Assembly (NCBI RefSeq): GCF_900090235.1
Contig: NZ_LT607750.1
Span: forward strand, 5,757,001 to 5,821,000
DNA from: Micromonospora echinaurantiaca
Lineage (GTDB): Bacteria > Actinomycetota > Actinomycetes > Mycobacteriales > Micromonosporaceae
Direction of reading: 5' to 3'
DNA length: 64,000 nucleotides
Shown here: positions 1-64,000 of the stretch, piece by piece
Numbering within the stretch: the stretch's first letter is position 1
Layout: the number at the start of each line of letters is the position of its first letter
Translations under genes and position numbers: made by a program
Notes under the pieces: generated by a model
Databases searched by the model: none
What the model saw: the letters and a program-made list of their open reading frames with translations, nothing else
Told to the model about the DNA's origin: nothing

Positions 1-222
1 CAGCCAGGCCCACAGCTCCTCGCGGCGCTCGTCCGGCTGGCGCATCACGAACGCCTCGATCCGCAGCGCGTGCTCGCCGACGATCAGGTTGCAGACGGTC
101 TTGAGCTTGTGGGTGCCGGGCAGGGTGACCGCGTACGACCCCGGGCCGGTGGGCTCCCAGGCCAGCTCCCGCTCGTCGCAGACCGACTCGATCAGGGCTT
201 CAAGATCGCTCTTCCCGCTCAC
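1..222 (-). CDS. YbjN domain-containing protein (partial, C-terminus outside window)
   Basis: Reading leftward from a GTG at 222 there is an open frame of 74 codons that runs off the window edge. The product begins MSGKSDLEALIESV and continues with a YbjN-type alpha/beta pattern, including GSYAVTLPGTHKLKT and a RIEAFVMRQPDE segment. YbjN proteins resemble type III secretion chaperones in fold; their role in actinomycetes is unknown. The gene lies just downstream of mshA on the same strand, the same neighbourhood as Rv0487 next to mshA (Rv0486) in M. tuberculosis, which supports the call. An in-frame GTG four codons further upstream is an alternative start. Confidence 0.75.
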   Translation of the reverse strand, partial: MSGKSDLEALIESVCDERELAWEPTGPGSYAVTLPGTHKLKTVCNLIVGEHALRIEAFVMRQPDERREELWAWL

Positions 223-359
223 CGGACCCACTCTACGGCCGGCCCGGCCAGCTCACCCGACGGCCGAGCCACCGCGCCCGCCACGGGCCGCCCCCGCCGC
301 CCGCGAGCAACGACCAGGGCACGGATGCGACGCACGGCCACGACGTGGCGGACGAGGGG

Positions 360-1724
360 TCACCAGGAACAGGAGAGCGCCGGGTCGCCGGCCAGCTCGG
401 CGGCGAGCCGGGCCCGGTGCGCGGAGGTCGCCTCGCCGTAGACGTCGAGCAGCCCGGCGACCGTACGGTCCCAGGAGAAGTTGCGCGCGTGCCGCTCGGC
501 GTTGCGGGACAGCTCCTCCCGGCGCCGCCGGTCGGGCAGCAGGCGGCCGAGCGAGGCGGCCCAGTCGGCCGGGTCGTGGCCGTCGACCAGTTCCCCGCTC
601 ACCTGGTCCCGCACCGCGGTCACCAGGCCGCCGACGGCGGCCGCCAGCACCGGCGTACCGCAGGCCTGCGCCTCCAGGGCGACCAGGCCGAAGGACTCGT
701 TGTACGACGGCACCGCGACCAGGTCCGCGGCCCGGTACAGGGCGGGCAGATCGTCGCCGGTCTGCGGGGGCAGGAAACGCACCCGGTCGGCGATGCCGAG
801 CGAGCCGGCCAGCTCGATCAGCGCGGTCGGCCGGTCGAGGCCGCTGCCGCTCGGGCCGCCACAGACCACCACGGTCAGCTCGTCGGCCAGCTCCGGATCG
901 CACTCGCGCAGCGCGGCGGCCGCCCGGACCAGCACGTCGGGCGCCTTCAGCGGTTGGATGCGGCCGACGAACGCCACCACGTACCCGGTGGTGGGCAGCC
1001 CGAGCCGGCGGCGGGCCGCGATCCGGACCACGTCCCGGTCACCCCGGGCCGGCCGGAACCGGGCCAGGTCGACGCCGGGTTCGACGACCGCGACCCGGGC
1101 CGGTTCGGCGTCGTACCGGCTGATCAGGTCCCGGGCCTCGACCCCGGTGTTGGCGACCAGCCGGTCGGCCTCGGCGACCACCTGTTCCTCGCCGATCACC
1201 CGGGCCTTCGGCTCGGGCCGGTCACCGGTCGCCAGCTGGGCGTTCTTGACCTTCGCCAGGGTGTGCGCGGTGTGCACCAGCGGCACCCCCCACCGTTCCT
1301 TGGCCAGCCAGCCGACCTGACCGGAGAGCCAGTAGTGGGAGTGGATGAGGTCGTACCAGCCCGGCGGGCGGGCCGCCTCGGCCCGGAGCACGCCGGCGCT
1401 GAAGGCGCAGAGCTGGCCGGGCAGCTCCTCCTTGGTGAGCCCTTCGAGCGGGCCGGAGACGACGTGCCGGACGTGCACTCCGGGTGCCATTTCGACGACC
1501 GGGGGCAGGTCTCCGGAGGTGGCCCGGGTGAAGATGTCCACCTCGACGTCCGCCTCGGCCAGCCGCCGCGCCACCTCGAGGATGTAGACGTTCATCCCGC
1601 CGGCGTCGCCGGTGCCCGGCTGGTGCAGGGGTGAGGTGTGCACCGAGAGAGTCGCGATCCGCCGGGGCCGCGGCCACGGCCGGGCACCACGCTGCCGACC
1701 GACGCCGGTGTGCAATTCCGCCAC
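360..1724 (-). CDS. mshA: D-inositol-3-phosphate glycosyltransferase MshA
   Basis: This is the first enzyme of mycothiol synthesis. It transfers GlcNAc from UDP-GlcNAc to 1L-myo-inositol 3-phosphate in the cytosol. The 454-aa product is a GT-B fold, family GT4 enzyme. The N-terminal donor/acceptor loop [10 protein letters not shown] lies at about residues 36-45, HSHYWLSG follows, then [12 protein letters not shown] at the start of the second Rossmann domain, and the C-terminal EX7E-type motif ESFGLVALE. The GTG at 1724 is preferred because GAGGGAG lies 5 nt upstream; an ATG at 1781 would add 19 low-complexity residues. It is transcribed away from the divergent SDR and probably together with the ybjN gene. 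Confidence 0.95.
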
Positions 1725-1913
1725 GTCCGCTCCCTCTGCCACGGTTGATGCCGTCCCGCACGCCCGGCGCTTTTCGGACAACGTCCTCGCCGGATGTCAT
1801 CTTCCCCATCGGGCATCGGTAATGCCCCGGGAGGCGGCCGGGCGTGACGGACCTCATCGCGGCGCCGCCCGCCCGGGGCGAGCCGTCGCACCGGCCGGGG
1901 AGACAATGGCCGG

Positions 1914-2681
1914 ATGAGCAGCCCAGTCGCCATCGTCACCGGAGCGTCCAGCGGGATCGGCGCGGCCACCGCCCGCCGCCTCGCCGCCGAGGGTTTCCAC
2001 GTGCTCGCCGCCGCCCGGCGTACCGACCGGCTGGCCGGTCTGGTCGACGAGATCACCGCTGCCGGCGGCACCGCCACCGCGGTGATGTGCGACGTCACCT
2101 CCGACGAGTCGGTCGCCGGGCTCGCCGAGGCGGCGGCCGCGGCGTCCGGGCCGGTCACCCTGCTGGTGAACAACGCCGGCGGCGCGCGCGGGCTGGACCC
2201 GGTGGAGTCCGGCTCGGTCGCCGACTGGCAGTGGATGTACGACACGAACGTGCTCGGCACGCTGCGGGTCACCCAGGCGCTGCTGCCCGCGCTGGAGGCC
2301 TCGGGCGCCGGCACCATCGTGATCGTCTCGTCCACCGCCGGCTTCATCGTGTACGAGGGCGGGGGCGGGTACACCGCCGCCAAGCACGCGCAGACCGCGG
2401 TCGCCGGCACGCTGCGGCTGGAACTCTGCGGCCGGCCGATCCGGGTGATCGAGATCGACCCCGGGATGGTGAAGACCGACGAGTTCGGGCTGGTCCGCTT
2501 CGACGGCGACGCCGACAAGGCAGCAGCGGTCTACGCCGGGGTGCCCGACCCGCTGGTCGCCGACGACGTGGCCGACTGCATCGCCTGGTGCGCCACCCGA
2601 CCGCACCACGTCAACGTGGACCGGCTGGTCGTCCGCCCGCTGGCGCAGGCCGCCCAGCACAAGGTGCACCGGGTCGGCTGA
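1914..2681 (+). CDS. SDR family NAD(P)-dependent oxidoreductase
   Basis: Classical short-chain dehydrogenase of 255 aa. The cofactor motif TGASSGIG is at residues 9-16, NNAG begins at residue 86, and the catalytic pair Tyr153/Lys157 (YTAAK) is present with an upstream SST serine. The basic residues after beta-strand 2 (AARRTDR) suggest NADP(H), by inference. Substrate is unknown. A GACAAT hexamer ends 6 nt before the ATG with no Shine-Dalgarno, so the transcript may be leaderless. It is divergent from mshA, as is Rv0484c near mshA in M. tuberculosis, but no functional link to mycothiol is shown. Confidence 0.9.
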   Translation: MSSPVAIVTGASSGIGAATARRLAAEGFHVLAAARRTDRLAGLVDEITAAGGTATAVMCDVTSDESVAGLAEAAAAASGPVTLLVNNAGGARGLDPVESGSVADWQWMYDTNVLGTLRVTQALLPALEASGAGTIVIVSSTAGFIVYEGGGGYTAAKHAQTAVAGTLRLELCGRPIRVIEIDPGMVKTDEFGLVRFDGDADKAAAVYAGVPDPLVADDVADCIAWCATRPHHVNVDRLVVRPLAQAAQHKVHRVG

Positions 2682-2695
2682 GGTCGGGTCCGGGC

Positions 2696-3493
2696 GTGGC
2701 GGGGACGGCGCGGCGCCGGCCGCTCGGCGTGGTGACCCGGGGGACCACCAACCCCAACCGGCTGCGCCGGGTGGACAACTGGATCGCCGCGACCTGCGGG
2801 GACCGGTTGCGAGCCGCGGCCGACCCGCTGGTGGTCGACCTCGGCTACGGGGCGACCCCGGTCACCGCGGTGGAACTGCGCGCCCGGCTGGCCGCCGCGG
2901 TCCGCGCCGACGTGCGGGTGGTCGGGCTGGAGATCGATCCGGTACGCGTGGCCGCCGCCGAGCCGGCCGCCGACCCCCCGTGGCTCACCTTCACCCGGGG
3001 CGGCTTCGAACTGGCCGGACTGCGGCCCGCCCTGGTCCGCGCGTTCAACGTGCTGCGCCAGTACGACGAGAGCGAGGTCGCCGACGCCTGGCGGACGATG
3101 ACCGGCGGGCTCGCCCCCGGCGGGCTGCTGGTCGAGGGGACCTGCGACGAGTTGGGCCGGCTCGGCGGCTGGGTGCTGCTCGACGCCGACGGGCCGCGCA
3201 CGCTGACCCTGGCCGCGAAGCTCGGCACCCTGGGCAGCCCGGCCGAGCTGGCCGAGCGGCTGCCCAAGGCGCTGATCCACCGCAACGTGCCGGGCGAGCC
3301 GGTGCACGAGTTCCTCCGCGCGCTCGACGACGCCTGGCACGCGGCCGCCGGCTACGCCCCGTTCGGCCCCCGGCAACGCTGGCTGCGCGCCGTCGAGTCG
3401 GTCAAGGCCGCCGGCTGGCCGATCGTCGACCGCCCCCGCCGCTGGCGGCTCGGCGAACTGACCCTCCCCTGGCCCACCATCGCCCCCACCTGA
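2696..3493 (+). CDS. class I SAM-dependent methyltransferase-like protein
   Basis: The 265-aa product has a Rossmann methyltransferase core. Motif I is VVDLGYGATPVTAVEL near residue 45, an acidic residue follows the next strand (VVGLEIDPVRV), and a post-motif region APGGLLVEGTCDE sits near residue 140. The GTG start at 2696 follows the SDR stop by 14 nt, so the two are probably co-transcribed. A GTG at the VVTRGTTNPNR segment is an alternative start. No substrate can be predicted. The end of the gene is followed by a strong hairpin at 3517-3577. Confidence 0.78.
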   Translation: MAGTARRRPLGVVTRGTTNPNRLRRVDNWIAATCGDRLRAAADPLVVDLGYGATPVTAVELRARLAAAVRADVRVVGLEIDPVRVAAAEPAADPPWLTFTRGGFELAGLRPALVRAFNVLRQYDESEVADAWRTMTGGLAPGGLLVEGTCDELGRLGGWVLLDADGPRTLTLAAKLGTLGSPAELAERLPKALIHRNVPGEPVHEFLRALDDAWHAAAGYAPFGPRQRWLRAVESVKAAGWPIVDRPRRWRLGELTLPWPTIAPT

Positions 3494-3516
3494 CCACCGC
3501 ACACCCGGCCACCCTA

Positions 3517-3577
3517 GTTGATCATGAGGTTGGCGGTGGTTCTCGCGATCGACATCGCCGCCAAGCTCATGATCAAC
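3517..3577. terminator. palindromic hairpin between convergent genes (TTGATCATGA family, copy 1)
   Basis: The left arm begins GTTGATCATGAG (3517-3528) and the right arm ends CTCATGATCAAC (3566-3577), a perfect 12-bp outer stem. An inner TTGGCGG/CCGCCAA pairing continues the stem. It lies between the convergent methyltransferase and murB genes, so it may end transcription from both sides. A second element with the same outer sequence occurs at 30489-30543, so this is a dispersed repeat as well as a probable terminator. Confidence 0.6.
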
Positions 3578-3593
3578 CCGGTGGGTGAGCGGG

Positions 3594-4685
3594 TCAGATG
3601 GTGCAGTTGATGAGGACGGGTTCGGGGTGGAGGGTGACGCCGAAGCGGTGGTGGACGCCGTCGCGGATCTCCCGGGCCAGCTCGACCAGGGCGGCGGTGC
3701 TGGCGTTGCCGCCGCGGTTGGTCAGCGCCAGAGTGTGCTTGCTGGAAATCGCCACGCCCTCCGGGCCTGGGTGGCCCTTGCCGAAGCCGGCCTTGTCGAT
3801 CAGCCAGGCGGCGCTGACCTTGACCACGTCCCCGGCACCCGGCCAGGCCGGCGGGTCGCCGAGGTCGGCCGCGCGCTCGCGCAGCAGCTCGTACGCCGAC
3901 CGGTCCAGCACCGGGTTGGTGAAGAACGAGCCGACCGAGCGGGTGTCCGGGTCGTCGGGGTCGAGCACCATGCCCTTGCCCGCGCGCAGTCGCAGCACGG
4001 TGGCCCGGGCGTCGGCCAGCGGCACCCGGTCACCCACCTCGACGCCGAGCGCCCGGGCCAGTTCCGCGTAGCGCACCGGGCCGGAGAGCGGCGAGCGGGC
4101 CAGCCGGAAGTCCACGGCGAGCACCACCCAGCGGTCGCTGTACTTGAAGACACTGGACCGGTAGGCGAAGCCGCAGTCGGCGGCGGCGATCCGCCCGGTG
4201 ACGCCCTCGACCCGGTCGTAGACCTGGACGGCGGTGATGGTCTCGGCGACCTCCTGCCCGTACGCGCCGACGTTCTGGATCGGCGTGGCGCCGGTGGAGC
4301 CGGGGATCCCGGAGAGGCACTCCAGGCCGGACCAGCCGTTGGCCACCGTGGCGGCGACCAGCTCGTCCCACGGCTCGCCCGCCTCGACCCGTACGGTGAC
4401 CGAGTCCTCGTCGTCGGCGAGCACCCGCAGCCCACGCGAACGGACCAGCACCACCGTGCCGGGGAAACCGGCGTCACCGATGACCACGTTGCTGCCGCCG
4501 GCGAGGATCAGGACCTGTTCGTCCCTTCCCTGCGCCTCGCGTACGCTTCGGACGATTTCCTCCGCGTTGGTGGCGGTCGTTATCCGCCCTGCCGGGCCGC
4601 CCAGGCGCAACGTGGTGAAACGCGCCAGATCGCACATGGCGTCGGGTCCGGCTCCGGTTGTCGGCTGGGCGTAGACGTCTGACAC
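3594..4685 (-). CDS. murB: UDP-N-acetylmuramate dehydrogenase MurB
   Basis: Reduces UDP-GlcNAc-enolpyruvate to UDP-MurNAc with FAD and NADPH, the second committed step of peptidoglycan synthesis, in the cytosol. The 363-aa product shows the MurB signatures in order: GGSNVVIGD (FAD binding), IPGSTGATPIQNVGAYGQE, the proton-donor serine in SVGSFFTNPV, and a C-terminal LHPEPVLI with the conserved glutamate. GTG at 4685 is preceded by AAAGG. It is convergent with the methyltransferase and divergent from the mycothiol-dependent isomerase-like gene. Essential in all cell-walled bacteria where tested. Confidence 0.96.
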   Translation of the reverse strand: MSDVYAQPTTGAGPDAMCDLARFTTLRLGGPAGRITTATNAEEIVRSVREAQGRDEQVLILAGGSNVVIGDAGFPGTVVLVRSRGLRVLADDEDSVTVRVEAGEPWDELVAATVANGWSGLECLSGIPGSTGATPIQNVGAYGQEVAETITAVQVYDRVEGVTGRIAAADCGFAYRSSVFKYSDRWVVLAVDFRLARSPLSGPVRYAELARALGVEVGDRVPLADARATVLRLRAGKGMVLDPDDPDTRSVGSFFTNPVLDRSAYELLRERAADLGDPPAWPGAGDVVKVSAAWLIDKAGFGKGHPGPEGVAISSKHTLALTNRGGNASTAALVELAREIRDGVHHRFGVTLHPEPVLINCTI

Positions 4686-4754
4686 GCCTTTCACCCTAGG
4701 CTGTGGGTAGCCGCGGCACCCACTGGTGGCCGGGTCACCCCCGGGAGGATGGCG

Positions 4755-5516
4755 ATGAGCAGACTGCACGGCACCAAGGACTTCTGGATAGGCGCTCTCC
4801 GTACGGAGGGGCCGGCGTTCGCCGCCGCCGTGGCCGAGGCACCCCCCGAGACCCCGGTGCTCTCCTGCCCCGGCTGGACCGTCGCCGACCTCACCCTGCA
4901 CCTGGCCGCCTTCTACCGGTGGGTGCACTCGTTCGCCGGCTCCGGTGCGACCACCGCCCCGCCCAAGCGTCCCGACCTCGCCGAACTCGACCCGGGCAGC
5001 ACCCCCTCGCAGGTGTGGCAGCACGAGTTCGACCAGCTGATGACCCTCTTCGACGGGCTCGACCCGGAGGCGCCGGCGTGGAACTGGGCGCCGCAGCCGA
5101 AGAAGGCCGGGTTCTGGCCACGCCGGGCCGCGCACGAGACGGCGGTGCACCGCTGGGACGCCCAGCTCGCGATCGCCGCCGGTGAGCCGGTGGAGGCGAA
5201 GCTCGCGGCCGACGGGGTGAGCGAGGTGCTGGACACCTGGCTACCCTCCGGCCGGCGGCGGACCCGGGGCCAGTGGCACGGGGTGGTGCACCTCTCCGCG
5301 GTGGACGCCGCACAGGAGTGGTACCTGCGGCTGCGCGGCGAGGGGGTCGCCCTGCTGGACACCGCCACCATCTTCGACCACGACGACCACCACGCCCGGG
5401 TGCAGGTCAGCGGCACGGCGAGCGACCTGCTGCTGGCACTGTGGGGCCGGGTCAGCTTCGACACCCTGGACGTGCTGGGCGACCGCACGCTGCTCGACGG
5501 TCTCCGCACCGGCTGA
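4755..5516 (+). CDS. maleylpyruvate isomerase family, mycothiol-dependent enzyme
   Basis: The 253-aa protein has an N-terminal MDMPI/DinB-like four-helix metal-binding domain (SCPGWTVADLTLHLAAFYRW, then AAHETAVHRWD supplying metal-ligand histidines) and a C-terminal SCP2-like beta domain ending at LLDGLRTG. Family members use mycothiol as a cofactor for isomerase or transferase reactions; the substrate here cannot be named. The ATG at 4755 is preferred because GGGAGG ends 6 nt upstream; an ATG at 4749 directly abuts the ribosome binding site. It is a single gene divergent from murB and ends at a T-rich hairpin. Confidence 0.85.
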   Translation: MSRLHGTKDFWIGALRTEGPAFAAAVAEAPPETPVLSCPGWTVADLTLHLAAFYRWVHSFAGSGATTAPPKRPDLAELDPGSTPSQVWQHEFDQLMTLFDGLDPEAPAWNWAPQPKKAGFWPRRAAHETAVHRWDAQLAIAAGEPVEAKLAADGVSEVLDTWLPSGRRRTRGQWHGVVHLSAVDAAQEWYLRLRGEGVALLDTATIFDHDDHHARVQVSGTASDLLLALWGRVSFDTLDVLGDRTLLDGLRTG

Positions 5517-5537
5517 CCGCCGCACCCGTCCCGAGTC

Positions 5538-5570
5538 AGTGGCCTCCCGGCGCCGGGGGGCCACTTTCTT
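5538..5570 (+). terminator. intrinsic-type terminator after the MDMPI gene
   Basis: AGTGGCC (5538-5544) pairs with GGCCACT (5559-5565) around an inner CCCGGCGCCGGG palindrome, and TTCTT follows. It has a GC-rich stem plus a short T run, unusual in this GC-rich sequence. The AGTGGCC/GGCCACT arms recur in the hairpins at 46598-46637 and 55794-55853. Confidence 0.7.
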
Positions 5571-5661
5571 GTCGCCGATTCAGCGCGGCCGACGTGCTGC
5601 ACCGAGTGCCGCACCCCGCCACCTGGGCCGGTAGCGCCGAGGTAACGATCCGGACGCCCCG

Positions 5662-5673
5662 GAGAGCGCTCTC
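5662..5673. promoter_or_regulatory. LacI-type operator O1 upstream of the sugar operon
   Basis: Perfect 12-bp palindrome GAGAGCGCTCTC directly abutting the -35 hexamer. The central AGCGCT is typical of LacI-family sites; CebR of Streptomyces uses TGGGAGCGCTCCCA (from memory). The cognate repressor is inferred to be the LacI protein encoded at the end of the operon. Confidence 0.8.
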
Positions 5674-5702
5674 TTGACACCGGTCGGGCCGGCCAGCAAT
5701 CT
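5674..5702 (+). promoter_or_regulatory. sigma-70-type promoter of the sugar uptake operon
   Basis: TTGACA at 5674-5679 is a consensus -35. A 17-bp spacer leads to CAATCT at 5697-5702, an acceptable -10. It is the best housekeeping promoter in the window and is bracketed exactly by operators O1 and O2. Confidence 0.75.
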
Positions 5703-5706
5703 ACGT

Positions 5707-5718
5707 GAGAGCGCTCTC
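5707..5718. promoter_or_regulatory. LacI-type operator O2, at the transcription start
   Basis: Second identical GAGAGCGCTCTC, 45 bp centre to centre from O1, falling at about +1 to +12 of the predicted transcript. Paired sites on either side of a promoter suggest cooperative or looping repression. Confidence 0.8.
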
Positions 5719-5767
5719 TCAGATTCATCCACCACCACCCGCCCGACCTGAGAGGGGTCCGAGACAG

Positions 5768-7072
5768 ATGGGTGCCTTTTCGCGCCGCCGCCTCGCGGCG
5801 GTCGCCCTGGTCGCCGCCAGCGCACTGCTCGTCAGCACCGGCTGCGGTGGCGACGACGCCGCCGACGACGGCACGATCACGCTGACCGTCGACGTCTTCG
5901 GCCAGTTCGGCTACGAGCAGCTCTACCAGGAGTACATGGCCAGCCACCCCGGCGTGAAGATCGTCGAACGGGGCACCGGCGGCAACCTCGACGAGTACTC
6001 GCCCAAGCTCACCCAGTGGCTCGCCGCCGGCAAGGGCGCCGGCGACGTCGTGGCCATCGAGGAGGGCCTGCTGGTCGAGTACAAGGCCAATCCCGGCAAC
6101 TTCGTGAACCTGCTCGACCACGGTGCCGCCGAGCTCAAGGGCAACTTCCTGGACTGGAAGTGGAACGGCGGGCTGACCGCCGACGGCAAGCAGCTCATCG
6201 GCCTCGGCACCGATGTGGGCGGCATGGCGATGTGCTACCGCAAGGACCTGTTCGCCAAGGCGGGGCTGCCCACCGACCGCGAGGCCGTCTCCAAGCTCTG
6301 GCCCACCTGGCAGGACTACATCCGGGTCGGCGAACAGTTCACCGCGAAGAAGACCGGCGCGGCGTTCCTGGACGCCGCCACCAACACCTTCAACACCATC
6401 CTGCTGCAGACCGCCGGCAACGCCCAGGGCTACAGCTACTACGACACCTCCGACAACCTCGTGGTGGACAGCAACCCGGCGGTCCGGCAGGCCTGGGACA
6501 CCACCATGGACATCATCGACTCGGGCCTGTCCGGCAAGTACGGCGCCTGGTCCGAGGAGTGGGTCTCCGCCTTCAAGCAGGCCAAGTTCGCCACCATCGC
6601 CTGCCCGGCCTGGATGACCGGCGTCATCGAGGGCAACGCCGGTGCGGCCGCGTCCGGCAAGTGGGACATCGCCCAGGTGCCCGGCAACGGCGGCAACTGG
6701 GGCGGCTCCTACCTCGCGGTGCCCAAGCAGAGCAAGCACCAGGCCGAGGCGATCGAGCTGGCCAAGTTCCTCACCAGCGCCAAGGGGCAGATCGGCGCGT
6801 TCAAGGCCAAGGGGCCGCTGCCGTCGTCGCCGCAGGCCCTGGAGGACCCGGCGATCACCGGGGCGACCAACGCGTACTTCTCCGGCGCTCCGGTCGGCCA
6901 GATCTTCGCCGCCGGGGCGAAGAACCTGAAGCCGGTCTACATGGGTCCGAAGAACCAGGCCGTCCGGACCGAGGTAGAGAACGCGGTCCGGACCGTTGAG
7001 CTGGGCCAGCGTAACCCCGACCAGGGCTGGACCGACGCGGTCGCCAACGCCAAGAAGGCCGCCGCCAAGTAG
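5768..7072 (+). CDS. sugar ABC transporter substrate-binding lipoprotein (ceb-like)
   Basis: Extracytoplasmic solute-binding protein of family 1, 434 aa. The N-terminus has RRR, a hydrophobic core and a lipobox ending at Cys26 (VSTGC), so the mature protein is lipid-anchored outside the membrane. The body is a typical sugar-binding fold (DVFGQFGYEQLYQEY, GTDVGGMAMCYRKDLFAKAG, PAWMTGVIEG). ATG at 5768 is chosen because the signal peptide starts there; an upstream in-frame GTG lies inside the operator/promoter. First gene of an operon with two permeases, a GH1 beta-glucosidase and a LacI regulator, the layout of Streptomyces cebEFG-bglC-cebR. No ATPase gene is present; such systems share the MsiK ATPase, encoded elsewhere. 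The ligand is probably a beta-linked oligosaccharide. Confidence 0.9.
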   Translation: MGAFSRRRLAAVALVAASALLVSTGCGGDDAADDGTITLTVDVFGQFGYEQLYQEYMASHPGVKIVERGTGGNLDEYSPKLTQWLAAGKGAGDVVAIEEGLLVEYKANPGNFVNLLDHGAAELKGNFLDWKWNGGLTADGKQLIGLGTDVGGMAMCYRKDLFAKAGLPTDREAVSKLWPTWQDYIRVGEQFTAKKTGAAFLDAATNTFNTILLQTAGNAQGYSYYDTSDNLVVDSNPAVRQAWDTTMDIIDSGLSGKYGAWSEEWVSAFKQAKFATIACPAWMTGVIEGNAGAAASGKWDIAQVPGNGGNWGGSYLAVPKQSKHQAEAIELAKFLTSAKGQIGAFKAKGPLPSSPQALEDPAITGATNAYFSGAPVGQIFAAGAKNLKPVYMGPKNQAVRTEVENAVRTVELGQRNPDQGWTDAVANAKKAAAK

Positions 7073-7205
7073 CCCTCCACCGCCCCTGCCCGCCCCCGGC
7101 TCGGCCGACCCCGGGGCCGGACGTCGCGCCCCCGCGACGCCCAGCCCCGGGCGGCCGGCGGGGCGCCGGACCCGGGGCGGTCGGCGTGGAAAGGAGTTTC
7201 CGGCC

Positions 7206-8207
7206 ATGAGCGTCCAGCTCGACGCGCGGCCTCCGGTGGTACCGGCGGCCGCCGCCCGGCCGACCCGGGCGCACCGGCTCAGCCGGTTCGACACCAGGTA
7301 CTCGCCCTACCTCTACATCGCCCCGTTCTTCCTGCTCTTCGCGGTGTTCGGGGTGTACCCGCTGGGCTACACGTTCTGGGTCTCGCTGCACGACTGGGAC
7401 CTGCTCGGCAGCGACCACCCGTTCGTCGGCGCGGAGAACTACACCCGGCTGATGGCCGACGCCGACTTCTGGCACGCGGTGGTGAACACCCTCGGCATCT
7501 TCGTCATCTCCACCGTCCCGCAGCTGCTCGCCGCGCTCTGGCTGGCCAACCTGCTCAACCGGTCGCTGCGGGCCCGCACCGGGTGGCGGATGGCGGTGCT
7601 GATCCCGAACGTCACCTCCACCGCCGCCGTCGCGATCGTCTTCGGGGTGCTCTTCGGCCGCGAGTTCGGCATGGTGAACTGGCTGCTCGACCTCGTCGGG
7701 ATCGACGCGATCAACTGGAAGTCGGACCGGTTCGCTTCCTGGGTGGCCATCTCGACGATGGTCGACTGGCGGTGGACCGGCTACAACGCGCTGATCTTCC
7801 TGGCCGCCATGCAGGCCATCCCGCGGGACCTGTACGAGTCGGCGGCGATCGACGGGGCGAACCGCGCCCGGCAGTTCTGGTCGATCACCGTGCCGCTGCT
7901 CAAGCCGACGATCATCTTCGCGGTCATCATCTCCACCATCGGCGGGCTCCAGCTCTTCACCGAGCCGCGGTTGTTCCACTCCGGGACCAACCCGATCCGC
8001 GGCGGGCCGCTGCGCGAGTCACAGACGGTCACCATGTACATGTTCGAGAACGCCTTCGCGCCGCACTACAACTTCGGCTACGGCTCGGCGGTGGCGTGGC
8101 TGCTCTTCGCCCTGATCGCCGTCGTGGCGGCGGTCAACGTACTGATCATCCGGCGGCTCGGCGGGCAGACGCCGGGTGGCCGGGCCGCGAAGGGAGACCT
8201 CCGATGA
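7206..8207 (+). CDS. carbohydrate ABC transporter permease (MalF/CebF-like)
   Basis: The 333-aa integral membrane protein has about six transmembrane helices, the first at [20 protein letters not shown]. The cytoplasmic EAA loop ([20 protein letters not shown]) that docks to the ATPase is present, followed by PLLKPTI. ATG at 7206 has AAAGGAG about 11 nt upstream. The 133-nt gap after the binding-protein gene is rich in GC hairpins, which may lower expression of the permeases relative to the lipoprotein. It overlaps the next permease by ATGA. Confidence 0.9.
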
Positions 8208-9037
8208 GCCGGCTGTGGCGGGCCAGCCCGCTGGCGTACGGCGCGCTGCTCGCCGCCGCGTTCCTGTCGATCTTCCCGATCTACTGGATGTTCGTGGTGG
8301 CCAGCCGGTCCAGCGACGCGATGGGCCAGGTGCCGCCGCCGGTCACCCCCGGCGGCAACCTCGGCGCGAACATCGCCCGGCTGTTCGACAACACCGACGC
8401 GTACTTCCTGACCGGTCTGATCAACTCGGCGATCGTGTCGACCACCGTCACCGTCTCGGTGGTGTTCTTCTCCACCCTGGCCGGGTTCGCCTTCGCCAAG
8501 CTGCGCTTCCGCGGCCGCAACGCGCTGCTGCTGGTGATCATCGCGACCATGATGGTGCCGACCCAGCTCGGCGTCATCCCGCTGTACCTGCTGATGACGA
8601 AGCTGAACTGGAACGACCGGCTGCCGGCGGTGATCGTGCCGGCGCTGGTCACCGGCTTCGGGGTGTTCATGATGCGCCAGTACGCCGGCCAGGCGGTCAG
8701 CACCGAGCTGATCGAGGCGGCCCGGGTCGACGGCTGCGGCACGGCCCGGATCTACTGGAACGTGGTGCTGCCCGCGCTGCGCCCCGCCGCGGCGGTGCTC
8801 GGCCTGCTCACTTTCATGACGACCTGGAACGACTTCCTCTGGCCGTACGCTGTGCTCAACGACCCGGAGAACCCGACCGTGCAGCTCTCCCTGCGGGCCC
8901 TGTCCGACGGGTACTACCAGGACATGTCGCAGGTGTTCACCGGTACGGCCATCGCGACGCTCCCGCTGCTGCTGGTCTTCGTCCTGTTCGGCCGCCAGAT
9001 CATCGGCGGCATCATGGAAGGTGCGGTCAAGGCTTGA
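8204..9037 (+). CDS. carbohydrate ABC transporter permease (MalG/CebG-like)
   Basis: Second inner-membrane permease, 277 aa and six predicted transmembrane helices. The EAA loop reads [23 protein letters not shown], followed by [10 protein letters not shown]. It starts inside the stop codon of the first permease (ATGA at 8204-8207, preceded by AGGGAGA) and ends in a TTGA overlap with the beta-glucosidase, so translation is tightly coupled. Together the two permeases form the translocation channel for the lipoprotein encoded upstream. Confidence 0.9.
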
Positions 9038-10416
9038 GCAATCTCCGATTTCCCGAGAACTTCCTCTGGGGCGCTGCCACCGCCGCCTACCAGATCGAGG
9101 GCGCGGCCCGCGACGACGGTCGCGGCCCGTCCATCTGGGACACCTTCAGCCGTACGCCGGGGAAGGTGCACCAGGGGCACACCGGCGACGTGGCCTGCGA
9201 CCACTACCACCGGTACGCCGACGACGTGGCGCTGATGGCGGAGCTGGGGCTGCGGGCGTACCGCTTCTCGGTGGCCTGGCCCCGGATCCAGCCGGACGGC
9301 GCCGGCCCGGTCAACCCGCGCGGCCTGGACTTCTACGACCGGCTGGTCGACACGTTGCTCGACCGGGGCATCGATCCGATCGTCACGCTCTACCACTGGG
9401 ACCTGCCGCAGGCCCTGGGCGACCGGGGCGGCTGGACCAACCGGGAGACCGCCGAGCACTTCGCCACGTACGCCACCGCGGTGCACGCCCGCCTCGGTGA
9501 CCGGGTGGGCACCTGGACCACGCTCAACGAGCCGTGGTGCTCGGCCTACCTCGGGTACGGCAACGGGGTGCACGCGCCCGGCGAGCAGGACCCGGCCGCG
9601 GCCTTCACCGCCGTACACCATCTGCTGCTCGGGCACGGCCTGGCGGCCCGGGCGCTGCGCGCGGCCGGCGCGGAGACGATCGGGATCACCCTCAACCCGG
9701 CCGACGTGCGCCCCGCCGACCCGGCCAGCGCCGCCGACGCCGCCGCGGTGCGCCTGGTCGACGGCCTGCACAACCGGATCTTCCTGGACCCGCTGCTGGC
9801 CGGCGGCTACCCGGAGGACGTGCTGGAGCACGTCGGCGGGATCGTCGAGCCGTCGTTCGTCCGGGACGGCGACGAGAAGCTGATTGCCGCCCCGATCGAC
9901 CTGCTCGGGATCAACTACTACCAGCCGACCTACGTCGCCGGCCGGCCCGGCGGGGCCGGGGGCGGCGGCGCCTATCCCGGCACGGAGGGCGCGGTCGAGT
10001 TCCTGCCGCCGGTCGGGCCGCTGACCGACATGGGGTGGATGATCGAACCGGCCGGGCTGACCCGGCTGCTGGAGCGGATCGCCACCGACTATCCGGGCGT
10101 GCCGCTGCTGATCACCGAGAACGGCGCGGCGTTCCCGGACAAGGCCGGGATGGACGGCCCGGGCGGCGCGGGCGGCGTGGTCGACACCGACCGGATCGCC
10201 TACCTCGACGGACACCTGCGCGCTGCGCACGAGGCCATCGCCCGGGGGGTGGACCTGCGCGGCTATCTCGTATGGTCATTGCTGGACAACTTCGAGTGGG
10301 CGGAGGGTTACCGCAAGCGGTTCGGGATCGTCCACGTCGACTACCTGACCCAGCGGCGCACACCGAAGGCCAGCGCCCGGTGGTACCAGGAGGTGATCTC
10401 CCGGAACGGGCTGTGA
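9034..10416 (+). CDS. GH1 family beta-glucosidase (BglC-like)
   Basis: Hydrolyses beta-glucosides such as cellobiose to glucose in the cytoplasm (no signal peptide). The 460-aa product is a complete GH1 (beta/alpha)8 barrel: [15 protein letters not shown] at the N-terminus, acid/base Glu166 in TLNEPW, nucleophile Glu362 in LITENGAAF, and [16 protein letters not shown] near the end. The start is a TTG sharing bases with the TGA of the permease (TTGA at 9034-9037); the alignment of [12 protein letters not shown] to GH1 N-termini supports it. Being in the operon with the transporter implies that imported oligosaccharide is cleaved inside the cell. Confidence 0.93.
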
Positions 10417-10436
10417 CGAGCGGGGGGATGGCGGCC

Positions 10437-11444
10437 ATGACGACGGCGCAACGGCCGACGCTGGAAGCGGTGGCCCGCCGGGCCGGGGTCTCCCGGGCCA
10501 CCGTCTCCCGGGTGGTGAACGGCTCCACCACGGTGGCCGAACCGATCCGGGAGGCGGTGAACCGGGCGGTGGCCGAGCTGGGGTACGTGCCGAACCTGGC
10601 CGCCCGCAGCCTGGTCACCCAGCGGACCGACTCGATCGCCCTGGTCATGCCGGAGGCGGCCACCCGGGTCTTCTCCGACGACCAGGTCTTCCCGGGCATC
10701 ATCCTCGGGGTCAGCCAGGAGCTGGAGGCGGCCGACAAGCAGCTGGTGCTGATGCTGGCCGGCTCGCCGGCCGGGCACGCCCGGGTGGAGCGGTACACCA
10801 CCGGGCGGCACGTCGACGGGGTGCTCTTCGCGTCGCTGCACGGCGCCGACCCGCTGCCCGGCCGGCTCGCCCGGCTCGGTATCCCGGTGGTGTGCAGCGG
10901 CCGGCCGCTCGGCGCGGCCGACGTGCCGTACGTGGACGTCGACCAGGTGGGCGGGGTGACCGCCGCGATCCGGCACCTGATCGACATCGGCCGGCGACGG
11001 ATCGCCACCATCGCCGGCCCGCAGGACATGGTCGCCGGGATCGAGCGGCTCGCCGGCTACCGGGACACGGTGTCCGCGGCCGGGCTGCCCGAGCTGGTGG
11101 CGTACGGCGACTTCACCCGGGAGTCCGGGGCGGCGGCGATGCGGCAACTGCTCGCCGAACATCCCGAACTGGACGCGGTCTTCGCCGCCTCCGACCTGAT
11201 GGCGCACGCCGCCCTGCGTACGCTGCGCGAGGCCGGACGGCGGGTGCCGGAGGACGTGGCGGTGATCGGTTTCGACGACATCGAGACGGCCGCCTACACC
11301 GAGCCGCCGCTGACCACCGTCCGGCAGCCAATCCAGGAGATCGGCCGACAGATGACCCGTCAGCTGCTCCGGCTGGCCGCTGGCGAGACCATCGAGACCG
11401 CCCTGGTCCTGCCGACCGAGCTGATCCGGCGCGAGTCCGCCTGA
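10437..11444 (+). CDS. LacI family transcriptional regulator (CebR-like)
   Basis: The 335-aa repressor has an N-terminal helix-turn-helix (TLEAVARRAGVSRATVSRVV) with a hinge-helix region GYVPNLAARSL, followed by a periplasmic-binding-protein-like effector domain (VIGFDDIETAAYTEPPLTT is typical of LacI/GalR). As last gene of the sugar operon it probably binds the two GAGAGCGCTCTC sites at 5662-5718 and represses its own operon until an oligosaccharide is imported. ATG at 10437 lies 9 nt after a GGGGGG run; an in-frame ATG at 10428 and a GTG at 10413 are alternatives. Confidence 0.9.
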   Translation: MTTAQRPTLEAVARRAGVSRATVSRVVNGSTTVAEPIREAVNRAVAELGYVPNLAARSLVTQRTDSIALVMPEAATRVFSDDQVFPGIILGVSQELEAADKQLVLMLAGSPAGHARVERYTTGRHVDGVLFASLHGADPLPGRLARLGIPVVCSGRPLGAADVPYVDVDQVGGVTAAIRHLIDIGRRRIATIAGPQDMVAGIERLAGYRDTVSAAGLPELVAYGDFTRESGAAAMRQLLAEHPELDAVFAASDLMAHAALRTLREAGRRVPEDVAVIGFDDIETAAYTEPPLTTVRQPIQEIGRQMTRQLLRLAAGETIETALVLPTELIRRESA

Positions 11445-11517
11445 CCGGGCCGCGCAACCGCCGCGCGGGCGGATATTTCGGTCGAGCGGGTGCGGCGGCC
11501 GGCGGTAGCGTCGGGCG

Positions 11518-11931
11518 GTGCCCGATCCGACCCGCCTGATCCGCGTGCCCACCCTCTCCGACGTCGCCGAATACGCGTACGCCGCCACCGTGGAACCGCC
11601 CGCCCGGCTGGTCTTCACCGCCGGCGCCTGCCCGCTCGACGCGGACGGCCGCACGGTGGCGCCCGGTGACCACGCCGCCCAGGCGCGGCAGGTGATGACC
11701 AACCTGGAGACCGCCCTCGCGGCGGCCGGTGCCCGGCTCGCAGACGTGGTCAAGACGACCGTCTACGTGGCCTCGAACCGGCAGGACGACCTGGTCACCG
11801 TCTGGGAGGTGGTCCGCGACCACTTCGGCGACCACGACCCGCCGAGCACCCTGCTCGGGGTGGCCGTGCTCGGCTACAACGACCAACTGGTGGAGGTGGA
11901 GGCGGTCGCCGCCGTCCGGCCGGCGGCCTGA
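11518..11931 (+). CDS. RidA family protein
   Basis: The 137-aa protein of the YjgF/YER057c/UK114 family matches RidA features: LVFTAGACPLDADG, QARQVMTNLETALAAAGARLADVVKTTVYVA and a C-terminal VEVEAVAAV. Classical RidA hydrolyses reactive enamine/imine intermediates from PLP enzymes. The usual catalytic arginine segment near the C-terminus is not obvious here (LVEVEAVAAVRPAA), so it may be a non-archetypal subfamily member. The GTG start has TAGCGT 6 nt upstream and no ribosome binding site, so it is likely leaderless. It ends before a bidirectional hairpin. Confidence 0.85.
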   Translation: MPDPTRLIRVPTLSDVAEYAYAATVEPPARLVFTAGACPLDADGRTVAPGDHAAQARQVMTNLETALAAAGARLADVVKTTVYVASNRQDDLVTVWEVVRDHFGDHDPPSTLLGVAVLGYNDQLVEVEAVAAVRPAA

Positions 11932-12013
11932 CCGCCCCGGACCGGCGCCCGGCCACCGCCCGCCACGCGAGCGGCCCGGCCCCGCCGCCGGGGAACCGCC
12001 CCGGTACGGCAGC

Positions 12014-12044
12014 GGGGGCCTCTCCCGGCGACGGAGAGGCCCCC
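12014..12044. terminator. bidirectional hairpin between RidA and the 90-aa membrane protein gene
   Basis: GGGGGCCTCTCC (12014-12025) and GGAGAGGCCCCC (12033-12044) form a perfect 12-bp stem with a 7-nt loop between convergent genes. There is no T run. Confidence 0.65.
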
Positions 12045-12110
12045 GGCCCCGTAGCCCGGCTCCCACGACCGCACTGCGCGGAGGCCGGAGCTACGTTCGG
12101 GTAAAGCTGT

Positions 12111-12383
12111 TCAGTCGTCCGCCTGCTGGCGGTGGGCGCCGTTGAGCACGCTGCCGAGCACGACCAGGCCGAGCCCGAGCGCCGCGAGCGGGACGACGTC
12201 CCCGCCCCACGATCCGGCCGGCTGCGCATCCCGGCCGACCGGCGCGTCGGCGGCCGGTGGTTCGGCGGTCGGCGTGCCGCTCTGGTCGAGGTCGGTGAAG
12301 GCCAGGGCCGACGACGCCTCTCCCCACACCAGCACGCCGACCGCCACCGCGGCGGCGGCTCGGCCCGCGAAGCCTGCCCTCAT
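12111..12383 (-). CDS. small secreted or membrane protein, hypothetical
   Basis: The 90-aa product is not recognised as a known family. It starts with a plausible signal peptide (basic start, AAAAVAVGVLVWGEASSALAF), followed by a Pro/Ala/Asp linker of about 35 residues and a C-terminal hydrophobic segment (VVPLAALGLGLVVLGSVL) before a short charged tail. This layout fits a small surface protein with a C-terminal membrane anchor. ATG at 12383 has GGGGGTGA 3 nt upstream. A long AT-richer leader precedes it (12384-12681), implying regulated expression. Confidence 0.6.
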   Translation of the reverse strand: MRAGFAGRAAAAVAVGVLVWGEASSALAFTDLDQSGTPTAEPPAADAPVGRDAQPAGSWGGDVVPLAALGLGLVVLGSVLNGAHRQQADD

Positions 12384-12681
12384 CGCTCACCCCCATTCGT
12401 CACCGGCGTCGATTACCGGCACGGGAGGAAATGTATAGCGAATAGCCCGATGAAGGCGTTTATCGGGCGGATTGTCCCGCCACAATTTCCCGACAAAAAG
12501 GCACAGAAAACGTAATTCCTCCCGCGGCGGCGTAAATAGGTATTAACTGCTGATACCGCCTTAGGCGAGCAGAAACGGCGATCTCCGGGCGAAACCCGGC
12601 GCGAAACGCCGACAGATCCCGGAATCATCTTCGCAAGAACGGTTCGGGTATGCGACCGCCGGGGGCGCGCCGCGGCGGGGC
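12384..12681. other. AT-rich non-coding region upstream of the 90-aa protein gene
   Basis: These 298 bases have no convincing gene and a clearly lower GC content than the flanks, with runs such as GTAAATAGGTATTAAC (12531-12546) and CGACAAAAAGGCACAG. On the minus strand TATACA near 12430 could be a -10 for the 90-aa gene. Small hairpins are visible, for example CCCGAT/ATCGGG around 12447-12470. It may be a promoter plus long 5' leader or encode a small RNA. I do not recognise a riboswitch class. Confidence 0.45.
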
Positions 12682-13194
12682 TCAGCCGGCGTGGACGCGC
12701 TGGGCGACCCGGTAGGTGTCGGGCCCGAAGAGCACCAGCCGCGCCTCGGTGACGTTCGCCGGGGTGGCGGCGCGCAGCACGGTCAGGGCGTGGCCGACCG
12801 CGTCCTCGACCGGCCAGCCGTAGACGCCGGCCGAGACGAGCGGGAACGCCATCGTCCGCGCACCCAGCTCGTCGGCGATCCGCAGGCTCTTGGCGTAGCA
12901 GTCGCGCAGCAGCGCCGACCGGTCCTCGGTGGCCGACCAGACCGGCCCGACGGTGTGCACCACCCAGCGGGCCGGCAGGTCGCCGGCGGTGGTCGCCACC
13001 GCCTGGCCGGTCGGCAACCCGCGCCCGTAGCGGGAGGCGCGCAGCGCCCGGCACTCGGCCAGGATGGCCGGGCCGCCGCGCCGGTGGATCGCGCCGTCCA
13101 CGCCCCCGCCGCCGAGCAGCGACGAGTTCGCCGCGTTGACGATCACGTCCACCTGCTGCGCGGTGATGTCCCCCTCGACCAGGACGACCCGCAC
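12682..13194 (-). CDS. macro domain protein, O-acetyl-ADP-ribose deacetylase-like
   Basis: The 170-aa single macro domain binds ADP-ribose and may remove it or deacetylate O-acetyl-ADP-ribose. The key motifs are present: VDVIVNAANSSLLGGGGVDGAIHRRGG (Asn and the catalytic Asp/Gly loop) and PLVSAGVYGWP for the second ligand loop. Length matches YmdB. Its GTG start lies one base after the TGA of the EI24 gene (TGA-C-GTG), so the two are translationally coupled. A DNA-damage or stress role is possible but not shown. Confidence 0.9.
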   Translation of the reverse strand: MRVVLVEGDITAQQVDVIVNAANSSLLGGGGVDGAIHRRGGPAILAECRALRASRYGRGLPTGQAVATTAGDLPARWVVHTVGPVWSATEDRSALLRDCYAKSLRIADELGARTMAFPLVSAGVYGWPVEDAVGHALTVLRAATPANVTEARLVLFGPDTYRVAQRVHAG

Positions 13195-13195
13195 G

Positions 13196-13987
13196 TCAGC
13201 CCTCCTCGATGGACTGGCCGAGCGACCGGCGGGCCAGCAGCGTGGCGCCGGCGACCGCGGCCGGCATGACGAGCACCGCGCCGAGCGGGATCAGGAAGCA
13301 GACGAACACCGCCACCCCGAAGCCCAGCGCGGTCGGCCGGTCCGCCTTGAGGATCGACCGGCGGTCCGGCAGTCGCATCCCGCGCCGGTAGAAGGGCGCG
13401 CCGACCAGTTCCAGCGCGAGCAGCCAGCCGCCCACCGCCGCGCCGATCACCGGGATCACCGTCTGCCCGACCACCGGGATGAAACCGGCCGCGAAGAGCG
13501 GTATGCCGAACAGCACCGACAGGGCCACCAGCCGGACGGAGTCGGCCAGGCTGCGGCGCAGCGACGACCAGAACGGCACCTCGACCGCGCCCGGCGTGCC
13601 GCCGAGCCGATCCTCCACCCGTTCGGAGATCTTCTCGTAGAACGGGTCGCCGATCACCAGCGTGACCGCGGTGAAGGTGAGCACCCCGAGCAGGCCACCC
13701 AGCCCGAGGAAGGCCAGCGCCGCGACCACCCGGACCAGGCTGCGCGGGGTCGCCGACCAGTCGTCGGCGAACGGGGTGACCAGCTCGGCCAGGTCGTCCA
13801 CGAAGAACGCCAGGGCGACGAACGCGGCGACGAACAGCGCACCGGAGATCAGTGCCGGCACGATGCCGAGCAGCATCAGGCCGGGGCTGCGGACGTAGAG
13901 GGCGAGACCGCGCAGCAGCAGCCCGACGCCGGTGAAGAACCGGCGGGCGGCGCCGGTGACGGGCGCGGCGAGACGGGGTGCGTTCAC
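13196..13987 (-). CDS. EI24 domain-containing integral membrane protein (CysZ/EI24-like)
   Basis: The 263-aa protein has about six hydrophobic helices, including LMLLGIVPALISGALFVAAFVALAFF and a re-entrant-looking FGIPLFAAGFIPVVGQTVIPV. The signature SVRLVALSVLFGIPL and GGWLLALELVGAPFYRRGM fits the EI24/CysZ family, whose members include sulfate permeases; function here is not proven. GTG at 13987 is preceded by TAGGCT with a 7-nt gap, so it is probably leaderless. It is divergent from the ABC exporter operon at 14142 and coupled to the macro-domain gene. Confidence 0.85.
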   Translation of the reverse strand: MNAPRLAAPVTGAARRFFTGVGLLLRGLALYVRSPGLMLLGIVPALISGALFVAAFVALAFFVDDLAELVTPFADDWSATPRSLVRVVAALAFLGLGGLLGVLTFTAVTLVIGDPFYEKISERVEDRLGGTPGAVEVPFWSSLRRSLADSVRLVALSVLFGIPLFAAGFIPVVGQTVIPVIGAAVGGWLLALELVGAPFYRRGMRLPDRRSILKADRPTALGFGVAVFVCFLIPLGAVLVMPAAVAGATLLARRSLGQSIEEG

Positions 13988-14141
13988 GACGGGAAGCCTA
14001 GTGGCCGCCCGCGCATCAACCGGTTGGTGGATCGCCGGGGTCGACCGAGGCCGTCCCCCAAGATCGCCGCATGGTCGATCCGCCGCCGCGTCCGCCCGGC
14101 CATCCTCGACGTACGGACAGCAGACGGCGGAAGGCGGCGCG

Positions 14142-15050
14142 ATGCCGGTCATCGAGGTGACCAACCTGCACAAGCGGTACGGCGAGCTGGTGGCCGTGGA
14201 CGACGTGTCGTTCACGGTCGAGGCCGGGGAGATCTTCGGGATTCTCGGCCCGAACGGCGCCGGCAAGACCACCACGGTGGAGTGTGTCGCCGGACTGCGC
14301 GTCCCCGACTCCGGCGGGGTGTCGGTCCTCGGGCTCGGTCCCCGCCGGGACGCGACCCAGCTCCGGGAACGGGTCGGGGTGCAGCTCCAGGAGAGCCAGT
14401 TGCCCGACCAGATGCGGGTCGGCGAGGCGCTGGAGCTGTACGCCTCGTTCTACCGCGACCCGGCCGACCCGGCCGAGCTGATCGACAAGCTGGGTCTGGG
14501 CGACAAGCGGAAGACCGCGTACAAGAAGCTCTCCGGCGGTCAGAAGCAGCGGCTGTCCATCGCGCTCGCGCTGGTCGGCAAGCCCGAGATCGCCATCCTG
14601 GACGAGCTGACCACCGGGCTGGACCCGCAGGCCCGGCGGGACACCTGGGCCCTCATCGAGCAGGTGCGCGACAGCGGGGTGACGATCCTGCTGGTCACCC
14701 ACTTCATGGAGGAGGCCGAGCGGCTCTGCGACCGGGTCGCCGTGATCGACCGGGGACAGGTCGCCGCCCTGGACAGCCCGGCCGGCCTGGTGTCACGGGT
14801 GGCGCCCGAGCAGCGGGTCCGGTTCCGGCCGTCCGCCCCGGTAGACGACCAGCTCTTCACCGACCTGCCAGAGGTGACCGGCGTGCACCGCACCGGGCGC
14901 CAGGTGGTGGTGACCGGTACCGGTGACGTGCTGCACGCGGTCACCTCGGTGCTGGCCCGCAACCAGATCGTCGCCGCCGACCTGCGGCTGGAGCAGTCCA
15001 CGCTGGACGACGCGTTCGTCGAGCTGACCGGGCACCGGCCCGCCGAGTGA
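14142..15050 (+). CDS. ABC transporter ATP-binding protein
   Basis: The 302-aa ATPase has Walker A GPNGAGKT at residues 36-43, Q-loop QLQESQLP, signature LSGGQKQR, Walker B AILDE followed by LTTGLDP (the usual LDEPT reads LDELT here), and switch His in LLVTHFMEEAE. The C-terminal DUF4162-like extension (VRFRPSAPVDDQ...) is typical of DrrA/CcmA-type drug or lipid exporters. First gene of a coupled unit with an ABC-2 permease, histidine kinase and response regulator, which suggests export of an antibiotic, lipid or envelope component under its own sensor. Confidence 0.92.
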   Translation: MPVIEVTNLHKRYGELVAVDDVSFTVEAGEIFGILGPNGAGKTTTVECVAGLRVPDSGGVSVLGLGPRRDATQLRERVGVQLQESQLPDQMRVGEALELYASFYRDPADPAELIDKLGLGDKRKTAYKKLSGGQKQRLSIALALVGKPEIAILDELTTGLDPQARRDTWALIEQVRDSGVTILLVTHFMEEAERLCDRVAVIDRGQVAALDSPAGLVSRVAPEQRVRFRPSAPVDDQLFTDLPEVTGVHRTGRQVVVTGTGDVLHAVTSVLARNQIVAADLRLEQSTLDDAFVELTGHRPAE

Positions 15051-15061
15051 GAGAGAACGAC

Positions 15062-15796
15062 ATGCACGCCTTCGGGCAGATCCTCAAGATCGAGACGAGA
15101 CTCTACCTGCGGGACTTCGCCGCGCCGCTGATCACCATCGCGTTGCCGCTGCTGCTGCTGGCGGTGTTCGGGTTGATCCCGGCGATGCGGGAGCCGAATC
15201 CGGACTTCGGCGACCTGTCCTTCATCCAGTACTTCGCACCGTCGCTGCTGGTGATTACGCTCGCCATGGCGGCGGTGAACATCCTGCCCACGGTGCTCGC
15301 CACCTACCGCGAGCGCGGGGTGCTGCGCCGGCTGGCCACCACCCCGGCCAGCCCGGCCGCACTGCTCGCCGCCCAACTGGTCATCTCGCTCGCCACCATC
15401 GTGATCAGTGCCGTACTGCTGATCGTGGTCGGCCGGCTGGCCTTCGACGTGCCGCTGCCCCGGCACCCGCTCGGCTTCGCGCTGGCGCTCGTCCTCGGCA
15501 CCGCGGCGCTGCTCGCGCTGGGGCTGCTGGTGGCGGCGGTGGCCCGCACGAACAAGGCGGCGCAGGCCGTGGCGGTCCCGGTGTTCATGCTGGTCATGTT
15601 CTTCGGCGGGGTCTACGTTCCCCGGTTCATGCTGCCGGACTTCCTGGTCCGGATCGGCGACTACACGCCCCCCGGCGTGCAGGCGCTGCTCGATGCCTGG
15701 ACCGCCGACGCACCGCGTCCGCTGCACCTGGCGATAATGGCAGTCATCGCCGTGCTCGCTGGGTCCGTCGCGGCGAAGCTGTTCCGCTGGGAGTGA
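15062..15796 (+). CDS. ABC-2 type transporter permease
   Basis: The 244-aa protein has six hydrophobic segments and an ABC-2 layout: an N-terminal amphipathic stretch, FAAPLITIALPLLLLAVFG as TM1, VLATYRERGVLRRLATTPASP as the conserved cytoplasmic loop, and MLPDFLVRIGDYTPPGVQALLDAW near the end. ATG at 15062 has GAGAGA 6 nt upstream; a GTG at 15047 overlapping the ATPase stop is an alternative. It forms the channel powered by the ATPase encoded just upstream. Confidence 0.9.
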   Translation: MHAFGQILKIETRLYLRDFAAPLITIALPLLLLAVFGLIPAMREPNPDFGDLSFIQYFAPSLLVITLAMAAVNILPTVLATYRERGVLRRLATTPASPAALLAAQLVISLATIVISAVLLIVVGRLAFDVPLPRHPLGFALALVLGTAALLALGLLVAAVARTNKAAQAVAVPVFMLVMFFGGVYVPRFMLPDFLVRIGDYTPPGVQALLDAWTADAPRPLHLAIMAVIAVLAGSVAAKLFRWE

Positions 15797-15807
15797 GCGG
15801 GGTTCCG

Positions 15808-17079
15808 ATGACCAGCACCGCCGAGCAGGTCGACCGGCTGGCCGCCTGGGAGGCCCGGGAGCCCGGCCTGCACCGGATGTTGCCGTACGTCGGGCTGGCC
15901 GTCGGCATCCTGCTCGCCACCGTCGCGCCGGTCCCCGTGGGTCTCTCAGTCGTCCCCGACCCGGTGGTGGCGGGGCTGGCGGCGGCCTGGATCGCCTGGT
16001 TCGTGAACCTGCACCCCGGCTGGACGAGCCGTCGTCGGCTGATGGGCATCTACTACACCGGCCTGATCGGGTTCGCCGCTCTGCTCGTGCTCGACAGCCC
16101 CTGGTACGGCTTCTTCGCCTGGGTCGGGTTCCTGCACGCGTTCCTCGTCCTGCACGGCCGGTGGCGGTTCGTCGGGGTGGCCGCCACCGGCGTCCTGATC
16201 GGCACCGCGCAGGGCGGGGGCCTGCCGTCGTCGGCGGGCCACTGGATGCTCTGGGCGGTGCTCGTGCTGTTCAACGTGGGCGTGGCCAGCGGAGTGAGCT
16301 GGTTCGGCATGATCACCGACCGGCAGAACGCAAACCGCAAGCGGCTGGTCGAGGAACTCGCCGAGGCCAACCGCCGGCTGGCCGAGACGATGCGGGAGAA
16401 CGAGGGGCTGCACGCCCAGCTACTCACCCAGGCCCGGGAGGCCGGGGTGACCGACGAGCGGCAGCGGATGGCCCGGGAGATCCACGACACGCTGGCCCAG
16501 GGCCTCACCGGCATCATCACCCAACTGGAGGCGGCCGGGCAGGCGCGGGACCGGCGGGCCGACTGGCAACGACACGTCGACACCGCGGTCGCCCTGGCCC
16601 GGGAGAGCCTCACCGAGGCGCGCCGCTCGGTGCGGGCGGTACGCCCCGAGGCGCTGGAGGCCGCCCGGCTGCCCGAGGCGCTCGCCGAGCTGACCCGGCG
16701 CTGGTCGACCATCAACGAGGTGAACACAGAGGTGAACGTCACCGGCGAGGCCCGCCCGCTGCACCCCGAGGTCGAGGTGACCCTGCTGCGGACCGCCCAG
16801 GAGGCGCTGGCCAACGTGGCCCGGCACGCCAAGGCGTCCCGGGTCGGGCTGACCCTGTCGTACATGGGCGACGTGGTCACCCTGGACGTCCGGGACGACG
16901 GCGTCGGCTTCCCGGTCACCGATCCGCCCTCCCCGCGCCGATCGGATGGCGGGTACGGGCTGACCGCCATGCGGCAGCGGGTGGCCGGGGTCGGCGGCGA
17001 GTTGGCCATCGAGAGCGAGCCGGGCGGCGGCACCGCCGTCTCGGCCTCCGTGCCCGCACATGCCGGAGGTGTCGGTTGA
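15808..17079 (+). CDS. sensor histidine kinase (HisKA_3 / NarL-system type)
   Basis: The 423-aa membrane kinase has about five to six hydrophobic segments in the first 170 residues, then a coiled coil (RLVEELAEANRRLAETMREN), a HisKA_3 box with phospho-acceptor His226 (MAREIHDTLAQGLTGI), and an HATPase domain with N-box (AQEALANVARHAKAS), DDGVGF and GYGLTAMRQRV. ATG at 15808 sits 5 nt after GGGG; a GTG at 15793 overlapping the permease stop is possible. It is adjacent to and coupled with the LuxR-type response regulator. Confidence 0.92.
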   Translation: MTSTAEQVDRLAAWEAREPGLHRMLPYVGLAVGILLATVAPVPVGLSVVPDPVVAGLAAAWIAWFVNLHPGWTSRRRLMGIYYTGLIGFAALLVLDSPWYGFFAWVGFLHAFLVLHGRWRFVGVAATGVLIGTAQGGGLPSSAGHWMLWAVLVLFNVGVASGVSWFGMITDRQNANRKRLVEELAEANRRLAETMRENEGLHAQLLTQAREAGVTDERQRMAREIHDTLAQGLTGIITQLEAAGQARDRRADWQRHVDTAVALARESLTEARRSVRAVRPEALEAARLPEALAELTRRWSTINEVNTEVNVTGEARPLHPEVEVTLLRTAQEALANVARHAKASRVGLTLSYMGDVVTLDVRDDGVGFPVTDPPSPRRSDGGYGLTAMRQRVAGVGGELAIESEPGGGTAVSASVPAHAGGVG

Positions 17080-17717
17080 CCGCCCCGGTCCGGCTACTCA
17101 TCGTCGACGACCACCCGGTGGTGCGGGACGGGCTGCGCGGCATGTTCACCGGCGACCCCGGTTTCGACGTGGTCGGCGAGGCCGGCGACGGCGCCGAGGC
17201 GCTCGCACTCGCCGCCCACCTGCACCCCGACGTGGTGCTGATGGACCTGCGGATGCCCGGGATGGACGGGGTGACCGCGATCGGCCGGCTGGCCCGCGCC
17301 GGCAACCCGGCCAAGGTGCTGGTGCTCACCACGTACGACACGGACGCCGACGTGCTGCCGGCGATCGAGGCCGGCGCCACCGGCTACCTGCTCAAGGACG
17401 CGCCCCGGGACGAGCTGGTCCGGGCGGTGCGGGCCGCCGCGCGGGGCGAGGCGGTGCTCTCCCCCAGCGTGGCCGGCCGGCTGATGGGACGGTTGCGCGC
17501 GCCCGCCGAGGAGCCGCTGAGCCAGCGGGAGCTGGAGGTGCTCACCCTGGTGGCCAGGGGCGCGTCCAACCGGGAGGCGGCCGCCCGGCTGTTCATCAGC
17601 GAGGCCACGGTCAAGACCCACCTGCTGCACGTCTACGCCAAGCTCGGGGTCAACGACCGGGCGGCCGCCGTGGCCGCCGCGTACGACCGGGGCCTGCTCA
17701 CCCCCGGCGGGCGCTGA
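17076..17717 (+). CDS. response regulator, NarL/FixJ family
   Basis: The 213-aa protein has an N-terminal receiver domain (acidic pair Asp11/Asp12, phospho-acceptor Asp57 in LMDLRMPG, LTTYD and LLKDAP switch residues) and a C-terminal LuxR-type HTH (LSQRELEVLTLVARGASNRE ... TVKTHLLHVYAKL). The start is TTG at 17076, overlapping the kinase stop (TTGA) and placed 6 nt after GGAGG. It is probably phosphorylated by the preceding kinase and may control the exporter operon. Confidence 0.93.
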   Translation: MTAPVRLLIVDDHPVVRDGLRGMFTGDPGFDVVGEAGDGAEALALAAHLHPDVVLMDLRMPGMDGVTAIGRLARAGNPAKVLVLTTYDTDADVLPAIEAGATGYLLKDAPRDELVRAVRAAARGEAVLSPSVAGRLMGRLRAPAEEPLSQRELEVLTLVARGASNREAAARLFISEATVKTHLLHVYAKLGVNDRAAAVAAAYDRGLLTPGGR

Positions 17718-17741
17718 ACCCGCCGGGGGCAGGATGGACGG

Positions 17742-18776
17742 GTGCGCGCATCCCGGTTGATCTCCCTGGTCCTGCTGCTCCAGGCGCGGGAGACGATGAC
17801 CGCCGCGGAGCTGGCCCGGGAGCTGGAGGTCTCCGAGCGGACGGTCTACCGGGACGTGCTCGCGCTCTCCGCCGCCGGCGTGCCGGTCTACGCCGACCGG
17901 GGCCGGGCCGGCGGCTACCGGTTGCTCGGCGGCTACCGGACCCGGCTGACCGGGCTGACCCGGGGCGAGGCGGAGGCGCTCTTCCTGGCCGGGCTGCCCG
18001 GCCCGGCCGGTGACATGGGGCTCGCCGACGCGGTCGCGGCGGCCGAGCTGAAGGTGCTGGCCGCGCTCCCGCCCGCGCTGCGGGACGCGCCGGCCCGCAC
18101 CGGGCAGCGGTTCCACCTGGACGTGCCGGGCTGGTTCCGGGAGACCGGGCCGCCGCCGTGGCTGGGTGAGCTGGCCGGGGCGGTCTGGCGGGACCGGGTG
18201 GTCGAGCTGCGCTATCGGCGCGGTGACCGGGAGGTCACCCGGGAGCTGTCCCCGTACGGGCTGGTGCTCAAGAGCGGGATCTGGTACCTGATCGGCCGGG
18301 TCGGCGACGGGTACCGGACGTACCGGGTGGACCGGGTCACCGGCGTCGAGGTGCGGGCGGAGACCTTCGCCCGGGACGAGGGGTTCGACCTGGCCGGGTA
18401 CTGGCGGGAGCAGGCCGAGGCGTTCCTGCGGAGCATGCTGCGGGCCCAGGTGACCGTCCGGCTCAGCCCCGCCGGCCTGCGCCAGCTCCGGCACACCGCC
18501 GACGCCCCCTTCGCGTACGAGGAGGCGCTGGCCGCCGCCGGGGAACCCGACGGGCAGGGTTGGGTGGTGACCCGGCTGCCCGTCGAGTCCCTCGTGGTGG
18601 CGTACACCCAGCTGCTCGGGCTGGGGCCGGAGGTCGAGGTGCTCGAACCGCCGGAACTGCGGGCCCGGCTGGCCGAGGCGACGGCCCGCGCCGCCGCCCG
18701 CTACGCCACGTCGCCGCCGCCCGGGCCAGACGGCGCGGACGGGACCCGGAGACCGCCGGTCAGCGGTAGCCGGTGA
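17742..18776 (+). CDS. WYL domain-containing HTH transcriptional regulator
   Basis: The 344-aa protein starts with a DeoR/HTH_11 domain (MTAAELARELEVSERTVYRDV, residues about 20-42), then a WYL domain (LVLKSGIWYLIGRVGDGYRTYRVDRV) and a WCX C-terminal domain. WYL regulators respond to small ligands or nucleic acid; target unknown. The GTG start at 17742 has CAGGAT 6 nt upstream and no ribosome binding site. The 3' end overlaps the convergent SDR gene by 17 bp. Confidence 0.9.
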   Translation: MRASRLISLVLLLQARETMTAAELARELEVSERTVYRDVLALSAAGVPVYADRGRAGGYRLLGGYRTRLTGLTRGEAEALFLAGLPGPAGDMGLADAVAAAELKVLAALPPALRDAPARTGQRFHLDVPGWFRETGPPPWLGELAGAVWRDRVVELRYRRGDREVTRELSPYGLVLKSGIWYLIGRVGDGYRTYRVDRVTGVEVRAETFARDEGFDLAGYWREQAEAFLRSMLRAQVTVRLSPAGLRQLRHTADAPFAYEEALAAAGEPDGQGWVVTRLPVESLVVAYTQLLGLGPEVEVLEPPELRARLAEATARAAARYATSPPPGPDGADGTRRPPVSGSR

Positions 18777-19674
18777 CGTCCGCCGGCTTGCCCGGGTCCT
18801 GCACCTCGACGATGTACCGCCAGGCGTCCGGCCGGCTGCCGTCGAGGTCGGTGAAGCCGTACACCTGGGCCAGCTCGCCGCTGGAGACGGACCTGCCGTT
18901 CCAGCGGGCCCGGTCCTCGTCGGCGGCCAGGGCGGCGACCGCCCGCCCGACGAACGCCGGCGACTCCGAGATGGCGAAGTGCGGCTCCCGGGCCAGCGCG
19001 TCCCGCCAGTTCTCCTCGGTCACCCCGAAGTGCTCCAGCATGAGCTCGGAGCGCAGCCAGCCGGGGGTGAGCGCGACCGAGGTGCAGCCGTACGGCGCCA
19101 GCTCGTGCGCCCAGCTCTCGGCGAGCCGGTTCACCGACACCTTCGCCAGGTCGTAGAAGACCGACAGCCGGTAGTTCGCGTCGTTGTACTCCTTGGTGCC
19201 GTCGCCGATCTCGACGACCAGGCCGCCGGGGCGGCGGATCAGCAGCGGCAGGGCGTGGTGGCTGGTGACGATGTGCGTGTCGATCGCCAGCCGGAGCGTC
19301 CGGAAGCCGGCGTCCAGCGGCTGCTCCCAGACCGGCTTGTGCCAGGTGACCAGCGACTCGGCCCCCCAGATGTCGTTCACCAGCACGTCGAGGCGGCCCT
19401 GCTCGGCGTCGATCCGGGCGACCAGGTCGCGGACCTGGTCGGGAACCAGGTGGTCGACCACGACCGGGATGCCTTCGCCGCCGGCGGCGGTGACCAGCTC
19501 GGCGGTCTCCTCGATGGTCTCCGGCCGGCCCAGCTCCGACCGGCCGGCTCGGCTGCTGCGCCCGGTGGCGTAGACGGTGGCTCCGGCGGCGCCGAGCTGC
19601 ACGGCGATCTGCCGTCCGGCGCCCCGACTCGCTCCCGCGACCAACGCGATCTTCCCTGTCAGCGGTTTCGTCAT
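18760..19674 (-). CDS. SDR family oxidoreductase
   Basis: The 304-aa Rossmann protein has a glycine motif VAGASRGAGRQIAV near the N-terminus, DVLVNDIWGAES in place of the usual NNAG, and a YDLAK catalytic Tyr/Lys near residue 165. The NDIWG variant and the late FGVTEENWRDAL segment match a subgroup often labelled SDR family oxidoreductase in actinomycetes; substrate unknown. The ATG at 19674 has CACGCT 6 nt upstream. Its 3' end overlaps the WYL gene convergently, so antisense interference is possible. Confidence 0.88.
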   Translation of the reverse strand: MTKPLTGKIALVAGASRGAGRQIAVQLGAAGATVYATGRSSRAGRSELGRPETIEETAELVTAAGGEGIPVVVDHLVPDQVRDLVARIDAEQGRLDVLVNDIWGAESLVTWHKPVWEQPLDAGFRTLRLAIDTHIVTSHHALPLLIRRPGGLVVEIGDGTKEYNDANYRLSVFYDLAKVSVNRLAESWAHELAPYGCTSVALTPGWLRSELMLEHFGVTEENWRDALAREPHFAISESPAFVGRAVAALAADEDRARWNGRSVSSGELAQVYGFTDLDGSRPDAWRYIVEVQDPGKPADVTGYR

Positions 19675-19727
19675 GGGTCGAGCGTGTCAGCAATACCTGA
19701 CAGCCGAAGTCGGGTTTCGCGCGACGG

Positions 19728-20447
19728 GTGTCGTCCGTCATGCTCGCCGGCATGCACCTGCTGCTCTCCGGCATCGTCGGCTCGGTCGCGTACGGGCTGG
19801 CCCGGCCCGGTTCGGATGTGGACCGGATCGGCGTGTTCGCGGCGCCCACTGTCGCGTTCCACGGCCTGCACCCGCCCCGCGAGTCGGTGGTCACCACCGA
19901 CCCGGACGTCACCCTGCACGAGGCCGCCAAGTACGCGCGGCTGGGCCTGAGCGGCAACCCGACCGCCACCGAGCTGATGTGGCTGCCGGACGACTGCTAC
20001 GAGACCCGGACGGAGTTCGGCGAGCGGCTGATCGCCATCCGCTCGGCCTTCCTCAGCGCGCCCCGGGTCCGCGACGCGTACCTGGGCTACGCCAGCCGCC
20101 AGTTCCGCAAGCTGGAGTCGCGCGGCGACGGGAGCTTCTCGGCCGACACCCGCCGCCGGACCGCGAAGCACGCCCGGCACCTGGCCCGGCTGGTGCACCA
20201 GGGGCGGCTGCTCTACGCCACCGGGGTGCTGGAGATCCGGCTCGCCGACCCGGAATGGTTCCGGGCGTTCGGCGAGCGGGTGGCCGGCGGCGAGCTGGAC
20301 GAGGCGCGGGCGCTGCTGGCCGAGGCCGAACTGGACTTCGACCGGATCCGCACCCCGTTGCCGGACCGCCCCGACGAGGCCGCTGTCGAGCGCTGGCTGC
20401 TCGACGTCCGCGCCGCACACCTGCCGCCGGAGCTACGCCCGCGCTAG
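19728..20447 (+). CDS. nucleotidyltransferase domain-containing protein
   Basis: The 239-aa protein has the polymerase-beta-type nucleotidyltransferase signature GSVAYGLARPGSDVDRIGV, with DVD providing metal ligands, and a helical C-terminal region (HEAAKYARLGLSGNPTATELMW, KHARHLARLVHQG). Similar proteins are annotated as predicted nucleotidyltransferases of the RNA-repair or tRNA-modifying type; the substrate is not known. Start choice is weak: GTG 19728, ATG 19740 and ATG 19752 are all in frame before LLLSGIVGSVAYG, and none has a clear ribosome binding site. Confidence 0.8.
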   Translation: MSSVMLAGMHLLLSGIVGSVAYGLARPGSDVDRIGVFAAPTVAFHGLHPPRESVVTTDPDVTLHEAAKYARLGLSGNPTATELMWLPDDCYETRTEFGERLIAIRSAFLSAPRVRDAYLGYASRQFRKLESRGDGSFSADTRRRTAKHARHLARLVHQGRLLYATGVLEIRLADPEWFRAFGERVAGGELDEARALLAEAELDFDRIRTPLPDRPDEAAVERWLLDVRAAHLPPELRPR

Positions 20448-20549
20448 CCGCGCCCTGTCGAGCTGCCCCGTGGGGACGGCTCGATCCAGCCGGCGGCACC
20501 CGAAACGCCGCGGGCGGCGACCGGCACCCCGGCACGCCCGGTAAATCCG

Positions 20550-20580
20550 TTGGCTGTCGGCCACAGCGGGCTGCTAGCGT
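20550..20580 (+). promoter_or_regulatory. promoter of the GNAT gene with a long leader
   Basis: TTGGCT at 20550-20555 and TAGCGT at 20575-20580 with a 19-bp spacer. The predicted transcript begins near 20587 and leaves a leader of about 115 nt before the GNAT start, which is long for this window and contains a small ORF and a hairpin. Confidence 0.5.
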
Positions 20581-20619
20581 CCCGGGGCGCCCTCGTCGAC
20601 GGGAAGGGAGGTGAGCACC

Positions 20620-20673
20620 GTGTCCACGACATCGCTGTGCTCCCGCCCGGTCACGAGGGCGCCGCGGTTCTGA
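20620..20673 (+). CDS. candidate 17-aa upstream leader peptide
   Basis: GTG at 20620 follows GGAGG (20607-20611) by 8 nt and opens a 17-codon frame, MSTTSLCSRPVTRAPRF, ending TGA at 20671-20673. It has a better ribosome binding site than many large genes here. It contains one Cys and three Arg. It ends inside a 9-bp stem that reaches close to the ribosome binding site of the GNAT gene, so ribosome position could influence downstream translation. I do not recognise it as a known leader family. Confidence 0.35.
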   Translation: MSTTSLCSRPVTRAPRF

Positions 20674-20684
20674 GCCGGGAGCAC
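20637..20684 (+). promoter_or_regulatory. hairpin enclosing the end of the leader ORF
   Basis: GTGCTCCCG (20637-20645) is the exact reverse complement of CGGGAGCAC (20676-20684). The right arm ends 8 nt before CGGAAGGA, the likely ribosome binding site of the GNAT gene at 20704. Confidence 0.45.
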
Positions 20685-20703
20685 GTCAACCCGGAAGGAC
20701 CCC

Positions 20704-21606
20704 ATGACCGACCTGGTCATCCGCCCGCTCACCGCGGGCGAGGAAGCACTGTTCGACTCCCTGCCGCACACCACACTGGTCGGGCGTGCCGCGTTCGGCG
20801 AGAACTACACCGACATGGCCGCCGACGGCCAGTACCGTCCCGAGTGGAGCTGGGTCGCCCTGCGCGACGGGGCCGTGGTGGCCCGGGCCGCCTGGTGGGG
20901 CGGACCGGACGACGAGTCGCCACTGGCGCTGGACTGGTTCGACTTCACCGACCGCGCGGCGGCGGTCGAGCTGCTGCGGACCGCGCCGCTGCGGGCCGAG
21001 TACTCGCTCTCGCTGCCGCCCGGCTGGCGGGACGACCCGGCCGTCCGGGCGCAGGCGCAGGCCCGGCTCGACGCGGCGGTCGCCGCCGGCATGTCCCCGC
21101 TGGTCGAGCGGTACCGGTACCGCTGGACACCGGAGTGCGGGCTGCCCGCCCGGCCCGGCCGACTGGAGTTCCGCCCGGAACCCGACGACGACATGATCCT
21201 CGACGTGCTGCGCCGGGTGGGCGAGGGAAGCCTGGACGCGCACACCCGGCACACCGCCGCCGAGCAGGGGCCGGACGCGGCGGCGCGGGAGGAACTCGAC
21301 CTGCTGCGCTGGCTGCCGAGCCCGCGCGACTGGTGGCGGCTGGCCTGGACGCCCGAGGGCGAACTCGTCGGCATCACCGTGCCGGCACGCAACCACAGCG
21401 ACCCGATCGTCGGCTTCGTCGGCGTGCTGCCCGCACAGCGCGGCCAGGGGTACGCCTACGACCTGCTGGTCGAGACCACCCACCTGCTGGTCGGGACGGG
21501 GGCGGACCGGATCGTGGCGGGCACCGACCAGACCAACCATCCGATGGCGGCCGCCTTCGCCCGGGCCGGCTACCCCATCGAGCGGGAACGCATCGACCTG
21601 GTGTGA
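20704..21606 (+). CDS. GNAT family N-acetyltransferase
   Basis: The 300-aa protein has a divergent N-terminal GNAT-like half (WVALRDGAVVARAAWWGG) and a C-terminal GNAT domain with the acetyl-CoA loop GVLPAQRGQGYAYDLL (Q/R-x-x-G-x-G/A form) and GTDQTNHPMAAAFARAGY. Acceptor unknown. ATG at 20704 is well supported by GGAAGGA. Monocistronic, behind a long leader with a possible leader peptide, and ended by a 13-bp hairpin at 21615-21643. Confidence 0.88.
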   Translation: MTDLVIRPLTAGEEALFDSLPHTTLVGRAAFGENYTDMAADGQYRPEWSWVALRDGAVVARAAWWGGPDDESPLALDWFDFTDRAAAVELLRTAPLRAEYSLSLPPGWRDDPAVRAQAQARLDAAVAAGMSPLVERYRYRWTPECGLPARPGRLEFRPEPDDDMILDVLRRVGEGSLDAHTRHTAAEQGPDAAAREELDLLRWLPSPRDWWRLAWTPEGELVGITVPARNHSDPIVGFVGVLPAQRGQGYAYDLLVETTHLLVGTGADRIVAGTDQTNHPMAAAFARAGYPIERERIDLV

Positions 21607-21614
21607 GATCGCGG

Positions 21615-21643
21615 CTCCCGGCGCCGGTGTCCGGCGCCGGGAG
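21615..21643. terminator. hairpin between GNAT and AlaX genes
   Basis: CTCCCGGCGCCGG (21615-21627) and CCGGCGCCGGGAG (21631-21643) form a perfect 13-bp stem with a 3-nt loop between convergent genes. Confidence 0.65.
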
Positions 21644-21651
21644 TCACCGGC

Positions 21652-22389
21652 TCAGTCCGCCAGGCGGATCCGCACCCGGCGGTTGGCCCGGCCCTTGCTC
21701 TCCACCTTGACCACCTGCACCTTGCCGATCTGCGCGGTCGAGGCGACGTGCGTGCCGCCGTCGGCCTGCACGTCCAGGCCGACGATGTCGACGATCCGGA
21801 CCTCCTGCTCGTCCGGCGGGATCAGGTTCGACTGGGTGCGGATGATGTCCGGCAGGGCGAGCGCCTCGGCCCGGGGCAGCACCCGGACGGCCACCGACCG
21901 GTCGGCCGCCACCTCGGCGTTGACCAGGTCCTCGATCCGGCTCTTGAAGTCCGGTGGCACCTCGGGCAGGTTGAAGTCCATCCGGGCCTCGCCCGGTTCC
22001 ATGTTGCCGCCGGTGACCAGCGCGCCGAAGTCGCGGAAGACCACCCCGCAGAGCACGTGCAGCCCCGAGTGGGTACGCATCAGCGAGGTACGACGCTGGT
22101 CCTCGACCGCGCCGGTGACCGTGGTCCCGGCCGGCGGCAGCGGGTCACCCTCGGCCGGGATCAGCCAGAGGTCGTCGCCCTTGCGGGTGCCGACGATCCG
22201 GGTCTGCACCCCCTGCCAGAGCAGTACGCCGTGGTCCGGCGGCTGGCCGCCGCCGCCCGGGTAGAACGCCGAGCGGTCCAGCACGATGCCCTGCTCCGGG
22301 TCGGCGTGCAGCACCGTGCACTGCCACTCGCGCAGGGTCGGGTCGGCGAGGTCCAGCCGGTGCGTACGTCCGTGGTGTGTGACGCCCAT
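21652..22389 (-). CDS. alanyl-tRNA editing protein (AlaX-type trans-editing hydrolase)
   Basis: Free-standing homologue of the AlaRS editing domain; AlaX proteins deacylate Ser- or Gly-tRNA(Ala). The 245-aa protein has SAFYPGGGGQPPDHG, the first metal motif HSGLH (HxxxH) and the second motif region QADGGTHVAST. In AlaRS and many AlaX proteins the second motif is CGGTH; here the cysteine position is Asp, read directly from the DNA at about 21766. Asp can bind zinc, so activity may be kept, or this is a subfamily feature. The ATG at 22389 follows the alpha/beta hydrolase stop by 11 nt, suggesting one transcript from DUF2516 onward. Confidence 0.88.
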   Translation of the reverse strand: MGVTHHGRTHRLDLADPTLREWQCTVLHADPEQGIVLDRSAFYPGGGGQPPDHGVLLWQGVQTRIVGTRKGDDLWLIPAEGDPLPPAGTTVTGAVEDQRRTSLMRTHSGLHVLCGVVFRDFGALVTGGNMEPGEARMDFNLPEVPPDFKSRIEDLVNAEVAADRSVAVRVLPRAEALALPDIIRTQSNLIPPDEQEVRIVDIVGLDVQADGGTHVASTAQIGKVQVVKVESKGRANRRVRIRLAD

Positions 22390-22400
22390 GACAGGGCAGG

Positions 22401-23288
22401 TTACTCGTTGAGGAAGGTGGAGATCCGCGTTCGCAGGTCGGCGCGTTCGGTCCAGAGCACGCCGGGCCGGTCGTACACGTGCAGGGTGGCCGCCGGCAGC
22501 GCGGCCGCGAGCTGCTCGGCGACCTCCACCGGGTGCAGGTCGTCGCCGGCGCACCCGATCACCAGGGCCGGCGCGGTCACCGCGGCCAGCGCCCCGGCGT
22601 CGCGCAGCGGCACCTGCTCGGGCAGGCTGGCCAGCCCCGGTGCGAGCCCGTCGCGCAGCAGCTGGTCCAGTCGCTGGCGCAGGTACGCCCATCCGGCCGG
22701 GGTGTTGCGCACGGCCGGGGGCAGCTCCACCGAGACCACCTCGGCGACCGTCGAGGCGTCGCCGCTCTCCACCGCGTCGAGCAGCGCGGTCAGCCGGGCC
22801 TGCGCGACCTCGCCGCGCGGCCGGTCGAGCACCGCCGGCAGGAAGAACACCAGCCGCTCGAAGCGCTCCGGGCTCTCGGCGAGCAGCCGGCAGAGCGCGC
22901 CCGCGCCGAGGCTCGCGCCGAACGCCCGGGTGGCCCCGCCGAGGTCGGCGACGGCCCGCAGGTCACGGGCGAGGTCCAGATAGCTCCACGGACCGGGCGG
23001 CGCGTCGGAGCGACCGTGCCCGCGGAACTGGAAGAAGAGCTTGCGGCCGGTGACCCCGCTGCCGAACGGCCGGGTGGTGGCGATGCCGTTGCCCAATCCG
23101 TGGGCGAACACGGTGACCGGGTCGCCGGCCCCGGTGACCAGCCGTTCCAGCCGTACGCCGTGCGGCGTGGCGACCAGCTCGGTCTCCGGTTCGGGCAGGG
23201 CCGGCCGCCCGGTACGCGGGCCACCCGGCCCCGGACCCCAGGTGCGCGGCCCGCCGTCCGGCGGTGGTGGCCAGCGGAAACCTCTCAC
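22401..23288 (-). CDS. alpha/beta hydrolase
   Basis: The 295-aa protein has a proline- and glycine-rich N-terminal stretch of about 30 residues, then an alpha/beta hydrolase core: VTVFAHGLGNG (oxyanion region), FRGHGRSDAP, and nucleophile elbow GASLGAG. The acid (CAGDDLHP) is visible; where the family has a catalytic His the C-terminus reads LHVYDRPGVLW, so the triad His is not obvious. Substrate unknown. Its GTG start overlaps the DUF2516 stop (GTGA at 23285-23288), so the two are co-translated. Confidence 0.85.
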   Translation of the reverse strand: MRGFRWPPPPDGGPRTWGPGPGGPRTGRPALPEPETELVATPHGVRLERLVTGAGDPVTVFAHGLGNGIATTRPFGSGVTGRKLFFQFRGHGRSDAPPGPWSYLDLARDLRAVADLGGATRAFGASLGAGALCRLLAESPERFERLVFFLPAVLDRPRGEVAQARLTALLDAVESGDASTVAEVVSVELPPAVRNTPAGWAYLRQRLDQLLRDGLAPGLASLPEQVPLRDAGALAAVTAPALVIGCAGDDLHPVEVAEQLAAALPAATLHVYDRPGVLWTERADLRTRISTFLNE

Positions 23289-23599
23289 CAGAACCCTTTG
23301 CCGTCGCTCAGGTCGCGCAGCCCGACCCGGACGTCGAGCAGGTAGATCAGCGCGGCCGCGATGCCGATCAGTCCGAAGAGGCTGATCGGGCCGAACCCGA
23401 GCAGGGTCAGCACCAGGCAGACCGCCAGGATGGCGATCCAGCCGCCCTTGGGCAGCGTGCCGATGGCGGGGAAGGCGTCGGACCGCTGGGTGATGGCGTG
23501 CACCAGCGCGACGCCCTGGATGATCAGCGCGAAGACGAGCAGGATCAGCTCGATCACGTAGCGGACTTCGAAGGCGAAGAGCGGCGCGGCGTTGGCCAT
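23285..23599 (-). CDS. DUF2516 family membrane protein
   Basis: The 104-aa protein has two strong transmembrane helices (VRYVIELILLVFALIIQGVALV and WIAILAVCLVLTLLGF) and a third weaker one (LFGLIGIAAALIYLLDVR). It matches the small membrane protein next to hbhA in mycobacteria (Rv0476, from memory). Function unknown. TAAGCT lies 7 nt upstream of the ATG, so it is probably leaderless. First gene of a unit with the hydrolase and AlaX. Confidence 0.88.
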   Translation of the reverse strand: MANAAPLFAFEVRYVIELILLVFALIIQGVALVHAITQRSDAFPAIGTLPKGGWIAILAVCLVLTLLGFGPISLFGLIGIAAALIYLLDVRVGLRDLSDGKGFW

Positions 23600-23613
23600 G
23601 ACGGCAAGCTTAT

Positions 23614-23662
23614 GCCGGCGACCCCGGAAACGTCCGACAAGGACGCCTCCGGGGTCGCCGGC
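23614..23662 (-). terminator. hairpin after the hbhA-like gene
   Basis: GCCGGCGACCCCGGA (23614-23628) and TCCGGGGTCGCCGGC (23648-23662) form a perfect 15-bp stem with a 19-nt loop, lying just after the hbhA-like stop codon on the minus strand and before the DUF2516 gene. Confidence 0.65.
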
Positions 23663-23670
23663 TCAGCGGA

Positions 23671-24399
23671 TCACTCGGCGGCCGGGCGGGTCCGCTTGGT
23701 GGTCCGGGGCAGCTTCGCCGACGGGGTGGCGGCCGGCTTCACCGCCTTGGCGGTGGTCTTGCGGGCCCGGGTGGTGGCCTTCTTCGCGGCGGCCGGCTTG
23801 GCCTCGACGACCTCGGCGACCTCGGCCGGGGTGGGCACCTCGGCGACCGGCTCGACCGGCTCGGCCGGCTTCACGGCGGCGGCCGGCGCGGTGGCCTCGG
23901 TCGCCTCGATGTCGGCGTTCACCGTGTCGGCGGCCCCCAGCACGCCGGCGCCGACCACCCGCTCACCGCGGGCGACCAGCGCGCCGTACGCGGCGAGCGC
24001 CCGCTCCTGGGCGGTCTGGGCGCCGGCCACCACGACGGCGGCGTTGCGGGTGGCCACCTCGCGCAGCCGGTCGAGGTCGGCGACCTCGCGCAGCTTGTTC
24101 AGGTCGGCGACCTCGCGCAGCTTGTTCAGGTCGGCCGCCTCGCGCAGCTTGTTCAGGTCGGCCGGGGCCTTCTCGCGCAGGTTGCCGGCGGTCTGGTTCG
24201 CGGTGCGCAGCGTCTCGTTGGCCTTCTGGCGCAGCTCGACGCCGGTGACGACGGCCTTGCCGCCGAGGTCGGCGACGACCTTGGTGCCGAGGTCGCTGAC
24301 CACGGCGGGGAGCTTGCGCAGCTGCTGGAGGGCCAGCTCGCCGGCGCCGGCGGCGGCGTAGATCGGGGCCGGGATGCGGTTGGTCTTCGGCTGGGTCAT
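23671..24399 (-). CDS. hbhA: HbhA-like heparin-binding hemagglutinin homologue
   Basis: The 242-aa protein is organised like mycobacterial HBHA: a short N-terminal helix (PAPIYAAAGAGELALQQLRKLP), a long coiled coil, and a C-terminal Ala/Pro/Lys-rich tail (KKATTRARKTTAKAVKPAAT) that in HBHA binds heparan sulfate. The coiled coil contains four tandem 9-residue units of the form DLNKLREVA (24052-24159), which are not standard heptads. No signal peptide is seen, as in HBHA. It is co-translated with the upstream XRE gene (ATGA at 24396-24399), the arrangement of Rv0474-Rv0475. In a soil organism a host-adhesion role is unlikely; it may act in aggregation, lipid inclusions or envelope organisation. 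Confidence 0.82.
   Translation of the reverse strand: MTQPKTNRIPAPIYAAAGAGELALQQLRKLPAVVSDLGTKVVADLGGKAVVTGVELRQKANETLRTANQTAGNLREKAPADLNKLREAADLNKLREVADLNKLREVADLDRLREVATRNAAVVVAGAQTAQERALAAYGALVARGERVVGAGVLGAADTVNADIEATEATAPAAAVKPAEPVEPVAEVPTPAEVAEVVEAKPAAAKKATTRARKTTAKAVKPAATPSAKLPRTTKRTRPAAE
24052..24159 (-). repeat. four tandem 27-bp repeats inside the hbhA-like gene
   Basis: Four consecutive 27-bp units, each encoding a variant of DLNKLREVA (DLNKLREAA, DLNKLREVA twice, DLDRLREVA). The nucleotide copies are nearly identical, so recent unit duplication is likely and copy number may vary between strains. Confidence 0.85.
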
Positions 24400-24998
24400 G
24401 ACTTCTCCTCCTCGGCCGCCTCGGCGGCCTTCTTCGCGGGGGTCGGTGCGGGGGTGGCGCCGGCCTCGGTGACGGCGACCGACTCGAGCACGGCCTCGGT
24501 CGGCGTGCCCGCTTCGGTGGTGGGACCGGTGACGGTCGGGTTGACCAGGGCGGGCGCCTCCTCGGCGGACCCGGGTGCGGACGGTCGCGGCGCCTCGGTG
24601 GGCTCCGCCGCCGGGGGCTGCTGCGCGGTCTCCGCCGCGGCCGTCGCCTCGGCGAGCCGCGCGTTCTCCCGGCGGAACGTCTCGTAGATCTGGCTGAGCG
24701 ACTGCTTCTGCGCCATGGTCAGGTCGGGGTCGACGGCGATGGCCGCGAGCACCCCCTGACCCTCCTTGTCGTCGAGCAGCCCGGCCCGCAGGTACATCGC
24801 CGGGGTGGAGACCCGCAGCGCGCTGGCCAACTGCTGGAGCACCTCGGCGCTGGGCTTGCGCAGGCCGCGCTCGATCTGGCTCAGATACGGGTTGCTGACC
24901 CCCGCCTGCTCGGCGAGCTGCCGCAGCGAGATCTTCGCGTTGCGGCGCAGGTCGCGAATGAACCCGCCGACGTCGGGAAGGTCCTTGGGTGTGGCCAT
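24396..24998 (-). CDS. XRE family transcriptional regulator with long Ala/Pro/Glu tail
   Basis: The 200-aa protein has an N-terminal lambda-repressor-like HTH (FIRDLRRNAKISLRQLAEQA, GVSNPYLSQIERGLRKPS; residues about 13-65), then a helical region (MAQKQSLSQIYETFRRENARL) and an acidic, Ala/Pro-rich tail of about 80 residues ending AEAAEEEKS. It corresponds to Rv0474 beside hbhA. TTGCAG-17-TAGCGT lies 6 nt upstream of the ATG (25005-25033, minus strand), a leaderless promoter overlapping TGCTAAC half-sites, so autoregulation is likely. Confidence 0.88.
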   Translation of the reverse strand: MATPKDLPDVGGFIRDLRRNAKISLRQLAEQAGVSNPYLSQIERGLRKPSAEVLQQLASALRVSTPAMYLRAGLLDDKEGQGVLAAIAVDPDLTMAQKQSLSQIYETFRRENARLAEATAAAETAQQPPAAEPTEAPRPSAPGSAEEAPALVNPTVTGPTTEAGTPTEAVLESVAVTEAGATPAPTPAKKAAEAAEEEKS

Positions 24999-25004
24999 AC
25001 CCCG

Positions 25005-25102
25005 ACGCTAGTCCGCCCTGCTAACTCCTGCAAGCAAAGTGCTAACCAGAGTTAGCAAGGTCTCAGTAGGCGGTTGCGTCCGGGACGCCCCGTGCGTACG
25101 GT
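25005..25102. promoter_or_regulatory. divergent promoters and palindromic operator between XRE and hydrolase genes
   Basis: Minus strand: TTGCAG (25033-25028), 17-bp spacer, TAGCGT (25010-25005) for the XRE gene. Plus strand: TTGCGT (25074-25079), 17-bp spacer, TACGGT (25097-25102) for the hydrolase. Between them TGCTAAC (25040-25046), CAGA, GTTAGCA (25051-25057) forms a 7-4-7 palindrome, and a third TGCTAAC lies at 25019-25025 inside the XRE promoter spacer. The half-sites are A/T-containing islands in GC-rich DNA, so chance is unlikely. The natural ligand is the XRE protein, by inference. Confidence 0.7.
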
Positions 25103-25108
25103 CCTCCG

Positions 25109-25906
25109 GTGACCAAGATCGAGGTGAACGGCGCCCAGCTCGCGTACGACGAGGTGGGCAGTGGTACGCCGGTGGTGCTGCTGCACGCCGGGATCGCCGA
25201 CCGGCGGATGTGGCGCGAGCAGGTCGGCGTGCTGGCCGTACGGCACCGGGTGATCGCGCTCGACCTGCGCGGCTACGGCGAATCCGAGCTGCCGCCCGCC
25301 TCGTTCGCCCACCACGACGACGTGGTCGGGCTGCTGGACGCGCTCGGCGTGCCGCAGGCCGCCCTGGTCGGCTGCTCGTTCGGCGGGGCGGTGGCGGTCG
25401 ACACCGCGCTGGCCCACCCGGAGCGGGTCACGGCGCTCGCCCTGTTCGGCAGCGCGATCTCCGGCCACGAATGGTCCGAGCAGGCCAACGACCTCTGGGA
25501 CCAGCTGGTGGGCGAGGTCGACCAGGAGGACTTCGCGGCCAGCGCCGCCGCCGAGGTGCGGTTCTGGGTGGTCGGCCCCGGCCGTCGCCCGGAGGAGGTC
25601 GACCCGGAGCTGCTCGCCTTCGCCGGGGAGATGGACCAGCGGGCCCTCGCCGCCGAGCAGGCGCTCAGCGCGGTGGACGTGGCCGAGCTGGACCCGCCGG
25701 CCATCGGCCGCCTCGGTGAGCTGCGGATGCCCGTCCTGGTCACCGCCGGCGCGGCCGACGTGCCGGACATCAGCCGGCTCGCCGACCGGATCGCCGCCGA
25801 GGCGCCCGACGCGGTGCGCCTGCCCGACGTGCCGGACGCCGCCCACCTGCTCCCGCTGGAACGCCCGGAGCCGGTCAACGCCGCCCTGCTCGACTTCCTC
25901 CCCTGA
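25109..25906 (+). CDS. alpha/beta hydrolase
   Basis: The 265-aa protein has HAGIADRRMWREQ (oxyanion HG-like motif), DLRGYGESELP, nucleophile Ser90 in GCSFGG, an acidic residue in AGAADVPDIS, and catalytic His in DAAHLLPLE, so a complete triad is visible. Substrate unknown; esterase or lactonase activity is possible. GTG at 25109 follows TACGGT by 6 nt, so it is leaderless. Divergent from the XRE gene and sharing its operator region, hence a candidate target of that regulator. Confidence 0.88.
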   Translation: MTKIEVNGAQLAYDEVGSGTPVVLLHAGIADRRMWREQVGVLAVRHRVIALDLRGYGESELPPASFAHHDDVVGLLDALGVPQAALVGCSFGGAVAVDTALAHPERVTALALFGSAISGHEWSEQANDLWDQLVGEVDQEDFAASAAAEVRFWVVGPGRRPEEVDPELLAFAGEMDQRALAAEQALSAVDVAELDPPAIGRLGELRMPVLVTAGAADVPDISRLADRIAAEAPDAVRLPDVPDAAHLLPLERPEPVNAALLDFLP

Positions 25907-26021
25907 CCCGCCCGCCCGGTCACCGGACAGGCGGACACGCGCGCCGACCGCTCCGGTGACCAGCGGGCTGGGCGGACAGCACCGATGGCCCCGGCGGGTC
26001 ACCCCGCCCGCCGACCGCCGG

Positions 26022-26981
26022 TCACCAGACCGGGCGGACCGCCCCGACCGGGACGCCGCCGCCGAAGAGCGGCAGCTCGGCGTACTCGGTCAGCACCGGC
26101 GCGGCCACGCCGAGCCGGCGCAGCGCGGAGACCAGCACCGGCATCCGGGCCCGGCCCGCGCCGTCGTCGATCTTCACGGCGACCGCCCCGACGCCGGGCA
26201 GCGCCGCCGCGATCACCCCCTCGGCGCCCACCTTCGCCAGCAGGCCGGGGATCCCGCGCATCAGCCGGGTGTCGTCAGCCTCGGTGCCGCCGACCAGTTC
26301 CGGGTGGGCGCGCATCGCGTCGGCCACCGCCCGGGGCACCGAGCCGGGCTCCGCCGAGACCAGCCGCAGGTACGCCCCGGCCAGCCCGGTCAGCGACACG
26401 GCGAGCACCGGGGCACCGCAGCCGTCCACCCCGACCGCCGCCGCCCGCTCGCCGGTGAACTCCTCGATGGCGTCCCGCAGCCGCTGCTGCAACGGGTGTT
26501 CCGGGCGCCAGTACCCGTCCCGCGCCCAGCCGGCGGCGCCACAGGTCAGCAGCATCCCGCTGTGCTTGCCGGAGCAGTTCATCTGGATCCGGCGGGGCCC
26601 ACCGCCGGCGCGCAGCACGGCGGCCCGGGCCGCCTCGCCGACCGGCAGGTCCGGCGGGCAGTGCAGCGCCGACTCGTCCAGGCCCGCCCGGGCCAGCAGC
26701 GCGCCGACCCGGGCCAGGTGGAACTCCTCACCGGCGTGGCTCGCCGAGACCAGCGCCAGGTCGGCCGGGTCGGTCAGCGGCAGGCCGGCGCGGAGCATCC
26801 CCACCGCCTGCATCGGCTTGTTCGCCGAGCGGGGGAAGACCGGCGAGGTCACATCCCCGGCACCGGCCACCGTTGCCCCGGTCGCGTCGAGCACCACCAC
26901 CGAACCGCGGTGCACGCCCTCCACAAAATCGGACCGGACCACCTCGGCGAGCGGCGCCCCGCCCTCGTACGTCTTTCCCAC
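26022..26981 (-). CDS. L-asparaginase II family (thermolabile/Rhizobium-type asparaginase)
   Basis: The 319-aa protein carries the signatures of the asparaginase II family (not EcAII): PVFPRSANKPMQAV with the Ser-Ala-Asn-Lys motif, VSASHAGEEFH, and MNCSGKHSGML with Cys and Lys that bind zinc and act in catalysis, and VDGCGAPV. Predicted to hydrolyse asparagine to aspartate and ammonia in the cytosol. The GTG start at 26981 has TACCGT 7 nt upstream, so it is probably leaderless. Convergent with the upstream hydrolase. Confidence 0.9.
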   Translation of the reverse strand: MGKTYEGGAPLAEVVRSDFVEGVHRGSVVVLDATGATVAGAGDVTSPVFPRSANKPMQAVGMLRAGLPLTDPADLALVSASHAGEEFHLARVGALLARAGLDESALHCPPDLPVGEAARAAVLRAGGGPRRIQMNCSGKHSGMLLTCGAAGWARDGYWRPEHPLQQRLRDAIEEFTGERAAAVGVDGCGAPVLAVSLTGLAGAYLRLVSAEPGSVPRAVADAMRAHPELVGGTEADDTRLMRGIPGLLAKVGAEGVIAAALPGVGAVAVKIDDGAGRARMPVLVSALRRLGVAAPVLTEYAELPLFGGGVPVGAVRPVW

Positions 26982-27075
26982 AGGATGGACGGTACCGACG
27001 TTCCGGCGACCGCGGACGGCGGGGTGACCAGGTCGTCCGCCGTTCTGTGTACAGGAGCGCCGGCGAGCCCGCCGC

Positions 27076-27918
27076 TTACCGCCCGGCGGCCGGCACGCCG
27101 AGCAGTTCGCGGGCCTGCGCGGTGGTCAGCGGCGGGCGCTGGGCGAGCTGGGCGAAGCCGACGGCCCGGGCGACGAGCTGCATGTTGGACTCCACCGGGC
27201 TGCCCTTGGCGTACGTGACGGTGTCCTCCATGCCGACCCGCAGATGCCCACCGGTGGACAGCGAGGCCAGCATCACCGGGATGGTGCTGCGGCCGATGCC
27301 GGTGGCCGAGAAGGTGGTGCCCTCGGGCAGGTCGCGCAGCGCCTGGCGGCAGGCGACCAGCGCCTCGGTGGTGCCCGGCATGCCGCCCGGCACCCCCATC
27401 ACGAAGTCGACGTGCACGTGCCCGCCGGCCGGCAGGCCGTACTTGCCGAGCAGGCGTTGCAGGGCGGTCAGGTGGCCGAGGTCGAAGATCTCGTACTCGG
27501 GCACGACGCCCCGCTCCTGCATCCGGGTGTGCAGGTCGACGATGAACTCCCAGCGGTTGAGGAAGACGTCGTCGCCGAAGTTGACGGTGCCCATGGTGCA
27601 GGAGGCCATGTCGGGGCCGGCGTCGAGGACGGCGAGCCGGTCGGCCTCCGGGTCGGTCACCGCGCCGCCCGAGGAGAGCTGCACCACCAGGTCGGTGCTC
27701 TCCCGCAGCGCCGCCACCGTCTCCCGCAGCCGGCCCTGGTCCAGGGTGGGCTTCGCCTCGTCGTCGCGGATGTGGACGTGGATCACGGCGGCGCCGAGCG
27801 CCTCGCACTCCTTGGCGGTCAGCAGCAACTCGTCGAGGGTCACCGGCAGCGCCGGCACCTCCGCCTTCGCCGACTCCGCACCGGTGGGGGCAACCGTGAT
27901 CAACGTCCCTGTCGTCAT
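27076..27918 (-). CDS. 3-keto-5-aminohexanoate cleavage enzyme family protein (BKACE)
   Basis: The 280-aa TIM-barrel protein condenses beta-keto acids with acetyl-CoA. The metal-binding HVHIRDDEAKPTLDQ near residue 48 and a later His pair in GGHVHVDFVMGVPGGMPGT fit the family, and GHLRVGMEDTVTYAKG near residue 225 is its usual C-terminal signature. The family is broad in substrate, and the lysine-fermentation role of Kce should not be assumed. TAGGAT sits 6 nt before the ATG, indicating a leaderless transcript. Confidence 0.9.
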   Translation of the reverse strand: MTTGTLITVAPTGAESAKAEVPALPVTLDELLLTAKECEALGAAVIHVHIRDDEAKPTLDQGRLRETVAALRESTDLVVQLSSGGAVTDPEADRLAVLDAGPDMASCTMGTVNFGDDVFLNRWEFIVDLHTRMQERGVVPEYEIFDLGHLTALQRLLGKYGLPAGGHVHVDFVMGVPGGMPGTTEALVACRQALRDLPEGTTFSATGIGRSTIPVMLASLSTGGHLRVGMEDTVTYAKGSPVESNMQLVARAVGFAQLAQRPPLTTAQARELLGVPAAGR

Positions 27919-28002
27919 GCCGGGATCCTAGACCCCGGCTCCGAGCCCGGTCGACCGGAACCTTTCCGGCACTGACGTCGCCAACGAGAGATCTTTTCGC
28001 CG

Positions 28003-29124
28003 TCAGCCGCTCTGGGCCGGATCGATCGCGGCGGCCGTCTCCCCGATCAGCAGCCGGGCGTCGTCCGGGACGTTCCGCTTGAGCACCGCCAGGGCGACCT
28101 GGCCCAGCTCGTGATGGTGCACGGCGGTGCCGACGAAGCCCACCGTCCGGCCGTCCAGGCTCACCGGCGTACCGGCGGCCGGTGGCTGGTCGGTGGTCAC
28201 CCCGTCCAGGTGCAGCAGGACGAGCCGGCGCGGCGGTCGGCCCAGGTTGTGCACCCGGGCCACCGTCTCCTGGCCCCGGTAGCAGCCCTTCTCCAGGTGT
28301 ACGGCCGGGCCGATCAGGTCCACCTCGGCCGGGATGGTCCGGTGGTCGGTGTCCACCCCGACCCGGGCCCGCCGGGCGGCCACCCGGATCGCCTCGTACG
28401 CCCAGAGGCCGACCGGCGGCACCCCGGCGCCGCGCAGTTCCGCGACCACCTGTTCCATGCCGGCCCGGGGGACCAGCAGGTCCACCCCGAGCGGGCCGCG
28501 CCGGGCCCACCCGCCGGCCGGCAGCGGCCGGACGTCGTACAGCGCGGTGGGGCGGGGCGGCAGGGTGCCGGAGCGGAACTTCGGACCCGGCACCGCTACC
28601 ACGTCGGGCTCGGTCAGCCCGGTCACGCCGAGCGTGGCCAGGGCGGCGGGCGCCTCCGGCCCGACCAGCGAGAGCAGCGCGTGGTCGACGGTCGCGTCGC
28701 GCGGCTCGACCCGGCTGAAGAACCGCATCTTCTCCAGGTACGACAGCAGCCCCTCGGTGGCCCCTGGCTCGGTGTCCAGCCAGGTGGTCTCGCCGTCCTC
28801 GGTGACCATGGCGTGCTGCTCGACGTGCCCGTGCGGGGAGAGGACCAGCAACTCGGTGCCCTGGTAGGGGGTCAACTGCGCCAGGTGCTGGCTGGTGAGC
28901 GTGTGCAGCCAGCCGATCCGTTCCTCGCCCGGCACCGCGACGATCCCCCGGTGCGAGCGGTCGACCAGGCCGACCGCGGTGTCCAGCGTCCGCTGCTCCC
29001 GCATCGGGTCGCCGTAGTGCGCGGCCACCCCCCGGACGCCCGCCGCGGCGTGCGCCGGCTCGGGCTGGTCCCGGCTGGCCTCGTCGATGCTCTCGACGGC
29101 TACCGCTCCCGCGATGTCGATCAT
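28003..29124 (-). CDS. ygfZ: folate-binding protein YgfZ (CAF17 family)
   Basis: The 373-aa GcvT-like protein supports maturation or repair of certain Fe-S enzymes using a folate. The defining motif KGCYRGQE is present with Cys281, followed by PPRRLVLLHLDG. ATG at 29124 overlaps the Fur gene stop (ATGA at 29121-29124), so regulator and Fe-S factor are made together, a pairing that fits metal homeostasis. The order matches Rv0811c near pabC and the nitrobindin gene in M. tuberculosis, from memory. Confidence 0.9.
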   Translation of the reverse strand: MIDIAGAVAVESIDEASRDQPEPAHAAAGVRGVAAHYGDPMREQRTLDTAVGLVDRSHRGIVAVPGEERIGWLHTLTSQHLAQLTPYQGTELLVLSPHGHVEQHAMVTEDGETTWLDTEPGATEGLLSYLEKMRFFSRVEPRDATVDHALLSLVGPEAPAALATLGVTGLTEPDVVAVPGPKFRSGTLPPRPTALYDVRPLPAGGWARRGPLGVDLLVPRAGMEQVVAELRGAGVPPVGLWAYEAIRVAARRARVGVDTDHRTIPAEVDLIGPAVHLEKGCYRGQETVARVHNLGRPPRRLVLLHLDGVTTDQPPAAGTPVSLDGRTVGFVGTAVHHHELGQVALAVLKRNVPDDARLLIGETAAAIDPAQSG

Positions 29125-29549
29125 TCCTGGTCCCCGTTCTGACAGCGGCCGCAGACGCCGAAGAGTGACACGTGCCCGATGTCCACGCCGAACCCACGCT
29201 GGCTCGCCAACTGGTCGGCCAGCGGGCGGAGCAGCTCGGGGTCGATCTCGTCGATCGCGCCACACTCCCGGCAGACCAGGTGGACGTGCTGGTCCTCGCC
29301 GGCCGCGTGGTAGGTCGGCGAGCCGTGCGAGAGGTGGGTGTGGGTCACCAGGCCGAGCCGTTCCAACAGCTCCAGCGTGCGGTAGATGGTGGTGATGTTG
29401 ACCCCGGCCGCCACCTCCCGGACCGCGTTGTGCACCTGCTCCGGGGTGGCGTGCCCCAGGTCGAGCACCGCCTGGAGGACCAGCTGCCGCTGCGCCGTCA
29501 GCCGCAGGCCACGGGCCCGGAGCAGTTCCGCGAGGGAGGATTCGGACAC
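29121..29549 (-). CDS. Fur family metal-responsive transcriptional repressor
   Basis: The 142-aa protein has a winged-helix domain (LTAQRQLVLQAVLDLGHATPEQVH, NITTIYRTLELLERLGLV) and a metal/dimerisation domain with HVHLVCRECG and a second CGRC pair for structural zinc. It could be Fur, Zur or Nur; the regulatory-site residues (HLSHGSPTYHAAGEDQHVHLV) are compatible with several metals, so I do not assign one. GTG at 29549 has TATGAT 6 nt upstream: leaderless. Direct CGAAC repeats flank this -10 and may be part of an operator. Confidence 0.92.
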   Translation of the reverse strand: MSESSLAELLRARGLRLTAQRQLVLQAVLDLGHATPEQVHNAVREVAAGVNITTIYRTLELLERLGLVTHTHLSHGSPTYHAAGEDQHVHLVCRECGAIDEIDPELLRPLADQLASQRGFGVDIGHVSLFGVCGRCQNGDQE

Positions 29550-29617
29550 CGTTCGATCATAGTTCGGTAATCGCGCCGACCCCCGGCCCGGCGGGCAGGC
29601 GGTTACGCTCGGCGGTC

Positions 29618-30463
29618 ATGGCGTCGAGGATCGCGGTGCTCGGGCGGGGACTCGTGCCGGCCGGGGAGCCGGTGCTGCGCGGTGACGACCTGGGTGTGCT
29701 GCGCGGCGACGGGCTCTTCGAGACGATGCACCTGCGGGGCGGCCGGCCCTGGCTGCGCGACGAGCACCTGGCCCGGATGGCCCGCGCCGCGGCGGCCGTG
29801 GAGCTGACGCTGCCGCCCGCCGAGGCGCTGGTCGAGCTGCTGGACACCATCTGCGCCGACTGGCCCGCCGAGGTGGAGGGCGCGCTGCGGCTGGTCTGCA
29901 CCCGGGGCCCGGAGGACGGCGGGCCGCCGACCGTCTACGCCACGCTGGCCGAGGTGCCGGCCGCGGCCAAGGCCGCCCGCCGGGACGGGATCAGCGTGGC
30001 GACGCTGCCGCTCGGCGTGCCGGCGGTGGCCCGGACCGGCCTGGACTGGCTGCCCGCCGGGATCAAGTCGACGTCGTACGCGGTGAGCACCGCGGCCCGC
30101 CGCTGGGCGCGGCGGGCCGGCGTGGACGACGTGCTCTGGGTCTCCAGCGACGGGTACGCCTTGGAGGGGCCCACCGCCAACGTGGTCTGGCTGGCCGGCG
30201 ACACGCTCTGCACGGTGCCCGCCGCCGACACCGGCATCCTGCCCGGCACCACCGCCGCCTGGCTGCTCGCGCACGCCCACCAGCTGGGTCTGGCGGCTGC
30301 CGAGCGCCTGGCCACCCCGGCCGAGCTGGCCGCCGCCGACGGCGTCTGGTTCACCTCGTCGGTGCGCGGCCTCACCCGCCTGCGCACCCTCGACGACACC
30401 GACCTCCCCGACTCCCCCCTGACCCCCCACCTCCACACCCTCCTCTCCTTCCCCCTCCCCTGA
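29618..30463 (+). CDS. pabC: aminodeoxychorismate lyase / class IV aminotransferase
   Basis: The 281-aa fold-type IV PLP enzyme probably converts 4-amino-4-deoxychorismate to p-aminobenzoate for folate synthesis. LRGDGLFETMHLRGG is the N-terminal family motif, Lys150 in AGIKSTSY binds PLP, and EGPTANVVW plus TPDTGILPG-like AADTGILPGTT are present. A branched-chain or D-amino-acid aminotransferase activity cannot be excluded. TACGCT lies 8 nt before the ATG. It is divergent from Fur and corresponds to Rv0812 in the mycobacterial order. Confidence 0.88.
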   Translation: MASRIAVLGRGLVPAGEPVLRGDDLGVLRGDGLFETMHLRGGRPWLRDEHLARMARAAAAVELTLPPAEALVELLDTICADWPAEVEGALRLVCTRGPEDGGPPTVYATLAEVPAAAKAARRDGISVATLPLGVPAVARTGLDWLPAGIKSTSYAVSTAARRWARRAGVDDVLWVSSDGYALEGPTANVVWLAGDTLCTVPAADTGILPGTTAAWLLAHAHQLGLAAAERLATPAELAAADGVWFTSSVRGLTRLRTLDDTDLPDSPLTPHLHTLLSFPLP

Positions 30464-30488
30464 CGGAACGGGGGAAGGAAGGCCCGTC

Positions 30489-30543
30489 GATCATGAAGTT
30501 GTTACCGCGACACGCCGAGGCGGGCGACAACAACTTCATGATC
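30489..30543. terminator. palindromic hairpin between convergent genes (TTGATCATGA family, copy 2)
   Basis: GATCATGAAGTTGTT (30489-30503) and AACAACTTCATGATC (30529-30543) are perfect 15-bp arms around a 25-nt loop. The outer ATCATGA/TCATGAT sequence is shared with the element at 3517-3577. It lies between the convergent pabC and nitrobindin genes. Confidence 0.6.
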
Positions 30544-30563
30544 ACCGGGGGGTGCCCCGGGGG

Positions 30564-31157
30564 TCAGCCGGCTACGCGGGTGAGGCGGGCGGAGAGGTGG
30601 GGCGAGAGGCCGTGGCCGACGGCGGCCATCTCCTGGGCGTAGAGCAGGGCGCCCTCGACGATGCCGAAGAGCCGGTGGCCGGCGGTGACCTCCTTGGCGG
30701 TGGCCGTACGCACCACCGCGTCGGTGACGAACTCGACCTGGGTGCCGGTGCGCCGGCCCAGGTGGAGCTCCATCACGCCGGTCGGCGTGGTCATCAACGC
30801 CTCCAGCTCGTCGGTGGCCCGGTCGTCCTTGAGGACCGGGCGCCACCAGCCGACTTCACGACCGGCCGGGCGGACCGGCCTGCTCTGCTCGTCGAGGATC
30901 CACGCCCGGGACTCGTAGAACAGGAACGGCCGGCCGTCGTGGCTGATCCGGATCTCCTGCGCGAAGTCGAAGTCCTCGATGGTGGGGAAGCCGCCCCGAC
31001 CCCGGCCGCGCCACACGCCGATGTACGGCAGCAGACCGTCCAGCGTGGGATGCAGCTTCGGACCGACCCGCAGGTCGTGGCTCTCCTCGTACGGGTACGG
31101 GTCGACCGGCGGCGCGTTCAGCCACGGCGGCGGCTGCAGCGGGTTCTCGTCGCTCAC
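30564..31157 (-). CDS. nitrobindin-like heme-binding beta-barrel protein (FABP/DUF1794 family)
   Basis: The 197-aa protein matches bacterial nitrobindins, which bind ferric heme and isomerise peroxynitrite to nitrate. The family GxWxGxG motif appears as GVWRGRGRGGFPT near residue 47, and the proximal His is expected in the C-terminal VGHGLSPHLSARL. The GTG at 31157 is preceded by GGAGAGGGGCGA. It corresponds to Rv0813c. Just upstream is an array of 59-bp repeats that separates it from a 37-aa membrane protein gene on the same strand. Confidence 0.88.
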   Translation of the reverse strand: MSDENPLQPPPWLNAPPVDPYPYEESHDLRVGPKLHPTLDGLLPYIGVWRGRGRGGFPTIEDFDFAQEIRISHDGRPFLFYESRAWILDEQSRPVRPAGREVGWWRPVLKDDRATDELEALMTTPTGVMELHLGRRTGTQVEFVTDAVVRTATAKEVTAGHRLFGIVEGALLYAQEMAAVGHGLSPHLSARLTRVAG

Positions 31158-31215
31158 CGGTTCACTCGCCCCTCTCCGTCGGTGACCGCGCCGGCTGGCA
31201 CGCGCTCCCCTGTCG

Positions 31216-31386
31216 CCTTCGTTCGCGACTGCGGGGCTCGCAAACCCGGCTCGCTCCTCGCGCTCACCGTGCCACCCTCGTTCGCGACTGCGGGGCTCGC
31301 AAACCCGGCTCGCTCCTCGCGCTCACCGTGCCACCCTCGTTCGCGACTGCGGGGCTCGCAAACCCGGCTCGCTCCTCGCGCTCACC
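31216..31386. repeat. three tandem copies of a 59-bp intergenic repeat
   Basis: Unit boundaries are 31216-31274, 31275-31333 and 31334-31386 (last copy cut to 53 bp). The copies are identical apart from one base at 31218. Read on the minus strand each unit opens with GGTGAGCGCGAGGAGCGAGC. The array ends exactly at the TGA of a 37-aa gene (31382-31384). The octamer CGCTCACC occurs at 31379-31386 and again at 31151-31158, the start codon of the nitrobindin gene. There is no spacer sequence, so this is not CRISPR. Confidence 0.9.
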
Positions 31387-31495
31387 AACGTCCTCTCGAT
31401 ATGCGTACCGCAACGTAGACCAGGCCACCGGCGAGCGCGCCCAGGCCGGCGACCAGCAGGCTCACGAACCCGATCTCGGTGACCATCCCGGCCAT
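31382..31495 (-). CDS. 37-aa single-span membrane miniprotein
   Basis: ATG at 31495 opens a 37-codon frame with one clear transmembrane helix (GFVSLLVAGLGALAGGLVYV, residues about 9-28) and a basic C-terminus (RISRGRW). Start-stop length, hydrophobicity and location just upstream of the nitrobindin gene argue for a real gene. Its stop codon is the TGA within GGTGAGCG, the same octamer that opens the nitrobindin gene, suggesting the two once overlapped by GTGA before the 59-bp repeats were inserted. ATG at 31486 is an alternative start. No family recognised. Confidence 0.5.
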   Translation of the reverse strand: MAGMVTEIGFVSLLVAGLGALAGGLVYVAVRISRGRW

Positions 31496-31509
31496 CCTAT
31501 GCTGGCGCC

Positions 31510-31872
31510 ATGGCCCGCACTCTCGTCGTCAAGGCCACCGCCGGCGCGGACGCGCCGGAACGGTGCGCCCAGGCCTTCACGGTCGCCGCCACCGCGGCCG
31601 CCGCCGGGGTGGACGTGTCGCTCTGGCTCACCGGCGAGTCGACCTGGTTCGCGCTGCCCGGGCGGGCGCAGGAGTTCGAGCTGCCGCACTCGGCGCCGCT
31701 GGCCGAGCTGCTGCACGTGATCCTCACCACCGGCACGGTCACCGCGTGCACCCAGTGCGCCGCCCGCCGGGACATCGGCCCCGGCGACGTGCTGCCGGGC
31801 GTCCGGATCGCGGGCGCGGCGGTCTTCGTCGAGGAGGCGATGGCCGAGAGGGCGCAGGCGCTGGTCTACTGA
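31510..31872 (+). CDS. DsrE/F-like family protein
   Basis: The 120-aa protein has a Rossmann-like DsrE fold (RTLVVKATAGADAPERCAQAF, AAAAGVDVSLWLTGESTWF) with two cysteines in TVTACTQCAARRDIG that could carry persulfide. A sulfur-relay role is possible, by family analogy only. TATGCT lies 6 nt before the ATG, so leaderless. It is divergent from the 37-aa membrane gene by 14 bp, so the promoters overlap. Confidence 0.75.
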   Translation: MARTLVVKATAGADAPERCAQAFTVAATAAAAGVDVSLWLTGESTWFALPGRAQEFELPHSAPLAELLHVILTTGTVTACTQCAARRDIGPGDVLPGVRIAGAAVFVEEAMAERAQALVY

Positions 31873-31930
31873 CCCGCAGGCCCGACGCGATACCGGCCCG
31901 ACAAGTCGGACCAATGCCTACGATTCGGTT

Positions 31931-32311
31931 GTGGGCGAGGCGATCGAGCGATTCTTCGAGGCACTGCCGGCACGCGCCCCGGAGATCCTCCGTGGCCTGG
32001 TCAGCGGCACTCTCCAGATCGAACTCGTCGACGGCGACCGGACCAAGCACTGGCTGGTGCGGATGCGGCCGGGCGCGATCGAGGTGAGCCGGCAGCGGGG
32101 CCCGGCCGACGCCATCTGGTACAGCAGCGAGGACCTCTTCGAGCGGCTGGTCACCGGCCGCGCCCAGGGGGTCGCCGCGGTGCTGCGCAACGAGAGCACG
32201 TTCAGCGGCAACGTGGTGCTCTTCCTGGTCTTCCGGCGGTTCTTCCCCACCCCGCCCGGCACCCGCGATCCTCGGGACGTCGCCCGTGAGCAGGCCGGAC
32301 GGCGCAAGTGA
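31931..32311 (+). CDS. SCP2 sterol-binding domain protein
   Basis: The 126-aa protein is a single SCP2-like domain (IERFFEALPARAPEILRGLVSGTLQIELV ... DLFERLVTGRAQGVAAVLRNES), a lipid-binding fold. GTG at 31931 has TACGAT 6 nt upstream, a leaderless pattern. It ends in a GTGA overlap with the debranching-type glycosidase, which ties it functionally to that enzyme although the reason is unknown. Confidence 0.85.
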   Translation: MGEAIERFFEALPARAPEILRGLVSGTLQIELVDGDRTKHWLVRMRPGAIEVSRQRGPADAIWYSSEDLFERLVTGRAQGVAAVLRNESTFSGNVVLFLVFRRFFPTPPGTRDPRDVAREQAGRRK

Positions 32312-34365
32312 GGTCGCTGGTCAGCATCCTGGACGGCAACACGTTCCTGGTCAGCGACCACCGGGGCGACATCGAGCCCTCCCTCGACTACCCCACCGGC
32401 CTCTTCTCCTTCGACACCCGGTTCCTCTCCACCTGGCGGCTCACCCTGAACGGCGAACGGCTGCACGCGCTCTCCGTCGACGACGCCGAGTCCTACCGCA
32501 CCCGCTTCTTCCTGGTGCCCGGCGAACCGACGCACTACCTCGACGCCAAGGTCTCGCTGATCCGCAGCCGGGCGATCGGCACCAGCCTCGAGGAGGAGCT
32601 GACCGTGATCAACCACGCCGGACGGGAGATGGAGTTCGCCGTCCGGTTGGACATGGGGGCGGACTTCGCGGACCTGTTCGAGATCAAGAACGTGCGGCAG
32701 AAGCACGGGCGCATCACCGCCTCGGTCAGCGAGAACGAGCTGCGGTTGAGCTACCGCCGGGAAGCCTTCCACCGGGAGACGGTGATCACCACCAGCGCGC
32801 CCGGACAGCTCGACGTGTCGGGCATGACCTTCCGGATCCGGGTCGGGCCGCACGCCGAATGGACCACCCGGCTGTACGTGAACACGATCGTGTACGGGGC
32901 ACGCGGCGAGGACATCCGGTCCAACCTGCCGCTGTACCGTGGCAGCCGCGGCGTGGCCGCGATCGAGACCGAGCAGAACGAACTGATCAACCAGGCCCCC
33001 AAGCTCGGCTGCGACTGCGAGCCGCTGGCCGGCGCGTACCGCCGCAGCCTGAACGACGTCGCGGCGCTGCGCTACGAGTCGATCGCACTCGGCGTCCGGC
33101 TGCTGGCGGCCGGGCTGCCCTGGTTCATGACGCTGTTCGGTCGGGACAGCATCATCACCTCGCTCCAGTTGCTGCCGTACCTGCCGGAGCTGATCCCGCC
33201 GACCGCCCTGATCCTGGCCGGCCTGCAGGGCTACCGGTTGGACGACTTCCGCGACGAGGAACCGGGCAAGATCCTGCACGAGCTGCGCTACGGCGAGATG
33301 GCCGGCTTCGAGGAGCAGCCGCACTCGCCGTACTACGGCAGCGCCGACTCGACGCCGCTCTTCGTGATCCTGCTCGACGAGTACGAGCGGTGGACCGGCG
33401 ACGTGCGGCTGGTGAAGCAACTGGAGCCGGCGGCCCGCGCCGCGCTGGAGTGGATCGACACGTACGGGGACCTGCTCGGTACCGGCTACATCTGGTACCA
33501 GACCCGCAACCCGGAGACCGGGCTGCAGAACCAGTGCTGGAAGGACTCCTGGGACGCCATCTCCTACGCCGACGGCCGGCTGCCGGGCTTCCCCCGGGCC
33601 ACCTGCGAACTACAGGGGTACGCGTACGACGCGAAGATGCGCGGCGCCCGGCTGGCCCGCGCCGTCTGGGGCGACCCGGTGTACGCCGACCGGCTGGAAC
33701 GCGAGGCGGCCGCGCTGAAGCAGCGGTTCAACCGGGACTTCTGGATCCCGGAGAAGGAGTACTACGCGCTCGCCCTGGACGCCGACGGCCGGCACGTCGA
33801 CGCGCTCAGCTCCAACATCGGGCACCTGCTGTGGAGCGGCATCGTCGACGAGTCGCGGGCCGGCCGGATCGCCCAACACCTGCTCGGGCCGCGGCTCTTC
33901 TCCGGCTGGGGCGTCCGTACCCTCGCCGACGACCAGGGCCTCTACAACCCGATCGGCTACCACGTCGGCACCGTGTGGCCGTTCGACAACTCGCTCATCG
34001 CCTGGGGGCTGTGGCGGTACGGGTTCCGGGACGAGGCCGGGCGGATCTGCGAGTCCATGCTGGCCGCCTCCCGGTACTTCGGCGGGCGGCTGCCGGAAGC
34101 CTTCGCCGGCTACGAGCGCGAACTCACCCAGTACCCGGTGGAGTACCCGACCGCGTGCAGCCCGCAGGCCTGGTCGACCGGCACCCCGCTGCTGCTGCTC
34201 CGGGTCATGCTGGGCCTGGAGCCGCAGGGTGAGCACCTGATCATCGACCCGGCCCTGCCGGAGGGGATGGGTCGGGTCGAGCTGCTCGACATCCCCGGCC
34301 GCTGGGGGCGGGTGGACGCGCTCGGCCGCAGCCGCATCCCACACGACGGCGCGCACGACCGCTGA
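32308..34365 (+). CDS. glycogen debranching N-terminal domain / amylo-alpha-1,6-glucosidase family protein
   Basis: The 685-aa cytosolic protein has an N-terminal beta-rich glycogen-debranching domain (LDGNTFLVSDHRGDIEPSLD, GLFSFDTRFLS) and a C-terminal (alpha/alpha)6 barrel with the landmarks PWFMTLFGRDSIITSLQ, ELRYGEMAG, WKDSWDAI and YHVGTVWPFDNSLIAWG. Likely acidic catalytic residues are in FGRDS and EQPH/DS segments but I do not assign them. It may hydrolyse alpha-1,6 links in glycogen or trehalose-related glucans. GTG at 32308 overlaps the SCP2 gene stop. The GC-rich downstream region holds a 37-bp-period repeat. Confidence 0.88.
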   Translation: MRSLVSILDGNTFLVSDHRGDIEPSLDYPTGLFSFDTRFLSTWRLTLNGERLHALSVDDAESYRTRFFLVPGEPTHYLDAKVSLIRSRAIGTSLEEELTVINHAGREMEFAVRLDMGADFADLFEIKNVRQKHGRITASVSENELRLSYRREAFHRETVITTSAPGQLDVSGMTFRIRVGPHAEWTTRLYVNTIVYGARGEDIRSNLPLYRGSRGVAAIETEQNELINQAPKLGCDCEPLAGAYRRSLNDVAALRYESIALGVRLLAAGLPWFMTLFGRDSIITSLQLLPYLPELIPPTALILAGLQGYRLDDFRDEEPGKILHELRYGEMAGFEEQPHSPYYGSADSTPLFVILLDEYERWTGDVRLVKQLEPAARAALEWIDTYGDLLGTGYIWYQTRNPETGLQNQCWKDSWDAISYADGRLPGFPRATCELQGYAYDAKMRGARLARAVWGDPVYADRLEREAAALKQRFNRDFWIPEKEYYALALDADGRHVDALSSNIGHLLWSGIVDESRAGRIAQHLLGPRLFSGWGVRTLADDQGLYNPIGYHVGTVWPFDNSLIAWGLWRYGFRDEAGRICESMLAASRYFGGRLPEAFAGYERELTQYPVEYPTACSPQAWSTGTPLLLLRVMLGLEPQGEHLIIDPALPEGMGRVELLDIPGRWGRVDALGRSRIPHDGAHDR

Positions 34366-34430
34366 CCGGGCCGACCCCGCGGACGTCGGGTCGCGGCCAG
34401 GCGACCGCCAGGCCGGTCAGCCGCCGGTCA

Positions 34431-34510
34431 GCCGCCGCACCGGCCGGGCAGCCGCTCAGGCCAGGCCGCCGCCGCACCGGCCGGGCAGCCGTCGTCAGGC
34501 CGGGCAGCCG
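34431..34510. repeat. direct repeats downstream of the debranching gene
   Basis: A 24-bp block beginning GCCGCCGCACCGGCC occurs at 34431-34454 and 34468-34491 (37-bp spacing), and its last 13 bases recur at 34498-34510, running into the 3' end of the 34495-35352 gene. Probably slippage-generated low-complexity sequence. Confidence 0.7.
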
Positions 34511-35352
34511 GTGCTGGCGGTGAGCACGGGCGGGTCACCGGTCAGGTCGGCGACCACGGTGGCGGCGCCCGCGCGGTAGGCGTACGCCTGCGGGGTGTCC
34601 AGCAGCGGGGCCCCACCGGCGAGCGGGCGCAGCGCGGCCGCCGGGGACTGCGCGGCCGGTCCGGCGACGGCACGGACGCTGTGGGCGGTGGCGGCGCCGC
34701 CGGGGCACGGCGCGGTGACCCGCTCGACCGCCGGAGCAGCCGGGCCACCGAGGGCCTGCATTGCACCGGCCAGGTCCTCGCCCTCGGTCCCGGGGGCACC
34801 GGGCTGCAGCTCGCGGTAGCCGGCGCCGTACGGTCGGCAGCCGGTGTCGGCCGTCAGCCGTACCCGGCCGTTCTCCTCGGCGGTGCCCTCGACGGCCACG
34901 AACTCGCCCGCGTCGGCGCGCAGCAGCGGGCCGTCCGCACTGGCCCGGACACCGGCCCGCCAGCCGCCGGGGAGCCGGTCGGCGACGCGCTCCAACAGCT
35001 CCCGTTCCGCGCCCTCGGCCACGAAGACGTCCACGTGCCGGAGCAGCCGGGCGCCGTCGGTGAAGGGGGTGACCCGGCAGCCCCGATCGACCTGCGGAGG
35101 GAACATCACAGCGGTCGGGCCGGCGGCCGCGACCAGTTCGCCCACGGCGCGGTCGACCACCGGGCCGGCCTGGTCCAGGGAGCGCTGCTCGCGGACGGTC
35201 GGCGGGTCGTCGCGTACCGACACCCAGGTGAGCGCCGCCAGCAGCACCGCCCAGGCCACCACCACGACGAGCAACCAGCGTCGCCGCCGGGGGGCGGCCG
35301 GCTGGTCCGGACCGGTCGGTGGGGCGTACCCCGGCTGGACGACACCGCTCAC
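34495..35352 (-). CDS. membrane-anchored extracytoplasmic protein, hypothetical
   Basis: The 285-aa protein is not recognised. It has a Pro-rich cytoplasmic start, RRRR, one transmembrane helix (WLLVVVVAWAVLLAALTWV, residues about 26-44) and an extracytoplasmic domain of about 240 residues with four cysteines (RGCRVTP, DTGCRPYG, APCPGG, STGCPA) that could form two disulfides. The Ala/Gly-rich C-terminal half looks loosely structured. The stop lies within the direct repeat at 34498-34510. GTG at 35352 has only a weak CACCAT 6 nt upstream. Confidence 0.7.
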   Translation of the reverse strand: MSGVVQPGYAPPTGPDQPAAPRRRRWLLVVVVAWAVLLAALTWVSVRDDPPTVREQRSLDQAGPVVDRAVGELVAAAGPTAVMFPPQVDRGCRVTPFTDGARLLRHVDVFVAEGAERELLERVADRLPGGWRAGVRASADGPLLRADAGEFVAVEGTAEENGRVRLTADTGCRPYGAGYRELQPGAPGTEGEDLAGAMQALGGPAAPAVERVTAPCPGGAATAHSVRAVAGPAAQSPAAALRPLAGGAPLLDTPQAYAYRAGAATVVADLTGDPPVLTASTGCPA

Positions 35353-35430
35353 TCGTTCATGGTGTCACGCGCGGGGGGCGGGCCGGCCGCCGCGTCGCCG
35401 CTTCCCGACGTGCCCGCCCGGAGACGGCTC

Positions 35431-35465
35431 GTGGCCCGCCTCCTCGGGTGAGGACGACGGGCCAC
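35431..35465 (-). terminator. hairpin after the sulfurtransferase/DUF1416 unit
   Basis: GTGGCCCG (35431-35438) pairs with CGGGCCAC (35458-35465), with an inner TCCTC/GAGGA pairing, 20 nt past the DUF1416 stop on the minus strand. Confidence 0.55.
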
Positions 35466-35485
35466 AGGGCCGATCAGAGCGTGGG

Positions 35486-35812
35486 TCAGGCCAGGGCCAC
35501 CGTCACGGCGACCTCGTTGATCCCCCGGTCGGCGGTCACCGTGGTGTCGCCGTTACCGAACCGGGACAGCGCCCGCAGGGTCCAGTCGCCCGGGGCGGCG
35601 AAGAACCGGAACTGTCCGGCGGCGGAGGTCACCACCTCGGCGGTGAACTCGCCGGTCGAGTCGAGCAGCCGGACGTACGCGCCCGGCACGACCTCACCGG
35701 ACTCGGCCGTGACCAGGCCGGTGATGACGGTCTCCTTCTCCAGGTCGAGGCTGGCGGGCAGCGGGGCGGCCTGGTCCGGGGCGGCGCAGCCGGCAGCGGT
35801 CGGTGCGGTCAT
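35486..35812 (-). CDS. DUF1416 domain-containing protein (SseC-like)
   Basis: The 108-aa protein has a CNA-B/transthyretin-like beta-sandwich pattern (ETVITGLVTAESGEVVPGAYVRLLDSTGEF, FFAAPGDWTLRALSRFGNGD) preceded by a short tail containing one Cys (TAAGCAAPDQ). It matches SseC (Rv0814c/Rv3118), always found after a CysA-type thiosulfate sulfurtransferase; exact role unknown, sulfur metabolism inferred. Its ATG is one base after the rhodanese stop (TGA-G-ATG), so the pair is co-translated. Confidence 0.9.
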   Translation of the reverse strand: MTAPTAAGCAAPDQAAPLPASLDLEKETVITGLVTAESGEVVPGAYVRLLDSTGEFTAEVVTSAAGQFRFFAAPGDWTLRALSRFGNGDTTVTADRGINEVAVTVALA

Positions 35813-35813
35813 C

Positions 35814-36662
35814 TCAGGCCTCCCCCGGCTCGTCGCCCAGCGCCACCGGCACGCCGACCAGCGAGCCGTATTCGGTCCAGGACCCGTCGTAGTTCTTCAC
35901 GTTCCGGTGGCCGAGCAGCTCCTGGAGAACGAACCAGGTGTGCGAGGAGCGCTCGCCGATCCGGCAGTAGGCGATGGTCTCCTTGCCGTCGTCCAGCCCG
36001 GCGTCGGCGTAGATCCTGCGCAGCTCGTCGTCGGACTTGAAGGTGCCGTCCTCGTTGGCCGCCTTGGACCACGGCACGCTGATCGCGGTCGGCACGTGCC
36101 CGGCCCGCTGCGCCTGCTCCTGCGGCAGGTGGGCGGGGGCGAGCAGCCGGCCGGCGTACTCGTCGGGGCTGCGCACGTCGACCAGGTTCCTGGTGCCGAT
36201 CGCGGCCACCACCTCGTCGCGGAAGGCCCGGATCGAGGTGTCCGGCTCCTGCGCGACGTACTGCGTCGCCGGGCGGGTGACCGGGTCCTTGACCAGCGGA
36301 CGGGCGTCCAGCTCCCACTTCTTGCGGCCGCCGTCGAGCAGCTTGACGTCGCGGTGACCGTAGAGCTTGAAGTACCAGTACGCGTACGCGGCGAACCAGT
36401 TGTTGTTGCCGCCGTAGAGGATGACGGTGTCGTCGTTGCTGATGCCGCGCTCGGAGAGCAGCGCCTCGAACTGGCTCTTGTTGACGAAGTCCCGGCGCAC
36501 CGGGTCCTGCAGGTCGGTCTTCCAGTCGAGCTTGACGGCGCCGGCGAGGTGGCCGGTGTCGTAGGCCGAGGTGTCCTCGTCGACCTCGACGAAGACGACG
36601 CCCGGGGCGTCGAGGTTCTTCTCGGCCCACTCGGCCGAGACGAGTGCGGTGTCGCGACTCAT
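35814..36662 (-). CDS. thiosulfate sulfurtransferase (rhodanese, CysA2/SseA type)
   Basis: The 282-aa protein consists of two rhodanese domains: an inactive N-terminal one and a catalytic C-terminal one with persulfide Cys233 in YCRIGERSSHTWF, a CRxGxR loop. It transfers sulfane sulfur from thiosulfate to cyanide or thiol acceptors in the cytosol. ATG at 36662 has AGGGAG 7 nt upstream. It is followed by DUF1416, the cysA2-sseC2 order of M. tuberculosis. About 200 nt upstream lies a Cys-rich leader peptide, pointing to control by cysteine supply. Confidence 0.92.
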   Translation of the reverse strand: MSRDTALVSAEWAEKNLDAPGVVFVEVDEDTSAYDTGHLAGAVKLDWKTDLQDPVRRDFVNKSQFEALLSERGISNDDTVILYGGNNNWFAAYAYWYFKLYGHRDVKLLDGGRKKWELDARPLVKDPVTRPATQYVAQEPDTSIRAFRDEVVAAIGTRNLVDVRSPDEYAGRLLAPAHLPQEQAQRAGHVPTAISVPWSKAANEDGTFKSDDELRRIYADAGLDDGKETIAYCRIGERSSHTWFVLQELLGHRNVKNYDGSWTEYGSLVGVPVALGDEPGEA

Positions 36663-36834
36663 CAGATCACTCCCTGGTGAGGATGGATGGTGAGCCAGCG
36701 CGCGGAGATCGATAATTGTCAGTGTCGCACCACGCGCGGGACCCATGGACAGAACGGATCACGGGTTCGTGCGACGGCGCCGCTGCCGGGCGATGGTGGG
36801 ATCACCGGAGGGTACGCGGACCCTGCGTGCCGAT

Positions 36835-36879
36835 GGCCGCTAGGCGGCCGAGGACAGCCCCGCCGTCAGATGACGGGGC
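36835..36879 (-). promoter_or_regulatory. candidate attenuator structures around the leader-peptide stop
   Basis: On either strand CCGTCA (36863-36868) can pair with TGACGG (36871-36876) or the flanking GCCCC (36857-36861) with GGGGC (36875-36879), alternatives that overlap the leader stop codon. A second stem GGCCGC-TAG-GCGGCC (36835-36849) lies just downstream on the minus strand. Competing hairpins after a Cys-rich leader are what attenuation needs; the mechanism is inferred. Confidence 0.45.
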
Positions 36880-36943
36880 GACACAGGCAGGTGGCCACGC
36901 GGCACAGGTCGACCGCGCGCCGTTTGGTGAGGAGCGTCCCCAT
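36866..36943 (-). CDS. Ms5788A family Cys-rich leader peptide
   Basis: A 25-aa frame starting at ATG 36943 ends with the conserved block TKRRAVDLCRVATCLCRPVI, with cysteines at positions 14, 19 and 21. This is the hallmark of the actinobacterial Ms5788A family of leader peptides found upstream of cysA2-like sulfurtransferase genes; in Mycobacterium the ribosome is reported to sense cysteine supply on such a peptide and tune the downstream operon. Here the stop lies about 200 nt before the sulfurtransferase start, on the same strand. No other gene is visible in 36663-37060. Confidence 0.88.
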   Translation of the reverse strand: MGTLLTKRRAVDLCRVATCLCRPVI

Positions 36944-37060
36944 GGCCAGGGAGCCTACCAGCCGGACCGGTCGGCGCCACCGGGCCGACCAGCATCCGGG
37001 ACGCGCCGCGACCACCGGCGCCGCCGGACCGGCCGACCGTCCCGATAACTGATCGGCTGC

Positions 37061-37846
37061 TCAGCCGGCCGAGTTGATCGGCACGTCGCGCGCGTCCGCG
37101 GTCACCGCCAGCCCCTCGGGCAGCGGCCGGACCTCGCGCACCGTGAGCTGGAACGGCAGGTCGGGCAGGGGCACGTCGACCGAGATGCCCTTGGCGTAGT
37201 TGCTCAGCAGGGTGCGGGCCAGCGGCACGTTCGGCAGCCCTTCGGCGTCCAGGTCGTTGAAGCGCAGCGACACCTGGCCCTCCTTGCCGACGGTGATGTC
37301 GGCGGTGCCGGTGACGGTCAGCCGCTGGCCGAGGATGTCCACCGGTGCGGTGACGGCGAGCCGGCCGTTCTGCTCGGCCAGCCGCAGCCCCGGCCGGTCG
37401 AGCAGCTTGGCCAGGCTGTCGTAGCTGATGGTGCCGGTGCCGTTGACCGTCTCGGCCACCACCTCGCCCTGCCCGGAACGGATGGTGTCCAGCGAGGCGC
37501 GCACGTCACGGGCGTCCACGTCGAGCCGCGGCACGCTGACCGCGTCCCCCTGCACCGAGCCCTGCACGTTGCGCAGCACGATGGAGATGCGCTCGTAGCG
37601 GCCGTCGAGCACCTGGGTGAGGAAGGGGAAGCCGCCCACCTCGACCTCGGGCGGGGCGGACTGCGCGTCCTGCTTGGCGACCTCCTGCCGCACCTGGTCG
37701 GCGATGGCGCGCTCGGCCACCCCGGCCGCCACCCGGTCGGCGACGACCAGCAGCCCGGCCAGGACCAGCAGCAGGACCACGAGGGTGATCAGCACCTTGC
37801 GGCCCCGACGCCGGGGCCGCTCCTCGTACGGGTAGTCCTGCGCCAC
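37061..37846 (-). CDS. LmeA-like DUF2993 phospholipid-binding protein
   Basis: The 261-aa protein has a basic cytoplasmic start (RPRRRGRK), one transmembrane helix ([20 protein letters not shown], residues about 18-37) and an extracytoplasmic DUF2993 domain ([23 protein letters not shown], then [12 protein letters not shown]). Mycobacterial LmeA binds phosphoinositides and helps lipomannan maturation; the same role here is an inference. Upstream context matches Rv0817c. The ATG at 37846 has GGAGGC close upstream, adjacent to the preceding intergenic region. Confidence 0.88.
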
Positions 37847-37924
37847 GCCGCCTCCTGTCTCCGTGCCCCGGCCCGCGCCGTGGCGGTCCGTTCGTACCCG
37901 AAAGGGGAAAAACTCAATCTCCGG

Positions 37925-38980
37925 TCACAACACCAGCTTGCACATCGCGTACGCGGCGGGCGCGGCGAGCGCGAAGCCGCCGAGCGGGCCCTGCATGTGC
38001 CGGGCGATCCACATCGTCGGCGGCTCGCCGGCCATCAACCGCCCCGCCTCCGCGTAACCCACCGCGAGGTCGGCCAGCACCGCGGCGACCGCCGCGACCA
38101 GCCCGATGATCGCGGCCCGGGTCGGCGTGAACGGGGTGACCAGGTAACTGCCGAGGAGAGCGCTGACCAGCGTGCCGACCATCGCGCCGGCGACCACGCC
38201 GGCGGCGCCGCGGGGCACCTGGGGCGCCAGCCGCGGCCACGGCGCCACGGCGTCGGTCAGCCGGGCGACGGTGAGCGCCACCCCGCTGGCGGTCAGGCAG
38301 ACGGTGATCGCCTGGGTGCCGGCGGGGATCCGGCTGAGCACTATCAGGGTGCCGAAGGCGACCACGCCGACCACGATCAGCAGCGTGCCGCCGAGCGAGT
38401 CGGTCACCCGTACCCGGTCGACCCGCCGGACCAGTTGACCGAGCACGCCGAGCACGAAGCCGCCCACCGCGACGAAGCCCAGCGGCGCCAGCCCGGCGAC
38501 GTCCGTCTGCACGGCCGCCGCGTCCGCGGCGATCGCGGTCGCCACGCTGACCCCGGCGACCAGCAGCACCGCGGGCGGCCGCATGGCCATCGTCCAGGAC
38601 AGCACGAAGAGCATCTGGACGCCCAGGATGATGAACGCGAACGGCAGCCGGTGCCCCGGGCCGGAGGTCTGCGCGCCGAGCACCAGACCGACGCCGAGCA
38701 GCGCGGCGAACCCGGCGACGGCGACCGCGAGCGACCGGCGTACCTCGACCGGCGGCACGGCCTCCTCGTCCGGGTCGGCGGCCTCGTCGTCGGGGCGGCG
38801 GGCCGGCTCACCGCCGCGGCGGGCCCGACGCGGCCCGCTGCGCTCGCGGCGGTCGTCCTGGTCGACTGCCGGCCCACCGCGGGGAGCCGGCGGCTGGCCC
38901 CGGGACGGGCCGGCCGGCTGCGGGCGGGTGCCGTCGGGCCACGGGTCGCGGCCGGTCTCGGGCGAGCTGGAGGGAAACAC
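37925..38980 (-). CDS. multi-pass integral membrane protein, hypothetical
   Basis: The 351-aa protein has about 85 residues of charged, Pro/Arg/Asp-rich cytoplasmic N-terminus followed by nine or ten hydrophobic helices (for example [59 protein letters not shown]). The pattern resembles CDP-diglyceride-synthase-like or generic actinobacterial membrane proteins, but I see no catalytic signature and assign no function. GTG at 38980 has only CGGGGC upstream. It is divergent from glnR and lies upstream of the LmeA-like gene. Confidence 0.75.
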
Positions 38981-39229
38981 GCCCCGATCGTGCCAGACCC
39001 GCCGGCACCCGCGGGGATCACGGTTTCCGCGACGTTAAAACCTGAGGCGCGATCAGGGGCAAGCCGGGCAAACGGGAAAGCGCGCGGAGGCGCAGCCGAG
39101 GCGATCGGTTACGCTCAAGCCGATACCCGCCCGTCAGCGACGCCGGGACCCACGCCTAGTTCTCAGCGCCACGTCCACGCGGAGTGCCGCTGGTCACGCG
39201 CGGCGAAAGCCGCCGGGACGGAGGTGATC

Positions 39230-39943
39230 GTGGAGATCCTGCTGCTGGTGACCGCGCGAGCGAGCGAACCGTCCGCCGTCCTGCCGGCGCTCGACCTGCT
39301 GCCCCACTCGGTCCGCACCGCGCCGCGCGACGTCCGCACCCTGGTCGCCGGCCCCAGCCCCGACGCGGTGCTGGTGGACGCCCGGTCCGAGCTGAGCGAG
39401 GCCCGGGCCACCTGCCGGATGCTGCACGCCACCGGGCTCGGGGTGCCGCTGGTCGCCGTGGTCACCGAGGCCGGGCTGATCGCGCTCAACGCCGACTGGG
39501 GAGTGGACGACGTCATCCTCGCCTCGGCCGGGCCCGCCGAGGTGGAGGCCCGGCTGCGGCTGGCGGTCGGCCGGCTGAGCAACGCGATCTCCGGGGCCGG
39601 CGGCTCGATCCGGGCCGGCGAGCTGACCATCGACCCGGACACCTACGCCGCGAAGCTCAAGGGGCGCCCGCTCGACCTCACCTACAAGGAGTTCGAGCTG
39701 CTGAAGTTCCTGGCCCAGCACCCGGGCCGGGTGTTCACCCGGGACCAGTTGCTGCGCGAGGTCTGGGGCTACGACTACTTCGGCGGCACCCGCACCGTCG
39801 ACGTGCACGTCCGGCGGCTGCGAGCCAAGCTCGGCTCCGAGTACGAGTCGATGATCGGCACGGTCCGCCAGGTCGGCTACAAGTTCGTCGTACCGCCCAC
39901 GCGGTCGCTGCCGGACGCGGAGCCCGCGCCGCTGCCGGTCTGA
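39230..39943 (+). CDS. glnR: OmpR-type response regulator GlnR
   Basis: Orphan regulator of nitrogen assimilation in actinomycetes. The 237-aa product has an atypical receiver ([30 protein letters not shown]) with Asp50 in [11 protein letters not shown], the GlnR position, and a winged-helix C-terminal domain ([40 protein letters not shown]). No kinase gene is next to it, as expected for GlnR. The GTG at 39230 is set by GGAGG 5 nt upstream; a GTG at 39224 overlaps that site. TACGCT near 39111 may be its -10. Gene order with mshD downstream matches Rv0818-Rv0819. Confidence 0.9.
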
Positions 39944-40085
39944 GCCTCTCCCGGGGACAGTGTTTCCGTTACGCCCTTTTTGAGCATCCCGTCGCACTTA
40001 TCCTGACTGCCGGGTTTACCGGTGATGAGGGGGCGACGGTGCGCGCAGGGACCACGGGGACAGGTCGACCGGGGCGGGGGCACTG

Positions 40086-40940
40086 ATGCCGGAGCCGTCC
40101 GCCCTGCGCGCCGCCGGCATCGTCACGCTGGTGGTGACCGCCCTGCTCGGCACCGCGTACGCCCTGGGCCGCAGCCTGGTGCCGGACCGGCCCGACCCGC
40201 GCGCCTCCGGCGTGGTCACCAGCGGCACCGGCCCGGACTACGGCGAGCAGCCGTCGCCCGGCACCGATCAGCCCGACGGACCGGACATTACCGACCAGGA
40301 CCGGACCAGCCGCTCCCCGGAGCCGACCGAGAGCGACGGCCCGTTCGGCACCCGCACCACCACCGGAACCTCCCGGGTCACCCTGACCTTCGACGACGGC
40401 CCGGATCCGCGATACACCCCGCAGGTGCTCGACGCGCTGCGCGAGTACGGCGTGCGGGCCACGTTCTGCGTCGTCGGCGAGAACGCGCAGGCCCATCCGG
40501 AGCTGATCCGGGCGATCCTGGCCGAGGGCCACACGCTCTGCAACCACAGCTGGGACCACGACGTCGCCCTCGGCTCCCGGTCCCCCGAGCGCATCCGGGC
40601 CGACCTGCTGCGCACCAGCGACGCCATCCGGGCGGCGGCGCCGGACGCGCCGATCGCCTACTACCGGCAACCGGGCGGCGCCTGGACCTGGCCGGTGGTG
40701 TCGACCGCCCGCAAGCTCGGCATGACGCCGCTGCACTGGACCGTGGATCCGTCGGACTGGCAGGCGCCGGGCGCCGGGCCGATCGCCGCGACCGTGGTCG
40801 GCCAGGTCGGGCCGGGCTCGGTGGTGCTGCTGCACGACGCCGGCGGCGACCGGCAGGGGACGGTGGACGCGCTGTACCGGATCCTGCCGGAGCTGACCGG
40901 CCGGTTCCAGCTGGAGGCGCTGCCCGCCGAACCGACGTGA
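40086..40940 (+). CDS. polysaccharide deacetylase family protein
   Basis: Carbohydrate esterase family 4 protein of 284 aa. A signal-anchor (ALRAAGIVTLVVTALLGTAYAL) places the enzyme outside the membrane, followed by a Pro/Asp/Thr linker and the NodB domain: TFDDGPD with Asp103/Asp104, HSWDHD with zinc ligands His154 and His158, YRQPGGAW, and LLHDAGG. Probably deacetylates peptidoglycan or another cell-wall glycan. TATCCT at 39999-40004 may be the -10. Placed between glnR and mshD. Confidence 0.9.
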   Translation: MPEPSALRAAGIVTLVVTALLGTAYALGRSLVPDRPDPRASGVVTSGTGPDYGEQPSPGTDQPDGPDITDQDRTSRSPEPTESDGPFGTRTTTGTSRVTLTFDDGPDPRYTPQVLDALREYGVRATFCVVGENAQAHPELIRAILAEGHTLCNHSWDHDVALGSRSPERIRADLLRTSDAIRAAAPDAPIAYYRQPGGAWTWPVVSTARKLGMTPLHWTVDPSDWQAPGAGPIAATVVGQVGPGSVVLLHDAGGDRQGTVDALYRILPELTGRFQLEALPAEPT

Positions 40941-41001
40941 CCGGGCCCTCCGCTGTGGACGGCGCGACCGGACCGCCGGCGACGGGGGCTACGGTGACGT
41001 G

Positions 41002-41928
41002 ATGAGCAGCGCCGAACCGACGACCGACCAGGTGACCCGGACCGACCGACTCTCCCCCGAGGAGATCGCCGACGTGCTCGCGCTGGCCCGCCTGGCCGGG
41101 GACACCGACGGCGCGAACCCGCTCGACGAGCACGTGCTGCTCCGGCTCCGCGACCCGCAGGCCCCGGCCGTGCACCTGACCGCGCGCGGCGGCGACGGGC
41201 GGCTCATCGGCTACGCCCACCTGGACACCACCGACGCCGCGACCGGCATCGGGGTGGAACTGGTGGTGCACCCGGCGCACCGGCGGCGGGGCTCCGGGCG
41301 GGCGCTGGCCCGGGGCGTGCTGGCGGCGGCCACCGGCCCGCTGCGCGCCTGGGCCCACGGCGACCACCCGTCGGCCGCCGCGCTCGCCGTCGACCTCGGC
41401 TTCCACCGGGCCCGGGTGCTCTGGCAGTTGCGCCGGCCACTGACCACCACGCTCGACGAGCCACGGCTGCCGGACGGGGTGACGCTGCGCGCGTTCCGGC
41501 CGGGCGTGGACGACGCGGCCTGGCTCGACCTGAACGCCCGGGCCTTCGCCGAGCACCCCGAGCAGGGCCGCTGGACCCCTGACGACCTGCGGGTACGGCT
41601 CGCCGAGCCGTGGTTCGACCCGGCCGGCTTCCTGCTCGCCGAGGAGTCGGCGACCGGCCGGCTGGTCGGCTTCCACTGGACCAAGGTGCACGAGCGCCCC
41701 GGCTCGGCCCGGATCGGCGAGGTCTACGTGCTCGGGGTGGACCCCGCCGCGCACCGCGGCGGGCTCGGCCGGGCGCTGACCTGGGCCGGGCTGGCGTACC
41801 TGCGCGACCGGCGCGGGCTGGACCGGGTGATGCTCTACGTGGACGATTCCAACACCGCCGCTGTCGCGCTCTACCGGCGGCTCGGCTTCGCGCACTGGTC
41901 GGCGCACGTCAACTACCACCTGGGCTGA
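41002..41928 (+). CDS. mshD: mycothiol synthase MshD
   Basis: Last enzyme of mycothiol synthesis: acetylates Cys-GlcN-Ins with acetyl-CoA. The 308-aa protein has two tandem GNAT domains; the first contains VVHPAHRRRGSGRAL and the second VLGVDPAAHRGGLGRAL and the typical YVDDSNTAAVALYRRLGF. ATG at 41002 is 6 nt after TACGGT (40990-40995) without a ribosome binding site, so leaderless; an in-frame GTG lies just before it. Its partner mshA is at the left end of the window. Confidence 0.93.
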   Translation: MSSAEPTTDQVTRTDRLSPEEIADVLALARLAGDTDGANPLDEHVLLRLRDPQAPAVHLTARGGDGRLIGYAHLDTTDAATGIGVELVVHPAHRRRGSGRALARGVLAAATGPLRAWAHGDHPSAAALAVDLGFHRARVLWQLRRPLTTTLDEPRLPDGVTLRAFRPGVDDAAWLDLNARAFAEHPEQGRWTPDDLRVRLAEPWFDPAGFLLAEESATGRLVGFHWTKVHERPGSARIGEVYVLGVDPAAHRGGLGRALTWAGLAYLRDRRGLDRVMLYVDDSNTAAVALYRRLGFAHWSAHVNYHLG

Positions 41929-42014
41929 GCATCGGGCCGGACCCGGCCCCGCCGTTCGGCACCCGCACCCGCCGACCACCGCCCGCGGGCGCGGCCCCCC
42001 GCGCCCGCACTCGA

Positions 42015-42120
42015 CGCCCGGCGCCCGGCGCCCGGCGCCCCGGGGTCGCCTGCCTCCGGCGGCGTCCGTCGTCCGGCGTTCGGCGACGTCCGGCGTCCGG
42101 CGGCGTCCGGCGCCCGACAC
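42015..42120. repeat. low-complexity GC repeats between mshD and pstS
   Basis: Two simple-repeat tracts: GCCCGGC units around 42018-42046 and GTCCGGC units around 42066-42112. They form the upstream part of a 424-bp intergenic region whose downstream part holds the PHO-box array. No gene is visible in the region. Confidence 0.75.
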
Positions 42121-42166
42121 CGGCCGGCGTCCGGAAAATACTCATTCTTCCGACAGAGGCACCTGG

Positions 42167-42265
42167 GTTCACGTAACGGACAACTCGCCCTCAGCGCGCG
42201 GTCACCTGGCGGGCCGGACGAGTTCACCTGGCGTTCATTTCCGACCGGCAAACCGGCTACCTGGC
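42167..42265 (+). promoter_or_regulatory. PHO-box array upstream of pstS
   Basis: Eleven-nt PhoP direct-repeat units in exact phase: GTTCACGTAAC (42167), GGTCACCTGGC (42200), GTTCACCTGGC (42222), GTTCATTTCCG (42233) and GGCTACCTGGC (42255). The intervening units (42178, 42189, 42211, 42244) are degenerate but keep the 11-nt register, giving nine units. The core pair 42222-42243 matches the Streptomyces PHO box. TAGCTT at 42271-42276 is a likely -10 with no good -35, as expected for an activated promoter. PhoP itself is not encoded in this window. Confidence 0.85.
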
Positions 42266-42352
42266 GCTCCTAGCTTGAGTGACAGCCGGCCAGCGCCGGT
42301 TCCCGGGCCCCCAATCCGGGCGCCAAGTCAGACGTGAAGGGAAACCCCTCAG

Positions 42353-43459
42353 GTGAAGCTCCAGCGGCACGGCACTCTCGCCTGCCTCGCTCTTACCGCG
42401 ACGCTCGCCCTCAGTGCATGCGGCTCGGACAACAACGAGCCCGCGAGCGGCGCCACCGCCTCCGGGTCGGCCGCCGCGGCCGACTGCGCCACCGGCACGC
42501 TGAACGCCCAGGGCTCGTCGGCGCAGAAGAACGCCATGGCCGAGTGGATCAAGGCGTACCAGCAGAAGTGCCACGGCACCACGATCAACTACGAGCCCTC
42601 CGGCTCGGGCGCCGGCATCCAGGCGTTCATCGCCGGCACCGCCGACTTCGCCGGCTCGGACTCCGCTCTGAAGGAGGAGGAGCAGCCGCAGGCGAACGCC
42701 AAGTGCGTCGGTGGCCAGGCGATCAACCTCCCGATGGTGATCGGCCCGGTCGCGGTCGCCTACAACCTCAACGGGGTGCAGAACCTGCAGCTCAAGCCCG
42801 CCACGCTGGCCAAGATCTTCGCCGGCAAGATCACCAAGTGGGACGACGCCGCGATCAAGGCCGACAACCCGGGGGCGAGTCTGCCGGCCACCACCATCCA
42901 GACCGTGCACCGGTCGGACTCGTCGGGCACCACCGACAACTTCACCGACTTCCTCGCCAAGACCGCCGAGGCCGACTGGACGTTCGGCAAGGCCAAGGAG
43001 TGGAAGGCGCCGGGCGGCACCGGCGCCAAGGGCTCGGACGGTGTGGCCAGCCGGGTCAAGGGTGCCGACGGCACCATCGGCTACATGGAGTGGTCGTTCG
43101 CCGAGAACGCCGGGCTGGGCATCGCCAAGATCGGCAACGGCGCGGGTGAGTTCGCCGAACTGACCGCCGAGTCGGCCGGCAAGACCATCGCCGGCGCCGA
43201 GGTGGTCGGCCAGGGCGACGACCTGAAGATGAAGATCGACTACAACACCAAGGAGGCCGGGGCCTACCCGATCGTCCTGGTGACCTACGAGATCGTCTGC
43301 TCCAAGGGCCTGGCCGCCGACAAGCTTCCGCTGGTCAAGGGCTTCCTGGGCTACGCGGCCAGCACCGAGGGCCAGGCCGAGCTGACCGAGCTGGGCTACG
43401 CCCCGCTGCCGGAGACCGTCCGCACCAAGGTCGAGACCGCGGTCAAGAACATCTCCTGA
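42353..43459 (+). CDS. pstS: phosphate ABC transporter substrate-binding lipoprotein PstS
   Basis: High-affinity phosphate-binding lipoprotein, 368 aa. Lipobox ends at Cys23 (LALSAC). Phosphate-site loops are visible: LNAQGSSAQKNAMAEW, YEPSGSGAGIQAFIAG, DFAGSDSALK, and HRSDSSGTTDNFTDFL. The GTG at 42353 follows AAGGG by about 11 nt. First gene of pstSCAB and directly behind the PHO-box array, so induced by phosphate starvation by inference. Confidence 0.95.
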   Translation: MKLQRHGTLACLALTATLALSACGSDNNEPASGATASGSAAAADCATGTLNAQGSSAQKNAMAEWIKAYQQKCHGTTINYEPSGSGAGIQAFIAGTADFAGSDSALKEEEQPQANAKCVGGQAINLPMVIGPVAVAYNLNGVQNLQLKPATLAKIFAGKITKWDDAAIKADNPGASLPATTIQTVHRSDSSGTTDNFTDFLAKTAEADWTFGKAKEWKAPGGTGAKGSDGVASRVKGADGTIGYMEWSFAENAGLGIAKIGNGAGEFAELTAESAGKTIAGAEVVGQGDDLKMKIDYNTKEAGAYPIVLVTYEIVCSKGLAADKLPLVKGFLGYAASTEGQAELTELGYAPLPETVRTKVETAVKNIS

Positions 43460-43500
43460 GCTGACCGACCGACACCACCGCAACCGAAGCGAGCGAGCAG

Positions 43501-44592
43501 ATGGGTGAATCCCCTCACCGCTCGGCCAACGCCGGCACCGGCGGGACCAACGTGACCGAGAGTCGCGAGTGGCCCGCCGGTGCCTCGGCGCGTGTGGCCG
43601 AGGCACCAGTCAGCACCCGTATCCCGGACGGATCCGGGCTGGGCGGCGGCGGCGCGTTGCCCCGGGCCCGGGCCTTCGGCGCCGAGCGGGCCTTCCGCGG
43701 CCTCACCCTGGCCGCCGGCACGGCCGTCCTGGTCGTCATCGCGGCGATCGCCGTCTTCCTGGTCGCCAAGGCGCTGCCGGCGCTGCGTGCCAACACCGAG
43801 AACTTCTGGACCTTCGAGGGCTGGTTCCCGAACGACCCCGAGCCGAAGTTCGGCATCGGCGCGCTCGCCTTCGGCACCGTGCTCAGCTCGGTGATCGCGC
43901 TGCTGCTCGCCGTCCCGGTGGCGCTGGGCATCGCGCTCTACCTCTCCCACTACGCGCCCCGCCGGCTGGGTACCACGCTCGGCTTCCTGATCGACCTGCT
44001 CGCCGCGGTGCCCAGCGTGGTCTTCGGGCTCTGGGGCCGCGACTACTTCTCCGGCCCGGTCGCCGACCTCTCCGGCTGGCTCAACCGGTACTTCGGCTGG
44101 ATCCCGCTCTTCGGCGGCGACGGCCCGTTCGGCGCCTCGATCCTGCTCGGCGCCCTGGTCCTGGCGATCATGGTGCTGCCGATCATCACCTCGCTCTCCC
44201 GCGAGGTGTTCCTGCAGACCCCGACCGCCAACGAGGAGGCCGCGCTCGCCCTGGGCGCGACCCGCTGGGAGATGATCCGCACGGCAGTGCTGCCGTACGG
44301 GCGGCCGGGCATCATCGCCGCGGTGATGCTCGGGCTGGGCCGGGCGCTCGGCGAGACCATCGCCCTGGCGCTGACCCTCGGCATCACCTTCGGCATCTCG
44401 ATCAACCTGATCGAGAACGGCGGCAACACCATCGCCGCCAACATCGCCAACGCGTTCGGCGAGGCCAACGACACCGGTCGGGGCGCCCTGATCGCCTCCG
44501 GGCTGGTCCTCTTCGCCATCACGCTGATCGTCAACATCACCGCGCGGGCGATCATCCACCGCCGCCGCGAGTTCACGGAGTCGGCCGCATGA
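43501..44592 (+). CDS. pstC: phosphate ABC transporter permease PstC
   Basis: The 363-aa inner-membrane permease has about six helices. Its cytoplasmic N-terminus is unusually long (about 70 residues, Gly/Ser/Ala-rich) before the first helix LTLAAGTAVLVVIAAIAVFLV; a start at a later GTG (43552) would shorten this. The ATPase-contact loop is EEAALALGATRWEMIRTAVLP. It is preceded by GAAGCGAGCGAGCAG. Its stop codon overlaps the first base pairs of a 74-bp element that precedes pstA. Confidence 0.93.
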   Translation: MGESPHRSANAGTGGTNVTESREWPAGASARVAEAPVSTRIPDGSGLGGGGALPRARAFGAERAFRGLTLAAGTAVLVVIAAIAVFLVAKALPALRANTENFWTFEGWFPNDPEPKFGIGALAFGTVLSSVIALLLAVPVALGIALYLSHYAPRRLGTTLGFLIDLLAAVPSVVFGLWGRDYFSGPVADLSGWLNRYFGWIPLFGGDGPFGASILLGALVLAIMVLPIITSLSREVFLQTPTANEEAALALGATRWEMIRTAVLPYGRPGIIAAVMLGLGRALGETIALALTLGITFGISINLIENGGNTIAANIANAFGEANDTGRGALIASGLVLFAITLIVNITARAIIHRRREFTESAA

Positions 44593-44667
44593 GAAGCGAG
44601 CGAATCATCGGGCTCGGCCCGAAGGTGCCTCAGACCGGCACGGAGCGAAGCGGAGTGCCGGCATGAG
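44588..44667. repeat. 74-bp short element at the pstC/pstA junction with CATGAG flanks
   Basis: CATGAG occurs at 44588-44593, where it contains the pstC stop, and again at 44662-44667, where it contains the pstA start. The DNA between includes AAGCGAGCGAATCATCGGGC and a stem CCGGCAC/GTGCCGG (44635-44641, 44655-44661). Removing one flank plus the insert would restore an ATGA stop/start overlap, the normal joint between paired genes here. It looks like a small inserted element with a target duplication; no protein is encoded. Confidence 0.6.
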
Positions 44668-45751
44668 CGCCACCGTCACCACCCACCGTCAGCAGCCCCC
44701 GGCCCAGCCGGTCACCCTGCGGGCGAAGCGCCTGCCGCGGTACGTACCGCCGGCCCTGGCCCTGGCCGCGTTGCTGGTCGCCGCCGCGATCGTGTACGGC
44801 GCCGGCATCGGCGGCCCGGTCCTGGTCGTGGTGATCGGGGCGCTGCTCTACCTCGGCGGGCTCTTCGCCGCCGCGAACGCGGTGGAGGGCCGCCGGTCGG
44901 CCCGCGACCGCACCTGGAGCGCACTGATCCACTCCGCGTTCGTGCTGGCCGTCCTGCCGCTGGCCTCGGTGGTCTGGACGCTGCTCAGCAAGGGCGCCGA
45001 GCGGCTGGACGGCAACTTCTTCCTCACCTCGATGAACAACATCGGGGCGCGGGACCCGGAAGGCGGCGCGTACCACGCGATCGTCGGCACGTTGCAGCAG
45101 GTCGGCATCGCCACCCTGATCACCGTCCCGCTCGGCATCCTCTGCGCCATCTACGTGGTCGAGTACGGCCGGGGCAAGCTCGCCTTCGCGATCCGCTTCT
45201 TCGTCGACGTGATGACCGGTATCCCGTCCATCGTCGCCGGCCTGTTCGTGCTGGCGTTCTGGGTGCTGATCGTCTCGCCGGTGTTCAACGACGGGCGGCC
45301 CGGCTTCTCCGGCTTCGCCGCCGCGCTCGCGCTGAGCGTGCTGATGCTGCCCACCGTGGTCCGCTCCACCGAGGAGATGCTGCGCCTCGTCCCGGCGCCG
45401 CTGCGCGAGGGGGCGTACGCCCTCGGCGTGCCGAAGTGGAAGACCATCCTGCGGGTCGTGCTGCCGACCGCGCTGCCCGGCATCGTCACCGGCGTGATGC
45501 TCGCCATCGCCCGCGCGGCCGGCGAGACCGCGCCGGTGCTGCTGGTCGCCGGCGGCGGCGCGGCGATCAACTTCAACCCGTTCGAGAACAACCAGTCGTC
45601 GCTGGCCCTCTTCGTCTACCAGCAGGCGGGTGACGCGTCCCGGTACGCGCCGGCCCGGGCGTGGACCGCGGCACTCACCCTGGTCGCCCTCGTGCTGATC
45701 CTGACGATCGCGGCGAAGCTGCTGGCCCGTCGCAACCGGCTCGGCCGATGA
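44663..45751 (+). CDS. pstA: phosphate ABC transporter permease PstA
   Basis: The 362-aa inner-membrane permease has about eight hydrophobic segments: two extra N-terminal helices ([39 protein letters not shown]), then the canonical six. The EAA loop reads [24 protein letters not shown] at 44663 lies at the right end of the 74-bp element and has GGAG only weakly placed; expression probably depends on pstC translation. It pairs with PstC to form the channel. Confidence 0.93.
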
Positions 45752-45771
45752 ACCCCGGAGGTACCACCACC

Positions 45772-46548
45772 ATGGCCAAGCGCATCGAAGCCTCGAACGT
45801 CACCGCCTACTACGGCGGCTTCAAGGCGATCGAGAACATCTCGCTGACCGTCGAGCCGAAGACGGTCACCGCCCTGATTGGCCCGTCCGGCTGCGGCAAG
45901 TCCACCTTCCTGCGGTCGATCAACCGGATGCACGAGGTGCTCCCCGGCGCCCGGGTCGAGGGCAGCCTGACCATCGACGACCAGGACATCTACCAGCGGG
46001 ACGTGGACGTCACCGCGGTCCGCCGCATGATCGGCATGGTCTTCCAGCGCCCGAACCCGTTCCCCACCATGAGCATCTTCGACAACGTGGTGGCCGGGCT
46101 GCGGCTCAACGGAGTCCGGAAGAAGTCGATCCTGGAGGAGGCGGCCGAGCGGGCGCTCCGCTCGGCGAACCTCTGGGACGAGGTGAAGGACCGGCTCGGC
46201 AAGCCCGGCGCCGGCCTCTCCGGCGGTCAGCAGCAGCGGCTCTGCATCGCCCGGACCATCGCGGTCGAGCCGCAGGTGGTGCTGATGGACGAGCCCTGCT
46301 CGGCGCTCGACCCGATCTCCACGCTGGCGATCGAGGACCTGATGTTCCAGCTCAAGGACAAGTTCACCATCATCATCGTCACGCACAACATGCAGCAGGC
46401 CGCCCGGGTCTCGGACCGGACCGCCTTCTTCTCGATCGAGAAGACCGGCGACCCCGGCCGCCTCATCGAGTACGACAACACCCAGAAGATCTTCAGCAAC
46501 CCGAGCGTCAAGAAGACCGAGGACTACATCACCGGCCGCTTCGGCTGA
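45772..46548 (+). CDS. pstB: phosphate ABC transporter ATP-binding protein PstB
   Basis: The 258-aa ATPase energises PstCA. Walker [10 protein letters not shown] is at residues 37-45, Q-loop in [12 protein letters not shown] (typical of PstB), signature LSGGQQQR, Walker [14 protein letters not shown] and switch [16 protein letters not shown] at 45772 has GGAGG 10 nt upstream; an in-frame ATG at 45748 before the ribosome binding site is less likely. Last gene of pst; no phoU follows, and the transcript ends at a perfect 18-bp hairpin. Confidence 0.95.
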
Positions 46549-46597
46549 GCCCTCGGCCGCCGCCGGCACCACCGCGGCCGGGCTGTCGCACCTACAC

Positions 46598-46637
46598 GGA
46601 AAGAGTGGCCATTCCTCGCGGAATGGCCACTCTTTCC
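46598..46637. terminator. perfect 18-bp hairpin between pstB and Nudix (GAAAGAGTGGCC family, copy 1)
   Basis: GGAAAGAGTGGCCATTCC (46598-46615), loop TCGC, and its exact complement at 46620-46637. It lies between convergent genes. The GAAAGAGTGGCC arm is shared with the hairpin at 55794-55853. Confidence 0.75.
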
Positions 46638-46654
46638 CTGTTTGAGCGCGGGGA

Positions 46655-47488
46655 TCAGCCGAGGAGGAAGCGGGGGTGGCCGGTTTCGGGGAGGTCGAGG
46701 CGAGGGGTGATCGGGGTGGCGGCGTCCCGGGTGGCGGCCGCGCGAACCACCCCGTCGAGGTCGCCCGCCGCGGCCACCTGGGCGAGGGTGACCAGGGTGG
46801 GCGGGAGCATGGTCAGCTCGCCCGCCTCGGCCCGGGCGTGGGCGTCCGCCGGGCGGGCCCAGAGCGTCCGGTCGGCCTCGCCGGAGACGTCCCGGGTCCG
46901 CTGCCCCTCGGGCAGCAGCGCCACGAAGAAGTACGTGTCGAAGCGGCGCGGCTCGAACTCCGGAGTGATCCACCGGCTCCACGGCAGCAGCAGGTCCGAG
47001 CGGAGCGTCAGCCGACGCTCGGCGAGCAGGTCGGCGAACCCGACCCGGCGCTGCTCCAGGGCGACCCGGGCGGCCTCCCAGTCGTCGCCGCTGACGTCCC
47101 CCACCACGGTCGCCGGGTCGGGGCCGGCGAGCAGCACCCCGGCCTCCTCGAAGACCTCCCGGGCTGCGGCGCAGACCACCGCCTGGGCGGCGGCCGGGGC
47201 CAGCCCGAGCCGCTCCCCCCACCGGGCCGGAGCAGGACCGGCCCAACCCGGGTGCGCCTGCGAGTCGGACGGGTCGACGCCGCCGCCCGGGAAGGCGTAC
47301 ATCCCGCCGAAGGCCATCGCGGCGACCCGGCGGATCAGGTAGACCTCGAACCCGGCGTCGGCCGGGCGGAGCAGCAGCACGGTGGCCGCCACCCGGGGCA
47401 CCGCGGGGGTGCCGCCCTCGGCGAGGAACCGGCGGGCGTGCTCCACCAGCGCCGGCGGGGCGGCGAAGCCGTCGCTGTCGATCGTCAT
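46655..47488 (-). CDS. NUDIX hydrolase
   Basis: The 277-aa protein has a split Nudix motif: GGMYAFPGGGVDPSDSQ, then AREVFEEAGVLL with the metal-binding REVFEE helix, separated by a longer than usual insertion as in NUDT19/RppH-like CoA-type hydrolases. The FDTYFFVALLPEGQ segment follows. It hydrolyses a nucleoside diphosphate-linked compound, identity unknown. TAGGCT lies 6 nt before the ATG: leaderless. Convergent with pstB. Confidence 0.88.
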   Translation of the reverse strand: MTIDSDGFAAPPALVEHARRFLAEGGTPAVPRVAATVLLLRPADAGFEVYLIRRVAAMAFGGMYAFPGGGVDPSDSQAHPGWAGPAPARWGERLGLAPAAAQAVVCAAAREVFEEAGVLLAGPDPATVVGDVSGDDWEAARVALEQRRVGFADLLAERRLTLRSDLLLPWSRWITPEFEPRRFDTYFFVALLPEGQRTRDVSGEADRTLWARPADAHARAEAGELTMLPPTLVTLAQVAAAGDLDGVVRAAATRDAATPITPRLDLPETGHPRFLLG

Positions 47489-47559
47489 GCGGCGAGCCTA
47501 GTTCCCACCTGCCGGATCGCCCGCGCCCCGTCCGGTTGATCGTCGCTACGGTTGCCGGC

Positions 47560-48528
47560 ATGACTCGTTGGGGCATCCTGGCCACCGGCCACATCGCCGG
47601 CCGCTTCGCCGAAGACCTCCGGCTGGTGCCGGGCGCGGAACTGGTCGCGGTCGGCTCGCGTACCGCCGAGAGCGCGCAGCGGTTCGCCCGCCGGCACGGC
47701 GTGCCGCGGGCGTACGGCTCCTGGCAGGACCTGGCCGCGGACGCCGACCTGGACGTGGTCTACGTGGCCACCCCGCACGCCGCGCACCACCAGGCGGCGC
47801 TGACCTGCCTCGCCGCCGGCCGGGCGGTGCTGCTGGAGAAGCCGTTCACCCTCGACCTGGCCACCAGCACCGAGCTGGTCGACACCGCGCGGGCCGCCGA
47901 GGTCTTCCTGATGGAGGCCATGTGGATGCGGACCAACCCGATCCTCCGCCGGGTGTGCGAGCTGGTCGCCGACGGCGCGATCGGCACGGTGACCAGCGTG
48001 CAGGCCGACTTCGGGGCGGCCGGGCCGTTCCCGCCCGAACACCGGATGCGGGCCCGCACCCTGGGCGGCGGCGCGCTGCTGGATCTCGGTGTCTATCCGG
48101 TGAGCCTGGCCCACCTGCTGCTCGGCGTGCCGCAGCACGTACGGGCCTGGGCCAAGATCAGCCCGGAGGGGGTGGACGAGAACACCGGCATCGTGCTCGG
48201 CTACGACTCGGGCGCGGTCGCCACGCTGAGCTGCGGCATCCTCGGGGTCACCCCGCTGACCGCGGCGATCACCGGCACCACCGGGCGGATCGACCTGCCC
48301 GAGCCGTTCTACCGGCCCGGGTGGGTGACCCTGCACCGGGCCGGCGCCGAACCGGAGACGATCGACGCGGAACTGGTCGGCGGCGGCTACCAGCACGAAA
48401 CGATCGAGGTGCAGCGCTGCCTGGCCGAGGGCCTGCTGGAGAGCCCGCTGGTGCCACACTCGGCCACGCTGGAGGTGATGGCCCTGCTCGACGCCATCCG
48501 CGCCCAGATCGGCGTCGACTACGCCTGA
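47560..48528 (+). CDS. Gfo/Idh/MocA family oxidoreductase
   Basis: The 322-aa NAD(P)-binding protein opens with WGILATGHIAGRFAEDL (Rossmann), has LDVVYVATPHAAHHQAALTCL and the family lysine in LLEKPFTLD (EKP motif), then GGALLDLGVYPVSLAHLL in the C-terminal domain. Similar to dihydrodiol-dehydrogenase-like and sugar dehydrogenases; substrate unknown. ATG at 47560 follows TACGGT by 7 nt and has no ribosome binding site: leaderless. Downstream DNA holds 27-bp repeats and a terminator hairpin. Confidence 0.9.
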   Translation: MTRWGILATGHIAGRFAEDLRLVPGAELVAVGSRTAESAQRFARRHGVPRAYGSWQDLAADADLDVVYVATPHAAHHQAALTCLAAGRAVLLEKPFTLDLATSTELVDTARAAEVFLMEAMWMRTNPILRRVCELVADGAIGTVTSVQADFGAAGPFPPEHRMRARTLGGGALLDLGVYPVSLAHLLLGVPQHVRAWAKISPEGVDENTGIVLGYDSGAVATLSCGILGVTPLTAAITGTTGRIDLPEPFYRPGWVTLHRAGAEPETIDAELVGGGYQHETIEVQRCLAEGLLESPLVPHSATLEVMALLDAIRAQIGVDYA

Positions 48529-48550
48529 GCCGCCACGCCGGCGGAACCGC

Positions 48551-48630
48551 GACCGGAGGCCGGGCCGGCGGGCGCGCGACCGGAGGCCGGGCCGGCGGGC
48601 CCGCGACCGGAGGCCGGGCAGCCGCGGGCT
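48551..48630. repeat. 27-bp direct repeats after the Gfo/Idh gene
   Basis: The block starting GACCGGAGGCCGGGC begins at 48551, 48578 and 48605, a 27-bp period; the third copy decays after 48620. Intergenic, with no coding potential seen. Confidence 0.75.
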
Positions 48631-48647
48631 GGAGGCCGGGAAACGCG

Positions 48648-48677
48648 GAGGGGCCCCGCCGTGCGGCGGGGCCCCTC
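48648..48677. terminator. perfect hairpin between Gfo/Idh and pit genes
   Basis: GAGGGGCCCCGCC (48648-48660), loop GTGC, and GGCGGGGCCCCTC (48665-48677): a 13-bp perfect stem 13 nt past the pit stop on the minus strand. Confidence 0.75.
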
Positions 48678-48689
48678 GACGTCGGCCGG

Positions 48690-49694
48690 TCAGCTGAACA
48701 GCGGACGGGCCAGCAGGTACATGAGCGCGCCGATGGTGCCGGCGGCCGGGAAGGTCAGGATCCACGCGCCGATGATGTTGCCGGCCACGCCCCAGCGCAC
48801 GGCGGAGAGCCGCTTGGTCGCGCCGACGCCCATGATCGCCGAGGTGATCGTGTGCGTGGTCGAGATCGGGGCGCCCAGCACCAGCGCGTTGAAGTACAGC
48901 ACGGAGCTGGCCACGGTCTCGGCCGCGAAGCCCTCCGGCGGCCGCAGGTCGATGATCTTCCGGCCCAGGGTCCGGATGATCCGCCAGCCACCGGCGTACG
49001 TGCCGGCGGCGAGCACCGCCGCCGAGGTCCAGAACGCCCACTCCGGGATGTGGCTCGGGCTGTCCTGGTAGCCGCCGACGTAGAGGGCGAGGACCACGAT
49101 ACCGATGGTCTTGGCGGCGTCCTGCATGCCGTGGCCGACCGACATGGCCGCCGCGGAGGCGGTCTGCGCCCAGCGGAAGCCCCGGTTGAGCTTGCCCGGA
49201 TGCCCCTTCCGGAAGATCCACTGCACAGCGATCATGACGATGTAGCCGAGCAGGAAGCCGACCATCGGCGAGAGCACCATCGGGATGATGACGCTCTCCC
49301 CGATGCCGGTCCAGAGCACCGTGCCGGAGGCGGCGATGGTCGAGCCGACCAGGCCGCCGATCAGCGCGTGCGACGAGGACGACGGCAGACCGAAGTACCA
49401 GGTGATCAGGTTCCAGACGATGGCGCCGATCACGCCGGCGAAGACGATGCCGAGGCTCGCCGTGCCGGTGGGCAGCTTCACCAACCCGCTGCCGACGGTC
49501 TTGGCCACCTCGGCGCCGAAGTGCGCGCCGATGAAGTTGCCGATGGCCGCCATGGCCAGGGCCACCCGGGGTGTCAGCGCCCGGGTGGAGATGCTGGTCG
49601 CGATCGCGTTGGCGGCGTCGTGGAAGCCGTTGGTGTAGTCGAACGCCAAGGCAACCGCGATCACCGCCAGCACGGCGATGAGTTCGGGACTCAC
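48690..49694 (-). CDS. PiT family inorganic phosphate transporter
   Basis: Low-affinity phosphate permease driven by ion symport, 334 aa with ten or so helices. PiT signatures are present at both halves: FDYTNGFHDAANAIATSIST near the N-terminus and GAPISTTHTITSAIMGVGAT near the C-terminus, plus GLPSSSSHALIGGL. GTG at 49694 follows the DUF47 stop by 4 nt with AAGGAG inside that gene, so they form one unit, the common pit/PhoU-like pair. Confidence 0.93.
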   Translation of the reverse strand: MSPELIAVLAVIAVALAFDYTNGFHDAANAIATSISTRALTPRVALAMAAIGNFIGAHFGAEVAKTVGSGLVKLPTGTASLGIVFAGVIGAIVWNLITWYFGLPSSSSHALIGGLVGSTIAASGTVLWTGIGESVIIPMVLSPMVGFLLGYIVMIAVQWIFRKGHPGKLNRGFRWAQTASAAAMSVGHGMQDAAKTIGIVVLALYVGGYQDSPSHIPEWAFWTSAAVLAAGTYAGGWRIIRTLGRKIIDLRPPEGFAAETVASSVLYFNALVLGAPISTTHTITSAIMGVGATKRLSAVRWGVAGNIIGAWILTFPAAGTIGALMYLLARPLFS

Positions 49695-49698
49695 AGGA

Positions 49699-50325
49699 TC
49701 AGGACTCCTTGACCGCGATGGTCTCGACGGTGTTGGCCACGTGCTCGAAGGCGTCGCAGGCGGCCTCCAGCTCGTCGGCGACCTCCTTCATCTTCAGCAC
49801 GGTCAGCGCGTCGTACTCGCCGGAGAAGAGCCGGACCAGCAGCATCCGGTACGCCTGGTCGCCGTCGTTCTCCAGCCGGTTGCACTCGATCCAGTAGTCC
49901 TCGAGGTCCTTCATCGACTTCAGCCGGGGCATCGCCTCGGCGGTCAGCTTCGCCTGCTGGTCGAGGACGTTGACCAGCTCGTGCATCTCACGCGGGAGCG
50001 ACGGCAGCTTGGTCAGCCCGTAGAGGTAGAGCAGGTTGCCGACCGCCTCCAGGTGGTCCATCACGTCGTCCAGCAGCGAGCCGAGCCGGTAGATGTCCTC
50101 CCGGTCGAACGGCGTGATGAAGGTGGAGTTGATCTTCTTGTACAGCTCGTGGGTGATCTGGTCGCTGTCGTGCTCCACCTCGGTGAGCCGCTCGCTGACC
50201 GACTGCACCTCGACCCCGGGCAGAGCCAGCTCGTTCAGCAGCTCGGTACCCCGCACCAGGTTCTGCGCGGCCCTGGTGAAGAGCTCGTAGAAGGCGCCCT
50301 CGTTCGGGCGGAAGGAAAACTTCAC
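49699..50325 (-). CDS. DUF47 family PhoU-like protein, Pit accessory protein
   Basis: The 208-aa all-helical protein resembles half-PhoU: FSFRPNEGAFYELFTRAAQNLVRG, EHDSDQITHELYKKINSTFITPFDREDIYRL (metal-binding E/D region) and NRLENDGDQAYRMLL as the second metal motif. It modulates the Pit transporter encoded directly downstream. GTG at 50325 has GAGG 8 nt upstream. Its promoter region ends at the PHO box at 50442-50474. Confidence 0.9.
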   Translation of the reverse strand: MKFSFRPNEGAFYELFTRAAQNLVRGTELLNELALPGVEVQSVSERLTEVEHDSDQITHELYKKINSTFITPFDREDIYRLGSLLDDVMDHLEAVGNLLYLYGLTKLPSLPREMHELVNVLDQQAKLTAEAMPRLKSMKDLEDYWIECNRLENDGDQAYRMLLVRLFSGEYDALTVLKMKEVADELEAACDAFEHVANTVETIAVKES

Positions 50326-50441
50326 AGCACGGACCTCGTCGTGTCGGTGGAAGGGTGGCGGCCGCCCCAAGGGGTGCCCGCCTGGGAATGCTAGGAAACG
50401 GCAGAACCGCGAATGCGCCGGCCCACCCCTGGCCAGGCCGC

Positions 50442-50474
50442 ATTCATCGCCCGTTCACCTACTGTTCACCTGCG
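50442..50474 (+). promoter_or_regulatory. PHO box overlapping the 3' end of the polyphosphate kinase gene
   Basis: GTTCACCTACT (50453-50463) and GTTCACCTGCG (50464-50474) are two strong contiguous 11-nt units, with ATTCATCGCCC (50442-50452) as a weaker third. They read on the plus strand, opposite to the pit/DUF47 unit that starts 117-128 bp away. The PPK2 stop codon (50455-50457) lies inside the box. Confidence 0.75.
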
Positions 50475-51525
50475 ACGATCTCTCAGGTCTCAGCAGCCGC
50501 TCCCGTTCGTGCCGCACGTCGAAACCGGCTGGCGGATACCCGAGTTGGAGTGTGTCGAACGTCTCCCGGAGCAGGTGCGCCAACGCCCAGTCCCGGTACC
50601 ACTTGCGGTCGGCCGGCAGCACGTACCAAGGCGCGGCCGGTGTGCCGCAACGGCTCAGCGCCTCGGCGTACGCGGCCTGGTAGTCGTCCCAGCGGGCCCG
50701 GGCGTCGACGTCGGCGGGATCGTACTTCCAGTGCTTACGTGGATCGGCCAGCCGGTCCAGCAGCCGCTCGCCCTGCTCGGCGTACGAGATGTGCAGCAGC
50801 ACCTTGACCAGGGTCACCCCGGCACCGGCCAGTTCCCGCTCGAAGGCGTTGATCTCGTCGTACCGGGCCTGCCAGACCGGCTCGGGCACCAGCGACTCGA
50901 CCCGGGCGACCAGCACGTCCTCGTAGTGCGAGCGGTTGAAGATCCCGACGTACCCGGGCGGCGGCAGCGCCCGGCGGATCCGCCACAGGAAGTGGTGCCC
51001 GAGTTCCTCGGCAGTGGGCGCGCCGAAGGAGCGGATGTGCAGGCCCAGCGGGTTCATGGCGCCGGCGACCCGCTTGATCGCGCCGTCCTTGCCACCGCAG
51101 TCCATCGCCTGGAGCACCAGCAGCACCCGCCGCCCGTCGCCCCCAGCCGGCCGCCCTCCCACCACGCCCGCACCCCCGAGGCCCGCCGGGTCCCGCCGCG
51201 CGGGGTCACCACCGAGGCCCGGCGGGTCAACACGGAGGCCCACCGGGTCGCCGCCGAGTTCGGTCGGGTCGGCGCGCGCCGCGCGGGCCTTGGCGGTGGC
51301 GAAGAGCATCTCCTGCTGCCGGCCCAGCTCCGCGCCGACCAGTTCGACCTGGTCGCGGGCCCAGCCCTTGCGGTGCTCGCCGGTCACCTCCGGCCCGGGC
51401 AGCCCGGGGGTGGACCGCGGATCGATCGACCCCAGCTCGACCGGCCCGCCCGGCGGCACCCGCAGCAACTCGCGCAGCCGCCCGCCCACCGGCGCCACGA
51501 CCGCGGCCTCCACACCCGCCCTCAT
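50455..51525 (-). CDS. PPK2 family polyphosphate kinase
   Basis: The 356-aa protein uses polyphosphate to phosphorylate AMP or ADP/GDP, by family. Walker A appears as LLVLQAMDCGGKDGAIKRV, and the family motifs SFGAPTAEELGHHFLWRI, RSHYEDVLVARV (Walker B region) and HWKYDPADVDARARWDDY are intact. Between the N-terminal helix (QEMLFATAKARAARAD) and Walker A there is an insertion of about 50 residues (about 80-130) built of GGDP/DPxGL repeats, absent from the usual family layout. ATG at 51525 is used; a GTG five codons upstream is possible. It lies upstream of pit/DUF47 on the same strand. Confidence 0.88.
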   Translation of the reverse strand: MRAGVEAAVVAPVGGRLRELLRVPPGGPVELGSIDPRSTPGLPGPEVTGEHRKGWARDQVELVGAELGRQQEMLFATAKARAARADPTELGGDPVGLRVDPPGLGGDPARRDPAGLGGAGVVGGRPAGGDGRRVLLVLQAMDCGGKDGAIKRVAGAMNPLGLHIRSFGAPTAEELGHHFLWRIRRALPPPGYVGIFNRSHYEDVLVARVESLVPEPVWQARYDEINAFERELAGAGVTLVKVLLHISYAEQGERLLDRLADPRKHWKYDPADVDARARWDDYQAAYAEALSRCGTPAAPWYVLPADRKWYRDWALAHLLRETFDTLQLGYPPAGFDVRHERERLLRPERSSQVNSR

Positions 51526-51674
51526 TCCCGGATCATCACCCACCCCCGCCGATCCCGCCCGCCGAGCCGTTGGCCCGTCGGCGCGAGAACGGCGGCCGTG
51601 GCGGGGATAAGTGGGCCTTCCTACCCTTTTGCCAGGGCCGCCGAAGGCCGATCGTCCGGCACGTTTGACGGGCG

Positions 51675-51701
51675 CGTCACATTCCGGGTGGGCGACGCGT
51701 C
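51675..51701 (+). promoter_or_regulatory. ECF41-type promoter of the sigma factor gene
   Basis: CGTCACA (51675-51681), 16-bp spacer, CGTC (51698-51701), close to the TGTCACA-N16-CGTC promoter reported for ECF41 sigma factors (from memory). It is 60-83 bp upstream of the sigma gene, so autoregulation is likely. Confidence 0.6.
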
Positions 51702-51760
51702 CCTGCGGGCGGGAGAATGTGCGTCGGCCGGTCGTTGGTCGGCCTGGGGAGGGGGCGGTG

Positions 51761-52726
51761 GTGCGGGACCTGGCGACGGAGTTCGAGGCCGAGCGGGGGC
51801 GGCTGCTGGCGGTCGCGTACCGGATGCTGGGCAGCCGCAGCGAGGCTGAGGACGCCGTGCAGGAGACCTGGCTGCGGTACGCGGGAGCGCTCGCCGATCC
51901 GGCGGCCCGCGCCGAGGTCGACCACCTCGGCGCCTGGCTGACCACCACCTGCGCCCGGATCTGCCTCGACGTGCTCCGCTCCGCCCGGGTCCGCCGCGAG
52001 GCGTACCACGGCCAGTGGCTGCCGGAGCCGGTGGTGGCCCCGCTCGACCAGGGGCCGAGCGCCGACGGTTACGCGCCGGACCCGGCCGAGCGGGCCGTCC
52101 GCACCGACCTGGTCGGCATGGCCCTCCAGGTGGTGCTGGAGCGGCTCGGGCCGGAGCAGCGGGTGGCCTTCGTGCTGCACGACGTCTTCGCCGTCCCGTT
52201 CTCCCGGATCGCCGACGTGCTCGGCACCAGCGAGGCGGCCGCCCGCCAGCTGGCCTCGCGGGCCCGGCGCGCGGTGAACGCGCCGGACGTGCCCCGGCAC
52301 ACGGCGGACTCCGCCGAGCAGCGGCGGGTGCTCGCCGCGTTCGTGGCCGCCGCCGAGTCGGGTGAGCTGGCCGAGCTGGTCAAGCTGCTCGCCCCCGACG
52401 TGGTGCTGCTCGGCGACAGCGGCGGGCACTTCCCGGCGGCCCGCCACCCGGTGGTCGGCGTGGACAAGGTCGCCCGGTTCACCCTCGGCCTCTTCGGCCG
52501 TGCCGGCCGCTACGCCGGCACGGTGCGGTCCCGCCCGGTGCTGGTCGACGGGGTGCTCGGGCTGCACCTGGAGACGGTGCACTCCGACGGCCGGCCGATC
52601 CGGCTGGTCAGCGCGGTCACGGTGCACGACGGCCTGGTGACCGGGATCTTCAACCAGCTCAACCCGGAGAAGGTGACGCACCTGCCGCCGCTCGGCCCCG
52701 AGGACACCTGGCCGCCCCGCTGGTGA
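51761..52726 (+). CDS. RNA polymerase sigma factor, ECF41/SigJ-like, with SnoaL-type C-terminus
   Basis: The 321-aa protein has sigma region 2 (LLAVAYRMLGSRSEAEDAVQETWLR), region 4 (LPEQRVAFVL-type LGPEQRVAFVLHDVFAVPFSRIADVLGTSEAAARQL) and a NTF2/SnoaL-like C-terminal domain of about 110 residues, as in ECF41. The C-terminal NPEKV near residue 305 corresponds to the NPDKL motif that contacts the core in this group, and LGDSGGHFPAARHP to DGGGR. No anti-sigma gene is adjacent; in ECF41 the C-terminal domain itself controls activity. The carboxymuconolactone-decarboxylase or oxidoreductase partner gene usually found beside ECF41 is absent. GTG at 51758 is an alternative start. Confidence 0.88.
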   Translation: MRDLATEFEAERGRLLAVAYRMLGSRSEAEDAVQETWLRYAGALADPAARAEVDHLGAWLTTTCARICLDVLRSARVRREAYHGQWLPEPVVAPLDQGPSADGYAPDPAERAVRTDLVGMALQVVLERLGPEQRVAFVLHDVFAVPFSRIADVLGTSEAAARQLASRARRAVNAPDVPRHTADSAEQRRVLAAFVAAAESGELAELVKLLAPDVVLLGDSGGHFPAARHPVVGVDKVARFTLGLFGRAGRYAGTVRSRPVLVDGVLGLHLETVHSDGRPIRLVSAVTVHDGLVTGIFNQLNPEKVTHLPPLGPEDTWPPRW

Positions 52727-52841
52727 CCCCGACCGCCTCCTCGCCGGCCCCGCGGGCCACCGGGTTCGCTGGCGGCACACGGCCGCCGGGCTCGCCGACG
52801 ACGCAGGGCCGCCGGGCCCCGCTGGTCACACCGGCGGCGGC

Positions 52842-53348
52842 TCAGACCACCAGGGCGAGCCACTTGCGGTACGAGGTGGCGAACGGCTCGGTGCCGTCGC
52901 CGAGCGCGCCGAACAGCCAGCGGGCCGCGGCCTCCGCCTCGGCGACCACCTCGTCCGGGTAGCCGAACCGGACCCGGTGCTCGGCGAACTCGTCCTCGTC
53001 GCGCAGCTCGACCGCACCGGTGGCGCGCCGGCGCACCACGTCGAGGTCGAGGTCGACCAGGTGGACGGTGTCGTCGTTCTCCCATCGGGCCGGGCTGGCG
53101 ATGTCGCAGTAGACCTCGCTGGTGCGCGGGGGCGGGTTGAACATGCCGGTCCACCAGGCGTGGTGCGGCACCAGCAGGACGAACGGGATCTGTTCCACCG
53201 ACGGCCGGCCGTGGTAGACGGACTTCGTGCCGGCGGTCACCCCGAGCCAGACGCCGAGGTCGTCCTCGGTCAGCCGGCGGGCCGGGTAGTCGCGGTGGGC
53301 GCTGCCGTCGTACTTGCGGTAGATCACGCGGACCACGTCGCTCGGCAT
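52842..53348 (-). CDS. DUF402 domain-containing protein (FomD/Ntdp-like)
   Basis: The 168-aa protein has the DUF402 beta-barrel: DVVRVIYRKYDGSAHRDYPAR, EDDLGVWLGVTAGTKSVY, WWTGMFNPPPRTSEVYCDI, and the acidic VHLVDLDLDVVRRR that holds metal ions in FomD-type nucleotide phosphatases, followed by LRDEDEFAEH. A nucleotide or CMP-ester hydrolase is plausible. TAGGGT lies 7 nt before the ATG: leaderless. Divergent from the DinG helicase. Confidence 0.88.
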   Translation of the reverse strand: MPSDVVRVIYRKYDGSAHRDYPARRLTEDDLGVWLGVTAGTKSVYHGRPSVEQIPFVLLVPHHAWWTGMFNPPPRTSEVYCDIASPARWENDDTVHLVDLDLDVVRRRATGAVELRDEDEFAEHRVRFGYPDEVVAEAEAAARWLFGALGDGTEPFATSYRKWLALVV

Positions 53349-53484
53349 GAGTCGCACCCTAACCGATACCGCGCAGGGACCGCCGCACGGGAAGTAACCG
53401 GGCGCCCCCGGAGAGTCCGTACCGTTACCTCGCCACGACCGGAGCCCTCCGGCCGCTGTCGGCGCGGACCGGTACCGTCGCACG

Positions 53485-55770
53485 GTGACCCCGCCCCGTA
53501 CCGCCGCCGGTTCCGCCGTCCCGTCGACCCGCGCCGGCGGTCGGCGCCGGGGCGAGCGGCCGAGCGCCGCGGAGCTGCTCGCGGCTGCGGTGGGCGCGGT
53601 GCCCGGCGGCGCCGCCCGCCCGGGCCAGCAGCAGATGGTGGCGGCGATCGAGGAGGGCGTCGCGGCCCGCGAGCACCTGCTGGTGCAGGCCGGCACCGGC
53701 ACCGGCAAGTCGCTGGCGTACCTGGCGCCGGCGCTCACGGTGGACGGGCCGGTGGTGGTTTCCACCGCCACCCTGGCGTTGCAGTCCCAACTGGTCGACC
53801 ACGACCTGCCTCGGCTGGCCGACGCGGTCACCCCGCTGCTCGGCCGGCGGCCCACCTTCGCGGTGCTCAAGGGGCGGCACCACTACCTCTGCCTGGCCCG
53901 GCTCGACAACTCCACAGAGGAGGAGCCGGAGGACACCCTCTTCGACGCCCCGGCGTCCCGGCCCGGTGGCGGCACCAGGTGGCTGGGCGAGGCCGGCCGG
54001 CTGGGCAAGCAGGTCCAGCGGCTGCGCGACTGGGCGGCGGAGACCGACACCGGCGACCGGGACGAGCTGGACCCGGGCGTCGACGACCAGGCCTGGCGGC
54101 TGGTCTCGATGCCGGCGCGGGAGTGCGTCGGGGCGTCCCGCTGCCCGTTCGGCGCCGAGTGCTTCGCCGAGGCGTCCCGGGCCCGGGCCCGGGAGGCGGA
54201 CATCGTGGTCACCAACCACAGCCTGCTCGCGGTGGACATGCTCGCCGGGCGGCAGATCGTGCCGCCGCACAAGCTGCTCGTCGTCGACGAGGCGCACGAG
54301 CTGGCCGACCGGGTCTCCTCGGCGGCCCAGGCCGAGCTGGTGCCGGAGCTGATCGACCGGTCCGCGCGACGGGCCCGTCCGCTGCTGCGGCCGGAGACCG
54401 CCGAGGCGCTCACCGCGGCCGGTGACGCGCTCGCGGTCGGGCTCGCCGAGGCGCCCGCCGGACGGATCACCACCGGCCTGTCCGGCCCGCTGCGCGAGGC
54501 GTGCACCCTGCTCGACGCGGCCACCCGGGCGGCGCTCGACGCGATCGGCGACATCAAGGCCGACGACCCGGACCCGGTCCGCAAGCAGCAGGCCAAGGCC
54601 GTGCTCGACGAGCTCGCCGACACCGCGCAGCGGCTGCTGGAGGAGGCCGACCACGACGTCGCCTGGGTGGAGAAGAACGACAACAGCGGGCGCCGGGCGC
54701 TGGTGGTCGCGCCGCTCTCGGTCGCCGGCACCCTCGCCACCCACCTCTACTCCGACCGCACGGTGGTCGCCACCTCGGCCACCCTGGCGCTGGGCGGCCG
54801 GTTCGACACGGTGGCCCGGGCGCTCGGCCTGGACGCCCCACCGGCGTCACCCCCGTCACCGGCCGCCGCGGCCCTCGCCGCCTCGACCGGACGCCCGGAC
54901 CGGGCCACCGCCCGATCGGGCGCGGCCGGCAGGACGGGTGCGGCCGGCGGGACGGGTGCGGCCGGCGGGACGGGTGCGGCCGGCGGGCCGGTCCGATCGG
55001 GGGCGGCCGACGGTCGCGGGGACGCCCTCGGTTCCACCGGCGACGTCGACTCGGCCGCCGGCGGACCGGGGGCGGCGGGCGGCGCGGTGGCCGGCGGGCC
55101 GGGCTGGCGGGCGTTGGACGTCGGCTCACCGTTCGACTACGCCCGGCAGGGCATCCTCTACGTCGCCGCGCACCTGCCCCGGCCCAGCGTCTCCGGCCTG
55201 CCCGAGGCGGCCGGCGAGGAACTGCTCGCGCTGGTCGGCGCGCTCGGTGGGCGTACGCTCGGGCTCTTCTCCTCCCGGCGGGCCGCGCAGCAGGCGGCGG
55301 AGCTGGTCCGGGCGCGGACCGACCTGCCGGTGCTGTTGCAGGGCGAGGAGTCGCTGCCGCTGCTGGTCCGCCGGTTCCGCGAGGAGCGGTCCAGCTGCCT
55401 GTTCGGGGTGATGTCGCTCTGGCAGGGGGTGGACGTGCCGGGCGACTCGTGCCAGCTGGTGGTCATCGACCGGCTGCCCTTCCCCCGCCCCGACGAACCG
55501 TTGGCCGCCGCCCGCGCCGCCGCCGTGGACGCCAACGGCGGATCCGGCTTCGCCGCGGTCAGCGTGCCGATCGCCGCGGTCCGGCTGGCGCAGGGCGTGG
55601 GCCGGCTGATCCGGGCGACCGGCGACCGGGGCGTGGTGGCGGTGCTCGACTCGCGGCTGGAGACGGCCCGCGGCTACGGCCCGTTCCTGCGCCGATCGCT
55701 GCCGCCGTTCTGGTACACCACCCGCTCCGACGTCGCCCGCGGCGCCCTCGAACGCCTCGCCAAGTCCTGA
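53485..55770 (+). CDS. ATP-dependent DNA helicase, DinG/XPD-like
   Basis: The 761-aa superfamily 2 helicase has a Q-motif (RPGQQQM), Walker A AGTGTGKS (69-76), four cysteines for an Fe-S cluster (136, 214, 220, 226), DEAH at 268-271, and C-terminal motifs SLWQGVDVPGDSCQLVVIDRLPF and AVRLAQGVGRLIRATGDRG (motif VI). Predicted 5'-3' helicase in repair or damage response. Residues about 452-538 are a Gly/Ala-rich insertion including GAAGGT repeats between ARALGLD and WRALDVGSPFDY. GTG at 53485 follows TACCGT by 6 nt: leaderless. Confidence 0.9.
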   Translation: MTPPRTAAGSAVPSTRAGGRRRGERPSAAELLAAAVGAVPGGAARPGQQQMVAAIEEGVAAREHLLVQAGTGTGKSLAYLAPALTVDGPVVVSTATLALQSQLVDHDLPRLADAVTPLLGRRPTFAVLKGRHHYLCLARLDNSTEEEPEDTLFDAPASRPGGGTRWLGEAGRLGKQVQRLRDWAAETDTGDRDELDPGVDDQAWRLVSMPARECVGASRCPFGAECFAEASRARAREADIVVTNHSLLAVDMLAGRQIVPPHKLLVVDEAHELADRVSSAAQAELVPELIDRSARRARPLLRPETAEALTAAGDALAVGLAEAPAGRITTGLSGPLREACTLLDAATRAALDAIGDIKADDPDPVRKQQAKAVLDELADTAQRLLEEADHDVAWVEKNDNSGRRALVVAPLSVAGTLATHLYSDRTVVATSATLALGGRFDTVARALGLDAPPASPPSPAAAALAASTGRPDRATARSGAAGRTGAAGGTGAAGGTGAAGGPVRSGAADGRGDALGSTGDVDSAAGGPGAAGGAVAGGPGWRALDVGSPFDYARQGILYVAAHLPRPSVSGLPEAAGEELLALVGALGGRTLGLFSSRRAAQQAAELVRARTDLPVLLQGEESLPLLVRRFREERSSCLFGVMSLWQGVDVPGDSCQLVVIDRLPFPRPDEPLAAARAAAVDANGGSGFAAVSVPIAAVRLAQGVGRLIRATGDRGVVAVLDSRLETARGYGPFLRRSLPPFWYTTRSDVARGALERLAKS
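54933..54986 (+). repeat. three perfect 18-bp tandem repeats in the helicase gene
   Basis: The unit GACGGGTGCGGCCGGCGG occurs at 54933, 54951 and 54969 without mismatch and keeps the frame (encoding TGAAGG). Imperfect flanking copies extend the tract on both sides. Confidence 0.9.
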
Positions 55771-55793
55771 CCCCCTCGCCCACCTCAGGACCC

Positions 55794-55853
55794 GCACGTA
55801 CAGAGAAAGAGTGGCCTTCCGGGCGACGGAGGCCACTCTTTCGCTGTACGTGC
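55794..55853. terminator. long hairpin between helicase and AI-2E transporter (GAAAGAGTGGCC family, copy 2)
   Basis: Arms 55794-55816 and 55831-55853 are complementary over 23 bp with one mismatch; the outer part is GCACGTACAG/CTGTACGTGC and the inner part GAAAGAGTGGCC/GGCCACTCTTTC. The inner part is shared with 46598-46637. It lies between convergent genes. Confidence 0.75.
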
Positions 55854-55891
55854 GCGGATCTTGCAGGTGTGGGGTGGGAGGCGAGAGGCGG

Positions 55892-57190
55892 TCAGGGGGC
55901 CTGGGAGGCGACCACGACGGCGTCGGGTGGGGTGTCCGGGACGGTGCGGGCGGCGAGGCGGCGGACCGCGGTGTTCAGCACGGCGATCAACGGCACCGAG
56001 ACGAGCGCGCCGGTGATCCCGGCGAGGACCACCCCGGCGGCGATGCCGATGATCACCGCGAGCGGGTGGATGGCCACCGCCCGGCCCATGATCAGCGGCT
56101 GGAGCACGTGCCCCTCCAGCTGCTGCACGCCGATCACCGCGCCCAGGATGATCAGTGCGGTCACCGGGCCGCTGTCGACCAGCGCGACCAGCACCGCGAC
56201 GCCGCCGGAGAGGGTGGCACCGACGATCGGGATGAACGCGCCGAGGAAGACCAGCGCGGCGAGCGGGAAGGCGAACGGGATGTCGAAGATGACGAGGAAG
56301 ATGCCGATGCCGACCGCGTCGATGAAGGCGACCAGCACCGTCGCCCGTACGTAGGCGACCAGCGTCGACCAGGCCGCGCGACCGGCGTCGTCGACCTTCC
56401 AGCGCGCCGCCACCGGCAGCAGCCGGACCAGGAAACGCCAGATCCGGTTGCCGTCGCGGAGGAAGAAGAAGGTGGCGAAGAGCACCAGCAGGGTGCCGGT
56501 GAGCACCTCAGCCAGGGTGGCCGCGGTGGCGAGCGCGCCGCTGGTGAACTTCTCGGTGTTGTTGTTGATCCACTGCTGCCCCTCCTCGATGTAGCGGTCG
56601 AGTTGACCGTCGGAGAGGTGCAGCGGGCCGGTCTTCAACCAGTTCTGGATCTGCCGGACGCCCTCCGAGGACTTCTCGCTGAGCTCCGGCACGCCCTGGA
56701 TGAACTCGTTCACCACCAGGGTCAGCGTGCCGATCACCGCGGCCAGGCCGCCGACCAGCACCACCGCGGTCGCCAGCGACCGGGGCAGGCGGGCCCGCAG
56801 CAGCCAGCCGACCGCGGGCGCGAGGAGCGCGGAGAGAAGCAGGGCGACCGCAAGCGGGATGATCACGATCCGGATGGTTCCGACGATCTTCAGCAGCGCC
56901 CAGGCCACGACGCCGATCACGATCAGCCGCCAGGACCAGGCGGCGGCGATCCGCAGCGCGTGCGGCACGTCCGCGTCGTCGCGGCTGGAGGTGGAGTTGT
57001 GCATGGCGGACGGCCGCTCCGCCCCGACCACCGTCGCCGTCGCCGGGGCCGCCGGCCCGGGAGCGGCCGGGGTGGCCACCTCGGCCGGCTCGGGAACCGC
57101 CGCGGACCTGGTCCGGCCGGAGCGCACCGATTCGCGTCCCGACTCGTACGCGCGACGCAGCCGTCCGCGTACCCGCTCGAAGCGGCTCAA
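55892..57190 (-). CDS. AI-2E family transporter
   Basis: The 432-aa protein has a soluble, Pro/Ala-rich N-terminus of about 75 residues, then seven or eight helices with the family landmarks: IIPLAVALLLSALLAPAVGWLL, LRDGNRIWRFLVRLLP, FDIPFAFPLAALVFLGAFIPIVG and QQLEGHVLQPLIMGRAVAIHPLAVII. Family members export varied compounds; the AI-2 name should not be taken as substrate. The TTG at 57190 is supported by GGAGG 5 nt upstream. Divergent from the GroES-like gene. Confidence 0.9.
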   Translation of the reverse strand: MSRFERVRGRLRRAYESGRESVRSGRTRSAAVPEPAEVATPAAPGPAAPATATVVGAERPSAMHNSTSSRDDADVPHALRIAAAWSWRLIVIGVVAWALLKIVGTIRIVIIPLAVALLLSALLAPAVGWLLRARLPRSLATAVVLVGGLAAVIGTLTLVVNEFIQGVPELSEKSSEGVRQIQNWLKTGPLHLSDGQLDRYIEEGQQWINNNTEKFTSGALATAATLAEVLTGTLLVLFATFFFLRDGNRIWRFLVRLLPVAARWKVDDAGRAAWSTLVAYVRATVLVAFIDAVGIGIFLVIFDIPFAFPLAALVFLGAFIPIVGATLSGGVAVLVALVDSGPVTALIILGAVIGVQQLEGHVLQPLIMGRAVAIHPLAVIIGIAAGVVLAGITGALVSVPLIAVLNTAVRRLAARTVPDTPPDAVVVASQAP

Positions 57191-57349
57191 GCGCACCTCC
57201 TGGCATGAGAACCGGCCCGTCCACGGTGTCAGGTCGCACAGGATACGCCTGACCACGTCACCGTAGGGCAGTTCCGCCACCCAGTGCCCCGGCGCCCGGC
57301 GGCGTAACCACCGGCCGCCGGTCAACCCGGACACGGTACCGTCTGCGGC

Positions 57350-57688
57350 GTGACCGCCGACAAGAATCTCGACTCCGGCCTGCCGATCCGGCTGCTGCAC
57401 GACCGGGTCCTGGTGCGGATGGAGGGGAGCGAGGGCGAGCGCCGCTCCACCGCCGGCATCGTGATCCCGGCGACGGCCGCCGTGGGCAAGCGCCTGGCCT
57501 GGGCGACCGCGGTCGGGGTGGGGCCGAGCGTCCGCTCCATCGTCTCCGGCGACCGGGTGCTCTTCGACCCCGACGACCGCTCCGAGGTCGAACTGCACGG
57601 CCGCGGGTACGTGCTGCTGCGCGAGCGCGACGTGCACGCCGTCGCCGCCGAGCGGGTGGAGAACGACTCCACCGGTCTCTACCTCTGA
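57350..57688 (+). CDS. GroES-like co-chaperone family protein
   Basis: The 112-aa protein has the Cpn10 fold: IRLLHDRVLVRMEGSEGERRSTAGIVIPATA, with the mobile-loop region GERRSTAGIVIP, then GPSVRSIVSGDRVLFDPDD and a C-terminal extension (VENDSTGLYL). It is a paralogue type, not the groESL operon member, since no groEL follows. GTG at 57350 lies 7 nt after TACCGT (57337-57342): leaderless. Client chaperonin unknown. Confidence 0.85.
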   Translation: MTADKNLDSGLPIRLLHDRVLVRMEGSEGERRSTAGIVIPATAAVGKRLAWATAVGVGPSVRSIVSGDRVLFDPDDRSEVELHGRGYVLLRERDVHAVAAERVENDSTGLYL

Positions 57689-57858
57689 TCCGGCCCGCGT
57701 CCGCCCGTCACCCGGTCCCCCACCCCGGCTGTCGCCGCTGATCCGCGCACGGCCCGCGCCGCCTGACGCCGGCCGGGGCCGGCTGCGGGCGCGGCCGGCC
57801 TCGTTTGCACCGCTCCCCGTCGGGAAGCCAGCCGCACCACCGGCCCTGGGGAGGGACG

Positions 57859-58026
57859 ATGCCGGAACTGGTGAAGAAGGTGTTGCTCTGGGGCTTCGTC
57901 GCGTTCCTGATCTACTTCATGGCGTTCCGGCCGGAGGGTGCGGCGGAGATGTTCAAGGCGATCGGGGCGGGGCTGATGGCGATGTTCCAGGGCTTCGGTG
58001 ACTTCCTCACCAGCCTGATGACCTGA
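57859..58026 (+). CDS. small membrane protein, hypothetical
   Basis: The 55-aa protein has one hydrophobic segment (VLLWGFVAFLIYFMAFRP, residues about 8-25) followed by an amphipathic, Met/Phe-rich helix (EMFKAIGAGLMAMFQGFGDF). No known family recognised. The ATG at 57859 has GGGGAGGGACG immediately upstream, a strong ribosome binding site, which favours a real gene over chance. Confidence 0.65.
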   Translation: MPELVKKVLLWGFVAFLIYFMAFRPEGAAEMFKAIGAGLMAMFQGFGDFLTSLMT

Positions 58027-58083
58027 CCGGGCAGGGCACCCGGGCCGGCCCGAGGCGCGGGCGCCCGACGGGGCGCCCCGGCG

Positions 58084-59526
58084 TCAGGGGTGCCCGGGCG
58101 GCCAGGGCGCGGCCGGGCGCGGGCCGGGCCAGCCGTAGCCGGCCGGGAAGACCGGCGGCGGTGGCGGGGCCAGCACCACCGGGATCGGCACCACCGGCTC
58201 GTCGGGCGCCTCCACCGGTCGCTGCGAGCCGTCCGGGAAGCGCAGGTGGTAGCGGTGCCCGTCCCAGATCCCGGCCGGCGCCTGCGGATCCCTCCCCACG
58301 AAGTACGCCCGGTACGCGGTGATCGCGTCCAGCAGCTCCCGTTCCTCCCGTGCCGTCCGCTCCCTGTCCACCGGCCGGCGGTCCAGCCCACGCAGCGCCC
58401 CGTCGCGCAGCAGCGCCAACCGGGTCGCCGCGAACTGGTAGCCGCGCATCGCCTTGACCCCGGCGTCACCGCCCACCCGGCGGGCCCACACCCGGGCCGC
58501 GTGCCGGCGCCCGAGGCTGCTCAGCGCGGCCACCTCGGGCGGGGTGAGCCAGCCGGCCTTGACGTAGTCGGGCAGGGTCCGCTCGGTGAGCCGCCCCTCC
58601 CAGGCGCGCAGCCACACCGCCAGCCCGACCATGCCGAAGAAGATCGGCACCATCACGCCGATGAAGCCGTACAGCATGATCAGCGCCTGGCCGGTGGCCT
58701 GCGTGAGGGTCGGCAGCAGGTTCCAGGTGCCGTGCAGCATCATCGCCAGCAGCAGGCCGGCGACCGGAGCGAGGAACCGGACCCGCCGGTCCGCCGTCCG
58801 CGCGGCGATGCCCAGGCCGACCCCGGTCATCGAGGTGAACAGCGGGTGGGCGAAGCCGAAGAGCAGGATTCGGACGATGAAGATCGCGATCACCTGCTGC
58901 GCGCCGGTCGCCGGGCCGTACCGGTCCACGCCCGACGCGTAGCCGTAGCCGCCCAGGTAGAGGATGTTCTCCACCATGGCGAAGCCGACCGCGGAGAGCC
59001 CGCAGTAGACCAGGCCGTCGGTGATCCCGGACCACTCCCGGCGCCGGAACACCAGCAGCAGGATCGGCCCGAGCGCCTTGGTCAACTCCTCGATGAACGG
59101 CGCCACCAGCACCGCGGTGAGCGCGGTCGGCAGACCCATCTCGGCGAACAGGCCGGCCGCGAACCCGTTGACCTCCAGCGAGGCGGCGGTGGAGACGAAC
59201 GCGCCCCAGGCGAAGCAGAAGACCAGGTACTTGAGCGGTTCCGGTTCGTACCGGTCGAGCCAGAGGAAGCAGGCCACCAGCACCGGAACCGGCAGGATCG
59301 CCGCGGCCACGCCGATCAGCAGCGCCTCGATGCCGAGTTCGTCGTTCAACACGGACACCATGTAGATCGCGCAGGCGGTGATCAGCAGGAACACCCCGAC
59401 CAGCACGAGGATCCGCCGCCAGCCCAGTCGGCGGCCCGGCATCGCGGGGGTGCCGGCGGGCACGACGGCGACGGCGGGCGCGGTGGGCGACGGCGGTCGG
59501 GAACCGCCGGGCGGGGTGTCGGCCAT
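58084..59526 (-). CDS. PrsW family intramembrane metalloprotease
   Basis: The 480-aa protein has eight or so helices and the PrsW motifs: FIEELTKALGP (EEXXK-like metal/glutamate motif), FGFAHPLFTSMTGV and MMLHGTWNLL (metal His). PrsW-family proteases cut membrane anti-sigma or other proteins by site-1-type cleavage; the target here is unknown. A long soluble C-terminus (about 160 residues, ending in a Pro-rich tail) extends beyond the protease domain. TACGCT lies 6 nt before the ATG: leaderless. Confidence 0.88.
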   Translation of the reverse strand: MADTPPGGSRPPSPTAPAVAVVPAGTPAMPGRRLGWRRILVLVGVFLLITACAIYMVSVLNDELGIEALLIGVAAAILPVPVLVACFLWLDRYEPEPLKYLVFCFAWGAFVSTAASLEVNGFAAGLFAEMGLPTALTAVLVAPFIEELTKALGPILLLVFRRREWSGITDGLVYCGLSAVGFAMVENILYLGGYGYASGVDRYGPATGAQQVIAIFIVRILLFGFAHPLFTSMTGVGLGIAARTADRRVRFLAPVAGLLLAMMLHGTWNLLPTLTQATGQALIMLYGFIGVMVPIFFGMVGLAVWLRAWEGRLTERTLPDYVKAGWLTPPEVAALSSLGRRHAARVWARRVGGDAGVKAMRGYQFAATRLALLRDGALRGLDRRPVDRERTAREERELLDAITAYRAYFVGRDPQAPAGIWDGHRYHLRFPDGSQRPVEAPDEPVVPIPVVLAPPPPPVFPAGYGWPGPRPAAPWPPGHP

Positions 59527-59578
59527 GCGGTCAGCGTAGTCACCCCCGGCCCGCTGTTCCGGGCGCATCGGTGGCCGC

Positions 59579-59584
59579 TATGCT
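59579..59584 (+). promoter_or_regulatory. -10 element of the riboswitch transcript
   Basis: TATGCT placed 7 nt before the first base of the SAM-IV aptamer, so the transcript would start at or just before the aptamer. No clear -35. Confidence 0.55.
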
Positions 59585-59591
59585 GCGGTCA

Positions 59592-59714
59592 GGTCACGAG
59601 CGCCAGCGTCAAGCCCCGGCTTGCTGGCCGGCAACCCTCGTCGAGGTTCGCGGTGGGGTGCCCCGGGTGATGACCGGGCCCGGCCCGATCCGCGCGCCGG
59701 GCAAGCGCGGACCC
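59592..59714 (+). ncRNA. SAM-IV riboswitch
   Basis: Matches the actinobacterial SAM-IV aptamer closely: GGTCA (59592-59596) pairs with TGACC (59671-59675) to close P1, with the conserved core GCCAGCGTCAAGCCCCGGCT and TGGCCGGCAACCCTC, then GGTGGGGTGCCCCGGGTGA. The 3' pseudoknot strand GCAAGCGCGG (59701-59710) is present, as in SAM-IV but not SAM-I. It binds S-adenosylmethionine and usually represses the gene downstream, here a cysteine-desulfurase-like enzyme; about 40 nt separate aptamer and start codon. Confidence 0.92.
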
Positions 59715-59754
59715 CGCCCTGCGCCCCGGGGTCCCTGGACCCGGAGGTCGTGCC

Positions 59755-61014
59755 ATGACCGTCACCCTCGTACCCCCGTCGCACCGCACCCGCACCGCGC
59801 CCCCGGCCGGGCTCGACGTGCTCGGCGTGCCCGGCGAGATCAACCTGGACTACGCGGCCACCGCGCCGTGCGCGCGGGCCGCGGCCGACGCGGTGGCCGA
59901 GCTGCTTCCCTGGTACGCCAGCGTGCACCGCGGCGCCGGGGCGCTGTCGCGGCGCTGCACGCTCGCCTACGAGCGGGCCCGGCAGACCGTCGGCGACTTC
60001 TTCGGCGCCCGCGCCGACGACCACGTGGTCTTCACCCGCAACACCACGGACGCGCTGAACCTGCTGGCCCGGGCGCTGCCGGCGGGCACCACGGTGGTCA
60101 CCTTCGCCGGCGAGCACCACGCCAACCTGCTGCCCTGGCCGCGCGGCTCGGTCCGGCTGCCGGTGCCCGGCTCGCCCGGCGAGGCGGTACGCGCGCTGGA
60201 CGCCGCCCTCGGCGAGCTGCGCCGCGACGCCAGCCCCGGCGTACCGGTGCTGGTCGCGGTGACCGGGGCGAGCAACGTGACCGGGGAGCGCTGGCCGGTG
60301 GCCGAGCTGACCCGGGTGGCCCGGCGGCACCACGCCCGGATCGCAGTGGACGCCGCGCAGCTCGCCCCGCACGCCCCGGTCGACCTGCTCGCCCTCGACG
60401 TGGACTACCTGGCCGTCTCCGGGCACAAGCTGTACGCGCCGTTCGGCGCCGGGGTGCTGATCGGCCGGGGCGACTGGCTGGACGCCGCACCGCCGTACCT
60501 GGCGGGCGGGGGCGCGACCAGCCACGTCGGGGCGGCCACCCACGACGTACGGTGGGCGACCGGCCCGGCGCGGCACGAGGCGGGCACCCCGAACCTGCTC
60601 GGCGCGGTGGCGCTGGCGGCGGTCTGCGCGGCGCTCGACGGCGCCGACCGGGCCGCGCTGCACGACCGCGAGCAGGAACTGCTGGCCCGGCTCCGGGACG
60701 GGATCGCGGCCCTGCCGCACGTGGTGGAGCTGCACACCTTCGGCCCGGACGCGCCACGGGTGGGCATCGTGTCGTTCGTGGTGGCCGGCCGGGACTCGTC
60801 GACGGTGGCGGCGGAACTGGCCCGCGAACACGGCATCGGCGTCCGGGACGGCCTGTTCTGCGCCCACCCGCTGGCCCGCCGGCTGCTCACCGAGGCGGCG
60901 AACCGCAGCGGCCGACGCGACCTGCCACCGACCGCGCTGCGCGCCAGCATCGGCCTGGGCAGCACCGCCGAGCACGTGGACACGCTGCTCGCCGCGCTGG
61001 CCACCCTCGGCTGA
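59755..61014 (+). CDS. class V aminotransferase, cysteine-desulfurase-like (SufS/CsdA group)
   Basis: The 419-aa PLP enzyme has NLDYAATAPCARAA, TRNTTDALNLLARAL, the EHHAN cofactor-stacking His, PLP Lys225 in SGHKLYAPFG and Cys369 in GLFCAHPLARRLL, the position of the persulfide cysteine in SufS-type desulfurases. So cysteine desulfuration is plausible, though related selenocysteine lyases and isopenicillin epimerase-like enzymes share the fold. Monocistronic behind the SAM-IV riboswitch; ATG at 59755 follows GGAGGTCGTGCC. Turning it off when SAM is high links it to methionine/cysteine economy. Confidence 0.88.
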   Translation: MTVTLVPPSHRTRTAPPAGLDVLGVPGEINLDYAATAPCARAAADAVAELLPWYASVHRGAGALSRRCTLAYERARQTVGDFFGARADDHVVFTRNTTDALNLLARALPAGTTVVTFAGEHHANLLPWPRGSVRLPVPGSPGEAVRALDAALGELRRDASPGVPVLVAVTGASNVTGERWPVAELTRVARRHHARIAVDAAQLAPHAPVDLLALDVDYLAVSGHKLYAPFGAGVLIGRGDWLDAAPPYLAGGGATSHVGAATHDVRWATGPARHEAGTPNLLGAVALAAVCAALDGADRAALHDREQELLARLRDGIAALPHVVELHTFGPDAPRVGIVSFVVAGRDSSTVAAELAREHGIGVRDGLFCAHPLARRLLTEAANRSGRRDLPPTALRASIGLGSTAEHVDTLLAALATLG

Positions 61015-61044
61015 CCGGCCGCGCCCGGGGCTGGCACCCGGCGG

Positions 61045-62325
61045 TCAGCCCACCGGCGGGGCGGTCGGCGGCTTCGGGGCGGTCTCCGGCGCACTTTCGC
61101 CGGTGGGCCGCTCCAGGTCGCCGAAGGACTGCCGGATCAGCCGGTTCGCGTCCTCCTGACCGACTCCGGAAGCCACCATCAGGTCGCTGGCGGCGGTGCG
61201 CACCTGGGCGATCACCACGCTGCCCGAGAAGCCGACCCCCTGGGCGTACGCCCGGCCGGCCTCGGTGACTGCGCGCAGCGCGCACTCCCGAGCCTTCTCC
61301 GGCTCCTCGCCGCTGGCGAACTCGTGCTTGAGCAGGCGGACCGACTCGGCGAGGTGCGCGACCGCGTCCGGCATCGGCTCGGGCACCGACTCCTCGTCCT
61401 CGATCAGGGTGACCGCGCGGCGGATCAGCGTGCCGCTGTTGCGCATCGCCCGGTCGATCGGGTCGGCCGCCTCGGCGTAGTGGGTGAGTTCGTCGCGCCG
61501 GTGCCAGCGGGCCGGCGACAGGGTGACGGTCTCCTTGGCCCCCTCGATCGCTTCGCTGAAGGTGGCCAGCTCCTCCTTGTTGTCGCGGAGCCGTTCCAAC
61601 GCCCGCTGGACCGCGTCCCGGTCCCGGCTGCGCAGCCCCTCGGCCGTGGCGTCCAACTGGGCGGCGAGCAGGTCCAGCGCGGGCCGGGCGGCCCGGTTGA
61701 TCACCTGTAGCGGGTTGAGCGGGAGCAGGATCGCGGTCACCAGCAGGGCGATGCCGCCGCCGACGAAGGCGTCGACGAACCGGGGGATCTCCAGGTTCGC
61801 GGTGGACGGGGTGAGCGTGACGATCAGCACCGCGGTGGCGGCGGCCTGGATGACGATGCCCACGCTCGCGCCGGCGAAGACGGTCAGGATGACGGCCAGC
61901 GTGACCACCAGTCCGAGCTGCCACGGTCCGGTGCCGAGCAGGTAGATCAGGAAGTCGCCGAGAGCGACGCCGATCGCCACCCCGATGATCAGCTCCACGG
62001 TCCGGCGGAACCGCTGCCCTACCGAGACGGCGAGCGTGCCCACCGCGGAGATCGGCGCGAAGACCGGCTGCGGGTTGCCGAGCAGCTCGTGCGCCGCCAG
62101 CCAGGACAACCCGGCGGCCACCCCGGCCTGCAGCGCCAGCCCCATCGCCAGCCGCACCCGGTGCAGCCGGTCGTGCAGGGTGGCCTTGCCGCGCTGCCGC
62201 AGCTCCCGGGTGGCCTCCTCGACCTGCGGGAAGTCGGGTTCCTCCCGCTTCCGGTGCAGCACGACCCGGCGCAGCAGCGAACGGGTCCGGTACCGGGACA
62301 ACGGCATGGCCGGGACTACCCGCAT
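61045..62325 (-). CDS. FUSC family / aromatic acid exporter-like membrane protein
   Basis: The 426-aa protein has a cytoplasmic N-terminus of about 60 residues, six hydrophobic helices (for example LALQAGVAAGLSWLAAHELL, FRRTVELIIGVAIGVALGDF) and a long helical C-terminal domain (NKEELATFSEAIEGAKETV). The GQRFRRTVELIIGVAIG signature is typical of FUSC/YccS-type proteins. Substrate unknown. ATG at 62325 and GTG at 62328 are adjacent starts; ATG at 62307 is a shorter option. Confidence 0.85.
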   Translation of the reverse strand: MRVVPAMPLSRYRTRSLLRRVVLHRKREEPDFPQVEEATRELRQRGKATLHDRLHRVRLAMGLALQAGVAAGLSWLAAHELLGNPQPVFAPISAVGTLAVSVGQRFRRTVELIIGVAIGVALGDFLIYLLGTGPWQLGLVVTLAVILTVFAGASVGIVIQAAATAVLIVTLTPSTANLEIPRFVDAFVGGGIALLVTAILLPLNPLQVINRAARPALDLLAAQLDATAEGLRSRDRDAVQRALERLRDNKEELATFSEAIEGAKETVTLSPARWHRRDELTHYAEAADPIDRAMRNSGTLIRRAVTLIEDEESVPEPMPDAVAHLAESVRLLKHEFASGEEPEKARECALRAVTEAGRAYAQGVGFSGSVVIAQVRTAASDLMVASGVGQEDANRLIRQSFGDLERPTGESAPETAPKPPTAPPVG

Positions 62326-62374
62326 CACCGCGGGTGAATCCTCACCTTCGGCGATCTGCGGCAGACTCGTCCAG

Positions 62375-63037
62375 ATGGCGGAGCTGATCGACCGGTGGCG
62401 GCGGGCGGCGCGGGGCGCCGGGGCGCCCGACGGGGCGGCCCTGACGGCGGCCGGCCAGGAGTTGCTGGCCCGGTGGCGGGAGCCGCACCGGCACTACCAC
62501 ACGCCCCGGCACCTGACCGCGGTGCTGGGCGTGGTGGACGCGTACGCGACGTCGGCCGGACGGCCGGACCTGGTCCGGCTGGCGGCCTGGTGCCACGACG
62601 CGGTCTACGACCCCCGCGCCCCGGGTGACGCCAACGAACGGGACAGCGCCGCGCTGGCCGGGGAGCTGCTCACCGGGTTGGGGCTGCCGGCCGACGCGGT
62701 GGCCGAGGTCCGCCGGCTGGTGCTGCTCACCGCCGGGCACGCGGTGGACCCGGCCGACCCCGACGGGGCCCTGCTCTGCGACGCCGACCTGGCCGTGCTG
62801 GCCGCGCCCCGGCCGGCGTACGACCGGTACGTCGCCGCCGTCCGCCGGGAGTACGGGCACGTGCCCGAACCGGCCTTCCGGGCCGGACGGGCCCGGGTGC
62901 TGACCGGCCTGCTGGCTCTGCCGGCGCTGTTCCGGCTGCCCCCGCTGGCCCGGCGCTGGGAGGCCGCCGCCCGGGCGAACCTCACCCGGGAGCTGAACGC
63001 GCTGACCGGGCCGGCGCCCGCTCGGGAGCCGACCTGA
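62375..63037 (+). CDS. HD-superfamily metal-dependent phosphohydrolase
   Basis: The 220-aa protein has the HD layout HYHTPRHLTAVL, AAWCHDAVYDPRAPGDANE with the HD metal pair, LVLLTAGHAVDPADPDG and LCDADLAVLAAP with a late Asp. Proteins of this type are often annotated as predicted metal-dependent HD phosphohydrolases; substrate unknown. Start chosen at ATG 62375. The last 56 bp overlap the convergent DUF4031 gene. Confidence 0.88.
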   Translation: MAELIDRWRRAARGAGAPDGAALTAAGQELLARWREPHRHYHTPRHLTAVLGVVDAYATSAGRPDLVRLAAWCHDAVYDPRAPGDANERDSAALAGELLTGLGLPADAVAEVRRLVLLTAGHAVDPADPDGALLCDADLAVLAAPRPAYDRYVAAVRREYGHVPEPAFRAGRARVLTGLLALPALFRLPPLARRWEAAARANLTRELNALTGPAPAREPT

Positions 63038-63293
63038 CCAGGTGCTTCGGCCGGCGCAGGCCGGCCGCGCGGAGCAGCCGGACCAGTTCCCGGCTCGGCA
63101 CCACCCGGGCGCCCAGCCAGACCGCCGCCGCGAACCGCTCGGCCGGGATGTCGTAGTGGTCCCGGTCGAAGCCCCGGCGCGGCACGCCCAGCATCTCGGC
63201 GAAGGCGTGCAGCTCGGCGAGGGAGACGTCGCTGATCAGATGCGACCAGAGCCGCCCCCGCCACGGCCAGCCGGGCCGGTCCAGATACAGCAT
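62982..63293 (-). CDS. DUF4031 domain-containing protein
   Basis: The 103-aa protein begins MLYLDRPGWPWRGRLWSHLI, then SLAELHAFAEMLGVPRRGFDRDHYDIP, the DUF4031 pattern; function unknown. Its Arg/Pro/Ala-rich C-terminus lies in the overlap with the HD gene and is probably disordered. TAGATT is 7 nt before the ATG: leaderless. It is divergent from the FAD oxidase gene by 66 bp. Confidence 0.85.
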   Translation of the reverse strand: MLYLDRPGWPWRGRLWSHLISDVSLAELHAFAEMLGVPRRGFDRDHYDIPAERFAAAVWLGARVVPSRELVRLLRAAGLRRPKHLVRSAPERAPARSARSAPG

Positions 63294-63322
63294 GGCGGCA
63301 AATCTAGCCCGCCCCGGTGCGG

Positions 63323-63352
63323 TTGATGATCGCCTGACGGCGACCGTAGCCT
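63323..63352 (+). promoter_or_regulatory. promoter of the FAD oxidase gene
   Basis: TTGATG (63323-63328), 18-bp spacer, TAGCCT (63347-63352), with the ATG 7 nt downstream, so a leaderless transcript is expected. Confidence 0.6.
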
Positions 63353-63359
63353 TCCCCGC

Positions 63360-64000
63360 ATGGCCGGATCCCCCCTGCTCGACGACCTGCGGGCCGCGCT
63401 CGGCGACGACGCGGTGCTGACCGACCCGGACCTGCTCCGGATGCACGAGCGGGACGAGGCGGACCTCTGCGCCGCCGGCACCCCGCTGGTGGTCACCCGG
63501 CCGCGCGGCACCGAGGAGGTGGCCGCGGTGGTCCGGGCGGCCGCCCGGCACGGCGTACCGGTGGTGCCGCAGGGCGCACGGACCGGCCTGGCCGGCGCGG
63601 CGAACGCGGTGGACGGCGCGGTGGTGCTGAGCACGGTCGCGATGAACGCCATCCGGGAGATCGACCCGGTGAGCCGGCTCGCCGTGGTCCAGCCCGGGGT
63701 GGTCAACGCGGCGCTCGCCGCCGCGGTGGCCGAGCAGGGGCTGTGGTACCCGCCCGACCCGGGCTCCTGGGAGTCCTCCACCATCGGCGGCAACGTCGCC
63801 ACCAACGCGGGCGGCATGTGCTGCGTCAAGTACGGCGTCACCACCGAGTACGTGCTCGGCCTGGAGGTGGTGCTCGCCTCCGGCGAGGTGCTGCGCACCG
63901 GCCGGCGGACCCCCAAGGGGGTCGCCGGCTACGACCTCACCCGGCTCTTCGTCGGCTCGGAGGGCACGCTCGGAATCATCACCGAGGTGACCGTGGCGCT
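63360..64000 (+). CDS. FAD-binding oxidase, GlcD/D-lactate dehydrogenase type (partial)
   Basis: The first 213 codons are present; the gene runs off the right edge. The FAD-binding PCMH domain is clear: LLDDLRAALGDDAVLTDPDL, TRPRGTEEVAAVVRAAARHGVPVVPQGARTGLAG, SWESSTIGGNVATNAGGMCCVKYGVT and LTRLFVGSEGTLGIITEVTV, the standard glycolate oxidase subunit D / 2-hydroxyacid dehydrogenase motifs. The substrate-binding cap domain is outside the window. Predicted to oxidise a 2-hydroxy acid. Confidence 0.92.
   Translation, partial: MAGSPLLDDLRAALGDDAVLTDPDLLRMHERDEADLCAAGTPLVVTRPRGTEEVAAVVRAAARHGVPVVPQGARTGLAGAANAVDGAVVLSTVAMNAIREIDPVSRLAVVQPGVVNAALAAAVAEQGLWYPPDPGSWESSTIGGNVATNAGGMCCVKYGVTTEYVLGLEVVLASGEVLRTGRRTPKGVAGYDLTRLFVGSEGTLGIITEVTVA

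Follow-up and report, generated by a model that had tools for sequence, protein, structure and literature searches.

On the minus strand of the window (the whole 64,000-nucleotide stretch of Micromonospora echinaurantiaca DNA that was analysed), a short tandem array lies between the gene for a 37-aa membrane miniprotein and that for nitrobindin (Table 1). Tandem Repeats Finder returned an array at 31201-31386, with a period of 59, 3.2 copies and 96% matches. A sequence-only reading of this DNA had placed a 59-bp array at 31216-31386, abutting the stop codon of the miniprotein gene. That placement was correct to within a few bases, the whole units occupying 31209-31385, and the miniprotein TGA (31382-31384) indeed falls inside the GTGA of unit 1. 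The octamer CGCTCACC, which the same reading had found to be common to the array and the nitrobindin GTG, occurs at the nitrobindin start (31151-31158) and again at the head of each unit, and GTGAGCG is the opening of all three units in the window. An 18-base motif from the 5′ end occurs exactly at the three units only, with two more places in the window at 3 mismatches. Pfam matches were obtained for nitrobindin (PF08768), DsrE (PF02635) and neighbouring genes; the 37-aa miniprotein had no Pfam match.

Table 1. Coordinates of the genes, repeat units, small ORFs and overlaps at the repeat locus of the window
Feature	Position	Strand	Basis or remark
Upstream gene: 37-aa membrane miniprotein, ATG...TGA	31382..31495	-	Stop within first GTGA
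Unit 1, 59 bp	31327..31385	-	Tandem Repeats Finder
Unit 2, 59 bp	31268..31326	-	Tandem Repeats Finder
Unit 3, 59 bp	31209..31267	-	Deviates from units 1 and 2 only near 3′ end
51-bp tail separating unit 3 from nitrobindin	31158..31208	-	Unit 3 + tail = 110 bp = 3n-1
Small ORF 1, GTG...TGA, 20 codons	31323..31385	-	Chain offsets 0, 59
Small ORF 2, GTG...TGA, 20 codons	31264..31326	-	Chain offsets 59, 118
Small ORF 3, 37 codons, stop overlapping nitrobindin GTG	31154..31267	-	Chain offsets 118, 228
GTGA junction, miniprotein / unit 1	31382..31385	-	Sequence
GTGA junction, unit 1 / unit 2	31323..31326	-	Sequence
GTGA junction, unit 2 / unit 3	31264..31267	-	Sequence
GTGA junction, small ORF 3 / nitrobindin	31154..31157	-	Sequence
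Shine-Dalgarno-like GAGGGTGG in unit 1 tail (unit 2: equivalent position)	31331..31338	-	Sequence
Downstream gene: nitrobindin (THAP4-like heme-binding, PF08768), start GTG 31157	30564..31157	-	Pfam match

It is apparent that an unbroken chain of GTGA overlaps leads from the miniprotein through units 1-3 to nitrobindin, at offsets of 0, 59, 118 and 228. Because 59 is equal to 3x20-1, the ORF in unit 1 or 2 reaches a TGA after 20 codons that overlaps the GTG of the next unit; the third small ORF crosses the tail and ends in the nitrobindin GTGA (110 = 3x37-1). The 51-bp tail was considered as a decayed fourth unit and this candidate was rejected: aligned with the best unit, it scored 17, a value attained by 178 of 200 shuffles. 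Elsewhere in the window, a perfect inverted repeat with 14-base arms (GATCATGAAGTTGT ... ACAACTTCATGATC) was observed at 30489-30543, between the end of an aminotransferase class IV gene (30463) and the convergent nitrobindin stop (30564).

A search of the whole genome with a 23-base core, allowing up to 3 mismatches, gave 40 matches, as against 0 for the reversed control; the repeat is far beyond chance. A profile search (E below 0.01) was applied to the regions around BLAST matches to the repeat and to part of the weaker pattern matches. It defined 37 sites in this genome, a count that leaves out 8 pattern matches with 3 mismatches and two BLAST matches to the miniprotein part. When 60 regions from four of at least seven relatives with listed copies (out of at least 67 in those four genomes) were included, 161 profile hits in 106 sites were obtained. 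Arrays of 2-4 units occur across the five genomes, and 89 of the 106 elements begin with the heptamer GTGAGCG.

The placement of the elements was determined relative to genes called with a simple codon-model caller, the stop positions being independent of its choice of starts. The sequence-only reading had linked the copies to start/stop junctions, and this was borne out: a co-directional upstream gene stops exactly at the GTGA of the element in 81 of 106 sites (25/37 in the window's own genome and 56/69 in the four relatives), while in 3 more the stop lies at position 13, in a second GTGA within the element. As a baseline, a -4 overlap is present in 47 of the 229 co-directional neighbour pairs called in the own-genome regions. 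Nor is the orientation of the copies random, 104 of the 106 sites in the five genomes being co-oriented with the downstream gene. Manual reading of the 37 own-genome sites gave 27 with the upstream stop at the GTGA (counting the uncalled miniprotein of the window and a site at BioD) and 3 with that stop at the second, internal one; a further 4 copies sit at the start codon of a gene that has no overlap, 1 is read through from the upstream gene and 2 lie away from any junction. The two off-junction copies, L139 (5325192) and L145 (6008342), have altered 5′ ends (GCGCGAG and GTGCGCG) and are possibly decayed or relocated. At three loci (L124, at 1151334, L263 and L271), the upstream gene appears to run through the element as a C-terminal extension to the original ATGA.

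Loci corresponding to the nitrobindin junction were retrieved from named genomes with nitrobindin as the query, the best 80 of 108 being kept, mostly from Micromonospora and Salinispora; after L117 was dropped (no anchor), 79 parsed rows and the window gave 80 rows. The window's nitrobindin matched that of a named Micromonospora at 96%. The start motif of the miniprotein is present in 81/81 rows compared. The number of units per row is none in 34, one in 32, two in 11 and three in 3, and the unit is exactly 59 bases in 27 of the 32 single-unit rows. The sequence-only reading had suggested a search for strains with an empty site in which the two genes overlap by GTGA, and a plain overlap of this kind is present in 13 of the 34 rows without the core. 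In the other 21 the genes are 3-9 bases further apart (spacing 8 in 9 rows, 9 in 5, 3 in 6 and 4 in 1), so that spacing is 0-9 throughout and a long unique spacer, which had been named as evidence against the proposal, occurs in 0 of the 34. Some rows have a unit adjoining an 8-base GTGANNNN step (67 = 8+59, 126 = 8+59+59). The strict DTGA chain is kept in 43 of 46 occupied rows, the exceptions being L086, L089 and L118. When presence and absence were mapped on a quick tree of the flanking DNA, with the repeat excluded, at least 19 changes were required over the 80 rows, 15 of them forced by well-supported branches, as compared with 26.1 for shuffles. The nitrobindin site therefore turns over, with some inheritance.

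Empty sites were also observed at three other orthologous junctions, where 53 of 57 rows without the element have a plain ATGA or GTGA overlap. At the ketoacyl synthase (KAS) junction, 8 of 30 rows are occupied and 22 have the plain DTGA overlap; at the BioD junction, 9 of 29 are occupied, 18 are plain and 2 have short inserts, one of 14 and one of 32 bases, each 3n-1; at the third junction, 1 of 16 is occupied, 13 are plain and 2 have another insert. The KAS and BioD counts were made by manual reading and include the read-through rows L263 and L271 and the changed-core rows L262 and L301; one BioD row, L259, was dropped since it lies at a contig end. At BioD, empty relatives read, for example, gcgccATGACG, and the window's genome reads gcgccGTGAGCG...gcgcATGACC; at KAS, empty gatcATGACC corresponds to occupied gatcGTGAGCG...gtcATGACT. 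Thus the 5′ GTGA appears to be the element's own, the original DTGA remaining on the right. In 44 filtered sites (62 of the 106 fell outside the filters), the base at -1 of the left GTGA is identical to that preceding the right start in 28, as against 14.6 expected, and the identity extends to the last two bases in 20, as against 6.5 expected. This match of the flanks resembles a short target duplication, of one to four bases.

The relation of the elements to reading frame was examined in 104 sites, the 2 of 106 without a co-directional downstream gene being left out. Among single-unit sites with such a gene (n=68), the length is 3n-1 in 57, 3n in 6 and 3n+1 in 5. A path was then defined as ORFs joined by DTGA or TGATG-like overlaps, or by in-frame fusion, from unit 1 to the downstream gene. 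Of the 104 sites, 95 have such a path, and in 94 it arrives near the called start of the downstream gene. Removal in silico of one base from the last unit reduced the latter figure to 31/104, with 15 more entering deep in the gene (46 at any depth); addition of one base gave 84/104 near the start and 4 deep (88 at any depth). In the single-unit subset, the added base gave N-terminal in-frame fusions in 47 of 51 sites, and after removal of a base 22 of 51 were still connected via another overlap, for which reason the path test must be regarded as lenient. The natural single-unit sites with an upstream stop at the GTGA are connected by overlap in 47/51, by fusion in 3/51 and by neither in 1/51.

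The lengths of the parts of the element provide additional data. The length to the end of the conserved core is mostly 45, 43 or 40, and that after the core mostly 14, 16 or 17, and the two co-vary: among last-or-only units the sum is 3n-1 in 64 of 82, 3n in 12 and 3n+1 in 6. (The 24 of 106 sites excluded from this comparison comprise 10 with no core, 12 with the start outside 5-30 bases and 2 with no gene.) When tails were permuted, a mean of 36.1 fell at 3n-1, and 0 of 20000 permutations reached 64. Three main subfamilies (45+14, 40+16 and 43+16, before and after the core) account for most of the 3n-1 bias, and because these are inherited, the frame statistics do not represent independent events; by distinct length classes, 3n-1 is found in only 9 of 21, which alone is no evidence, and in 9 of 17 among path-reaching sites. 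Total lengths at 3n-1 are 59, 56 or 62, and rarely 50, 53 or 65. Tandem spacings of 60, 57, 61 and 63 also occur, and in these the array forms one ORF, an internal GTGA is used, or there is fusion to the downstream protein. Arrays at G021_L218, G034_L191 and G000_L140 are in frame with the downstream gene, an N-terminal extension being predicted, and such in-frame arrays are a possible source of wrongly annotated starts. Rickettsia palindromic elements are repeats that likewise preserve the reading frame, but they lie inside genes, whereas at 0 of the 37 own-genome sites was the 59-bp element flagged as lying inside a called gene.

Taken together, these data argue that the array consists of MIRU-like elements that insert at DTGA overlaps, are mostly 3n-1 in length and carry the coupling of the flanking genes through, a reading for which we estimate a probability of about 0.83. 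A short, non-autonomous dispersed repeat would insert just upstream of the DTGA (ATGA/GTGA) that forms the four-base overlap of a co-directional gene pair. The element's own 5′ GTGA would supply a new stop for the upstream gene, and its open frame, mostly of total length 3n-1 and with a Shine-Dalgarno-like tail, would close in the DTGA that was there originally, at the start of the downstream gene. A ribosome could then end the upstream gene, re-initiate in and translate the small ORF, terminate, and re-initiate at the downstream gene. By virtue of such a chain, insertion and tandem growth by whole units would be nearly neutral for expression, with coupling quantitatively kept. The elements would probably spread by transposition in trans, duplicating a short piece of the target. 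The sequence-only reading had proposed an element that separates coupled genes while leaving their frames intact; intact frames are supported, but coupling is apparently kept rather than lost, since the length is usually 3n-1 and the small ORF extends the chain of GTGA overlaps to the following gene.

It was of interest to consider these elements in relation to REP/REPIN elements, which are short dispersed repeats at gene boundaries associated with RAYT transposases. The 59-bp element is similarly short, dispersed, present in many copies and located at gene boundaries, and the duplication-like match flanking the insertions would also fit a REP/REPIN-like or MITE-like element moved by a transposase via hairpin ends or terminal inverted repeats, DTGA being a mere preference in insertion site. 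Several results make this explanation unlikely. The RNA fold of a single unit is no better than that of shuffles (z 0.39); two longer stretches gave z of about -1.7, and an alignment fold lay approximately 3 sd below a weak control, column shuffling, which destroys dinucleotides. No conserved palindrome was found in the element, and no inverted pair links the two ends of the unit. The genome has a single match to Y1_Tnp, at 2716106, approximately 35 kb from the nearest copy (2751483); a RAYT-type transposase was not supported as the mobiliser, and no mobilising enzyme was identified in the genome. Unlike REP/REPIN placement, that of the 59-bp element is tied to the stop/start overlap and to reading frame, and target preference alone fails to explain the co-variation of lengths to 3n-1, though subfamily inheritance might.

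The Shine-Dalgarno-like sequence in the tails is open to two interpretations. In 44 single-unit sites, a 17-base stretch whose end lies 3 bases before the downstream start pairs with the 3′ end of 16S with a mean of -10.0 kcal/mol, as compared with -7.0 for shuffles and -9.0 for plain -4 overlaps (n=109), and to judge from this predicted pairing the element seems to supply a Shine-Dalgarno sequence of its own that is usable. This sequence, and the strong conservation of the core among 80 distinct units, could also be the marks of a host regulatory leader, that is, a chain of short uORFs tuning downstream translation, as in an attenuator or uORF regulation. No promoter or terminator was found within the array, and no known RNA family reached its gathering score in positions 30000-33000 of the window. 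A leader of this kind is, in our view, less probable still than transposition by hairpin ends, given the repeated gain or loss at the nitrobindin junction and the absence of the element from most relatives examined at the three other junctions. Furthermore, the 10 downstream genes tested (of 35) fall in unrelated families: hydrolase, glycosyltransferase, ketoacyl synthase, FGE-sulfatase, NUDIX, shikimate kinase, AAA_26, transporter, LytTR regulator and AIR carboxylase. Local replication slippage with spread by gene conversion, which would give a VNTR without any insertion mechanism, accords with near-identical tandem units at several loci but is very improbable in view of the single copies at many unrelated genes, the clean empty sites in relatives and the matching bases beside both ends of the element.

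The distribution of the element that we take to insert at DTGA overlaps was determined by searches for the exact core. This was present in 60 of 61 genomes of the genus, at 0 to 56 copies each (reversed control, 0; among the low-copy genomes, G015 has 0 and G043 has 2), in 27 of 81 genomes and 16 of 44 genera in a draw from the family, and in 2 of 246 genomes, both of the genus, in a draw from the phylum. BLAST with one unit (a 66-base query) matched 24 of the 200 genomes sampled from the order, each of them a member of the family to which the window belongs. There was thus no match outside Micromonosporaceae in the genomes sampled, and there were 0 hits to the exact core in viral contigs.

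The inserts at the third junction mentioned above proved to be of a different type. This junction, upstream of a gene orthologous to L130:1538-3487, carries the 59-bp element in the window's genome, and in two relatives (L323 and L326) it carries GTGAACGAGCGTAGCGAGCGAAC inserts of 81 and 80 bases (GTGAACGAGCG...), so that different families occupy one junction; the 81-base insert is not 3n-1. These inserts led to a second family in the window's own genome, 80 bp in length (3n-1) and opening with ATGAGCGAGCGCAGCGAGCGAA or its GTGA form, for which 14 pattern matches in 11 sites were found (L347-L360, at 51349, 247563, 594130, 1070523, 1176142, 1321894, 3992403, 4045327, 5451743, 5458946 and 7140415). 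A DTGA-to-DTGA chain leads downstream in 11/11 sites; its length is 80 in seven of them, 80+80 in another three and 80+53 in the last. At 8/11 an upstream coding frame ends in the DTGA; of the exceptions, L347 and L357 are preceded by an apparent further unit, and L350 is without such an upstream frame.

Mycobacterial interspersed repetitive units (MIRUs) were reportedly described by Supply et al. in 1997. According to the available text of a 2025 review, MIRUs insert at start codons with -4 coupling, appear mobile and likely keep expression, neither of the last two being demonstrated there (PMC12548453). Published unit lengths are 77 and 53 bp (PMC4213456, PMC2453075), both of which are 3n-1, the same rule as in the 59-bp element. 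The latter likewise consists of short units, single or in tandem, at many loci; it lies between co-directional genes in their orientation (104/106 sites); its ORF shares 4 bases with each neighbouring gene (47/51 sites, and 43/46 rows at nitrobindin); and insertion is at a start codon or DTGA, with overlapping genes at empty sites (53/57 rows, and 13/34 at nitrobindin). It differs in its occurrence in another bacterial family, in having empty sites in many species and a Shine-Dalgarno-like tail, and in the presence of two families side by side. As to range, two sources disagree, one restricting MIRUs to M. leprae and the M. tuberculosis complex (PMC4213456) and the other extending them to many mycobacteria (PMC12548453). 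The 59-bp repeat is a MIRU-like element of Micromonosporaceae; it is classed as a variant resembling MIRUs, rather than as a MIRU itself, because the likeness is one of the features tested and not of sequence kinship. The BOX, RUP and SPRITE repeats of pneumococcus are also non-autonomous and dispersed, and some of them give a stop codon or encode ORFs, but the available text of PMC3049150 describes no -4 overlap rule at both ends. In mostly non-subscription literature, no earlier description of such repeats in Micromonospora or Salinispora was named among the matches listed; the core sequence was matched in one paper, on DNA methyltransferases, and the term 'MIRU-like' in one, on Trichodesmium.

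MIRUs underlie the typing of tuberculosis strains. It is an even proposition that Actinobacteria harbour a general class of selfish elements at sites of termination-reinitiation, with at least two different-looking sequence families in one genome, which would recognise DTGA, duplicate a few bases and be selected for a length of 3n-1, an inserted unit being read as a coupled mini-cistron; in that case MIRUs would represent the mycobacterial members of the class, and turnover would still be going on among environmental relatives. For annotation, gene starts may be doubtful where an element lies in the 3n frame, as it would be an N-terminal extension beginning MSARSEPG (the unit ORF). With tens of copies in many genomes, dozens of species with empty sites, a clear frame bias and culturable Micromonosporaceae as hosts, insertion, target choice and translational coupling are directly testable in this family.
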